A stretch of DNA of 38,105 nucleotides from Nitrospinota bacterium (lineage in GTDB: Bacteria > UBA8248): contig VXPH01000149.1 in assembly GCA_009839615.1 (NCBI GenBank), positions 1 through 38,105 on the forward strand. The letters are read 5' to 3'. Positions 1 through 38,105 of the stretch are shown here, one piece after another. How positions within the stretch are numbered: position 1 is the stretch's first letter; the number at the start of each line of letters is the position of its first letter. Under the pieces are notes generated by a model. The model searched no databases, had not been told where the DNA came from, and worked only from the letters and a program-made list of their open reading frames with translations. The translations under genes were made by a program, and so were the position numbers.

Positions 1-3000
1 ACGCCCCTCCATACCCACACACCCGCGTGCCGCCCATCAACAGCCTGCGGGAATTCACCGTGGAAGCGGGGTTTCGGCCCGACCTAGGCGACGTGGATGA
101 AATCGAGTACGCGGCGCGGCGCGACGCGGCCTGGCGCGACTGGCTGGCGGGGGCGCTGGAGGGCGACGATGAGCGGCTGCGCGATTTTCTGGAACTTGGC
201 TTTCAGGTGTCCGATCTGGAGAAAATCCGCGACGCCCTGCTCACCTTGCCCGAATTGCGGGAGAATTTCCCCCGCGCCAGGGGCGCTTCTCCAGGTGAAA
301 TCCATGTGGAGATAGAAGAGGCGTTCGACGCCTGGGCAGAGGTGGGACGCCGTTGCCTGAATGAAGAAGACAAGGCGTTTCAAGAGTTAGAAAGAGCGAG
401 AAGCTGGCTGGAAGGCCTTTCCGGGCTTTCGCAAACGGAACTGCTGCGCGAGCTATGGAGTCCGGGTTTCAAGCTGAACAAGCGGGTGGGTTCGGCGGCG
501 AACTGGGGAGATTCGAAGGAGGAGGGCGGAGAAAACCTGAAACGCTTCCGAAGCGGATACGACGGGTTCCTGCAAGAGAGCGCCGCGCTTATCGCCCACG
601 ATGTGCTCGCCGGCCTTGTTTCGCTCGTCCGGGAATTCGCCAAGCTCTTCGAGCGGGATATGCGCGATGCGGGGCTGTTGTCCTATCAGGACATGCTCTT
701 CCTGGCGACGAAGCTCGTCCGGGAAAACGCATCCGTGCGGGGGAGAATCCGCGAGAGCATCCGGCATTTTCTGGTCGATGAGTTTCAGGATACCGACCTC
801 CTGCAGGTCGAGTTGATATTCCTGCTTGCGGGAGAGGGAGACGCCGCCGACTGGCGCGAGGTGCGGTTGGAAGGCGCCAGGCTTTTCCTGGTGGGCGATC
901 CCAAGCAATCCATCTACCGCTTCCGCCGGGCGGACATCGCGATTTACCACAAGGTGAGGGAGATGATTGAGGCTCTCCGGAATGGCCGTCTGCTGCATAT
1001 CACGGAAAATTTCCGCAGCACCCCCGGTGTGATCGATTTCGTGAACGAGGCGTTCTCGCGCGTCATCGCTCACGACCCGGAGAATCCCGACGTTCAGCCC
1101 GAATACGTCGAACTCGTCGCGCACAGAGAGGCTGCGGGCCCGGCCGTTTTCCTCATCAAGGAAAATCGAGAGGGAGATGAACCTGCCGAGGGCGGCAGGG
1201 TGAAAGAAGAAGACAGGCGCAAGGCCGAAGCCGCCTGCCTCGCTGCCGCGATCCGCGAGTTGGTGTGTGAGAGAAAAATCGAAGTCGAGGAGAACGGCGC
1301 GCGGCGCCCCGTCCACTACGGCGACGTCGCCGTTTTGTTCCGCGTACGCACGGGCTACGCCCAGTTCGAGGACGCCTTTCGCGCTGCGGGCGTTCCGTTC
1401 GTAACCGATGGCGGGCGCGGGTTTTACGACAAGTTCGAGGTCGGCGCGGTCCTCGCCGTATTGTCGGCAGTGGCGCGGCCCGGCGACCCGCTCGCGCTGG
1501 CCGCCGCACTGCGCTCCCCCTTGTACGGGTTCTCGGATGTGGAACTCGCCCGCTACTTCCTGAAATCGCGAGACCCGTCTGAAAAGATAAAAGACCCGCC
1601 CGAGGAGTTGCGCGAGGCGGTTCACGAGATATGCCTGCTCCACGAGATGAAGAGGGATTCGAGCGCGCGCGCCCTATTGGAGGAGATATACTGCCGCACG
1701 GGGGCGTTCGAGTTGTTCCTGGCCTCATCGGGCGGCGAGCAGCGCGTCGCCAACCTGCAAAAGCTCCTGGAGATGGCGCATGAGTTCACCGGCGACGGGA
1801 GGCGGGGCGTGGACGCGTTCGAGGCGCACCTGGAGGCGCAATACGACCTGGGGCGCGAAGCCGGGGAGCCCGAGGCATTTCTGGACGCCCATGGGGGCCG
1901 GGCGGTTCGCTTGATGAGCGTCCACCAGGCCAAGGGGCTGGAATTCCCCGTGGTCGCCCTCGCCGATATAGAGGGGCGGGGCGGTCGGCATACCGGATCG
2001 TGGATTGCGGATCACGGAAACGAAGCGGTCGACCTGCGCCTGGGTTCGAGTCCCCGACTCCTCGAATCGGAAGGCTATGCGAGTGCGCTCGAACGTGAAA
2101 AAGAGTTCGGCGAAGCGGAGATAAAACGTCTTTGGTACGTGGCGGCGACGCGGGCGGAGGACTATCTGCTCTGGCCGGAATCGAGCTTTCCGTCCTTCAT
2201 GAAGGACGCCGGGCTGAACGAGGGGATGATGGACGAGGTGATTCAGGCGGCCTCCGCTTCGGTTCTCGAAGTTTCGCCGGAAGAGAGTGGAGTACCCGAA
2301 CCCATCCTCCGGCTCCCTGACGAGGTTTTCCGTCCGGTGAACGGGGATTCGGGGAGTGTCACCGCGCGGCGCGACGCGCTGAAAGAGAAATTGAAACGGT
2401 TGAAAAAACCGGTCGAGGCGCGGAGACCTCTGGCCCCCAGCGGGCTGGCGAAAGGACCGGATGAGGAGGCGCCTGCGGTTTCGCCCGCGCTTGACGATGA
2501 GGATGCGCCAGAGGAGCTGGAGGTTCATGCGGGCGGGAAGGATTTCGGGAGCCTGGTGCATTCGATCCTCGCGCGGCTGGAGCCGCCGGCGCCCGAGCGG
2601 CTGGAGAGTTTGAGAGAAGAGGGGGTCGCTTGCGCCCGCGCGCTCGATTTAGGAGAGGACGAAGTGGCGCTCGCTATGGAGTTGATTCGAAATTCAGTCG
2701 AGACGGGTATTTTGGCGCGTGCCGCCGTCGCTCCCAAGCGCTGGCGGGAGCTTCCGTTCACCTTCGAGTTGGATGGGCGTGTCCTCCGGGGGTTCATCGA
2801 TCTGGTGTTCGAGGAAGAGGGAAAGCTGACGCTCGTGGATTTCAAGACGGATCAGGTCGCGGCGGGCGAAGCGAACGAAAGAGCCTCGTTCTATGCAAGT
2901 CAAGGAGGCGCCTACGTCATGGCGCTGGAGGCGGCGACGGGTCTTGAAGTGGGTGACCTTGTGTTTTCCTTCCTGCGTCCGGGCGTGGACGTTTCCTGCC

Positions 3001-3056
3001 CCGTCGATGATGTGTTAAGACAGCGCGTACGAGAAGCCGTGGCGGAAGCGGGATAG
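1..3056 (+). CDS. AddA-like UvrD-family helicase with C-terminal PD-(D/E)XK nuclease, 5'-truncated
   Basis: The frame is open through the left edge, so the GTG at 27 is not the true start; the Walker A region lies outside the window. Counting residues from that GTG, the visible superfamily-1 helicase motifs are VDEFQDTD (250-257, motif II), VGDPKQS (from 289, motif III), NFRST (about 328, motif IV), SVHQAKGLEFP (from 631, motif V) and YVAATRA (from about 704, motif VI). The C-terminus has a RecB-type nuclease site: D925 in GFIDLVF, then D938 and K940 in LVDFKTD, followed by a Q-x3-Y element. This order is typical of AddA, which with AddB resects double-strand breaks for RecA loading. About 150-200 N-terminal residues should lie upstream, where addB would be expected. 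The AddA family is well supported; a related stand-alone helicase-nuclease cannot be excluded. Confidence 0.88.
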   Translation, partial: APPYPHTRVPPINSLREFTVEAGFRPDLGDVDEIEYAARRDAAWRDWLAGALEGDDERLRDFLELGFQVSDLEKIRDALLTLPELRENFPRARGASPGEIHVEIEEAFDAWAEVGRRCLNEEDKAFQELERARSWLEGLSGLSQTELLRELWSPGFKLNKRVGSAANWGDSKEEGGENLKRFRSGYDGFLQESAALIAHDVLAGLVSLVREFAKLFERDMRDAGLLSYQDMLFLATKLVRENASVRGRIRESIRHFLVDEFQDTDLLQVELIFLLAGEGDAADWREVRLEGARLFLVGDPKQSIYRFRRADIAIYHKVREMIEALRNGRLLHITENFRSTPGVIDFVNEAFSRVIAHDPENPDVQPEYVELVAHREAAGPAVFLIKENREGDEPAEGGRVKEEDRRKAEAACLAAAIRELVCERKIEVEENGARRPVHYGDVAVLFRVRTGYAQFEDAFRAAGVPFVTDGGRGFYDKFEVGAVLAVLSAVARPGDPLALAAALRSPLYGFSDVELARYFLKSRDPSEKIKDPPEELREAVHEICLLHEMKRDSSARALLEEIYCRTGAFELFLASSGGEQRVANLQKLLEMAHEFTGDGRRGVDAFEAHLEAQYDLGREAGEPEAFLDAHGGRAVRLMSVHQAKGLEFPVVALADIEGRGGRHTGSWIADHGNEAVDLRLGSSPRLLESEGYASALEREKEFGEAEIKRLWYVAATRAEDYLLWPESSFPSFMKDAGLNEGMMDEVIQAASASVLEVSPEESGVPEPILRLPDEVFRPVNGDSGSVTARRDALKEKLKRLKKPVEARRPLAPSGLAKGPDEEAPAVSPALDDEDAPEELEVHAGGKDFGSLVHSILARLEPPAPERLESLREEGVACARALDLGEDEVALAMELIRNSVETGILARAAVAPKRWRELPFTFELDGRVLRGFIDLVFEEEGKLTLVDFKTDQVAAGEANERASFYASQGGAYVMALEAATGLEVGDLVFSFLRPGVDVSCPVDDVLRQRVREAVAEAG

Positions 3057-3106
3057 GGAGCGTTCACGGGGCTTTAATCTGTTCTGCACGAATGGAGGGG
3101 ATTGCG

Positions 3107-4225
3107 GTGAAGGTCGAATCCATCGAGATATTCCGCGTCGACATGCCGATGCGGGACTTTTTCAAGAACGCGAACCACAACCACAACGTCCAGCCCGCTG
3201 TCGTCGTTCGGGTGACCTCGGACGACGGCTTCACAGGGATAGGGGACGTCGAACCCGTTGCGGGGTATTCGGGCTTGAGCCGCGATGACGTCGCGGACGC
3301 GGTGGAGCAGAAGCTCGCTCCCGCGCTCATCGGCGCGAATCCAAGAGCCTCGCGCGAGATTACGCAGAAGATGGACGAGGCCTGCGACGGCTTCGGCGGC
3401 GGGAAGGGCGCCCTGTCGCTCGCCATGGCGGACCTCCATGCGAAGTACCTGGGCGTCCCGCTGTATGAACTGCTCGGCGGCGCCGTGAAGCGCGAGGTGC
3501 GCTTCAACGCCTGGATCGGCATCAAGGCGTCCGAGGAGGCGGGGCGCGAGGCGCGGGGTTTTTATGAGCGCGGGTGGCGGGCGTGCAAGGTGAAGACGGG
3601 GGGAGACGTGGCATCCGACGCGGCGCGGGTGCTGGCCGTGCGGGAATCGACGGGGGATGATTTCGAGATACGGATCGACGCGAACGAGTCCTACGGGGAC
3701 GTGGAAGACGCCATCGCGCTCGCGCGTGAGGTGGAGGGGGCGGATATCCAGCACTTCGAGCAGCCCGTTCCGAGAGCCGACATCGAGGGGCTCGCCCGCG
3801 TGCGCCGCTCCATCAACATCCCCGTCATGGCGGATGAATGCGTGTTCGGGCCGGAGAGCCTGCTCGAGATCATCCGGGCGGAAGCCGCCGATATCGTCAA
3901 GGTCAAGATCATGAAGCAGGGCGGCCCCCTTCGCGTTAGAGATATGGTCGGCACGGCGGAGGCCGCCGGGATGAAGCTGGTCATCGGCCACGGGTTCGGT
4001 TTGTCGCCCTACACGCTGGGGGAGATTCACGTGGCGGCGACTTCGAACGCTTTCCTGGCGGCGATAGAATCCGTCGGCCCCGAGAAGATGCTGGACGACG
4101 TCGTGGATTCTCCGGTCGACATGAGCACGGGACGGCATACGATCTCGGACGCCCCCGGGCTGGGCGTCGCCCTGGATGCGGACAGGATGGAGAAATATCT
4201 GACGCGCGAAGTCGTCAGGGTGTAG
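3107..4225 (+). CDS. Enolase-superfamily enzyme, muconate lactonizing/dipeptide epimerase-like
   Basis: I chose GTG 3107 over ATG 3092. GGAGGGG (3094-3100) sits 6 nt before the GTG, and the resulting start VKVESIEIFRVD matches the family's N-terminus, whereas an ATG 3092 start would lie on that Shine-Dalgarno. The protein has 372 residues. Visible active-site elements are K161-x-K163, metal ligands D191 (IRIDAN), E218 (HFEQP) and D243 (ADE), and K267 (VKVKIMK). This paired-lysine layout is that of the MLE/dipeptide-epimerase subgroup, with spacing very close to L-Ala-D/L-Glu epimerases. The reaction should start by abstracting a proton alpha to a carboxylate; the substrate (epimerase, cycloisomerase or succinylbenzoate-synthase type) cannot be told. 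It lies 50 nt after the helicase gene and 76 nt before the cytochrome gene, so it may or may not belong to the following operon. Confidence 0.85.
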   Translation: MKVESIEIFRVDMPMRDFFKNANHNHNVQPAVVVRVTSDDGFTGIGDVEPVAGYSGLSRDDVADAVEQKLAPALIGANPRASREITQKMDEACDGFGGGKGALSLAMADLHAKYLGVPLYELLGGAVKREVRFNAWIGIKASEEAGREARGFYERGWRACKVKTGGDVASDAARVLAVRESTGDDFEIRIDANESYGDVEDAIALAREVEGADIQHFEQPVPRADIEGLARVRRSINIPVMADECVFGPESLLEIIRAEAADIVKVKIMKQGGPLRVRDMVGTAEAAGMKLVIGHGFGLSPYTLGEIHVAATSNAFLAAIESVGPEKMLDDVVDSPVDMSTGRHTISDAPGLGVALDADRMEKYLTREVVRV

Positions 4226-4301
4226 ACATCGGCGGAATCGGCTTCTCCGGTTTCGGTGCAGGCGTAGAGGCGTTTTATATACTTTCGAACAGGTAATTCC
4301 G

Positions 4302-6248
4302 GTGCCATTTCCATTTCAGGAAGCGCTGTCATTCTCCGACCATCTCCTGGCGGGAGGGTTTGCTTTTCTCTTCGCGGTTGCGGTTGCGTGCGTCTGCGGC
4401 GGTTCGGTTTTCACCCTGGTCTCGAAGTTTCGCGCTTCGCAAAGCATGGACCCCAGATGCGACGACCTCGACCTGGGGTGCGCGAAAACGACGCGCGCCC
4501 TCGCGGCGTGGGCGGTATGTCCCCTGGGTCTCGGCCTTTGGGTCGTCATGATGGCCCGGCATCCACGCATGATGGAGCAACTCCATTCGATTTTCATCGC
4601 GCCCGCCTTGCTCGGTTTGTTGCTTTTCGGGTTGAGCTTTTGTTTTTTGCACCAATACACCGCCTCATGGGGAAGAGACCGCCATGAAAGCCGGCCTCGT
4701 TTCGCGTGGGGGCTCGTCTCGGCGACCGGCTTTTGGTGTGCGGCGGCCGTTCTGGTTTCGATCTGCGCCTTTTCGGCGCACACCGGCGCGTGGGCGGCGC
4801 AGCCCGGCCTTTGGAACGCTTTCTGGAACCCCACGTTCCCCGCTGCCTTCCTGACGTGGGCGGCGGTTTCGATATCCATCTTCGGCGCTTTCGGCTTGCT
4901 CTACGCCCTGGCCCGAAAGGACAGCGCGTGGCGCGTCGCCCTGGTGCATGAACTGGGCAAGTGGGTGGTGGCGGGAGCCGCCGTCGGCGTCCTCGGGTGG
5001 ATATGGTGGGGAATCAGCCTGCCGGAAAGCCCGAATCAGAAGTTGGTGTTCTGGTTGGTAGCGGCCGCGGTTGGGGCGCAGGCGGCCCTGGGGGGCGTCG
5101 CATACAGGTTGGGTGTCCGAGAGCCCGAAATGTGGTGTCGACGGCATGCCGTAGCGGCTTCGGCGCTGGTCCTGTTTCTCATGGCGGCATGCGGGTGGGT
5201 CTACGCCGAGGCGAAGGGGAATTTCCTGATTCACCGGTATATGTATCGCAACGGAATGATCATCGAAGAAGCGGAGGACTCGAATCAAACGGGCTTGTGG
5301 AATATCGTGAACCTGGGCGAACCCATGCCGGCGCAGGAGGAACTCGGCGCCTTCAGTTTCCGCGCGCAGTGTATGGCCTGCCATGCGGATTGGGTGAAGT
5401 CGCAAGACCCGGCCCGGTTCCCCCGATTCCGGCTCAAAGGAGACGCGCTTCGGTTTCTCGGGGAAATGCGCTCGAAACACCCTCCGTACCCTCTGTTGGC
5501 GGGCGCGCCCGATGAGCGCCGCGCCCTGGCGGAATATCTGGAAACGCTCATCACGAAATCGGGCCGGACGCTCGCATCACGCCCCGCCCCGACGCCCGTT
5601 GAATCCAAACCGGTGACGCGTCCGGCGGTGATCTCGAAAACCTCTCCCACGGATGCGGAAAAAAGCCGTGAAAACCCGGAGGCCGGCAAGCCGGAAATGA
5701 TGGAGAAAGGCGTCGCCGTTCCCGCTCTCCCGCTCCCCGACGCGGCGCAAACCCCTGAGAAGACACAAGAGGCCAAGGTGCCTGAGAAAGAAGATCGCCC
5801 CATCGGTTCTCTCGCTCCGCCTGCCGCCGCGCAAGACGCAAAAGAATCACAAGCGCGGGAACCGGTCGACTCCGCCGTTTCCCTCACACGATCGATTGAT
5901 TCGCAGAATATGGAAACCTCGGGAGAGGAAAAGGCAGTCCTCATCACTCCTTCCGCTCCGCCAAGCGACGCGGAAGACGGCGCGAAAGCCTGGGACGGAA
6001 GAAAACCGGAGGAAGGGGAAGAAGTTCCCCCTGTTTCTTCCAGTCCGCCGGGTGAGGGACAGGACGCCGGAAGCAGCCCGGAAGCCAAAATGCCGCCGGC
6101 AAAGGAGAGCGCCGCCGCATCTGCCACTCCCCTGAACGACGTGCAAAACAATAACCCGGAATACGGGGAAAGCGTTTCCGCTGCTCCTTCCGGTCCACCG
6201 GACGACTCGCAAGACGCAAAGAAACCGGAAGAGAAGAATTCGCCATGA
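4302..6248 (+). CDS. Cytochrome bd-oxidase-like membrane protein with haem c motif and repetitive acidic tail
   Basis: The N-terminal ~320 residues hold about eight hydrophobic helices. The last is followed by a GWVYAEAKGNF...HRYMYRNGMI segment that resembles the conserved loop of bd-oxidase-like subunit I proteins with a C-terminal cytochrome c domain. A CMACH motif (C357, C360, H361) marks covalent haem c binding; M389 is a possible distal ligand. Residues about 425-648 are a low-complexity tail rich in Pro, Glu, Ser and Ala. The likely role is electron transfer between the quinone pool and a soluble or surface partner at the cytoplasmic membrane; oxygen reduction is not proven. The GTG start has an AGG 8 nt upstream, and a TATACT -10-like hexamer lies at 4278-4283 without a convincing -35. 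The stop overlaps the next start (ATGA), so the two products are probably made together. The bd-like assignment is by motif resemblance only. Confidence 0.65.
   Translation: MPFPFQEALSFSDHLLAGGFAFLFAVAVACVCGGSVFTLVSKFRASQSMDPRCDDLDLGCAKTTRALAAWAVCPLGLGLWVVMMARHPRMMEQLHSIFIAPALLGLLLFGLSFCFLHQYTASWGRDRHESRPRFAWGLVSATGFWCAAAVLVSICAFSAHTGAWAAQPGLWNAFWNPTFPAAFLTWAAVSISIFGAFGLLYALARKDSAWRVALVHELGKWVVAGAAVGVLGWIWWGISLPESPNQKLVFWLVAAAVGAQAALGGVAYRLGVREPEMWCRRHAVAASALVLFLMAACGWVYAEAKGNFLIHRYMYRNGMIIEEAEDSNQTGLWNIVNLGEPMPAQEELGAFSFRAQCMACHADWVKSQDPARFPRFRLKGDALRFLGEMRSKHPPYPLLAGAPDERRALAEYLETLITKSGRTLASRPAPTPVESKPVTRPAVISKTSPTDAEKSRENPEAGKPEMMEKGVAVPALPLPDAAQTPEKTQEAKVPEKEDRPIGSLAPPAAAQDAKESQAREPVDSAVSLTRSIDSQNMETSGEEKAVLITPSAPPSDAEDGAKAWDGRKPEEGEEVPPVSSSPPGEGQDAGSSPEAKMPPAKESAAASATPLNDVQNNNPEYGESVSAAPSGPPDDSQDAKKPEEKNSP
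5574..6245 (+). repeat. Degenerate Pro/Glu-rich repeats encoding the tail of the cytochrome-like protein
   Basis: The tail repeats, with period roughly 20-30 residues, a unit like: small/hydrophobic residues, P-rich block (PSAPP, SSSPP, APSGPP), D-x-Q/E-D-A, then K/E/P-rich text. Clear copies begin near VAVPALPLPDAAQ, SLAPPAAAQDA, ITPSAPPSDAED, PVSSSPPGEGQDA and SAAPSGPPDDSQDA. No helix-forming hydrophobics are present, so it is probably disordered. Such a tail could span the cell envelope or recruit partners; that is inference. Confidence 0.6.
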
Positions 6249-7243
6249 ACGTAATTACTGCCGAATGGAGCGAGTGGTTCATTATCCTGCTGGGCTCCGT
6301 CTTGTGGCTGTGCGCCGGTGTGAGTGTTTCTCTTCCGTGGTTTTCCGCGCATCTCGCGTTCTGGGGCCGGCGGGAGAACAACGCCGACGACATGGAATTC
6401 GCACGTCGACTCTCCGGTCTGTGCCCGGCATCTCTCGTTCCCGTCTTCCTCATCGGGGCGGCGCTGTCCTTGCTGGCGTCCACGACCCAGCCGGCCGTTT
6501 TTTTCACTTCCGTGATCGCGCTGATTCGCCCGTTGGGCGCCTCGTTGCTTTTGTTGCTCGTTTTCGTGGTTCTCGCCTCCGCGCATTCGAGGAATCGGGG
6601 ATGGGGCCTGAAATCCGGTTTTGCGCACCTGATGATGGTTCCGGCGGGCGTCTCGATGGCGCTGAGCGCTGGATTGGCCTGGGCGTTCGCACTTTCCTGT
6701 ATGAGTCTGCACCCCTTCGATTTCGAAGCAGTTTGGAACCTGCGCTTCTGGGCGTATTCCTCGATTTGGTGGCCCGTGGCGCATTTCTATCTCTCGGCGT
6801 TTTCGGTCGGCGGCCTCGTCCTCATGTTTCTGGGGGGGAAGGCTTTCCGGTGGGAGAGTTCCGTTTCGGTGTCGAACGGCGCGCGGTGGGTTCGTCTCGG
6901 CGCGAAGTTCTCCTTGTGTTTTCTGATGATTCAGGCGGGATTGGCGGGCGCCTGGTTCTTCTTCCGGGGGGCTGGTTTTTGGGACGGCATGCTGGCGTCG
7001 GGCGGCTCGACTTTCGTGACGCTACTCATCATCGGCGCCGTCAGCGTCGTATTGTTGTTCGAGTTGCTGCTCGGCGCGCTCAGGCGGGGCGGGAGTGTAC
7101 GAATGGCTGGTTCTTTGGCTATCTTTCTCGTTTTCATCCTGGCGGTATCGGTGAATTCGGCGCGATTGACCCTGAATCAAAATAATTTTTCCATCTTCCA
7201 GCCGGGCGCATCCGCCGGCCAGGCCGAGGGCCGCTCGCGTTGA
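6245..7243 (+). CDS. Polytopic membrane protein, partner of the bd-like cytochrome
   Basis: This 332-residue protein has about nine hydrophobic segments and no soluble domain. Its start codon overlaps the stop of the haem c protein (ATGA at 6245-6248), and its own stop overlaps the next gene (TTGA at 7240-7243), which implies translational coupling. A segment beginning WNLRFWAYSSIWWPVAHFYL parallels the WNAFWNPTFPAAFLTW segment of the preceding protein, so the two may share a four-helix unit and pair as bd-like subunits. Membrane-embedded histidines (for example in the HLMMVP and HFYLSAF stretches) could bind haem b, but I cannot assign ligands. No named family is recognised with certainty; a second subunit of a membrane electron-transfer complex is the best guess. 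Confidence 0.6.
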   Translation: MNVITAEWSEWFIILLGSVLWLCAGVSVSLPWFSAHLAFWGRRENNADDMEFARRLSGLCPASLVPVFLIGAALSLLASTTQPAVFFTSVIALIRPLGASLLLLLVFVVLASAHSRNRGWGLKSGFAHLMMVPAGVSMALSAGLAWAFALSCMSLHPFDFEAVWNLRFWAYSSIWWPVAHFYLSAFSVGGLVLMFLGGKAFRWESSVSVSNGARWVRLGAKFSLCFLMIQAGLAGAWFFFRGAGFWDGMLASGGSTFVTLLIIGAVSVVLLFELLLGALRRGGSVRMAGSLAIFLVFILAVSVNSARLTLNQNNFSIFQPGASAGQAEGRSR

Positions 7244-8193
7244 TCATCGATATCTGCAGCTTCCTGCCCGTCGCGGAGTCCTACCGCGCCCGCCTGTCGG
7301 GCTGGGCCTCGATTCCCGGTTACCTGAAGATGTTCGCGAAGGGCTTGAGCGCATTTTGCGGCGTGGAAGAAGCGGAGTTTCGCCGCAGGGCGGTGGGGAC
7401 GACGCAAGAGGAAATCCACGGCTTCATCGAGGAGGTATCGGCGAGGCTCGGACGGCCCCTGGAGGAGTTCATATCGCTTCTGGATTCAGCAGGCTACGAC
7501 AAGGCGGTTGTTTTCAGCATCGATCAGGAGAGCACCTCCGGCGTCACGCCGCTCGACCCGGACGTCCTCGCCCGCGCGGTGGATTCGTATCCGGAGCGGA
7601 TTCTGGCCTTTCAGGGCGTCGACCCCAACAAGGACGATGCGGCCAACACGCTGGAGGAGAGCGTGCGCGAGCTTGGCCTGCACGGGGCGTTTCTCGTTCC
7701 TTTTCTCCATCGCCTGCCCGCCGACGCGCCGGCGTATCGGCCCATCTATCGAAGATGCGTCGAACTGGACGTTCCCGTATGGATTCACACCTCGGTGAAC
7801 TGGGCGCCCGCTCACCCCATGGAACTCGGCAGGCCCCTGGCTCTCGATCGCCTCTGCGGCGAGATGCCGGACCTGAAGGTAATCGCGGGCCACGGCGGTT
7901 GGCCCTGGGTGCCGGAGATGGTCGCCGCCGCCTGGCGGCACCCGAATCTCTATATCGACCCCTCGGGCCACCGGTGGAAGTATTTCACGACGCCGGGTTC
8001 GGGCTGGGAGATGCTGCTTCATTTCGGCAATTCCACGATACAGGATAAAATTCTGTTCGGAACCGATTGGCCGCTTCTGCCGATATCTCTGGGGGAGATT
8101 CTCGAAGAAGCGAGGAACCTTCCCCTGAAGCCGGCCGTCATGGAGAAATGGCTGGGAGGCAACGCGGCGCGCCTAGTGGGGCTGGACGGATGA
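7240..8193 (+). CDS. Amidohydrolase-2 family protein lacking the N-terminal HxH metal motif
   Basis: The 317 residues fit a TIM-barrel metal-dependent hydrolase of the ACMSD/amidohydrolase-2 type. Recognisable elements are IHTS (H183), AGHGGWPWV (H218) and FGTDWP (D276), the ligand/catalytic positions at the ends of the later strands, and a C-terminal GGNAARLVGL helix usual for the family. At the N-terminus, where IDxHxH normally lies, the sequence is MIIDICSFLP, so both histidines are replaced (C6 and F8). Metal binding may therefore differ or be reduced. The TTG start overlaps the upstream stop, and the stop overlaps the MFS start. Decarboxylase or hydrolase activity on a small carboxylate is the family expectation; a non-catalytic role is possible. 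Confidence 0.8.
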   Translation: MIIDICSFLPVAESYRARLSGWASIPGYLKMFAKGLSAFCGVEEAEFRRRAVGTTQEEIHGFIEEVSARLGRPLEEFISLLDSAGYDKAVVFSIDQESTSGVTPLDPDVLARAVDSYPERILAFQGVDPNKDDAANTLEESVRELGLHGAFLVPFLHRLPADAPAYRPIYRRCVELDVPVWIHTSVNWAPAHPMELGRPLALDRLCGEMPDLKVIAGHGGWPWVPEMVAAAWRHPNLYIDPSGHRWKYFTTPGSGWEMLLHFGNSTIQDKILFGTDWPLLPISLGEILEEARNLPLKPAVMEKWLGGNAARLVGLDG

Positions 8194-9398
8194 GCGAGGA
8201 AAACCCGCACTGGCGCTCCATACTGGGAGCCGCCTGCTTCATCATTTTCGCCGTTTTCGGCTCGTTGGTGTCGACAAGCGGACTCATCGGTTTCATCCGG
8301 GATGATTTGGAACTCTCCTTCGGCGCGGGCGGCTTTCTGCTGTCCGCGCCGTTTCCGTTGATAGCGTTTTTCGCGATCGCAGGAGGTCGGCTGGTCGATC
8401 GGCTGGGCGTCAAGAAGATGGTCCTTTGCGGTGTTTTCCTCACCTTGCTGGGAGGCGTCGTCCGCCTCTCGAGCGGAGATTTCTGGTCGCTCGCCTCAGG
8501 AATCGCGCTCGTGGGCGCGGGCTTGGGGCTGGTGTTTCCCGTCATGCCGAAAGTGGTGGGGACGATAGTTCCTTCCGAGCGCAACGAGTTCGGCTCCGCC
8601 GTCTATACGGCTTCCATCATTGCGGGCGCGGGTCTGGGCGTCGCGGCATCGCACTATATGACGCCCCCCGCAGCGATTTTGCCCGCAGAGTGGGGAGGAA
8701 GCGTGTGGCGCGGCGGCTTTCTGGGATGGGCGCTCATTCTGGTCGCGGCGTTCATCGTCTGGCAGAGGAACTCCGCCTCGGTCGCGGTAGACTTGAGCTC
8801 CGAATCCGCCCCGGCCCAAAGCGGGGTGGTGTACCGGCTCCTCGCCGTCTGGGGTGTCGGCGGCTCCTTGTTCTTCAACAACATCGTTTTTTATACGAGC
8901 TTGGGCTGGCTGGCCACGGTTCTGATGACGAAAGGCTGGTCGCAGGCGAACGCCGCGCTTATCGTGTCGAGTTTGCCTTTGCTCGGAATTTTTGCTTCCT
9001 TGAGCGCGCACAGAATGGCGCTGGCCGTAGGCGGCGAACGGGTGATGATGGTTTTGTGCGGGTTGTTCACGGCTGTAGCGCTCGCCGTGATGCCGGCGGG
9101 AAACGCATGGGTCGCGGCGATGGGAACGGCTGTTTTGGGTCTGACCACGAATTGCTGGTTCTTGTTCTGTCTGGCGTATCCCGCGCAATATGTGGAGAAG
9201 AGCCAGGTGGGTCAGGCGGGTGGTTTGATCATCGGGATGGGATATCTGGGCGGTTTCGTCGGACCCTGGACAATCGGCGCGATAAGGGACTGGGCCGGGT
9301 CGTTCGGCCCGGGATTTTATACGCTGGCGGTTGTGTCGATCATCGGGATATCCTGCGCTCCGTTTTTCGGACGTTATGCCAATCAGGGCAGGGGGTGA
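8190..9398 (+). CDS. Major facilitator superfamily transporter, CynX/NimT-like
   Basis: The start is ATG 8190, which overlaps the amidohydrolase stop (ATGA); an open frame further upstream lies inside that gene and is not needed. The 402-residue product has about 12 transmembrane helices in two halves. The loop between helices 2 and 3 carries the MFS A-motif (GGRLVDRLGVKKM). The ending GGLIIGMGYLGGFVGPWTIG...DWAGSF...Y resembles nitrate/cyanate-type MFS members. Its position directly after the amidohydrolase suggests it moves that enzyme's substrate or product across the cytoplasmic membrane. The substrate is unknown. Confidence 0.85.
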   Translation: MSEENPHWRSILGAACFIIFAVFGSLVSTSGLIGFIRDDLELSFGAGGFLLSAPFPLIAFFAIAGGRLVDRLGVKKMVLCGVFLTLLGGVVRLSSGDFWSLASGIALVGAGLGLVFPVMPKVVGTIVPSERNEFGSAVYTASIIAGAGLGVAASHYMTPPAAILPAEWGGSVWRGGFLGWALILVAAFIVWQRNSASVAVDLSSESAPAQSGVVYRLLAVWGVGGSLFFNNIVFYTSLGWLATVLMTKGWSQANAALIVSSLPLLGIFASLSAHRMALAVGGERVMMVLCGLFTAVALAVMPAGNAWVAAMGTAVLGLTTNCWFLFCLAYPAQYVEKSQVGQAGGLIIGMGYLGGFVGPWTIGAIRDWAGSFGPGFYTLAVVSIIGISCAPFFGRYANQGRG

Positions 9399-9404
9399 GG
9401 CGTT

Positions 9405-10652
9405 TTGGATGTGACGTCGCAGCGATTGAAGCTGAGACCCGTGGAGGCCATACCTGCGGAGCATCAGGGCCAGAGGGTGTTGAGGCTCACGGATCCGCTG
9501 CGTCTCAGCGAGGCGGTTTTGTTTGCTCCCATGGCGCTGGTTCCCGTGCTGAGCCTGCTCGACGGGCGCCACACTTTTCAAGACATCCGGCAGCAGTGCA
9601 AATCCCGCCACGGGATGGATGTCTCAGAAGAAATCTACCGGGCGATGGTATCGAGTCTCGAGGAAGCGCATTTCCTCGAAGGAGACGCCTTCGCCTCCTG
9701 GAGCGCATCGCTCAGGGATACCTACTTGAGCGATCCGGTGCGACCGGGTTTTCTGGCGGGCAAAAGCTACGATGCGGACCCGGTGCTTTTGCGCTCTCAA
9801 ATCGATGGTTTTTTCAATTCAGCTGACGGCCCGGGGATGCCCGTGAAAAATTCGTCCTCTCCGGCCAAACCGCTTCGGGGCCTGGTCGCCCCGCATATCG
9901 ATTTTCATCGCGGAGGCGCCACCTTCGCATGGGCGTACAAGTCCGTCGCGGAACAAGCGGACGCCGATTTGTTCGTCGTTCTGGGGACGGTCCACGCTCC
10001 GACGAAGTACATCTACAACCTCACGGCCAAATCTTTCGAGACGCCGTTCGGGGTTTTGGAGACGGACGCAGGGTTCGTGGAGGAACTCTCGGATAAGCTA
10101 ACGGTAAACGCCTTTCAGGATGAGTTCGCGCATCGCGGCGAGCACTCCATCGAGTTTCAGGCGGTTTTTCTTCAATATCTCTTTGCGGACGTTCGGCCGG
10201 TAAAGTTCGTTCCCGTCCTGGTGGGTTCGTTCCACCCGTTCGTTGCGGGAGGGCGCTCTCCCCGGGGCGATGCGCAGGTGGAGGCTTTTATCGCCGCGCT
10301 GAGGGAGACGATTGCGGCGCACCGCCAAAACGGAGGAAAGGTCTGTCTCATCGCGAGCGTGGATTTTGCCCACGTCGGCCCCCAGTTCGGCGATGAGTCC
10401 CCCGTGGACGAGGCGCGGCTCGAAGAACTCGCCCGGGCGGACGGGAAATCCCTGGAGGCGGTATGCGGCGGGGATGCGGAGGCGTTTTACTGGAGCGTGG
10501 CCGAAGACGGAGATGCGAGGAACGTGTGCGGCCTGGCGCCCATCTACACCATGTTGCGCGTTCTGGATGACTGCGAGGGAGAGGTGCTCCGCTATTCGCA
10601 GTGGCCGGACCCGAACGGGACGGTCACTTTTTCGAGTGTCGCTCTGACTTGA
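9405..10652 (+). CDS. MEMO1 family (AmmeMemoRadiSam system protein B-like) with N-terminal wing-like domain
   Basis: Residues about 155-415 form a MEMO/LigB-like dioxygenase fold: LVAPHIDFHRGG (H164), VLGTVHAP (H197), PFGVLETD, GEHSIEFQ (H247), VPVLVGSF and IASVDFAHVGP follow the order seen in AmmeMemoRadiSam-B proteins. The first ~110 residues (LVPVLSLLDGRHTFQDI onward) look like a PqqD-like winged-helix domain. A TTG start at 9405 is served by GGTGAGG (9394-9400); GTG 9411 in the same frame is an alternative. It begins 7 nt after the MFS gene. The usual partners, an AMMECR1-domain protein and a radical SAM enzyme, are absent from the window. The biochemical function of the family is unsettled. 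Confidence 0.82.
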   Translation: MDVTSQRLKLRPVEAIPAEHQGQRVLRLTDPLRLSEAVLFAPMALVPVLSLLDGRHTFQDIRQQCKSRHGMDVSEEIYRAMVSSLEEAHFLEGDAFASWSASLRDTYLSDPVRPGFLAGKSYDADPVLLRSQIDGFFNSADGPGMPVKNSSSPAKPLRGLVAPHIDFHRGGATFAWAYKSVAEQADADLFVVLGTVHAPTKYIYNLTAKSFETPFGVLETDAGFVEELSDKLTVNAFQDEFAHRGEHSIEFQAVFLQYLFADVRPVKFVPVLVGSFHPFVAGGRSPRGDAQVEAFIAALRETIAAHRQNGGKVCLIASVDFAHVGPQFGDESPVDEARLEELARADGKSLEAVCGGDAEAFYWSVAEDGDARNVCGLAPIYTMLRVLDDCEGEVLRYSQWPDPNGTVTFSSVALT

Positions 10653-10653
10653 A

Positions 10654-10676
10654 AAGACTTGATTTCTGCAAGTCTT
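10654..10676 (+). other. Short inverted repeat between the MEMO and cyclodeaminase genes
   Basis: AAGACTTG (10654-10661) and CAAGTCTT (10669-10676) form a perfect 8-bp stem with a 7-nt loop, just after the MEMO stop codon. It is AT-rich, has no T-tract, and is followed by GAGGAGAGAGGA, the ribosome-binding site of the next gene. It could be a weak processing or attenuation hairpin or an operator. Confidence 0.4.
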
Positions 10677-10699
10677 GAATCACAGAGGAGAGAGGATCG

Positions 10700-11689
10700 T
10701 TGCTTTATTTGAGTGAATCCGACGTCAAGAGTCTGGTGAACATGTCCGATGTCATGGACGTAGTGGAGAAATGTTTCAAAGCCCAGGGGGAGGGGCGTGC
10801 GCCGAATCAGCCGAGGCGGCGGGTTTTCCTCCCCAAGGGCACGATGCACGTCATGTTCGGCGGGATGGTGGATGAAAACGAGGGTTATCTGGGCCTCAAG
10901 GCCTACACCACGTTTCCGGGCATCGGCGTGCGTTTCATCTTCCTGCTGTGGGACGCGAACACCTCCGAGATGCTCTCGCTCATGGAGGCGAACGTGCAGG
11001 GGCAGATGCGCACGGGGGCGGCGAGCGGCGTGGCCGCGAAATACATGGCGCGGGAAGACGCCGAGGTGGCCGGATTGATCGGCACGGGCTGGCAGGCGAG
11101 GTCGCAACTCGAAGCCCTTTGCTGCGCGCGCGAACTCAAGGTCGTCAAGGTTCACAGCCGCCGCGCCGAGAAGCGGGAAAAGTTCGTCAGCGCAATGCAG
11201 GACAGGGTGAACGCGGAACTCGTTCCGGTGGAATCGGCGAGCGAGGCGGTGAGAGGCTCACAAATCGTGTGCACCATCACCACGGCACGCGAACCTGTTT
11301 TTGACGGCAACGATCTGGAGCCGGGCACGACGGTCATTGCGGCGGGTTCGAACCGCATCACGAACCGCGAGGTGGACGACGAGACCTTTCGACGTGCGGC
11401 GAGAGGCAGAATCGTGACGGACAACCTCGAGGGCGCCGAATTCGAGAGCGGCGACCTGGTCGGCGCCATACGGGCGAACGCCATCCAGTGGGGCCAGGTG
11501 TCCGAGATCGGGTTGATCGCGACGGGCGTCATGCCCGGGCGGGCGTCCGATGAGGAGATCAACCTGTTCCTGAGCCAGGGGGTCGCGATAGAGGACGTGG
11601 CCCTGGGCGCGGAACTCTACCGCCGCGCGAAGGCGCAGGGCGTGGGCGCAGGGCTTCCCGTGAAGGGTTTTTTCAAGAGGGCGACTTAG
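10700..11689 (+). CDS. Ornithine cyclodeaminase/mu-crystallin family protein
   Basis: The 329-residue protein starts at TTG 10700 behind a strong purine-rich ribosome-binding site (10683-10696). Family marks are GLKAY (K67), the NVQGQMRTGAASGVAAKYM segment beginning near residue 99, the Rossmann loop GLIGTGWQARSQ (from 125), AAGSNRITNREVDDETF and RIVTDNLEGAEFESGDL. Members include ornithine cyclodeaminase, alanine dehydrogenase, ketimine reductases and L-lysine cyclodeaminase. They bind NAD(P) and act on amino or imino acids in the cytosol. The exact substrate cannot be read from sequence. It ends the plus-strand run and converges with the next gene. Confidence 0.9.
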   Translation: MLYLSESDVKSLVNMSDVMDVVEKCFKAQGEGRAPNQPRRRVFLPKGTMHVMFGGMVDENEGYLGLKAYTTFPGIGVRFIFLLWDANTSEMLSLMEANVQGQMRTGAASGVAAKYMAREDAEVAGLIGTGWQARSQLEALCCARELKVVKVHSRRAEKREKFVSAMQDRVNAELVPVESASEAVRGSQIVCTITTAREPVFDGNDLEPGTTVIAAGSNRITNREVDDETFRRAARGRIVTDNLEGAEFESGDLVGAIRANAIQWGQVSEIGLIATGVMPGRASDEEINLFLSQGVAIEDVALGAELYRRAKAQGVGAGLPVKGFFKRAT

Positions 11690-11714
11690 ATTTCAGGCGT
11701 GAAATACTAAGCGC
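11681..11714. terminator. Hairpin holding both stop codons of two convergent genes
   Basis: CTTAG-ATTTCA (11685-11695), loop GGCG, then TGAAAT-a-CTAAG (11700-11711) pair with one bulged A; an outer GCG/CGC extends the stem to about 14 bp. The TAG of the cyclodeaminase (11687-11689) and the TAG of the minus-strand dehydrogenase (complement of 11707-11709) both sit within the stem. There is no long T-tract, so the terminator role in both directions is a suggestion. Confidence 0.5.
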
Positions 11715-12588
11715 CTAGCCCTGCGGTTTTGTCGAAAAACTCGCGCACCGCGTTCTGGTCCACTTCACCGAAGCCCATGGCCGACGTGGCGATGAAGACC
11801 TGCCTTGCCAGTGCTGCGAACGGCGTCGGCGTCGTCGCGGCCTCGGCCATCTCGGAGATGAGGCGCAGGTCTTTGCGCATCAGGTCGACCCTGAAATATG
11901 GCGTGTAGTCCCTGCTCGCCAGGGCGGAGCCCTTGATGGCCAGAATCTTGGGGATCGATGCGTTTTTCATATAATCCATCATCTCGACGGGGTCGAGGCC
12001 CGAGCGTTCCCCGAGGGTGAGGCCTTCGGACACCACGGAGAGAAACACCGAGACGATCTGGTTGGCTACGAGCTTCATGTGCAGGCCCGCGCCGTTCGGC
12101 CCGAAATGGTTGATGGACTCGGATACGGCCTCGAGCACGTCGCGGTGTGCGTTCATCGCCGCCTCGTCCCCGCCCACCATCACGTTGAGTTCCGCGCTGA
12201 TGGCGCTGGGCTCGCTGCCGCTCACGGGCGTATCGAGGAATATCGCGCCTTTTTCCGCCGCTTCCGCCGCGATGGCCTGGCTGCCGCCGGGAGCGATGGT
12301 GGAGAAATCAAAACAGACGACGCCTTCTTTGGAGGTGAGGAGTGCTCCTTTTTCACCCAGGTAGGTCTCGTGGACGTCCCCGGTTTTGGGCACGGACGAG
12401 CAGATGACGTCCGCCTCGGCGGCCGCCTCTGCCGGGGAGTCGAAGGTTTTCGCTCCCGCCGCCTCCGCCCGGGCGCGGGCCTCCGGCGCCGGATCGTATC
12501 CATGAACCACGAAGCCTGCTTTGAGAAGATTGTTGGTCATGGCTCCGCCCATGGTGCCGAGCCCCAGGTAAGCAACGATTTTAGGCAC
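11707..12588 (-). CDS. 3-hydroxyisobutyrate dehydrogenase-like NAD(P)-dependent beta-hydroxyacid dehydrogenase
   Basis: The 293-residue product begins with the NAD-binding loop LGLGTMGGAM (8-17), continues with the substrate-binding DTPVSGS (119-125) and the MVGGDE segment, and has the catalytic lysine K172 in GLHMKLVANQ. The all-helical C-terminal domain is present. This is the standard layout of the MmsB/GarR/GlxR group, which oxidises 3-hydroxyisobutyrate or interconverts tartronate semialdehyde and glycerate. The family member cannot be named more closely. The GTG start is preceded on the minus strand by AAAGGAGAG. It is divergent from rpmG and converges with the cyclodeaminase. Confidence 0.9.
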   Translation of the reverse strand: MPKIVAYLGLGTMGGAMTNNLLKAGFVVHGYDPAPEARARAEAAGAKTFDSPAEAAAEADVICSSVPKTGDVHETYLGEKGALLTSKEGVVCFDFSTIAPGGSQAIAAEAAEKGAIFLDTPVSGSEPSAISAELNVMVGGDEAAMNAHRDVLEAVSESINHFGPNGAGLHMKLVANQIVSVFLSVVSEGLTLGERSGLDPVEMMDYMKNASIPKILAIKGSALASRDYTPYFRVDLMRKDLRLISEMAEAATTPTPFAALARQVFIATSAMGFGEVDQNAVREFFDKTAGLGA

Positions 12589-12724
12589 TGTGCTCTCTCC
12601 TTTGACGTTTGGATTTCAGATGTGCGCGGACCTTGCTGGACACATTGCGCTCCATCCGGTTCTCGATGATTTTGAACACGCGATTCTAGCGCATCGGCGA
12701 TAAACAAAATACCTCTCGCGCCGC

Positions 12725-12753
12725 TTGCCTTTTTCTCCGGTGTTGGCTATGGT
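12725..12753 (+). promoter_or_regulatory. Candidate sigma-70-type promoter for rpmG-rpmB
   Basis: TTGCCT (12725-12730), a 17-nt spacer and TATGGT (12748-12753) lie about 70 nt before the rpmG start in the divergent 233-nt gap. Spacing is ideal and both hexamers match the consensus in four and three to four positions. Nothing else in the gap looks like a gene. Confidence 0.45.
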
Positions 12754-12821
12754 TTCGCTTCTTTGTGGACCGAGGATGCGCAGTTGCATCCCAAGACGTT
12801 GATTTTCGTTGAGGTTTCGAG

Positions 12822-12971
12822 ATGCGCGAGAACATTCAACTCGAATGCACGACTTGCAAGAAGATGCGCTACACGAGCACCAAGAACAAGCGCACCACGC
12901 CGGATCGGCTCGAATTCAGGAAGTACTGTAAATTCTGCCGAAGCCACGAGCCGTTTCGGGAGACCAAATAG
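12822..12971 (+). CDS. rpmG: 50S ribosomal protein L33
   Basis: This 49-residue gene encodes [20 protein letters not shown]... and ends ...[14 protein letters not shown]. Length, the basic middle ([17 protein letters not shown]) and the two cysteine pairs CTTC and CKFC identify L33 of the zinc-binding (C+) type. L33 sits near the E site of the large subunit. The stop TAG abuts the rpmB start (TAGATG), so the two are co-translated. A purine-rich GAGG (12811-12814) is the likely ribosome-binding site. Confidence 0.93.
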
Positions 12972-13232
12972 ATGAAAACCCACAAGAACACCGTGGCACG
13001 CAAGCGATGCGCCGTCACCGGCAAGAGCGTGATGTACGGCAACAACGTCTCGCACTCGCACAAGAAGACGAGGCGGCGCTTCGAGGCGAACTTGCACTTC
13101 AAGCGCTTCTACCTGCCCGAGGAGAAGCGCTGGGTGAAGCTGCGCGTATCGGCGAGAGGCCTCAAGATCATCGCCAAGCGCGGCATCTCCAGGGTGCTGG
13201 CCGACATCAAGAGGCGCGAGCGCGCCCTCTAG
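12972..13232 (+). CDS. rpmB: 50S ribosomal protein L28
   Basis: The 86-residue product contains RKRCAVTGKSVMYGNNVSHS, KTRRRFEANL and EEKRWVKLRVSARGLKII, the conserved blocks of L28. The start ATG 12972 directly follows the rpmG stop and has GGGAGA 8 nt upstream; GTG 12993 would give the shorter N-terminus (ARKRC) seen in many L28 proteins and is an alternative. The order here is rpmG then rpmB, the reverse of the E. coli rpmB-rpmG pair. A terminator-like hairpin follows. Confidence 0.95.
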   Translation: MKTHKNTVARKRCAVTGKSVMYGNNVSHSHKKTRRRFEANLHFKRFYLPEEKRWVKLRVSARGLKIIAKRGISRVLADIKRRERAL

Positions 13233-13266
13233 CAACTCCTTTATTCCCCGATACTTAGAGGTTCTA

Positions 13267-13291
13267 CCCGATACCGCCGTCGGGCGTTTTT
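13267..13291 (+). terminator. Putative rho-independent terminator after rpmB
   Basis: CCCGA (13267-13271) pairs with TCGGG (13280-13284) across an 8-nt loop, followed by CG and five T residues (13287-13291). An alternative small stem CGCC/GGCG uses the same T-tract. Short stem, so moderate support. Confidence 0.5.
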
Positions 13292-13680
13292 CCGCGCGCG
13301 GGCGGGAGATTCGCGCGCGTTCGCAGAAGCGGATCCGCCTTGGCCGGGGGGTGCAACTCCCCGCATTTCCTGTCATTGCCAGGGCCGCGGACTATGGCAG
13401 AATCCCCTTGCGCCCCAATCCGGCGGCGTCATTTCCCCAAAAATAAATTGTCGGAAATTTATCGAAAAACCCCGTGAATTTATCGATATTTATCGAATTT
13501 TTCGGAAATTCGATATCTTCGGGCGAAGCGGTCGGCTCCGCCATCATACCGAAACCCCCCCAATCCGCACGGACGGCAAATGCGGGGAATTGCGTCCCTT
13601 CTCCTCATTGGAGAGGACCGGATCCATCGCGGCTGGGGGGCGCCCATCGCCCCGGTCCGCCGGTCGAGGGGTCTGTTTTT
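13292..13680. other. Non-coding gap with an AT-rich island
   Basis: About 390 nt lie between rpmB and the convergent TauE gene without a credible gene. The first part is GC-rich. Bases 13436-13516 are strikingly AT-rich and repetitive (separate entry). The remainder, up to the TauE stop, is GC-rich with no recognisable element. Confidence 0.6.
13451..13510. repeat. Phased TTTATCGA repeats in an AT-rich island
   Basis: TTTATCGA occurs at 13458-13465, 13479-13486 and 13489-13496, with spacings of 21 and 10 bp, so all copies face the same side of the helix. TCGGAAATT occurs at 13451-13459 and again at 13502-13510, flanking the array. The surrounding DNA is GC-rich. The layout suggests a protein-binding array or DNA-unwinding element rather than decayed coding sequence. 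Confidence 0.55.
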
Positions 13681-14427
13681 TCAGCCGCCGAACGCGCGGG
13701 AGGCGAGGTAGGCGCCCAGCGCTAAGAGGGAGAGGAAGAATATCTTGCGGAACAACTGCTCGGAGAGCTTTTGGCGGATCCGCTGCCCGACGACCATCCC
13801 CGCCATCGCCGGCAGGAGCGCCATGGTGGAGAGGGCGCCGTGCTCCATCCGCAGCAGGTCGTTGGCCTGAAGCGCGACGCCGAGCGCCAGCGTCGATACC
13901 GTGAAGAGCATCCCCATCGCCTGGATCAGCGCGTCGCGCGAGAGGCCGAGGGCTTGTAAGTACATCACCCCCGGCACGACGAAAGACCCCGTCATGCCCG
14001 TCAGCACGCCGTTCACCAGTCCGGCCAGCGCGCCCGCCCACTTTTCATGGCGGGCCTGGACTTGGAATTTCAAACCGAGCAGGTTCGCGGCGGCGTACGC
14101 CGCGAGCAGCAGGCCGAGCAGCGCGGTCAGCAGCGAGAAGTCGACGCGCGTCAGCGCGGCCGCTCCCAGCCGCACGGTGACCGCCGCCACCAGCAGGAAC
14201 AGCCATATCCGGCGCAGCAGGTCCCGCCCGTGGCCGCCGACCATCGCCTGCCAGACGTTGGTCACGAAAGACGGCGCGAGGAGCAGGGCCATCGCAGTCG
14301 GCAGGTCGAGCGCCACCGCCAGGACGGCGAGGCTGACCGTCGGCAGGCCTAAGCCGATGACGCCTTTGACCGCGCCCGCGAGCAGGAAGGTTCCGGCGAT
14401 AGCGAGGATGGTGGCGGCGTCGAACAT
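13681..14427 (-). CDS. TauE/SafE (DUF81) family membrane permease
   Basis: The 248-residue protein from the ATG at 14427 (MFDAATILAIAG) has about eight hydrophobic helices and the two related family segments: GAVKGVIGLGLPTVSL near the N-terminus and GLVNGVLTGMTGSFVVPGVMYLQ in the second half. An upstream in-frame ATG at 14493 would add a charged, non-family extension and is unlikely; AGGGAA lies 9 nt before 14427. Family members export or import sulfite, sulfoacetate, taurine-derived or other organic anions. No sulfur gene is adjacent, so the substrate is open. Confidence 0.88.
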   Translation of the reverse strand: MFDAATILAIAGTFLLAGAVKGVIGLGLPTVSLAVLAVALDLPTAMALLLAPSFVTNVWQAMVGGHGRDLLRRIWLFLLVAAVTVRLGAAALTRVDFSLLTALLGLLLAAYAAANLLGLKFQVQARHEKWAGALAGLVNGVLTGMTGSFVVPGVMYLQALGLSRDALIQAMGMLFTVSTLALGVALQANDLLRMEHGALSTMALLPAMAGMVVGQRIRQKLSEQLFRKIFFLSLLALGAYLASRAFGG

Positions 14428-14806
14428 CTCGTCGTTCCCTGGTCGGCGTTCGTCGATGCGCCCGCGAAGGGCCGTTCTTCCCCTCGGGGTCATGCTTCCA
14501 CCGCCTCAGTATGGCACAGACGATGCGGCGGCGCTCCTCTTGCGCGGTTACGATTTTCGCGGGTATGATCCGCCTCTACACGAGGAACACGCCCGGAAAA
14601 ACAGGCGGAAACGGAAGGCCCAGCCACTGGCGCGACTGCAGCCGGTGAGACCGTTTTATCCTTCGACTCGTCCATCCGACGAACGTTTCCCCACGATACA
14701 TTCGAACGCATGTCCTCGTTCACGGCGCGATCCGATCCGCAGGCTCCGATGAGGTGAGGACCAAATACGACATGGCAACTCTCCGGTCACATCAGGGCCG
14801 TTCACC
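14428..14806. other. Gap upstream of the fused helicase, with a possible coupled mini-ORF
   Basis: This 379-nt divergent gap has no recognised gene. On the plus strand, GTG 14754 or ATG 14772 opens a short frame (from 14772: [12 protein letters not shown]) whose TGA (14808-14810) overlaps the helicase ATG (14807-14809) as ATGA. A GAGGTGAGG string lies at 14751-14759. This could be a leader peptide coupling translation into the helicase, but length and lack of known homologues make it weak. Confidence 0.3.
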
Positions 14807-17800
14807 ATGAGGGTGGACGGCGCGTCGGCTTCAGGGCAGGAAGATTCCTTTCGGCTCCGCTGCCTGTCGATAGACCTGGAGGTCAGCAGGAATGGTGTTA
14901 TCGACGCTTTGGGCGCGTTGCGCGCGGACACCGCCGAGAGCCTGACGCATTCCGGCGGCGGCATGACGACCGCTCTGGAGAAGCTCGACGATCTCGCCGA
15001 GGGCGCCTCATTCATTCTGGGCCACAACCTAATCGCCTTCGACCTTCCGCATCTCGCCGCTGCGAAACCCGATTTGCGTTTATTGAAGTTACCGGTAGTC
15101 GATACGCTGCGTCTGAGCCCGCTCGCCTTTCCCCGCAATCCCTATCATCGCCTGGTCAAGCACTATCAGGACGGCGGGCTCAGGCGCGGGCGAGTCAACG
15201 ACCCCGAACTCGACGCACGCCTCGCGCTGGAAGTCTTCGAGGATCAGTTGAAAGCGCTACGAGAGGTGCAGTCGGACCTGCTGGCGGCATGGCATTGGCT
15301 GACCACGCCGGAATATGAAGGCGTGGACCGCGCCCTGGACGATTTATTCACCGAGCTTCGCCGCTCGCGCCGCCCACCCGACGCCGAGGCCCGCGCGGCG
15401 ATAAACCGGCGGATCGAGGGCGTCGCCTGCGCGAGCTACGCGCGCGAGGTGCTGGCGGAGGCGGACGGGCTCGGCTGGGCGCTGGCCTACGCGCTGGCGT
15501 GGCTGTCGGTGGCGGGCGACAACTCGGTCATGCCGCCCTGGGTACGCCACCAGTTCCCCGAAGCGGGCGAGCTGGTGCGCCGTCTCAGGGACACTGCCTG
15601 CACCGCTCCCGACTGCGGCTGGTGCCGGGAGCGGCACGATGCCGGGAAGGAGCTGACTCGCTGGTTCGGTTTCGATGATTTCCGGCCGGAACCAACGGAC
15701 GACGAGGGGCGTCCCATGCAGCGGTCCATCGTCGAGGCGGCGATGAGCGGGGAGCACGTGCTCGGCATTCTGCCCACAGGAACGGGCAAGTCGCTCTGCT
15801 ACCAGATTCCGGCGCTCTCGCGCTACGACAAGACCGGCGCGATCACGGTGGTCATCTCGCCCCTGGTCGCGCTAATGGCCGATCAGGTCTCAGGACTGCA
15901 AGCGAGCGGGATCGGCTGCTGCGTGACCATCAACGGGCTGCTGTCGATGCCCGAGCGGGCGGACGCGCTCGACCGGGTGCGGCTGGGAGACGCGGGTATC
16001 CTTCTCATTGCGCCGGAGCAGCTACGTTCCCGTTCCCTCCGCCGCGCGCTCGCTCAGCGCGAGATCGGCGCCTGGGTGGTGGACGAGGCCCATTGCCTCT
16101 CGCAATGGGGGCACGATTTCCGGCCCGATTACCGCTACGTGGGCCGCTTCATCCGGGAGAAGGCGGGCGGCGGGCCGATACCTCCCGTGATGTGCCTGAC
16201 CGCGACCGCCAAACCCGAAGTCGTCGGGGACGTCGTGGGCCATTTCCGGGAGAAGGTCGGGGTCGAGTTGAGGGTGTTCGACGGCGGCGCCGGCAGGCCC
16301 AACCTGACGTTCGAGGTCATCCCGACTTCTGGGGGCGAGAAGTTCTCCCACGTCCACGAGGTACTGGAGTCGTACCTGCCGTCCGATGCGCCCGGCGGCG
16401 CCATCGTCTACTGCGCGACGCGGCAGGGCAGCGAGGATATCGCCGAATACCTGAAACAGAAGGGCCTGGCGGCGGAGCATTTCCACGCGGGCCTCTTGCC
16501 GGAGACCAAGAAGGACGTGCAGCGTCGCTTCATCGGCGGCGAGTTGCACGCCATCGCGGCGACCAACGCCTTCGGCATGGGGATCGACAAGCCGGACGTG
16601 CGCCTGGTCATCCACGCCGATATCCCGGGGTCGCTGGAGAACTATTTTCAGGAGGCGGGCCGCGCCGGACGTGACCGCGCATCCGCTCGGTGCGTGTTGC
16701 TCTATGTGGCGGACGACGTGGAGAACCGGTTCGGCATGTCGGCGCGCTCGCGGCTCACCAGGAGGGAGATACACGGTATCCTAAGGGCGCTACGCAACCT
16801 GAACAGGAAGAAGCGCCTCGGCGGCGAGGTGGTGGCCACGGCGGGGGAGATACTGGGGGAGGACGAGGAGAACGCGTTCGAGCGGGATTCGGCCACCGAC
16901 GATACGCGGGTGCGCACCGCCGTCGCCTGGCTGGAGGAATCGGAACTGTTGACGCGCGAGGAGAACGTGGTGCATGTGTTCCCCGCCTCGCTCCGGGTGC
17001 GTTCGGTCGAAGAGGCCAGGGAACGGCTCGCAGGTGCGAATATTACCGACGCCTATCGCAACCAGTTGCTGCGCATCGCCGAAGCGCTTATCGACGCTCC
17101 TGCAGACGATGGCGTCACCACTGACGAACTGATGGGGGTCTCGGGGCTGAGCCCCGATGGTGTGCGGGGCGCATTGCACGATCTCGCGCGGCTGGATATT
17201 TCCAGCAACGACACCGCGCTCACCGCTTTCGTCCACGCCAGCGTGGAGCGCAGCTCCCAAAAACGCCTGGCGGAAGCGGTGGAGCTTGAGACCGCCCTGA
17301 TCGCGCACATGCGCGAGGCGGCGCCGGACATGGGCAAGGGAGAGTCGTCGTCGCTGCACCTGCGCATCGCCGCTCAGAAACTGAGAGATGAGGGCCTGCC
17401 CGAACCGCTGCCGGAACGCCTGTTGCGCATCGTCCGCGGCATCGCAAATGACGGACGCGGCGAGGACGGTGGTACGGGCAGCCTGGCAGTGCGCAAGCGC
17501 GACGCGGAGACCGTTCGGGTGACGCTGCAACGTGAATGGGAAAAGCTGAAGGAGACCGCCGAACTCCGGCGCGCGGCGGCCTCACGCCTGATAGAGCATT
17601 TCCTCGACTGCCTGCCGCCCGGAAGCCGTGGCGTCGATTTGCTGGCGGAAACCACGCTCGGCAAATTGTTGGCGGCAATCGAGTCCGACCTGATTCTGAA
17701 GAGCAAGGTGCGCCATCCCGACAAGCTCCTGGACCGCGCCCTGCTGTGGCTGCACGAGATGGAGGTCATCCGCCTGAACAAGGGCCTCGCCGTGTTCCGC

Positions 17801-19966
17801 CCCGCCATGACCATCCGCCTGGATCAGCGACAGCGGCGCGGCTTCGCGAAGACGGAATTCGAACCCCTCGCGCTTCATTACAAGGGACAGGTACTGCAAG
17901 TCCACGTGATGGCGGAATACGCCGAACGCGGCCTCGACGCCATGCGTGAGGCGCTGCGCCTCGCGATGGACTACTTCACGCTGAAGGAGGAGGCGTTTCT
18001 CGCGCGCTGGCTACCGGGCCGGGACCGGGATATCGGACGCGAGACCACCCCCGCGTCATGGCGGGCCATCGTCGAGAGCCTGAAAAATCCCGATCAGCAG
18101 CGCATTGTTGCCGACGACCGGGAGCAGACGAACGTGCTGGTGCTCGCCGGCCCCGGCTCGGGCAAGACCCGGGTGCTGGTGCATCGCATCGCCTGGCTGA
18201 TCCGCGTGAGGCGGGAGGACGCCCGCAGCATCCTGGCCCTGGCCTACAACCGCCACGCGGCGGTCGACATCCGCCGCCGCCTCAAGGATTTGATCGGCGA
18301 CGACGCTCGCGGCGTGACCGTTCTCACCTGCCACGCCCTGGCGATGCGTCTGGCCGGGTTCAGTTTCGAGAGCCGGTCGGAGCGTCCGGATGATAAGGCG
18401 TTCCGCGAGGTGCTCCGCCGCGCCGGGAAATTGCTGCGCGGAGAGGGCCTGCCGCTCGAGGAGGCGGACGAGCAGCGCGAGCGTTTGCTCGCGGGCTTCC
18501 GCTGGATACTGGTGGATGAATACCAGGATGTCGGCAAAGAAGAGTATGAGTTGATCTCGGCCCTGGCCGGGCGGACGCTCGATGACGAGGACGGCAAGCT
18601 CACCCTGTTCGCGGTCGGCGACGACGACCAGAACATCTACGCCTTCAAGGGTGCCTCGGTGGAGTTCATCCGGCGTTTCGAGGCGGACTACGGCCCGAAC
18701 TCTGCCTATCTCACCGCGAACTACCGCTCCACGGCCCACGTCGTGGCGGCGTCCAACGCGGTGATAGAGAAAGCCCGCGAACGAATGAAGGCCGACCAGC
18801 CCATCCGCGTCAACCGGGCGCGTGAAAAGGACCCGCCGGGCGGCGCGTGGGAGAAGCTGGATCCTGTCTCACGGGGGCGTGTGCAGATCGTGCCGGCGGG
18901 CCGCGACGCGGTTCATCAGGCGCGCGCCGTCATGGCGGAACTGCAACGCCTCGCGTCTCGGACGCCCGATTGGGACTGGTCGCGTTGCGCGGTGATTGCG
19001 CGCGAATGGAAGTATCTGGTTCCCGTGCGAGCCTTCTGCGAAGCGAAGGGCGTTCCGGCTCAGATGGGGGACGAGGAAATCCCGGGTTTCTGGCATCTGC
19101 GGGAGACCCGCGCGTTCCGCGAATGGCTGCGCGCGCGAAAGCCCCGCGTCGTCGACGGCGCGGCTCTGCGTGATTGGATGGAATCGCGGTCGGTCGACCC
19201 CTGGAACGATCTGCTGCGCCAGGCCGTCGAGGAACACGCGCTGGAAACCGGCGGATCGGAGACGCCGGTGGCGCACTTCATCGAATGGCTGGCGGAGTGG
19301 GGACGGGAGGTGCGCCGTCGCCAGCGTGGCCTCCTGTTGTCGACCGCCCACGGCGCGAAGGGTCTGGAATTCGACCACGTGGCCGTGCTGGACGGCGGGT
19401 GGGACCGTATCGGACGCGGCGAAGACCCGGCCGCGCCGCGCCGCCTCTACTACGTGGCCATGACGCGCGCCCGGCAGACCCTGACGCTCGCATGCTTCGA
19501 TGAGCCCCACGGGTTCGCGGCCGAATTGGCAGGCCATCCCTCCGTGATACGCCGCGATCCGGTCGATCTCCCGCTTGGCCCAGCGTCGCTCGGGTATCAT
19601 TACGTTCGGCCCGCTCTCCGGGACGTGGACCTGGGTTTCGCCGGACGCCGGAGCGCCCGTGATCCGTTGCACCGCGCCATCGCCGGGCTGTCGCCGGGCG
19701 ATCCGCTCGGGACGCGCATCACGACTCAGGGCCGCTGGGAATTGCTGGACGGGAGCGACGGGGTAGTGGGACGCCTCGCCGGGAGTTTCGAGCCTCCGCC
19801 GGGGACCCGATGCCGCTCCGCCTCGGTGTGGGCCGTCACCGGGTGGAGCCGCAAGGCTTCCAATCCCGAGTATCACGACTCCATCAAGTGCGACGCTTGG
19901 GAAGTGATCGTGCCGGAACTCGTATTCGAGCCTGTTCGTGAGAAGCGATTGCATCCGGATAAGTAA
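14807..19966 (+). CDS. Fusion of DnaQ-like exonuclease fold, RecQ-type helicase and UvrD-type helicase
   Basis: A 1719-residue multidomain protein. Residues 15-150 look like a DEDD exonuclease: SIDLE (D23, E25), GHNLIAFD (D79) and NDPELDA (D136), although the usual catalytic His before the last Asp is N131. A small C-x4-C-x2-C knuckle (CTAPDCGWC) follows. A RecQ-like SF2 core has Walker A PTGTGKS (K328), DEAH (426-429), a TATAK block and QEAGRAGRD (615-623), then winged-helix-like segments. A complete SF1 UvrD core follows: GPGSGKT (K1120), DEYQD (1237-1241), [13 protein letters not shown] (from 1271), [10 protein letters not shown] (from 1513) and YYVAMTRA (from 1548). Both motors look intact. 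ATG 14807 is the first start after an in-frame stop at 14750. RecQ-UvrD fusions occur scattered in bacteria; repair or anti-phage DNA processing is plausible but inferred. Confidence 0.88.
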
Positions 19967-20107
19967 CGCACAGACGCGCAAACGCTCCCTCCTCATCGGT
20001 CGCGTTTGACCCCCCATTTCATGGACAAACGACGCACGAGCATGTAGATTGACGGCGCATTCATCGACTCATCATTTACACGGTTCTCTTCTCATTGGGA
20101 GTGTGCC

Positions 20108-22402
20108 ATGGCGGAAGCCAAAGACATGGGCGGCGCCGTGATCGGCGAGTCCCTTCCCTTTCTGGACGACCCCGAAAAGGCGGCGGGCGCCGCGGATTAT
20201 CTCGACGATCTCCAGCTTCCGGGAATGCTGGTGGGCAAGGCGCTCCGCAGCGAACACGCGCACGCCGAAATCGTATCGCTCGACGCGAGCGAGGCGCTGC
20301 GCGTCCCCGGCGTCGTCAGTGTGCTCACGGGAGACGACCTGCCGCACCACCCCTGCATCACCGCCCATAAAAGGGCCATGCCCGTCATCGCCTGTGAGCG
20401 GGTGCGCTACACGGGCGAGGTGGTCGCCCTCGTCGCAGCGGAAACGCTGGAAGCGGCCGAGGCGGCGACGCGTCTGATACAAGTCGAATACCGTCCCCTG
20501 CCCGTCGTCTCCTGTCCGCGCGAGGCGATGGAAGAGGGCGCCGAGATCATCTTTCCGGGCGGGAACGTGCTCAACCAGGCGAAGATACGGAAAGGGGAGG
20601 TCGAGGGGGGCTTCGGGAAGGCGGACGTTATTATTGAAAACGAATACTCGACGCCCTCCGTCGATCACCTCTATCTCGAAGTGGAGGCGGCTTGCGCGAG
20701 TCCGAACCCCGGCGGCGGGATTCAGATCTGGGGTTCGACCCAGCAGCCGTTCCTGGTGCGGCAGAACGTCGCCCGCATTCTGGGCTTAAAGGGCGAGAGT
20801 TCGGTCCGTTTCGTTCAGACGACCACCGGCGGGGCGTTCGGCGGCAAGAGCGAGGCGAGCCTCGACGTGTGCCTGCGCGTAGCCGTCCTCGCCCGCGCCG
20901 CCGGCAGGCCCGTGAAGCTCGTATATTCGCGCGAGGAGAGCATGATCGCCTCCACCAAGCGCCACGCCACGTTCATCCGCTCCAAAACGGGAGCGACGAA
21001 GGACGGACGCCTCACCGCCGTTCAGGTGGAAGTCTGGCTCGACAAGGGGGCGTACGTGGCGAACGGGGGGGACAACCCGCCCGCGTTCAAGCGCGCGACC
21101 TACCACGCCGCGGGCCCCTACCAAGCGCCCCACGTGAAGGTGGACGTCCACTGTGTGCACACGAACCACCCCTACGGGGGCCAGATGCGCGGGCCGGGCT
21201 GTCCCCAGGTGCACTTCGCGGGCGAGCAGCAGATGGACGCGCTCGCCAAGGCGCTGAAGATGGACCCCATCGAGATCAGGCGCGTGAACGGGCTGCGCGT
21301 CGGAACACGCACGGCCTGGAACCAGCACTTACCCGAGAGCGTCGGCTTCCTCGATACGCTGAAGGAAGTGGAGCGGGCCTCATCCTGGGGAAGCGGGGGG
21401 AACGGAAGAGCCTCGGACGGCCGCTTGCGCGGGCGCGGCGTGGCGAGCTGTCTCTACGGAACGGGCAACGCCTATTCCCCGGCGGAGGCGCACGTCTTCC
21501 TCACGGCGGAGGGCAAGGTGCAGGTGGCCGCCGGCGTCGTGGACTTCGGCCAGGGCAGCAAGACGGTGCTCTGCCAGATCGCCGCCGAGACGCTGGACAT
21601 CCCCTATTCCGAGTTCCTGATGGAGAGCGTGGACACCGCCATCGACCCCTTCGGCGGCACGAGTTCGAGTTCGCGCATCACGATGCAGGGCGGAAAAGCG
21701 GTCTACAACGCCGCCGTCAAGGCGCGCGAGGAGCTGCTGCGCCTGGGCGGGATTCTGCTGGAGGCGGACCCCGAGGACCTGGAGCTTCGCGGCGGCGTGG
21801 TTCGCTCGCGCTCACATGCGGAGACGCACATCACACTTTCTGAAATAGCGAAGGCTTATGTCGCCGATGAGCTCAAGCAGATCGGTGCCGCGGACAGTAT
21901 TCCCCCGCCCGCCCGGACCGACAAGGAGACCGGCCAGGGCGAGCCGTATGAGATATACGGGTTCGGCAGCCAGGTGGCCGAGGTGCTCGTGGACGCGGAG
22001 ACGGGCGAGGTGGAGGTCACCGGCGTCTGGGCCGCGCACGACGTGGGCCGTGCCATCAGCCCGATGGGCGTGGAGCAGCAGATCGAGGGCGGCGTCTACA
22101 TGGGCATCGGCTTCTGCATGATGGAGGAAGTCGTTCAGCACGAGGGCCGGATGCTGAACCCCGACATGCACGGCTACCTCGCGCCCACGGTGGAGGACGT
22201 GCCGGACCGGGTGGCGTCCCTCATCGTGGAGGATTCCTACTCGAACGGCCCCTACGGGGCGAAGGGCGTCGGGGAGCAGGTGACCGTGCCCACGGCGGCG
22301 GCCATCGCCAACGCGGTTTACGACGCCACGGGCGTGCGGTTCCACGACCTGCCCCTGACGCCGGACAGGGTCGCGATGGCGCTCCTGAAGGCGAGGGCGT
22401 GA
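20108..22402 (+). CDS. Xanthine dehydrogenase-family molybdopterin-binding subunit (CoxL-like), orphan
   Basis: The 764-residue protein has the length and order of the molybdenum hydroxylase large subunit. It shows an N-terminal a/b hammerhead (residues ~20-130), TTGGAFGGKSE, QMRGPGCPQ...EQQMDALAKALKMDPIEIRRVN, VVDFGQGSKT, GGTSSSSR and a C-terminal GAKGVGEQ containing the catalytic-type glutamate. Such subunits hydroxylate aldehydes, purines or N-heterocycles using a molybdopterin cytosine dinucleotide cofactor. The matching FAD-binding and 2Fe-2S subunits are not next to it; it has its own start with GGGAG 6 nt before ATG 20108. It lacks the CO-dehydrogenase AYRCSF loop, so CO oxidation is unlikely. 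Substrate unknown. Confidence 0.9.
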   Translation: MAEAKDMGGAVIGESLPFLDDPEKAAGAADYLDDLQLPGMLVGKALRSEHAHAEIVSLDASEALRVPGVVSVLTGDDLPHHPCITAHKRAMPVIACERVRYTGEVVALVAAETLEAAEAATRLIQVEYRPLPVVSCPREAMEEGAEIIFPGGNVLNQAKIRKGEVEGGFGKADVIIENEYSTPSVDHLYLEVEAACASPNPGGGIQIWGSTQQPFLVRQNVARILGLKGESSVRFVQTTTGGAFGGKSEASLDVCLRVAVLARAAGRPVKLVYSREESMIASTKRHATFIRSKTGATKDGRLTAVQVEVWLDKGAYVANGGDNPPAFKRATYHAAGPYQAPHVKVDVHCVHTNHPYGGQMRGPGCPQVHFAGEQQMDALAKALKMDPIEIRRVNGLRVGTRTAWNQHLPESVGFLDTLKEVERASSWGSGGNGRASDGRLRGRGVASCLYGTGNAYSPAEAHVFLTAEGKVQVAAGVVDFGQGSKTVLCQIAAETLDIPYSEFLMESVDTAIDPFGGTSSSSRITMQGGKAVYNAAVKAREELLRLGGILLEADPEDLELRGGVVRSRSHAETHITLSEIAKAYVADELKQIGAADSIPPPARTDKETGQGEPYEIYGFGSQVAEVLVDAETGEVEVTGVWAAHDVGRAISPMGVEQQIEGGVYMGIGFCMMEEVVQHEGRMLNPDMHGYLAPTVEDVPDRVASLIVEDSYSNGPYGAKGVGEQVTVPTAAAIANAVYDATGVRFHDLPLTPDRVAMALLKARA

Positions 22403-22414
22403 GTTCCCGTTCCC

Positions 22415-22441
22415 AAACCATTCCCTCAAGCCTGGTTTTTT
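22415..22441 (+). terminator. Weak terminator-like hairpin after the molybdoenzyme gene
   Basis: AAACCA (22415-22420) pairs with TGGTTT (22433-22438), and the second arm runs into six consecutive T residues (22436-22441). Stem of 6 bp and loop of 12 nt, so support is modest. Confidence 0.35.
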
Positions 22442-22498
22442 CTCGCTTCCCCCTTGAGGATCATTTCCGACCGATAGAGAGGAATTGCCGCTCTGGAA

Positions 22499-22526
22499 GT
22501 AGGGACAGGTCGCGACCTGTCCCTAC
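22499..22526. repeat. Perfect 28-bp palindrome
   Basis: The 14-nt half GTAGGGACAGGTCG is followed immediately by its exact reverse complement. The right end CCTGTCCCTAC (22516-22526) recurs at 22972-22982 beside the larger inverted repeat, so the two appear to belong to one dispersed repeat family. Confidence 0.85.
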
Positions 22527-22581
22527 GGACTTCGTCCTTGCTTTGCTATCGGGCATTCTCCCCGGGATGGCCCAACCCCCA

Positions 22582-22603
22582 AGGGGCTGTTGAAAAAGCC
22601 CCT
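22582..22603. repeat. AGGGGCT/AGCCCCT hairpin, possible insertion-sequence end remnant
   Basis: AGGGGCT (22582-22588), loop GTTGAAAA, AGCCCCT (22597-22603) form a 7-bp stem. The string GGGGCTGTTGAAAAAG resembles terminal sequences seen on some transposable elements, but no transposase fragment is nearby. Confidence 0.4.
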
Positions 22604-22648
22604 GATTTCGTGATTCGGCGTATGGAGCCAACTGATGAGAGAGAAAAA

Positions 22649-22813
22649 TCACTCCCCCCTTGAGGGGGAGTCGATGAAGCCGAGCGGTTTGTGCGAAGGC
22701 TGATTCGGTGGGGGGGTAAAACGTGTTTTATCGCCATTCTGAATTCTACCCCCCACCGGCGCGACTTCGGGCTTCGCCCTTGTCTTGCCGACTCCCCCTC
22801 AAGGGGGGAGTGA
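22649..22813. mobile_element. MITE-like element with 24-bp perfect terminal inverted repeats
   Basis: Arms 22649-22672 and 22790-22813 are exact reverse complements over 24 bp, starting TCACTCCCCCC and ending in GAGTC before the interior. Each arm also folds on itself (ACTCCCCC/GGGGGAGT). An inner pair, CGGT-G7-TA (22706-22718) and TA-C6-ACCG (22747-22758), nests inside with one G of difference. The 165-bp element encodes nothing. It is a non-autonomous transposon-like or extragenic palindromic repeat; no clear target duplication was found. Confidence 0.6.
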
Positions 22814-22886
22814 ATTGCTTTCTCGTCGGACGGCAAGAACCCTCAAGGTTGAGGGAATCCCGATCATCGAATTGTTCAACCGTAGT

Positions 22887-22909
22887 GACAACCCCTCCTC
22901 GGGGTTGTC
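22887..22909. repeat. Strong 9-bp hairpin
   Basis: GACAACCCC (22887-22895), loop TCCTC, GGGGTTGTC (22901-22909). Perfect stem, no adjacent T-tract on either strand. It lies 2 nt from the next inverted repeat. Confidence 0.6.
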
Positions 22910-22911
22910 CC

Positions 22912-22976
22912 ACAGGCCTCCGTGCCTGTCCTGACGAAGGACAACCACGAAGGGCGGGACAGGCACGGAGGCCTGT
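22912..22976. repeat. 20-bp perfect inverted repeat with 25-nt loop
   Basis: Left arm 22912-22931 (ACAGGCCTCCG...) is the exact reverse complement of right arm 22957-22976. The right arm is followed by CCCTAC, making CCTGTCCCTAC as in the 22499-22526 palindrome. It sits about 25 nt beyond the stop of the minus-strand exporter gene and could end its transcript. Confidence 0.75.
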
Positions 22977-23001
22977 CCCTACAAAACCATCGCGCCCCCT
23001 G

Positions 23002-25281
23002 TCAATCCTTGCGGTCGAGGAGCATCAGCAGGGGCGGAAGCAGCAGGAAATCGGCGAGAAGCGCGAAGACGAGCGTGATCGCCACCATCAGGCCGAGCGC
23101 CCAACTGACCTCGAACCCCGATGAGGCGAACACCAGAAAACCGAGTGATAAGACCGCGGTCGTCGTCCAGAGCGCATGGCCCACGGTGCGGAATACGGAG
23201 CGAACGGCCTCGGTCGCGGAGAGGCCCTCGCGGCGAAATCTCAGATACTTGCTCAGGAAGTGAATCGTGTCGTCCACGATGATCCCGAACGCGATGGCGG
23301 TCATCACCGATCCCGCGAGGCCCACGCGGCCGACCAGGTGGCCCCACAGGCCGAAGGTCATGGCGGCGGGAATGAAGTTCGGCAAGAGGCTGATGAGGCC
23401 GATGCGCACGTTCTTGAAGACCAGGATCAGGATGAGCGAGATGAGGGCCATGGCGATGATCGTGCCGCGCAGCATGCTGTGGATGTTCCGGAGCGTGAGG
23501 TGCGCGAAGACCATGGTGATGCCCGACGCCTCGGCCGCGAACTCGGGGATGTTGGCGCGGAGCCAGGCCTGGGCGTGTTCGTCGAAATCGCGCTGGTCCT
23601 TGGAGGAGAGGCTGCGGATCACGACGGTCATGCGCGTCGTGGATTTGCCGACGTCGATGCGGTTGTTGAGGTCCATGCCGAAGGGGAGCGAGAACTCGTA
23701 GAGCAGCAGGTATTGCGCGGCGAGCCTGGGGTCGTCGGGGATTTTGTAGAAGGCCGGGTCGTCGCCGTGCATGTTCTTGTTCAGGCGCTTCATGATGTCC
23801 GAAAACGCCCGCACGTGGCTCACTTTCGGCTGCTTCCGGCACCATTCGGCGAAGGCCTCGACTTTCTTCAGGTATTCAGGGTCGGTGATGCCACCCTCGC
23901 GCCCCGACTTGAGCGAGTATTCCAGCGAATCCAGGCCAGTCAGGTTCTCGAAAACGAAATCCGTATCACGCCGGAACTGGTAGCGCTCGTCGAAGTAGTG
24001 CGCCCACCGCTCGGTCAGATCGTTGCGGGGAATGCCGCTGAGGAGAACGAGCGCCATGATGGCGACGAACATGAGCAGATATACGCGGCGCTCGACGACG
24101 AAGGCGCCGAAGCGATCGAAAATGGAGGATTTCTCAGGTGATATCCGGCGCGCGCGCAGCGGGAGGATCGAAAGCAGCGCCGGCAGCAGCGTCAGGGCGT
24201 AGACGAAGGAGAACAGCACCCCGAGCGCCACGAGATTGCCCAGGACGTGGAAGGGCGGCGAATCAGACGTGTTCAGGCTCAGGAACCCGATGGCGGTCGT
24301 GAGCGAGGTCAGAAACACCGGCCAGGCGTTGCTACGAAGCGATTCGGCGATCGACGCGTTCTTGTCGAGCCCGCGCCCCATGCCCAGCAGGGTGGCCGTG
24401 ACGATGTGAACCGAGTTCGCCACCGAGATCGCCATGATGATGATCGGCACGCCGGAATTGGTGGGGCTGAACACCGCCCCGAGCCAGCCCGCGACACCCA
24501 GGGTGTTCATCAGGATGAACACGATGGAGACGACGATGGCCAGCGTGCCCAGCACCGAGCGCAGAAGAAGCGCGGTGGTGATGATGATCATGAGAAACAC
24601 GAGCGGCATGAGCGTTTCCAGCTCTTCTTTCGTGACGTCGGCGAAGGCGCGGTGCATGATGACGTCGCCGGTCAGGTAAAAGGAGATGTCCGGGTATTTC
24701 GCGCGGGCCTTCTTGAGAAGGTCGTTCAGATAATCGCTTATCTCGATTACCGCTTTGTCGAGGTCGTCGGGCAGGATGAAAGTGATCGCCAGCCCGCCCA
24801 CGCGCCCGTCATGGGAGACGAGGCGTCCGGCGATTTCACTAGCGCTAAGCGCGGTTTTCCGGATTCGCGCGAGGTCGGCGTCACTGAGCGCGCTCGCGTC
24901 GTCGACGAGCGGCTCGACGATCAAATCGTCCCCCTCCGCCTGGCTGTGGTTGTAGTTCGTGAGGGAGTCGACACGGCTCGAATGCGGCGTCTTCCACCCG
25001 GCTTCCGTCAACTCCTCGAGCGCGCCGAGCGCTTCTTTGGTGAACACCGAACCGCCCTTGGGCGCGACGGCGATGAGCGCGGTGTCGGATGTGGAGAAGG
25101 TTTTCTCCAGCGCCCGGAAGGCGGCGAGCTGGGGGTTGTCTTCGCCGAACATGATGCGGTAGTCGTTCGTGGTCTTGATGAATTGCCCGCCCGCTCCCGT
25201 GATGAGGAGGATCACGACGGCCAGCGCGACGACCAGCCACCGCCGGCACAGAACGGCGTCGATATAGCGTTCCAGTTGCAC
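23002..25281 (-). CDS. RND superfamily exporter, MMPL/HAE3 type (copy 1)
   Basis: The 759-residue protein has the RND plan: a first helix (WLVVALAVVILLITGAGG, about 14-31), a periplasmic loop, a five-helix sterol-sensing-like bundle (from LETLMPLVFLMIII), then a second half with another loop and bundle. The second bundle carries FGIIVDDTIHFLSKY with the RND-type acidic pair. Single-chain HAE3 members such as HpnN move lipids or hopanoids out of the inner membrane using the proton gradient. The GTG start follows GAGGAGGCG on the minus strand. It is 72 nt after the DUF2236 gene. It is closely similar along its whole length to the exporter at 26882-29170, so the pair arose by duplication. Cargo unknown. 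Confidence 0.88.
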   Translation of the reverse strand: MQLERYIDAVLCRRWLVVALAVVILLITGAGGQFIKTTNDYRIMFGEDNPQLAAFRALEKTFSTSDTALIAVAPKGGSVFTKEALGALEELTEAGWKTPHSSRVDSLTNYNHSQAEGDDLIVEPLVDDASALSDADLARIRKTALSASEIAGRLVSHDGRVGGLAITFILPDDLDKAVIEISDYLNDLLKKARAKYPDISFYLTGDVIMHRAFADVTKEELETLMPLVFLMIIITTALLLRSVLGTLAIVVSIVFILMNTLGVAGWLGAVFSPTNSGVPIIIMAISVANSVHIVTATLLGMGRGLDKNASIAESLRSNAWPVFLTSLTTAIGFLSLNTSDSPPFHVLGNLVALGVLFSFVYALTLLPALLSILPLRARRISPEKSSIFDRFGAFVVERRVYLLMFVAIMALVLLSGIPRNDLTERWAHYFDERYQFRRDTDFVFENLTGLDSLEYSLKSGREGGITDPEYLKKVEAFAEWCRKQPKVSHVRAFSDIMKRLNKNMHGDDPAFYKIPDDPRLAAQYLLLYEFSLPFGMDLNNRIDVGKSTTRMTVVIRSLSSKDQRDFDEHAQAWLRANIPEFAAEASGITMVFAHLTLRNIHSMLRGTIIAMALISLILILVFKNVRIGLISLLPNFIPAAMTFGLWGHLVGRVGLAGSVMTAIAFGIIVDDTIHFLSKYLRFRREGLSATEAVRSVFRTVGHALWTTTAVLSLGFLVFASSGFEVSWALGLMVAITLVFALLADFLLLPPLLMLLDRKD

Positions 25282-25353
25282 GAGAGTTATCGCCTCCTCG
25301 TCACGGGCCGGGCGCGGACTGTCTGTTCGGCGTGCGCCATATCACAGGGCAGC

Positions 25354-26517
25354 TTACCACTTGCTCGATTCCGACGCTTTGACGCGATCGGGCATCCGGT
25401 AGCTGATTCCACCCTCGTCGTACACCGAAATCTGGAGAAGCTGCGAGAAATTCTGGGACTTGACGATTTGTTTGCTGTGCAAGAATCGCTGGAAGCGTTG
25501 TTTCACCCGGAAGCTGTAGAGCGTCAGCGTCGTGGAGAGGCGGGAGAGCTTCGGGTACCCGAACTGACCCGCGAGTTTCTTCCCTATCAGCGCCGTGGAA
25601 AGGCGGTAGGCCAGATCCGTCAAATCTTCCTGTTCCTTCGGGTCCGTAACCCCCGCAACCGGCGCAATGGCCTGGATCAGCGTGTTCGCCATGATTACCG
25701 AATCTTCGCCGGGAGGCGGTTCGCACATATAGGCGATATTGTGCTTCATCTCCGCGTCCGCGCCGTCGGTGTAGAGGATGGTTTCGGGTATTCCCATGAG
25801 AAAGCCGGCATAGCGCCATACGGCGAGAACGCTCTCCTGTTCTTCGATGGTGAAGCTCGTTCCCACGTGTCTCGAGTATCTGAGCAGTTGCATCGAGAAG
25901 ATGGCGATGGCCAGGCCCAGGTTCGCCGCGCTCAGCGGCGTGCCACATGCCTCAAAGTCCCAGTCGCCTGATTTCGCCAGCAGGCTTCTAATCCGCGCGT
26001 GCACGAATCGGACGCGCATGGAGAGCTTCCAGCCGTCGCCATCCCTTTGCAGGCCGCCGGGGTAGAATATCTCCATCAGCTGGCGGTTGTTCTGCATGAG
26101 CCGCCTCGGGGTCGCCGCCGTTCGCCCGGTCGCGTTGAAGGACTTGGCGATCAGCGTCGAGAAACCCTCCACCAGCACCCCCGTCACGAAAGCGACGAGC
26201 ATGAGGTCGACGTTGACGTTGAAACAGCGGACCCCCGGCTCGAAGGCTTTATGATCCAGCCAGGCGGGTTCTTCGAAATTCCAGAAGAAATCGCGCAGGG
26301 GTTGCGGAGCTTCCTGCAGAACACGGTCATGCCCTTCGATGCCGGCCTCGACGAACGCGTGCAGATCATAGGCGGGGATGGAGGATATCTCATCCATCAC
26401 CGGGTCCAGGAGGGGATCGCCGATGGTGGTGTGCCGGATGTAGAGGTCCGCCAGTTCCTGGTCATGAAGACGGGCCTTTTGCTCGTAACCTTCAACGTAT
26501 GCGGATGGTATCTGCAT
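25354..26517 (-). CDS. DUF2236 oxygenase, MpaB/rubber oxygenase (Lcp) family
   Basis: The 387-residue product matches the DUF2236 pattern: WLDHKAFEPGVRCF, a membrane-like helix VDLMLVAFVTGVLVEGF, MRVRFVHARIRSLL with H173 as the likely haem ligand between arginines, GTPLSAANLGLAIAIFS, and WRYAGFLMGIPETIL. Relatives include the latex-clearing protein Lcp, a haem b dioxygenase cleaving polyisoprene, and fungal MpaB, which cleaves a farnesyl chain. An isoprenoid or other lipid substrate is therefore a fair guess. It lies between two RND lipid-type exporters, which supports a lipid-related role. The ATG at 26517 has a TTGAGGCG purine run just before it. Haem binding is inferred from the family. 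Confidence 0.75.
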   Translation of the reverse strand: MQIPSAYVEGYEQKARLHDQELADLYIRHTTIGDPLLDPVMDEISSIPAYDLHAFVEAGIEGHDRVLQEAPQPLRDFFWNFEEPAWLDHKAFEPGVRCFNVNVDLMLVAFVTGVLVEGFSTLIAKSFNATGRTAATPRRLMQNNRQLMEIFYPGGLQRDGDGWKLSMRVRFVHARIRSLLAKSGDWDFEACGTPLSAANLGLAIAIFSMQLLRYSRHVGTSFTIEEQESVLAVWRYAGFLMGIPETILYTDGADAEMKHNIAYMCEPPPGEDSVIMANTLIQAIAPVAGVTDPKEQEDLTDLAYRLSTALIGKKLAGQFGYPKLSRLSTTLTLYSFRVKQRFQRFLHSKQIVKSQNFSQLLQISVYDEGGISYRMPDRVKASESSKW

Positions 26518-26769
26518 CGCCTCAAGGCCCCCTCGTAAACCCGTTCAGCGCTTCCATGAATCTCCGGTGAGACAAAAATCAACCTAACCTAAAGAAACCA
26601 TATCCGTCTACTAATTGAGTCCCGCCGACACGGCGATGAGCGAATGTTCGATGAGCCGTTAAGGCATCCTCTTGAATGCTCACCCGCAACTATTTGTTTC
26701 GGTTTCTTTTATAGTTTTGCACAATTTGTTGAATATACTGTCAAATCCATTCACCGCGCAAGAGATATT
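26518..26769. promoter_or_regulatory. AT-rich leader of the DUF2236 gene
   Basis: This 252-nt gap is much richer in A+T than its neighbours. On the minus strand it contains TTGACA (complement of 26731-26736) followed by AT-rich text with TATAAA further on, but with no ideally spaced -10. A promoter is likely somewhere here; the exact site is not fixed. Bases near 26725-26769 also resemble the sequence downstream of livF. Confidence 0.35.
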
Positions 26770-26817
26770 TCAGCCGATTCCCGGATGGTTTCTTCTGGCT
26801 TCCTTGTTTTTCCACAA
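26770..26817 (-). pseudogene. Fossil of a livF 3' end
   Basis: Read on the minus strand, the segment encodes LWKNKEARRNHPGIG-stop. The intact livF upstream ends LWADEEIRRNHLGIG-stop. At the DNA level CAGAAGAAACCA and GGGAATCGGCTGA are identical in both, with two changes between them, and the similarity continues in weaker form for about 40 nt past the stop. Upstream of the LW the match fades before the exporter's stop at 26882. Nothing precedes it that could be translated into it. I read it as the leftover edge of a duplicated livF block. Confidence 0.7.
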
Positions 26818-26881
26818 TCCCGGATGAAGATTCGCTCGCGCCCTTGCGCCCTTTGCCCTCGGGCGAGATAAGCACGCCCCA

Positions 26882-29170
26882 TCATTCCTCCCGGTCGAGA
26901 GCCATCAGCAGGGTCGGCAGAAGCAGGAAATCGGTCAGGAGCGCGAAGACGAGCGTGATCGCCACCATCACGCCGAGCGCCCTGCTGGCCTCGAACCCCG
27001 ATGTGGCGAACACCAGAAAACCGAGCGTCAGGACCGCGGTCGTGGTCCACAGCGCGTGGCCCACGATTCGAAAGGCGGCGCGCACGGCTGCGGGCGCCGG
27101 GAAGCCCATGCGCCGGGCTTTTTGATAGCGGCTCATGAAGTGAATCGTGTCGTCCACGATGATCCCGAAGGCGATGGCGGTCATCACCGAGCCCGCGAGT
27201 CCCACTTGGCCGACCAGATAGCCCCACAGGCCAAAGGTCATGGCGGCGGGGATGAAGTTGGGCGCGAGGCTGATGAGGCCCAGCCGCACACTCTTGAAAA
27301 CCAGGATCAGCAGGAATGAGATGAGCAGCATGGCGAGAATCGTGCCGCGCAGCATGCCGTGGATATTTCTGAGCGATAGATGCGCGAAGATCATGGCGAT
27401 GCCCGACGCTTCGGCCGCGAACTCGGGTATGTTGACGCGGAGCCAGGCCTGGGCGCGCGCATCGAAATCGCGCTGTTCCCGCGAGGAGAGGCTGCTCAGC
27501 ACGACGGTCATGCGCGTCTTTGATTTCGCGATATCGATGCGGTTGTTGAGGTCCATCCCGAAGGGAAGCGAGAACTCATAGAGCAACAGATATTGCGCGG
27601 CGAGTTTCGGATCGTCGGGGAGGCGGTGGTAGGCGTCGTCGTCGCCGTGCATGTTCTTGTTCAGGCGCTTCATGATGTCCGAAAAGGCCTGAACGTGGGT
27701 CACTTCGGTTTGTTTCCGGCACCATTCGGCGAAGGCCTCGACTTTTTGGAGGTATTCGGGCTCGGTGATGCCGCCTTCGCGTGCCGCCTCGAGCGTGTAT
27801 TCCAGGAAAATCATACCGGTCATGTTCCGGGAGATGAAATCCGTGTCGCGGCGGTATTGATAGCGCTCGTCGAAGTTGTGCGCCCACCTCTCGGTCAACT
27901 CGTTGCGGGGAATGCCGCTGATGAGGAGGGCCGCCAGAATGGCGATGGACGGGAGCAGATAGGCGCGGCGTCTGACCACGAATGCGCCCATGCGCTCGAA
28001 GAACGGGGATTTGCCGGAGGGGATCCGGCGCGCGCGCAAGGGCAGCAGCGAGAGCAGCGCCGGCAGCAGGGTCATCGAGTAGATGAAGGCGCACAGAACG
28101 CCGAAAGCCACGAGATTGCCCAGTACCCGGAAAGGAGGCGAATCCGAGTAGTTCAAGCTCAGGAATCCGATCGCCGTCGTGAGCGAGGTCAGGAACACCG
28201 GCCAGCCGTTGCTGCGAAGCGATTCGGCAATCGCCGCATCCTTCTCCAGGCCATGGCCCATGCCCAGCAGGGTAGTCGTGATGATGTGCACCGAGTGGGC
28301 GACGCATGTCGCCATGACGATGGTCGGTGCGCTGGCGTTGGCGGGGTTGAACACCGCCCCGAACCAGCCCGCGATTCCCATAGTGGTCGTGACGACGAAC
28401 CCGATGAAGATGACGATGGAGGCCGTGCCGAAAAACGAGCGCAGGAGAGTGATGGTGGTGGCGACGATCAACAGAAACACGATCGGCCCAAGGGTGAAGA
28501 AATCATCGAGCGTCGCCTCGGTGAAGGCGCGGTTGATGATCACGTCGCCGCTCATGTAGTAGTCGATGTCCGGGTGTTTTGCGCGGGCCTTCTCGAGAGT
28601 GGCGTTCAGATAGTCGTTAATCCTGCGCACCGCTGCATCCATCTTGTCGGGCAGGACGAAAGTGATCGCCAGCCCGCCTATGCGTCCGTCGCGGGAGACG
28701 AGGCGTCCGGACAGATCGGCGGATTCGAGCGCGATTTTCCGGATTCGCGCGAGGTCGCCTTTGCCCAGCGTGCTCGCGTCGTCCACCAGCGGCTCGACGA
28801 TCAAATCGTCCCCCTCCGCCCGGCTGTGGTTGTAGTTCGTGAGGGAGTCGACCCGCCTGGAATGAGGCGTTCGCCAGGCTGCTTCCGTCAGTTCCTCGAC
28901 GGCGCCGAGCGCTTCTTTGGTGAACACCGAACCGCCTTTGGGCGCGATGGCGATGAACGCGTTGTCGGACGTGGAAAATGTGTTCTCGAGCGCCTTGAAA
29001 GCCGCGAGTTCCGGGTTGTCGTCGCTGAACATGATGCGGTAGCTGTTCGTGACGCTGATGGAGAGCGCGCCGACGCCCGTGAGCAGCACGATCAGCGCGG
29101 CGACCGCGAGCACCGGCCACCGATGGCGGAGAATCACCTCTGTATAGCGGTCCAAAAGTACGGAAATCAT
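26882..29170 (-). CDS. RND superfamily exporter, MMPL/HAE3 type (copy 2)
   Basis: The 762-residue protein aligns with the exporter at 23002-25281 from end to end; for example ENTFSTSDNAFIAIAPKGGS here and EKTFSTSDTALIAVAPKGGS there, and FGIIVDDTIHF in both. It has the same first helix, two periplasmic loops and two five-helix bundles. Differences cluster in the helix bundles around residues 230-290 and in the loop after them, so cargo or partner may differ. The ATG at 29170 has only a weak ribosome-binding site (CAAGG close to the start). It follows livF by 233 nt on the same strand. Function as for HAE3 proteins: proton-driven export of lipid-like molecules across the inner membrane. Confidence 0.88.
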   Translation of the reverse strand: MISVLLDRYTEVILRHRWPVLAVAALIVLLTGVGALSISVTNSYRIMFSDDNPELAAFKALENTFSTSDNAFIAIAPKGGSVFTKEALGAVEELTEAAWRTPHSRRVDSLTNYNHSRAEGDDLIVEPLVDDASTLGKGDLARIRKIALESADLSGRLVSRDGRIGGLAITFVLPDKMDAAVRRINDYLNATLEKARAKHPDIDYYMSGDVIINRAFTEATLDDFFTLGPIVFLLIVATTITLLRSFFGTASIVIFIGFVVTTTMGIAGWFGAVFNPANASAPTIVMATCVAHSVHIITTTLLGMGHGLEKDAAIAESLRSNGWPVFLTSLTTAIGFLSLNYSDSPPFRVLGNLVAFGVLCAFIYSMTLLPALLSLLPLRARRIPSGKSPFFERMGAFVVRRRAYLLPSIAILAALLISGIPRNELTERWAHNFDERYQYRRDTDFISRNMTGMIFLEYTLEAAREGGITEPEYLQKVEAFAEWCRKQTEVTHVQAFSDIMKRLNKNMHGDDDAYHRLPDDPKLAAQYLLLYEFSLPFGMDLNNRIDIAKSKTRMTVVLSSLSSREQRDFDARAQAWLRVNIPEFAAEASGIAMIFAHLSLRNIHGMLRGTILAMLLISFLLILVFKSVRLGLISLAPNFIPAAMTFGLWGYLVGQVGLAGSVMTAIAFGIIVDDTIHFMSRYQKARRMGFPAPAAVRAAFRIVGHALWTTTAVLTLGFLVFATSGFEASRALGVMVAITLVFALLTDFLLLPTLLMALDREE

Positions 29171-29403
29171 CGCCTTGGAGTTGCTGTCGGGCGTGGCGGC
29201 GGGTTCGTCAATTCAGGCTAACGGCGCCCTCACCAGGGCCCGGTTTCTAGGGTTGACGGGGAGCGGCGCGCCAGGGTTCGACATCATTTCCTTGTATGAA
29301 ACCCGGAGAACCCCCTCATGGAGCCACCTCTTGATTCGCCGGTTTCCATCCGGCGCAACGCTCCAAACATACTATGAAAGCATTGGGTTGCGCGAGGGTT
29401 TTT

Positions 29404-30114
<711 letters not shown>

Positions 30115-30115
30115 G

Positions 30116-30871
30116 TCACTCCGCCTTTCCGAGGTAGATTTCCTGCACCCTGGGGTCGTTGCGGATGTCGTCGCTGGGTCCCTCGGCGAGCACCTCGCCG
30201 TAGTGCAGAACGCTGATGTGGGAGACGACCTCGAATATGACGTCGAGGTCGTGCTCGATGAGGAGAATGGCGATTTCGGGGTCGAGCGATTTCAGGAAAT
30301 CGGCCATTTCGTGGGATTCGCCCGTGGCCAGCCCCGCGGAGGGTTCGTCCAAAAGCAATACCTTCGGGTCGCTCGCCAGGGCGAGGACGATCTCGAGCTG
30401 GCGCTGCTCCCCGTGGGAGAGGTTGCGCACCTCCTGATCCCGCAAGTGCCAGAAGTTCACGTCGCTCAGCAGCTTTTCGGCTTTTTCGTAGACGTCCTTG
30501 TACTTGTGGAGGGGTTTGAGCATCACCATCTTCATCTTCCGCAGGCCCTGCACGGCGAGGAGGACATTCTCGAGCACGGTGAGCTTGGGAAACAGGCTGG
30601 TGATCTGGAAGGTGCGCGCCATCCCCAGAGCCACGCGCTTGTGGGTGGGCCATCCCGAGACGTCCTGCCCGAAAAGGCGGATGCGGCCCGAGGTGAGCGG
30701 AAGCACGCCCGTTATCAGGTGAAACAGCGTGGTTTTCCCGGCTCCGTTCGGCCCCAGGATTCCCCGCCGCTCGCCGAGGTTCAGGCGCAGGTTCACGTCC
30801 TCGACGGCGTGAAGGCCACCGAAGTGCTTCGTGACGCTATCCAGTTCCAGCCCTGGTTGTTCGTTCGACAA
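30116..30871 (-). CDS. livG: Branched-chain amino acid-type ABC transporter ATPase LivG
   Basis: The 251-residue protein has Walker A GPNGAGKTT, signature LSHGEQRQLEIVLAL, Walker B VLLLDEPSAGLA and the LivG-type insert and ending (DVSGWPTHKRVALGMARTFQI; RVQEIYLGKAE). It pairs with LivF as the nucleotide-binding dimer of the importer. The TTG start has GAGGAGC about 9 nt upstream. It follows livJ by 80 nt on the minus strand and precedes livF by 1 nt. Confidence 0.94.
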   Translation of the reverse strand: MSNEQPGLELDSVTKHFGGLHAVEDVNLRLNLGERRGILGPNGAGKTTLFHLITGVLPLTSGRIRLFGQDVSGWPTHKRVALGMARTFQITSLFPKLTVLENVLLAVQGLRKMKMVMLKPLHKYKDVYEKAEKLLSDVNFWHLRDQEVRNLSHGEQRQLEIVLALASDPKVLLLDEPSAGLATGESHEMADFLKSLDPEIAILLIEHDLDVIFEVVSHISVLHYGEVLAEGPSDDIRNDPRVQEIYLGKAE

Positions 30872-30951
30872 AACTCGATTGCTCCTCGGAAAAGACCACC
30901 GGCGCGAATCCGCCGCCCGGACCGGGGCCCGGACGGCGGAAGAATTCGCCC

Positions 30952-32205
30952 CTACTTACAATGCGGGCACGGCGGGAACTTCTTGCTGTACACGGGGTCT
31001 TTCAGGAAATCCTTATCCGACCACTTCCAGAACTGCCCCACGGCGGGGTAGGTCTTGATCACCATGTTCCAGAGTGAGTTCGGCTTCACGCCCAGACCCA
31101 GTCGATCGCCCTTCACGCGGGTCACCCGGCGGATGTAGCTGTTCTGCACGGGATTTCCGTATGCGTCCAGATACACCGGCCCTCTGATGGCGTCGATGCG
31201 GATCTCCTTGAACGCCTTGAGGAACGCATCTTTGTTGTCCGGCTTGTAGCCGATCTTCTTGAGCGCGAGGTCCACCCACTGGCCCGTGGTGTAGCAGGTC
31301 TCCGAGTAGTAGGAGGCCATCTTCCCGTAGCGCTGCTGGTATTCCTTGACGAACGCCTTGTTCTTGTCCGTCGTGAGAGCGGCGCTGTACTGCGCAGCCG
31401 TCACGTAGCCGAGCGTCTCATCGCCCATGCTGGGCAGGATGAACTCATCCGCGCTCGTCACGCCGCCGAGCATCGGCATCTTGAAGCCCGCGGCGCGGAA
31501 CTGCTTCGGGAAGGCCAGGGACATGGGGCCGACCATCAGGGTGAAGATGGCGTCTGCGTCCTTGGGTATCTGCGGCAGATAGGGACCGAAGTCCTTCGTG
31601 CCGAGCTTCGCCCAGATCTTCTTCACGATCTTGCCGCCGCGCGCCTCGAAGGCCTTGTGGAAGCCGCCCACGGTCTCGTAGCCGAACGCGTAGTCCGCGC
31701 CGATGGTGACCACGTTGCGGTAGCCCTGGTCGTAGGCCCACTCGCCGAGCGGATGGCTGTTCTGGCTGCTCGTGAAGCCGCTGCGCAGGAAGTACTTGAA
31801 GAGCTTGCGCTGCGTGAGGTCGTCCGCCGCCGGCACGGGCGAGATGTAGGGCGTCTTGAAGCGGTTGGCCACCGGCGCGAGCGCATATCCGGTGCTGGCG
31901 AGCAGGCCGCCGATGAACATGTGCACCTTGTCGCGCTTGATGAGCTTGAGCGCCTTGCGCACGTTCACGGCCGGCTTGCCGGTCGAGTCCTCGAGGATGA
32001 ACTTGACGTCCAGGGGGCCCATCTTGCTCTTCGTGTGCGCCATGTACATCTTGAAGCCGTTGCTCATGTCCTTGCCGATCTGGGCGAAGATGCCCGTCAT
32101 CGGCGCGATGAACCCGATGCGCACCTCGGCCGCCTGCGCGCTGCCGAAACCGGCGGAGAAGACGAGGCCGAGCACTGCGATGATGGTGATGAATTTCCGT
32201 TTCAT
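30952..32205 (-). CDS. livJ: Periplasmic substrate-binding protein of the LIV-type importer
   Basis: The start is ATG 32205, backed by GGGAGGA 7 nt upstream; an open frame reaching 32262 would add 19 residues without purpose. The 417-residue product begins with a signal peptide (MKRKFITIIAVLGLVFSAGFGSAQA, cut near residue 25) and continues AEVRIGFIAPMTGIFAQIGKDM, the typical opening of type-1 periplasmic binding proteins of the Leu/Ile/Val family. It delivers the ligand to LivHM. An unusual feature is the extreme C-terminus, FPPCPHCK, a CxxC next to the end, which could be a redox or metal site or a disulfide. The symbol is by family; the ligand is unknown. Confidence 0.9.
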   Translation of the reverse strand: MKRKFITIIAVLGLVFSAGFGSAQAAEVRIGFIAPMTGIFAQIGKDMSNGFKMYMAHTKSKMGPLDVKFILEDSTGKPAVNVRKALKLIKRDKVHMFIGGLLASTGYALAPVANRFKTPYISPVPAADDLTQRKLFKYFLRSGFTSSQNSHPLGEWAYDQGYRNVVTIGADYAFGYETVGGFHKAFEARGGKIVKKIWAKLGTKDFGPYLPQIPKDADAIFTLMVGPMSLAFPKQFRAAGFKMPMLGGVTSADEFILPSMGDETLGYVTAAQYSAALTTDKNKAFVKEYQQRYGKMASYYSETCYTTGQWVDLALKKIGYKPDNKDAFLKAFKEIRIDAIRGPVYLDAYGNPVQNSYIRRVTRVKGDRLGLGVKPNSLWNMVIKTYPAVGQFWKWSDKDFLKDPVYSKKFPPCPHCK

Positions 32206-32258
32206 TTTTTTTCCTCCCTCGTTTCGTCTCGACGAAGAGACGGGGTGCCGCGCCGTCC

Positions 32259-33284
32259 TCAACCCTCCGGGGTTTCAGACGTGGCGGCGGGTTTTCGAAA
32301 CTTGCCGAACAATCCGAGAATTCCCTCGACGCCGTAGAGGCGTCCCAGCATGATGGTGATGATGTAGATGGCGCCCAGAATCAGCGGCCAGCGCTCCACG
32401 TAGATGCTGATGAACTGCTGCAGAGACCTGATGATGGCCGAGCCGATCACCGGGCCGATCAGCGTGGCGGGTCCGCCAAGGGCGACCATGAAAAGCGCCT
32501 CGGCCGAAGTGATGAGTTCGATGTCCGGCGGGCTCACGAAGAGGTTGAACAGCGTCCACATCACGCCTGAAACGCCGCTGAAAACGCCCGCGATGATGAA
32601 AGCGAGGTATTTGTGGAGCCAGATGTTGTAGCCGAGCATTTGCATACGCTCCTCGCGCTCCCGGATGCCGACCAGCGTTTTTCCGAAAGGGCTTCTCACG
32701 AACAGGTACATCAGACCCAGACAGATCAGGAACACAGCGAGCGTGAAATAGAAGAAAGGCATTTCCGATTCCAGCGATATGCCGAACAGGGACGGCCTCC
32801 CCAGCACGTTGATGCCGTTGTCCCCTTCCGTCACGGCGCTCCAGCGGTACGCCAGACCCCAGATGACCATGGCGAGGGAGAGGGTGATCATCAGGAAATA
32901 CACGCCCACCGCGCGTATGGCCAGAAAACCGAAGAACGCGGCGAAGGCCGTGGCGACGACCAGCGCGAAGATGAAGATGTAGAAAAGACCCAGTCCCAGC
33001 GAGTCCGCCCACTGGAAGGCGGCGAAGGTCCACGTCCAGTCTTCTTTCGTCATGATGATGGCCGTGGTGTAGGAGGCGACGCCGAAATAGGCGGCGTGTC
33101 CCAGTGAAGCCAGTCCGGTGAACCCCAGCAGAAGGTCCAGACTCATGGCCAGGATGCCGAACACGAGTATTTCCGTCACCAGGCTCTGCATGAAAAGGTC
33201 CAAAAACGGCGTGACGGCGGCGAGAGCGACGAAGACGCCCAGCACGATGAATATCCTTCTTTTCTCCGCCAGGTTTTCAATCAA
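32259..33284 (-). CDS. livM: Branched-chain amino acid-type ABC transporter permease LivM
   Basis: The 341-residue membrane protein has about nine to ten helices and the LivM marks LDLLLGFTGLASLGHAAYFGVASYT and GVSGVMWTLFNLFVSPPD...SAEALFMVALGGPATLIGPVIGSAI, the latter containing the coupling-helix region. A TTG start at 33284 lies one codon after the livH stop, in the same frame, with GGAAAGGG about 8 nt before it; readthrough of that single TAA would make a LivH-LivM fusion. It forms the membrane channel with LivH. Confidence 0.93.
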   Translation of the reverse strand: MIENLAEKRRIFIVLGVFVALAAVTPFLDLFMQSLVTEILVFGILAMSLDLLLGFTGLASLGHAAYFGVASYTTAIIMTKEDWTWTFAAFQWADSLGLGLFYIFIFALVVATAFAAFFGFLAIRAVGVYFLMITLSLAMVIWGLAYRWSAVTEGDNGINVLGRPSLFGISLESEMPFFYFTLAVFLICLGLMYLFVRSPFGKTLVGIREREERMQMLGYNIWLHKYLAFIIAGVFSGVSGVMWTLFNLFVSPPDIELITSAEALFMVALGGPATLIGPVIGSAIIRSLQQFISIYVERWPLILGAIYIITIMLGRLYGVEGILGLFGKFRKPAATSETPEG

Positions 33285-33287
33285 TGC

Positions 33288-34385
33288 TTAACCCTTTCCG
33301 AACAGGCCGGTCGGCTTGATCGCCAGAATGATGGCCATGGGCGCGAACAGCGCAAAGTAGGAGAGTTCGGGAAACAGCGCGGTCCCGAAGTTCTCGATGA
33401 AGCCGACCACGATGCTGCCGAGTACGGCGCCGCCCAGGCTGCCGAGGCCCCCGATGATCACCACGGCGAACGCGTAGGGGAGTATCTCGAAGTCGAGCCC
33501 GGGGTAGACGCCGAAGAACGCGCCGCCCACCACGCCGCCCGTGGCGGCCAGCAGCGCCCCGATGGCGAATATCGCCATTTGCACGACGTTGGTGTTGATG
33601 CCGATGCCGCGCGCCATCTCGGGGTCGTCCACCGCCGCGCGCATGATGGCGCCGAGGCGGGTGCGCTCTATTCCCAGGAACAGGGCGGCGGCCACCACGA
33701 CGGCGATGACGATCATGAAGGCGCGGTACTGGGGCAGCGAGAGGCCCCAGACGACGGCGCTGAAGTTCAGGGGCCAGGGCTGTTTGAGCATGAAGTTGTC
33801 CCCGCCCCAGGTATAGAGCGAGCCGTCTTGCAGGATAAACGCGAAACCGATGGTCACAAGCACCTGGGAGAGCGTGTCCTGCCCGAGGCGGCGCAGGAAG
33901 AAGCGCTCGATCAACATCCCGCACAGCGCCGCGATGGCGAGGGCGACGACGATGGCGGCCATCATGCCCAGGAAATTGATCCGGTCGACGGGTTTTACGG
34001 GCACGTGCGGGAAGAAGAGTTCGAAGAATCTGAAGCCCCATATCAGGCTGCACAAGATTTCCATAACGATGTAGGCGAGCAGGAGCGCGAGCGCCGCGTG
34101 CCTGGGAGCGACGTATAACGTGAGCCCCCGCCATGCGAAATAGAGCGCTGTCCACGAGACGAGCTGGACGATCCGGGGCATCAGGCTCAGGGAGCCGAAA
34201 ATGATGTTGTAGAATTCCAGGGCGAGGTAGCCGGCGAAGAGAAAAAAGGCGGCGTGCGCGAGGTTCACGATGCGCATTACGCCGAAGATGAGCGAGAGCC
34301 CGCTCGCCAGGAGAAACAGAATCGCGGCGTAGGAGAGCGAGTTATAGCTGAGAACGAGGATGTTCGTGAAACTCAGAGTGGTCAT
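33288..34385 (-). CDS. livH: Branched-chain amino acid-type ABC transporter permease LivH
   Basis: I place the start at ATG 34385 (MTTLSFTNILVLSYNSLSYAAILFLLASGLSLIFGVMRIVNLAHAAF split over the first helices), which is the conserved LivH opening; a frame reaching 34457 adds a charged leader of 24 residues. The 365-residue protein is longer than usual LivH (about 300), because of an extra hydrophobic stretch around residues 60-120 with a transmembrane pair. Later family marks are VTIGFAFILQDGSLYTWGG, NTNVVQMAIFAIGALLAATGGVVGGAFFG and GGLGSLGGAVLGSIVVGFIEN. It heads the minus-strand operon. Confidence 0.92.
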   Translation of the reverse strand: MTTLSFTNILVLSYNSLSYAAILFLLASGLSLIFGVMRIVNLAHAAFFLFAGYLALEFYNIIFGSLSLMPRIVQLVSWTALYFAWRGLTLYVAPRHAALALLLAYIVMEILCSLIWGFRFFELFFPHVPVKPVDRINFLGMMAAIVVALAIAALCGMLIERFFLRRLGQDTLSQVLVTIGFAFILQDGSLYTWGGDNFMLKQPWPLNFSAVVWGLSLPQYRAFMIVIAVVVAAALFLGIERTRLGAIMRAAVDDPEMARGIGINTNVVQMAIFAIGALLAATGGVVGGAFFGVYPGLDFEILPYAFAVVIIGGLGSLGGAVLGSIVVGFIENFGTALFPELSYFALFAPMAIILAIKPTGLFGKG

Positions 34386-34680
34386 GCGAGTCTCTCTCTG
34401 GTCCGGAGACGGTGCGCCTGAAAGCAAGTCCCCCGATGCCCGTCCCCGGGCCGTCAAATCCCATGAGAACCGAGATGATGTATGGTTCCGAGTGCCTCAT
34501 TATGTCCACGATCCAGGGTGTGGTCAAGCTGACGGAAAGCGGGGTTTTCCTCGCTCCCTCCTTTATCGCTGGCGAAAACCGGCGCGGAACGATAGAGTTT
34601 GCAGTGTCAAACTTATCCATTTTCAGATTGTGGGCGATACGCGTTTCGTTTCTGTCAGGGTAATGTTTCGTTCCGGTTAA
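34386..34680. promoter_or_regulatory. Divergent control region between livH and the CodA-like gene
   Basis: These 295 nt separate two divergent operons and hold no gene. AGTTTG (34596-34601) and CAAACT (34608-34613) form a 6-6-6 dyad that could bind a dimeric regulator acting on both directions. On the minus strand the dyad overlaps TTGACA (complement of 34605-34610), but no -10 hexamer sits at the right distance. GGAACGA (34586-34592) and TCGTTCC (34669-34675) form a second, distant inverted pair. Confidence 0.4.
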
Positions 34681-35940
34681 ATGATCATGAGCGCAGAGAT
34701 GACGGACGAAAGAATTTTCAGGAACGCCAGAATCAATTCGGACGGCCCATTGGTGGACTTGCACGTCGCCGGGGGCCGGTTTTCGGGAATATCGCCGGGG
34801 ATCGAGAACGGGGCCGGCTGCGAGGAGGTCGATTTGGGCGGCCGCGCCGTGTTGCCCGCGTTCGTGGAGAGCCATATTCACCTGGACAAGGCGTTTCTGG
34901 AAGAGCGCGAGCCCAACCTTTCCGGCACGCTCGAAGACGCCATCTCCATCACGCTGGCCCTCAAGAAAACCGTCACGAAACAAGACGTCATGGAGCGCGC
35001 CGAGCGCGCGCTGCGCATGTGCATCCGGCACGGCGCCACCTGGTTTCGCGCCCAGGTGGAGGTCGACCCCATCGTCGGACTTCTGGGAGTGGAAGTCGCC
35101 CTGGCGCTCAAGGAGAAATACGCAGGCCTCGCGGATTTTCAACTCGTCATTTTCCCCCAGGAAGGCATCGAGCAGCAGCCGGGAACGGAGGATTTGATGC
35201 GCGAGGCCATGCGGATGGGCGGGGACCTCGTGGGCGGAATCCCGTATAACGACCTGGACGCCGAACGCCATCTGGACATCGTTTTCGGGATGGCCGAGGC
35301 GTTCGGCTGCGGCCTGGATTTTCATCTCGATTTCGCGGATGACCCCCGGGTGAGGAATATCGAATCGGTGGCCGCACGCACGATGGCCGCCGGTTTGGGG
35401 GGCCGGGTGGCCGTCGGTCATTTAACCTCCCTGGGCGCGATGCCGCCGGATGATGCCGCGCTTGTTATCGAGAAGATTCTCGAGGCGGGCATCTCCGTCC
35501 TGCCCTTGCCGGCGACGGATCTGTTCCTGGGCGGGAGAGGGGACGCGCCGCCTCGCTTCAGGAGTCTCGCCCCCGTCAAGGACCTCCTGAGCGCAGGGGT
35601 CAACGTCGCCATCTCATCGAACAACATCCGCAACGCCTTCACGCCCTCGGGACGCGGCGATTTGCTCGAACTCGGCCTTCTCCTCGCCCATGCGCTCCAC
35701 ATGAGCGGCGCATCGGATAGAAGTCTGGTTCCCGAACTTTTCACGACGAACGGGGCGAAGGCATTGGGGGTGGGGGAGGGCTATGGTTTGCGGCCCGGCT
35801 GCGCGGCTGATTTCGTGGTTCTCGATTCGCTGAATTTCGACGACATTCTCATCGATCAGCCCGAGAAGCGATTCGTGGTGAAAGGCGGGCGCATTATCGT
35901 GGAGAACGTCTCGGAGACGTCCTGGCGGGAGGCGGAATAG
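34681..35940 (+). CDS. CodA-fold amidohydrolase (cytosine-deaminase-like) with altered active site
   Basis: The 419-residue protein follows E. coli cytosine deaminase over its length: ESHIHLDKAF (H65, H67), FPQEGI (Q160), DFHLDF (H215), VGHLTSL (H247) and a C-terminal beta-sandwich return (GCAADFVVLDS). Two key positions differ. The catalytic Glu expected three residues after H215 is F218, and the metal-binding Asp expected near 313 is N314 in SSNNIRNAF. Deamination by the standard route is therefore doubtful; hydrolysis of another ring or amide, or a different metal geometry, is more likely. ATG 34681 has no good ribosome-binding site; ATG 34699 (MTDERIF) is a possible start. It abuts the DUF1116 gene (TAGATG). 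Confidence 0.8.
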   Translation: MIMSAEMTDERIFRNARINSDGPLVDLHVAGGRFSGISPGIENGAGCEEVDLGGRAVLPAFVESHIHLDKAFLEEREPNLSGTLEDAISITLALKKTVTKQDVMERAERALRMCIRHGATWFRAQVEVDPIVGLLGVEVALALKEKYAGLADFQLVIFPQEGIEQQPGTEDLMREAMRMGGDLVGGIPYNDLDAERHLDIVFGMAEAFGCGLDFHLDFADDPRVRNIESVAARTMAAGLGGRVAVGHLTSLGAMPPDDAALVIEKILEAGISVLPLPATDLFLGGRGDAPPRFRSLAPVKDLLSAGVNVAISSNNIRNAFTPSGRGDLLELGLLLAHALHMSGASDRSLVPELFTTNGAKALGVGEGYGLRPGCAADFVVLDSLNFDDILIDQPEKRFVVKGGRIIVENVSETSWREAE

Positions 35941-37191
35941 ATGGGCGTGATCACCGACGCGAACACAGAGGCGCTCACCCGCATCACCGAGGCCGAACCC
36001 GTCCTGGTGGACGTGCGCCCGGCGGGTGAGGTGATACCGGGCCTGGAGGAGGGCGTTCTCCTTCATGCCGGACCCCCGATCGAGTGGGAGCGGATGTGCG
36101 GTCCCCTGCGCGGGGCGGTTGCGGGAGCGGCCGTCCTGGAAGGCTGGGCGGATGACTTGGCCTCGGGCGAGGCGCTCGCCGCCTCGGGCGGCGTCGCTTT
36201 CCACCCGAATCATCATTTCGACGCCGTCGGCCCCATGACGGGAATCACCACGCGCTCGATGCCGGTGATGGTCGTGGAGAACAGAAAATTCGGGAACCGG
36301 GCGTATTGCACCCTGAACGAGGGCCTGGGGAAGGTGATGCGCTTCGGCGGAAACGACGAGGAGGTGCTGAACAGGCTGCGCTGGCTGGCGGAGCGCCTGG
36401 CGCCCGCGCTCTCGGACGCTCTCCTGGCCACGGGGGGGCTGCCGCTCAAGAGCATCATCGCGCGGGGGCTTTCGATGGGAGACGAGATGCACCAGCGCAA
36501 CGTGGCCTGCACGAGCCTCTTCGTGCGCGAGGCGGCGCCCGCGCTGGCGCGCGTCGTGCGGGAGAGCAAGGCGCTGGAAGAGGTGCTGTCGTTCATCGGC
36601 GGAAACGATCAGTTCTTCCTGAACGTCGCGATGGCTGTGGGCAAGGCGGTGATGGACCCGGTGCGCAATATCGAGGCCTCGAGCATCGTCACGGCGATGT
36701 GCCGCAACGGAACGGACTTTGGCATCCGGGTGAGCGCGACGGGGGATGCGTGGTTCACGGCGCCGGTGGAGATGCCCGAGGGGCTGTATTTCCCGGGCTT
36801 CGGCGAGGAGGACGCCAATCCGGACATGGGCGATTCCACGATCATCGAGACGATGGGGCTGGGAGGATTCGCCATGGCCGCGGCACCCGCCGTTGTCGGG
36901 TTCGTGGGCGCGGGAAGCGCTGCGGATGCGCTGAATTATTCGCGCGCCATGTACGAGATCACCCGGGGCCGAAACCCTGAGTGGACGATTCCCGCTCTCG
37001 ATTTTCAGGGGGTTCCCTCAGGGATAGACATTACCAGGGTGGTGAAGCTGGGCGTCACGCCCGTCATCAACACAGGCATCGCGCACAAGGAACCCGGCGT
37101 CGGCCAGGTGGGCGCGGGCGTCGTTCGCGCGCCGCTCGCCTGTTTCGAGCAGGCCCTCGAAGCCTATGGCGCGAAGATGGGCGTGGTCTGA
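35941..37191 (+). CDS. DUF1116 family protein (YlbE/AllG-like)
   Basis: The 416-residue product contains HPNHHFDAVGPMTGITTRSMPV, ENRKFGNRAYCTLNEGLGKVMRFG and MGDEMHQRNVACTSLF, the hallmark blocks of DUF1116. In E. coli the family member YlbE (AllG) acts with FdrA (AllF) and the DUF2877 protein YlbF (AllH) as oxamate carbamoyltransferase in allantoin breakdown. Neither partner is in this window; instead the gene is fused in operon to the CodA-like amidohydrolase, starting right after its stop with GGGAGGCGG upstream. This suggests a carbamoyl- or ureido-group reaction on a product of that enzyme, but that is inference. Confidence 0.82.
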   Translation: MGVITDANTEALTRITEAEPVLVDVRPAGEVIPGLEEGVLLHAGPPIEWERMCGPLRGAVAGAAVLEGWADDLASGEALAASGGVAFHPNHHFDAVGPMTGITTRSMPVMVVENRKFGNRAYCTLNEGLGKVMRFGGNDEEVLNRLRWLAERLAPALSDALLATGGLPLKSIIARGLSMGDEMHQRNVACTSLFVREAAPALARVVRESKALEEVLSFIGGNDQFFLNVAMAVGKAVMDPVRNIEASSIVTAMCRNGTDFGIRVSATGDAWFTAPVEMPEGLYFPGFGEEDANPDMGDSTIIETMGLGGFAMAAAPAVVGFVGAGSAADALNYSRAMYEITRGRNPEWTIPALDFQGVPSGIDITRVVKLGVTPVINTGIAHKEPGVGQVGAGVVRAPLACFEQALEAYGAKMGVV

Positions 37192-37201
37192 ACCTTTTCA
37201 G
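37188..37201. terminator. Mini-hairpin overlapping two convergent stop codons
   Basis: CTGAA (37188-37192), loop CCTT, TTCAG (37197-37201). It contains the TGA of the DUF1116 gene (37189-37191) and the TGA of the minus-strand ThDP enzyme (complement of 37198-37200). Only 5 bp, so termination is uncertain. Confidence 0.3.
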
Positions 37202-38105
37202 TTCTCCAGGCGTTCGTATTCGATGTGGGCGTCGATGAGATAGGGCTTGCCGCCCGCCAATCCCTTCTGCATAGCCTCTCTGAGTTCGGCTGGCGATTTC
37301 GCCTGTACGGCGCTCACGCCCATGGACCCGGCCATCTGGATGAAGTCGAGTTCGGGCTCCTTGAAATCCATGGCGACGAATTGCCGGTGCTCCTGCGTTT
37401 TGCCGTCGAGCCTTAAGACCCGCTCTTTGAGGATCCGGTAGCTCTTGTTGTTCAGAATCACGAACACGGCGTCCAGATCATATTTCGCGGCACTCCATAG
37501 CGCCTGGATGGCGTACATGGCGGAGCCGTCTCCCGAGAGGCAGACCACGGGCGTATCGGGCAGGGCCTTCTTGACGCCCAGCGCGCTGGGCAGGCCCAGG
37601 CCGATGCCGCCTCCCTTCATGCCGAAGATGGAATCTATCTTGCCTGCGACCGCGCTCTTGAGGCCTCCGCCGTGCCCCATGGTGAGGGACTCATCCACCA
37701 GCGCCGTCCCTTGAGGCAGGGTCTCTCCGAATGCGGCCTGGAAGGACTCTTTCGTCAGGAGGCCGTCGTCCTCGCCCGCTTTGGGGGCGATCTCTCTTCT
37801 TGAGGCCGCCAGTTCCTTCTCGATCCACGCGCGGCGTTCGCTTGCGTTTTGAAGGCCCGCTTCGCCCATTTTCTTTTCCACCGCCCCGGTGAGTTCGACG
37901 AGCGTTGTCTTGGGGTCTCCCAGCATGGCGACGTCGACGGGGAAGTTCTTGCCGATCTCCCAGGGGTCCAGGTCCAGATGAATGATTCGCGCGCCGCGCG
38001 GCGCCAGCGGGGCTGGCGGCGGGAAGGAGAAGGTGTAGGTATGCGGGCCGATGATGAAAACCACGTCCGCGTCTTGGGAGTGAAACAGACGGTGTGGTGT
38101 AAACA
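37198..38105 (-). CDS. Thiamine diphosphate-dependent enzyme (acetolactate synthase/decarboxylase type), 5'-truncated
   Basis: The frame runs open through the right edge of the window (residues LFHSQDADVV precede the GTG at 38064), so only the C-terminal ~300 residues are present. They cover the end of the central domain (ARIIHLDLDPWEIGKNFPVDVAMLGD) and the pyrophosphate-binding domain with the ThDP/Mg motif GDGSAMY...NNKSYRILK. This pattern is shared by acetolactate synthase, benzoylformate decarboxylase, oxalyl-CoA decarboxylase and glyoxylate carboligase. The N-terminal catalytic Glu is outside the window, so the reaction cannot be named. It converges on the DUF1116 gene with 6 nt between stops. 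Confidence 0.88.
   Translation of the reverse strand, partial: FTPHRLFHSQDADVVFIIGPHTYTFSFPPPAPLAPRGARIIHLDLDPWEIGKNFPVDVAMLGDPKTTLVELTGAVEKKMGEAGLQNASERRAWIEKELAASRREIAPKAGEDDGLLTKESFQAAFGETLPQGTALVDESLTMGHGGGLKSAVAGKIDSIFGMKGGGIGLGLPSALGVKKALPDTPVVCLSGDGSAMYAIQALWSAAKYDLDAVFVILNNKSYRILKERVLRLDGKTQEHRQFVAMDFKEPELDFIQMAGSMGVSAVQAKSPAELREAMQKGLAGGKPYLIDAHIEYERLEN

Follow-up and report, generated by a model that had tools for sequence, protein, structure and literature searches.

The window (the whole stretch of DNA analysed, 38,105 nucleotides) carried on its forward strand a single long gene in which an exonuclease was joined to two helicases (Table 1). Its frame opened with ATG, ran for 1719 aa with no internal stop, and encoded, in order, a DnaQ-type DEDD exonuclease, a helical linker with four cysteines, a RecQ helicase, a middle region, a UvrD helicase and a C-terminal beta domain. 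An earlier note, made from the letters of this DNA, had read the protein as exonuclease, RecQ and UvrD, and profiles, conserved residues and predicted folds agreed with that reading. The gene had also been described as standing alone among metabolic genes; this was true within the window, where a TauE-like transporter lay on one side and a molybdopterin oxidoreductase on the other. When the window protein was searched against Pfam, no match was obtained in the first 290 residues, in the middle (641-1090) or at the end (1570-1719). No RNA element was matched in Rfam, and the leader upstream of the fusion gene gave no match to a promoter consensus.

Table 1. Positions in the window of the fusion gene, its domains and the variably present segment
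Feature	Position	Strand	Evidence
Exonuclease-RecQ-UvrD fusion gene	14807..19966	+	Open frame, translation, full-length homologues
DnaQ-type DEDD exonuclease domain, residues 16-160	14852..15286	+	Alignment, hhalign to RNase_T, Pfam over members
Helical linker, residues 200-300, invariant C208, C265, C270, C273	15404..15706	+	Invariant columns
RecQ-family SF2 helicase core, residues 300-640	15704..16726	+	TIGR00614, Pfam, Foldseek
Family-specific middle region, residues 641-1090, mostly helical	16727..18076	+	No Pfam match, AF2 model
UvrD-family SF1 helicase, residues 1094-1563	18086..19495	+	PF00580, PF13361, Foldseek
C-terminal all-beta domain, residues 1633-1709	19703..19933	+	AF2 strands; conserved W and Pro/Glu positions
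Segment in window and congener G002, missing between the same neighbours in G001 and G004	14535..19986		blastn

Exonuclease domain and cysteine linker

The acidic residues of the exonuclease were essentially invariant among close members, as D79 and D136 occurred in 76 of 76 aligned sequences and D23 and E25 in 75 of 76, with one gap. These four residues had been noticed before, together with N131 in place of the usual catalytic His, whose position precedes the last Asp by five residues. Of the 76 sequences, 73 had Asn at position 131 and three had Ser. Asn also occupied the His position in most relatives of ~30% identity, and the motif N-(N/D)-P-x-x-D was common to those from Bacteroides, Arcobacteraceae and predicted mobile elements. 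Conservation of the Asn across the family ruled out a damaged exonuclease site. The acidic residues were retained in two Nostocales relatives; the last DEDD Asp was replaced by Cys in an element copy (L123), and no exonuclease domain aligned in L118.

The window protein alone had no significant Pfam match in its exonuclease region, and Pfam searches over family members gave weak matches to RNase_T (14 of 61) and DNA_pol_B_exo1 (19 of 61). In hhalign, the exonuclease profile matched DnaQ-type RNase_T domains drawn from related genomes with 97.3% probability (97.7% with a deeper profile), DNA_pol_A_exo1 with 64-86%, and the negative control, RNase HI, with 0.2-0.3%. In the alignment to RNase_T the acidic motifs lined up, and N131 fell where the His stands. 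Because of the profile-profile match of 97.3% against 0.2-0.3% for the control, the N-terminal domain is, as judged from sequence, DnaQ-like, with Asn-for-His as a family rule. The profile returned nothing significant against PDB sequences, and all 50 Foldseek matches listed for a model of residues 1-760 were RecQ-type, so that this search was silent on the exonuclease. H114 and K118 were invariant and adjoined a low-confidence loop of the AF2 model, and either might substitute for the missing His. A fixed Asn replacing the DEDDh His raises the question of water activation by the exonuclease.

In the linker, the arrangement C265-x4-C270-x2-C273 plus C208, which the earlier note had called a Cys knuckle, was invariant at all four positions in 62 close members and was retained in Bacteroides-type relatives. 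These cysteines likely form a metal site, either zinc or iron-sulphur (Fe-S). The site was missing in the Nostoc, Calothrix and Aliarcobacter types (L097, L099, L100), indicating that it is inessential to the architecture.

Helicase motors, middle region and C-terminal domain

Two complete motors with intact Walker A and B motifs had been claimed for this protein, and both were borne out by profiles and invariant motifs. The RecQ core scored 312 bits against TIGR00614 (cut-off 219.8) over residues 302-640, and the Pfam DEAD and Helicase_C models were also matched above cut-off. K328 lay in an invariant Walker A motif, DEAH at 426-429 formed an invariant Walker B motif, and the aromatic-rich loop WGHDFRPDY was invariant or almost so among close members. 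In a Foldseek search of PDB structures, the predicted structure matched the RecQ catalytic core with an E-value of 5.7e-27. TIGR01389, the equivalog of full-length bacterial RecQ, reached 335.9 bits, below its cut-off of 640.2. HRDC gave no Pfam match in the protein, nor any across the genome at a threshold of E 0.001, and no RecQ zinc-binding cysteines were present, as residues 640-760 held no Cys at all. The AF2 models had mean pLDDT values of 84 and 85.

The UvrD region matched both of its Pfam models above cut-off, with K1120 in an invariant Walker A motif and DEYQ at 1237-1240 as an invariant Walker B motif, and its predicted structure matched UvrD of the PDB in Foldseek at E 2.9e-21. In two roseobacter-type homologues (L066, 14648-15538; L080, 14660-15577), a C-terminal extension of more than 100 residues reached beyond the beta domain.

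Family size and selection

Relatives were encoded in at least 583 genome stretches in the genome scan, some of which may match one motor alone through motif sharing. The best 80 of these were mostly full length, with 51-85% identity, and came from proteobacteria, Chloroflexota, Acidobacteriota, cyanobacteria, Actinomycetota, Binatota and others; relatives of ~30% identity in Bacteroides and Arcobacteraceae had the same domain order. Intact full-length copies included those on finished isolate chromosomes and plasmids. About 6 of the 80 sampled loci looked broken (L009, L022, L038, L060, L068, L079), in that the frame broke while homology continued, which reflects recent decay or assembly errors. 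Comparison with the congener copy gave a dN/dS of 0.21 overall and a lowest value of 0.13 in the exonuclease, indicating that all parts are under selection.

Members of ~1700 aa are named RecQ family ATP-dependent DNA helicase in RefSeq, a name that records the RecQ part alone, and to our knowledge no function is known for these proteins. Neither the NCBIfam nor the PADLOC version searched contained a model of the fusion architecture, and no paper on it was found among the open-access papers searched. The parts are known already, and the joined architecture, a multi-domain helicase-nuclease, has no name beyond that of RecQ family helicase.

Presence, absence and horizontal spread

Among seven genomes of the genus, the whole gene was found in the window's own genome and in G002, and a piece of it at a contig end in G005; 11 further genomes, from other genera of the family, held no full-length copy. 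Homology to the flanks in G001 and G004 stopped at 14534 and resumed at 19987 or 20010; at these empty sites, about 306 and 33 bases, free of genes, separated the two blocks. The window's genome held two more copies: an intact one of 51% identity (L107, G000:C222:932-6082, minus strand) and a broken one of 82% identity (L108, G000:C65:942-3136, plus strand). In two other well-sampled genera, family-specific probes placed the gene in 4 of 60 and 5 of 60 species; the first probe was 28 residues long, and its matches sat in frames of 1462-1745 residues.

Plasmids, both conjugative and mobilizable, carried homologues, and 24 plasmid records covered at least 80% of the query. On pACIB the homologue adjoined ParA/ParB and replication genes, and IMG/VR predicted viral contigs with homologues also carried integrases, methyltransferases and ParB. 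A search of 50,697 phage records returned no full-length copy, and a phage gene was rejected on that basis. In the protein tree, phyla were mixed, and the window sequence clustered with Acidobacteriota, Binatota and a Rhodobacter bin; bins may contain foreign contigs, so not every mixed-phylum branch is a transfer. The gene is thus accessory, with a patchy spread rather than broad vertical inheritance. The suggestion in the earlier note that it resembled accessory or defence genes was strengthened by presence and absence at the locus, patchy spread, carriage on plasmids and elements, and defence genes beside some loci, although its connection with defence is circumstantial.

Gene neighbourhoods

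No constant partner was found in 82 loci, the biggest shared family being ABC transporters (14 of 82), and a conserved operon partner was rejected, as was a fixed place in repair operons. Many copies, including that of the window, lay among ordinary or housekeeping genes, and many chromosomal copies, again including that of the window, had no element genes nearby.

The ORFs of the nearest neighbours matched 136 PADLOC models and included a type IV restriction enzyme, a defence reverse transcriptase, AbiEii, a CBASS-type cyclase, HNH and PDC candidates. ORFs 6-10 kb away were similar, with 99 models including Zorya A, Cas8g and type I specificity proteins. A random control of 134 ORFs from ten host genomes matched 23 models, mainly housekeeping look-alikes (cysteine desulphurase, ThiF types); we take its DndA, SspA and E1-E2 matches to be such look-alikes. 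The comparison counted families and not loci, and because PADLOC models are redundant, family counts overstate the contrast and per-protein counts differ less. The neighbours included defence genes more specific than those of the control; this excess is qualitative, and the connection with defence circumstantial. At single loci, type I restriction genes lay alongside one copy and type I-D CRISPR genes ~4 kb from another, both within 12 kb; in L111 the homologue lay beside ResIII and a DNA methylase. In L123 (5174-18821), a conflict cluster comprised a SMEK-domain protein, the fusion, a RhuM protein and an AEP-TOTE primase-helicase-PLD protein.

Comparison with known systems

The fusion resembled WRN (the Werner protein) in that a DnaQ-like exonuclease precedes the RecQ core on the same chain. 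It differed in that WRN lacks a UvrD motor and has RQC and HRDC domains that were not found in the fusion, and in that the exonuclease of the fusion was nearer RNase_T (97%) than DNA_pol_A_exo1 (64-86%), the type that includes WRN. RecBCD, AddAB and AdnAB likewise combine two motors and a nuclease per machine, and the UvrD half of the fusion matched AdnB and RecB in fold; however, the fusion is one chain, its nuclease is DEDD rather than PD-(D/E)XK, one of its motors is an SF2 RecQ, and both motors are expected to run 3' to 5'.

Gabija GajB shared the SF1 UvrD core (GajB models matched the UvrD region, with a fold match to 8sm3) and a mobile setting, with defence genes beside some of the fusion loci, but GajB partners the GajA nuclease and has neither RecQ nor exonuclease in its chain; no GajA partner recurred in the 82 loci. 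DpdF and PsyrT/RqlH shared the RecQ-like core, and DpdF was the best PADLOC match (E 1.6e-113). That match spanned residues 276-694 alone, UvrD and exonuclease are absent from these proteins, and neither a Dpd cluster nor a PsyrA-type partner recurred in the 82 loci. The DpdF equivalog NF041063 scored 195.6 bits, below 550, and the best PADLOC matches to the fusion were generic helicase models.

Proposed function

In both the RecQ and the UvrD family the motor travels 3' to 5', the direction in which exonucleases of the DnaQ type also degrade DNA. A chain with two motors of this polarity could not follow both strands of a duplex one way and would suit the opening of a branch, gap or fork from both strands. 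The motors would load on single-stranded DNA beside ends, gaps or branches and start to unwind; if each sat on a different strand of a branch, they would travel away from each other and pull it open, unlike RecB and RecD, which run parallel. Alternatively, the two motors may take turns. Dismantling of RecA filaments, raised in the earlier note, is a UvrD property that the fusion may share. The DEDD exonuclease would afterwards trim the exposed 3' strand.

We propose that the fusion is a horizontally mobile, stand-alone nuclease-helicase that would most likely destroy or block foreign DNA, such as phage or plasmid replication intermediates, a proposal to which we give an even chance. The domains, the conserved catalytic residues, the purifying selection, the variable presence and the horizontal spread are observations; the activities, their polarity, the substrate and a selected role in defence are inferred from them and from the families of the parts. 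The absence of a constant partner, the ordinary genes around many copies and the generic nature of the PADLOC matches speak against it. Accessory DNA repair, in which a bacterial WRN counterpart joined to UvrD would handle stalled forks, gaps and recombination joints under some stresses, seems rather unlikely. The exonuclease-RecQ order as in WRN, the nature of RecQ and UvrD as repair motors, the strong constraint on sequence and the many copies among housekeeping genes all favor such a role; patchiness within genera, gain or loss at one locus, carriage on plasmids and integrase-bearing elements and the lack of a repair operon argue against it. Spread and mobility, rather than any phenotype, led us to prefer defence to repair. 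Patchy spread is compatible with accessory repair or element maintenance as well.

A role for the carrier elements themselves, aiding the replication, segregation or anti-defence of plasmids and integrative elements, appears improbable. The position of the homologue on pACIB and its carriage by conjugative or mobilizable plasmids and integrase-bearing contigs are consistent with it, but many chromosomal copies have no element genes close by, and the phage records held no full-length copy. Least credible by far was a relic or artefact, that is, a chance fusion or assembly join with no selected function: the broken loci, and one of the three copies in the window's own genome, would suit it, but the many intact copies and the low dN/dS refuted it, and the fusion is no chance join. 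Within the defence reading, we suggest only tentatively a single-gene anti-invader machine of new design, in which motors of the same polarity from two superfamilies and an Asn-type DEDD exonuclease would, unaided, open and degrade branched foreign DNA in about ten phyla.

The fusion is a common, mobile, one-gene putative nuclease-helicase with two motors whose role is unnamed in annotation. A role in defence would make it a single-protein equivalent of multi-gene helicase-nuclease systems, and a role in repair a WRN-like enzyme of bacteria.

Near the start of the window (27-3056, plus strand), another gene encoded a UvrD helicase whose C-terminal part was a PD-(D/E)XK nuclease, AddA-like in its make-up, indicating that the host owns an ordinary helicase-nuclease besides the fusion.

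Follow-up and report, generated by a model that had tools for sequence, protein, structure and literature searches.

A conserved CodA-fold amidohydrolase clade with four carboxylates replaced, joined to an oxamic transcarbamylase family gene in a Nitrospinota genome

The amidohydrolase of the gene pair described here belongs to a conserved, uncharacterized clade of CodA-fold enzymes attached to oxamic transcarbamylase (OXTCase) systems, and the finding newly connects the pair with oxalurate (ureide) catabolism instead of setting it outside that pathway. The pair lies near one end of the window, by which we mean the whole stretch of 38,105 nucleotides that was analyzed (G000:C223:1-38105), itself part of a 53-kb contig in MAG G000, whose relatives are labeled Nitrospinota, Nitrospinae, or Tectomicrobia. 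The pair and its neighbors are as follows.

29404-30114, minus strand: LivF-type ATPase of the divergent ABC importer
30116-30871, minus strand: LivG-type ATPase of the importer
30952-32262, minus strand: periplasmic binding protein of the importer (Peripla_BP_6)
32259-33284, minus strand: LivM-type permease of the importer
33288-34457, minus strand: LivH-type permease of the importer, which is kept beside the pair across the family
34681-35940, plus strand: CodA/AtzC-type amidohydrolase of the F/N clade (F218, N314, N315, N318; metal His ligands kept)
35927-35932, plus strand: GGGAGG, a Shine-Dalgarno-like motif within the 3' end of the amidohydrolase gene, read from the sequence
35941-37191, plus strand: AllG (DUF1116), of the oxamic transcarbamylase subunit family (PF06545, 3clq, invariant positions)
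37198-38103, minus strand: ThDP-dependent enzyme, convergent, 616 aa across the window edge

Both reading frames of the pair are intact, encoding 419 aa for the amidohydrolase and 416 aa for AllG, and the TAG stop of the first (35938-35940) is followed without a gap by the ATG of the second at position 35941, giving the junction TAGATG. The GGGAGG motif sits 8 bases upstream of the AllG start, and given this motif the two genes are likely to be translationally coupled. The original prediction had described an amidohydrolase-DUF1116 pair with this junction, a liv importer divergent from it (29404-34457), and a ThDP enzyme convergent with it, and all of this layout was confirmed. The two genes adjoin on the same strand in all 12 family genomes that have both on one contig. 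Purifying selection acts on both genes, with dN/dS values of 0.15 to 0.22 for the amidohydrolase and 0.09 to 0.16 for AllG.

The amidohydrolase shows full-length similarity to cytosine deaminases and to AtzC (phmmer E-values to 1k6w and 4r7w of about 1e-50 to 1e-57), and its AlphaFold model, with a mean pLDDT of 92, was placed by Foldseek nearest to the 5-methylcytosine deaminase of Klebsiella pneumoniae (4r7w; TM 0.91). With CodA and 4r7w it shares, besides the fold, about 30% identity, the metal-binding histidines, the strand-4 Gln, and the strand-6 His. Alignment with Escherichia coli CodA confirmed the retained residues read earlier, H65, H67, Q160, H215, and H247, of which the histidines match the metal ligands (H61, H63, H214) and H246 of CodA. 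It differs from CodA in four Asp/Glu replacements, in belonging to a separate clade, and in its gene context. The replacements, in the published CodA numbering, which is one lower than that of the annotated gene, are Glu217 by F218, Asp313 by N314, Asp314 by N315, and Asp317 by N318, the first two of which had been part of the original prediction and hold across the clade. AtzC (N-isopropylammelide amidohydrolase) belongs to the same subfamily and has in common with the window enzyme the HxHxDK motif with K70, but it keeps the strand-8 Asp (SDNIRD, against SNNIRN in the window enzyme); alignment with 2qt3 and 4cqb places AtzC D303 at the Asn. The protein falls below the cut-off of every NCBIfam model, the best score being 289 bits against 408 for PRK05985, and among the cytosine deaminase models it reaches 255 bits against a cut-off of 438, with other such models lower.

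CodA relies on the strand-8 Asp and the Glu for water activation and substrate protonation, and loss of the strand-8 Asp together with the strand-5 Glu is expected to abolish CodA-type deamination. Every one of the 118 F/N clade members found has N314, and 117 have F218, the remaining one having Leu; the Asp is kept by all 21 relatives outside the F/N group, save the one Leu member. The F/N members form a single clade (SH-aLRT 96), separate from the clade holding E. coli CodA, and they range over Nitrospinota, Rokubacteria, Methylomirabilota, Thermoplasmata, Bacillota, Coriobacteriales, and Alphaproteobacteria. Since the residue changes are clade-wide and dN/dS is low, they have been kept by selection and are not decay. 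Sequencing error at F218 and N314 was ruled out by the identical residues in independent genomes. The clade-wide replacement of four CodA carboxylates supports the view that the F/N enzyme is not a normal cytosine deaminase, and it suggests an anionic substrate.

The second gene of the pair is a clear member of its family. It matches PF06545 with an E-value of 1e-93 (313 bits, against a gathering score of 27) and 3clq, a solved protein without an assigned function, with an E-value of 1e-125, and it retains 94 of the 95 positions that are invariant among 10 diverse AllG proteins. In the tree it groups with the AllG of Hyphomicrobiales (SH-aLRT 99). In E. coli, AllFGH constitutes the oxamic transcarbamylase, and single deletion of allF, allG, or allH blocked oxamate formation; OXTCase activity in extracts of an "S." species is stated in the same paper (PMC11326118). 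The three genes form one operon in E. coli, whereas those of G000 are dispersed over contigs, and the E. coli all cluster is without an amidohydrolase, whereas the window AllG is coupled to one.

FdrA (AllF) and DUF2877 (AllH) had been described as missing, and they are indeed absent from the contig of the window, but their true absence is ruled out, as both are encoded in G000. FdrA is present in two copies, at C142:5943-7502, where it adjoins a second AllG, and at C243:3747-5210, and AllH in one, at C279:1600-1917; AllH was found in 16 of the 18 family genomes. The original prediction had named co-expressed FdrA and DUF2877 genes elsewhere in the genome as evidence against its own reading, and as regards presence such genes do exist. 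AllF, AllG, and AllH lie on separate contigs in G000 and are also apart in well-assembled relatives. In three family genomes (G010, G011, and G012) the window-type AllG is the sole AllG, and each has a single FdrA, a single AllH, and carbamate kinase, which argues that the dispersed AllG, FdrA, and AllH work together. Carbamate kinase, full or nearly full, is present in 13 of the 18 family genomes and was not found in MAG G000; in the sister genome G003 its gene is roughly 10 kb upstream of the first FdrA, at a place that in G000 would fall past the end of contig C142. The FdrA of G010 and G012 groups with that of Hyphomicrobiales. The C243 copy forms a lineage apart, and simple orthology between it and the FdrA of Hyphomicrobiales finds no support in the tree.

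Three neighborhoods of these genes are described here for the record. The second AllG-FdrA module of G000 (locus L024 from C142, 2848-10196) includes a BMP-type ABC importer, a cyclase-family gene, and a DHDPS-family gene. The C243 FdrA (L187, 191-10807) is without AllG and sits amid genes for an FAD-binding dehydrogenase, a UbiX/PPC-DC-type flavoprotein, an amidase, and a TRAP transporter. The AllH of G004 (locus L180 from C22, 7204-12560) is beside an AAA ATPase, a 657-aa protein without a Pfam match, and a ketopantoate-reductase-like gene.

In unrelated lineages, namely Bacillota, Thermoplasmata, and Hyphomicrobiales, the F/N clade is linked to FdrA, AllG, AllH, and carbamate kinase. Hyphomicrobiales MAGs (loci L115, L116, and L120) have amidohydrolase, AllG, FdrA, ArcC, and AllH in series, with a liv-type importer upstream of the cluster in L116. 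The Thermoplasmata cluster holds ArcC, the F/N amidohydrolase, a DUF1097 membrane protein, FdrA, AllG, AllH, and an isochorismatase-type hydrolase. Among 51 Bacillota loci, FdrA is within 10 kb of the F/N enzyme in 25, carbamate kinase likewise in 25, and an unclassified membrane transporter is paired with the enzyme in 42; a PucR regulator is often part of these clusters, and AllD, AllB, AllC, or allantoin permease sometimes is. In many Enterococcus loci the enzyme and the transporter stand together as a separate module. Where the F/N enzyme has no AllG nearby, AllG is encoded elsewhere in 25 of 34 genomes, and across 106 Enterococcaceae genomes the two co-occur (37/42 versus 24/64; P = 2.4e-7, uncorrected for kinship). 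The enzyme is found without AllG in Paenibacillus, Terrilactibacillus, several alphaproteobacteria, and five Enterococcaceae, so its reaction is not strictly dependent on AllFGH.

A close parallel is the cluster of Enterococcus faecalis (L041), in the order FdrA::AllG, AllH, carbamate kinase, AllD, transporter, F/N amidohydrolase. This amidohydrolase is 46% identical to that of the window, has the same F/N residues, and shares one locus with AllG and its partners; the locus differs in its FdrA-AllG fusion and in having the unclassified membrane transporter in place of the liv importer. That protein (L041, 12612-13967, and orthologues) has 451 aa and no Pfam or NCBIfam match, and it is probably a transporter of the substrate or product of the F/N enzyme. 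On Pleomorphomonas and Rhizobium plasmids (L043, 6439-9251; L129, 7642-10233) the F/N gene comes directly after an annotated 8-oxoguanine deaminase gene, with AllG not nearby, an arrangement that perhaps represents a related route for another purine fragment.

A ring-acting amidohydrolase, AllFGH, and carbamate kinase together make up a recurring plan that uses unrelated amidohydrolases. Locus L193 of G003 (from C27, 6375-19417) holds the family's second AllG-FdrA module together with carbamate kinase and a ring-opening amidohydrolase of the AtzD/TrzD type (PF09663, 9e-148), and it has the BMP-type ABC importer and cyclase-family gene in common with L024. The Citrobacter plasmid pF1917-1 (L044, 3284-14852) carries a ring-opening amidohydrolase, AllH, FdrA, AllG, and carbamate kinase between IS26 copies. 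As in the F/N loci, AllG, FdrA, and carbamate kinase stand in these modules next to an amidohydrolase, here a ring-acting one, but the fold of that amidohydrolase is unrelated and their AllG and FdrA are of another clade. The recurrence of this plan is the main reason to prefer ring opening for the F/N enzyme. AllG homologues were seen in 193 plasmid records.

The F/N enzyme is probably an uncharacterized step of ureide breakdown. The specific scheme that we favor, though with confidence somewhat short of even, is that it opens a parabanate-like ring and feeds an oxalurate-like substrate to AllG and the dispersed FdrA and AllH, with carbamoyl phosphate as the result. A small cyclic imide or ureide would enter the cell, perhaps through the divergent ABC importer; the F/N metal enzyme, with its CodA fold and acid-poor pocket, would open the ring, with oxalurate or a closely related N-carbamoyl acid as product; AllG, with FdrA and AllH from elsewhere in the genome, would phosphorolyse this product to carbamoyl phosphate and oxamate; and carbamate kinase would then yield ATP, NH3, and CO2 from the carbamoyl phosphate. 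We infer the reaction, its substrate, the import step, and the subunit partnership from the observed linkage, partner genes, residues, conservation, and intact AllG. Oxalurate results when the ring of parabanate, its cyclic form, is opened, and parabanate to oxalurate would be the most economical guess for the reaction. By the titles of older papers as cited elsewhere, parabanic acid reportedly induces OXTCase in a Streptococcus, and an oxalurate pathway is said to exist in S. faecalis. A natural candidate for that pathway is the E. faecalis locus in which the F/N gene accompanies FdrA::AllG, AllH, and carbamate kinase. Our text search of the literature found no paper joining cytosine deaminase, oxamate, and amidohydrolase, and none joining ring-opening amidohydrolase and carbamate kinase.

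The main difficulty of the ureide scheme is the loss of the strand-8 Asp, since with this residue and the Glu gone it is questionable whether the ring could be hydrolyzed by the usual mechanism. The dispersal of FdrA, AllH, and AllG in this genus, the separate lineage of the C243 FdrA, the failure to find carbamate kinase in MAG G000, and the lineages that have the enzyme without AllG also count against the scheme. Of the earlier proposal, an uncharacterized route for a ureido compound or N-heterocycle rather than pyrimidine salvage, what stands is that the enzyme is uncharacterized, appears not to be a normal cytosine deaminase, and has a ureido link through AllG, while the premise that the partners are missing does not. 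The exclusion of allantoin breakdown was too strong, as Bacillota orthologues cluster with AllFGH, carbamate kinase, and AllD, and sometimes with AllB, AllC, or an allantoin permease. The starting compound in the Nitrospinota host may still not be allantoin; the allantoinase AllB model has a cut-off of 357.85 bits, and the best scores were 318.7 bits in G000 and 332.8 in the family. A role for the F/N enzyme in place of the ureidoglycine aminohydrolase AllE is disfavored, since one cluster with AllB and AllC has a class-V aminotransferase that might fill that role.

An alternative that we consider unlikely is that the F/N enzyme acts downstream of AllFGH, hydrolyzing oxamate or another small amide anion (oxamate giving oxalate and ammonia), with the Bacillota transporter moving the anions. 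Oxamate is the product of AllFGH (PMC11326118), the acid-poor pocket would suit an anion, and the enzyme-transporter module of Enterococcus is in keeping with such a role. On the other hand, the CodA/AtzC pocket is built for rings. Moreover, the full cluster of L115 is followed by a gamma-glutamyltransferase-type gene whose relatives include 5hft, which we take to be the oxamate amidohydrolase HpxW. As a marker of oxamate hydrolysis this type of gene was not diagnostic, homologues being present in all family genomes.

The flanking importer bears both on the ureide scheme and on the reading, implied by the original prediction and in our estimate also improbable, that the enzyme and AllG serve some other N-heterocycle or ring carboxylate, with AllG active without FdrA and AllH. 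The nearest solved relatives of the binding protein are 4ey3, 4zpj, 4evs, and 4evq; we take 4ey3, 4evs, and 4evq to be aromatic-acid binders, with urea binders further off, and the importer therefore fits the ureide scheme poorly. This resemblance to proteins of the 4ey3/4evs type, the isolation of the pair on its contig, and the 8-oxoguanine deaminase genes adjoining some alphaproteobacterial relatives instead all favor another substrate. Against it, G000 has both FdrA and AllH, all three subunits are needed in E. coli, and the window AllG keeps its invariant positions and clades with AllG genes adjacent to FdrA. The ThDP gene is retained in only part of the family, which makes it a weak candidate for a pathway member, and the enzyme probably belongs to a separate acyl-CoA-type operon. 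Elsewhere in the window (14807-19966, plus strand), a 1719-aa reading frame fuses a DEAD-box helicase (residues 302-623) to a UvrD-type helicase (residues 1094-1563).

Rather improbable, too, is that the F/N protein is no hydrolase at all and works with the transcarbamylase as a binding, regulatory, or scaffolding subunit, or as a lyase or isomerase. Replacement of both CodA catalytic carboxylates across the clade and the direct coupling of the gene to AllG would agree with this, but every His metal ligand is kept, which would be needless in a pure scaffold, and the F/N protein stands without AllG in many loci and in some genomes. The reading of the pair as a relic, with the amidohydrolase a deaminase in decay, as lost catalytic carboxylates, dispersed partner genes, and in-frame stops in one family genome (G008) might suggest, is for practical purposes ruled out by N314 kept across phyla, dN/dS of 0.09 to 0.22, and adjacency kept across genera.

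For decades OXTCase was an orphan activity, and names for its genes came only in 2024; a second enzyme, widespread and itself uncharacterized, is now tied to it, with Enterococcus as a tractable organism in which to test it. The F/N gene is a candidate for the origin of oxalurate in bacteria without the whole allantoin route. A more far-reaching proposal, which we hold doubtful, is that the F/N clade is a new functional class of amidohydrolase working without the strand-8 Asp, for example an unrecognized hydrolase of parabanate (a cyclic imide), and that with AllFGH it forms an energy-yielding route for oxidized purine fragments in Firmicutes, archaea, and uncultured Nitrospinota. If the enzyme is catalytic without that Asp, it would also depart from the mechanism that is standard for a very large superfamily of enzymes.
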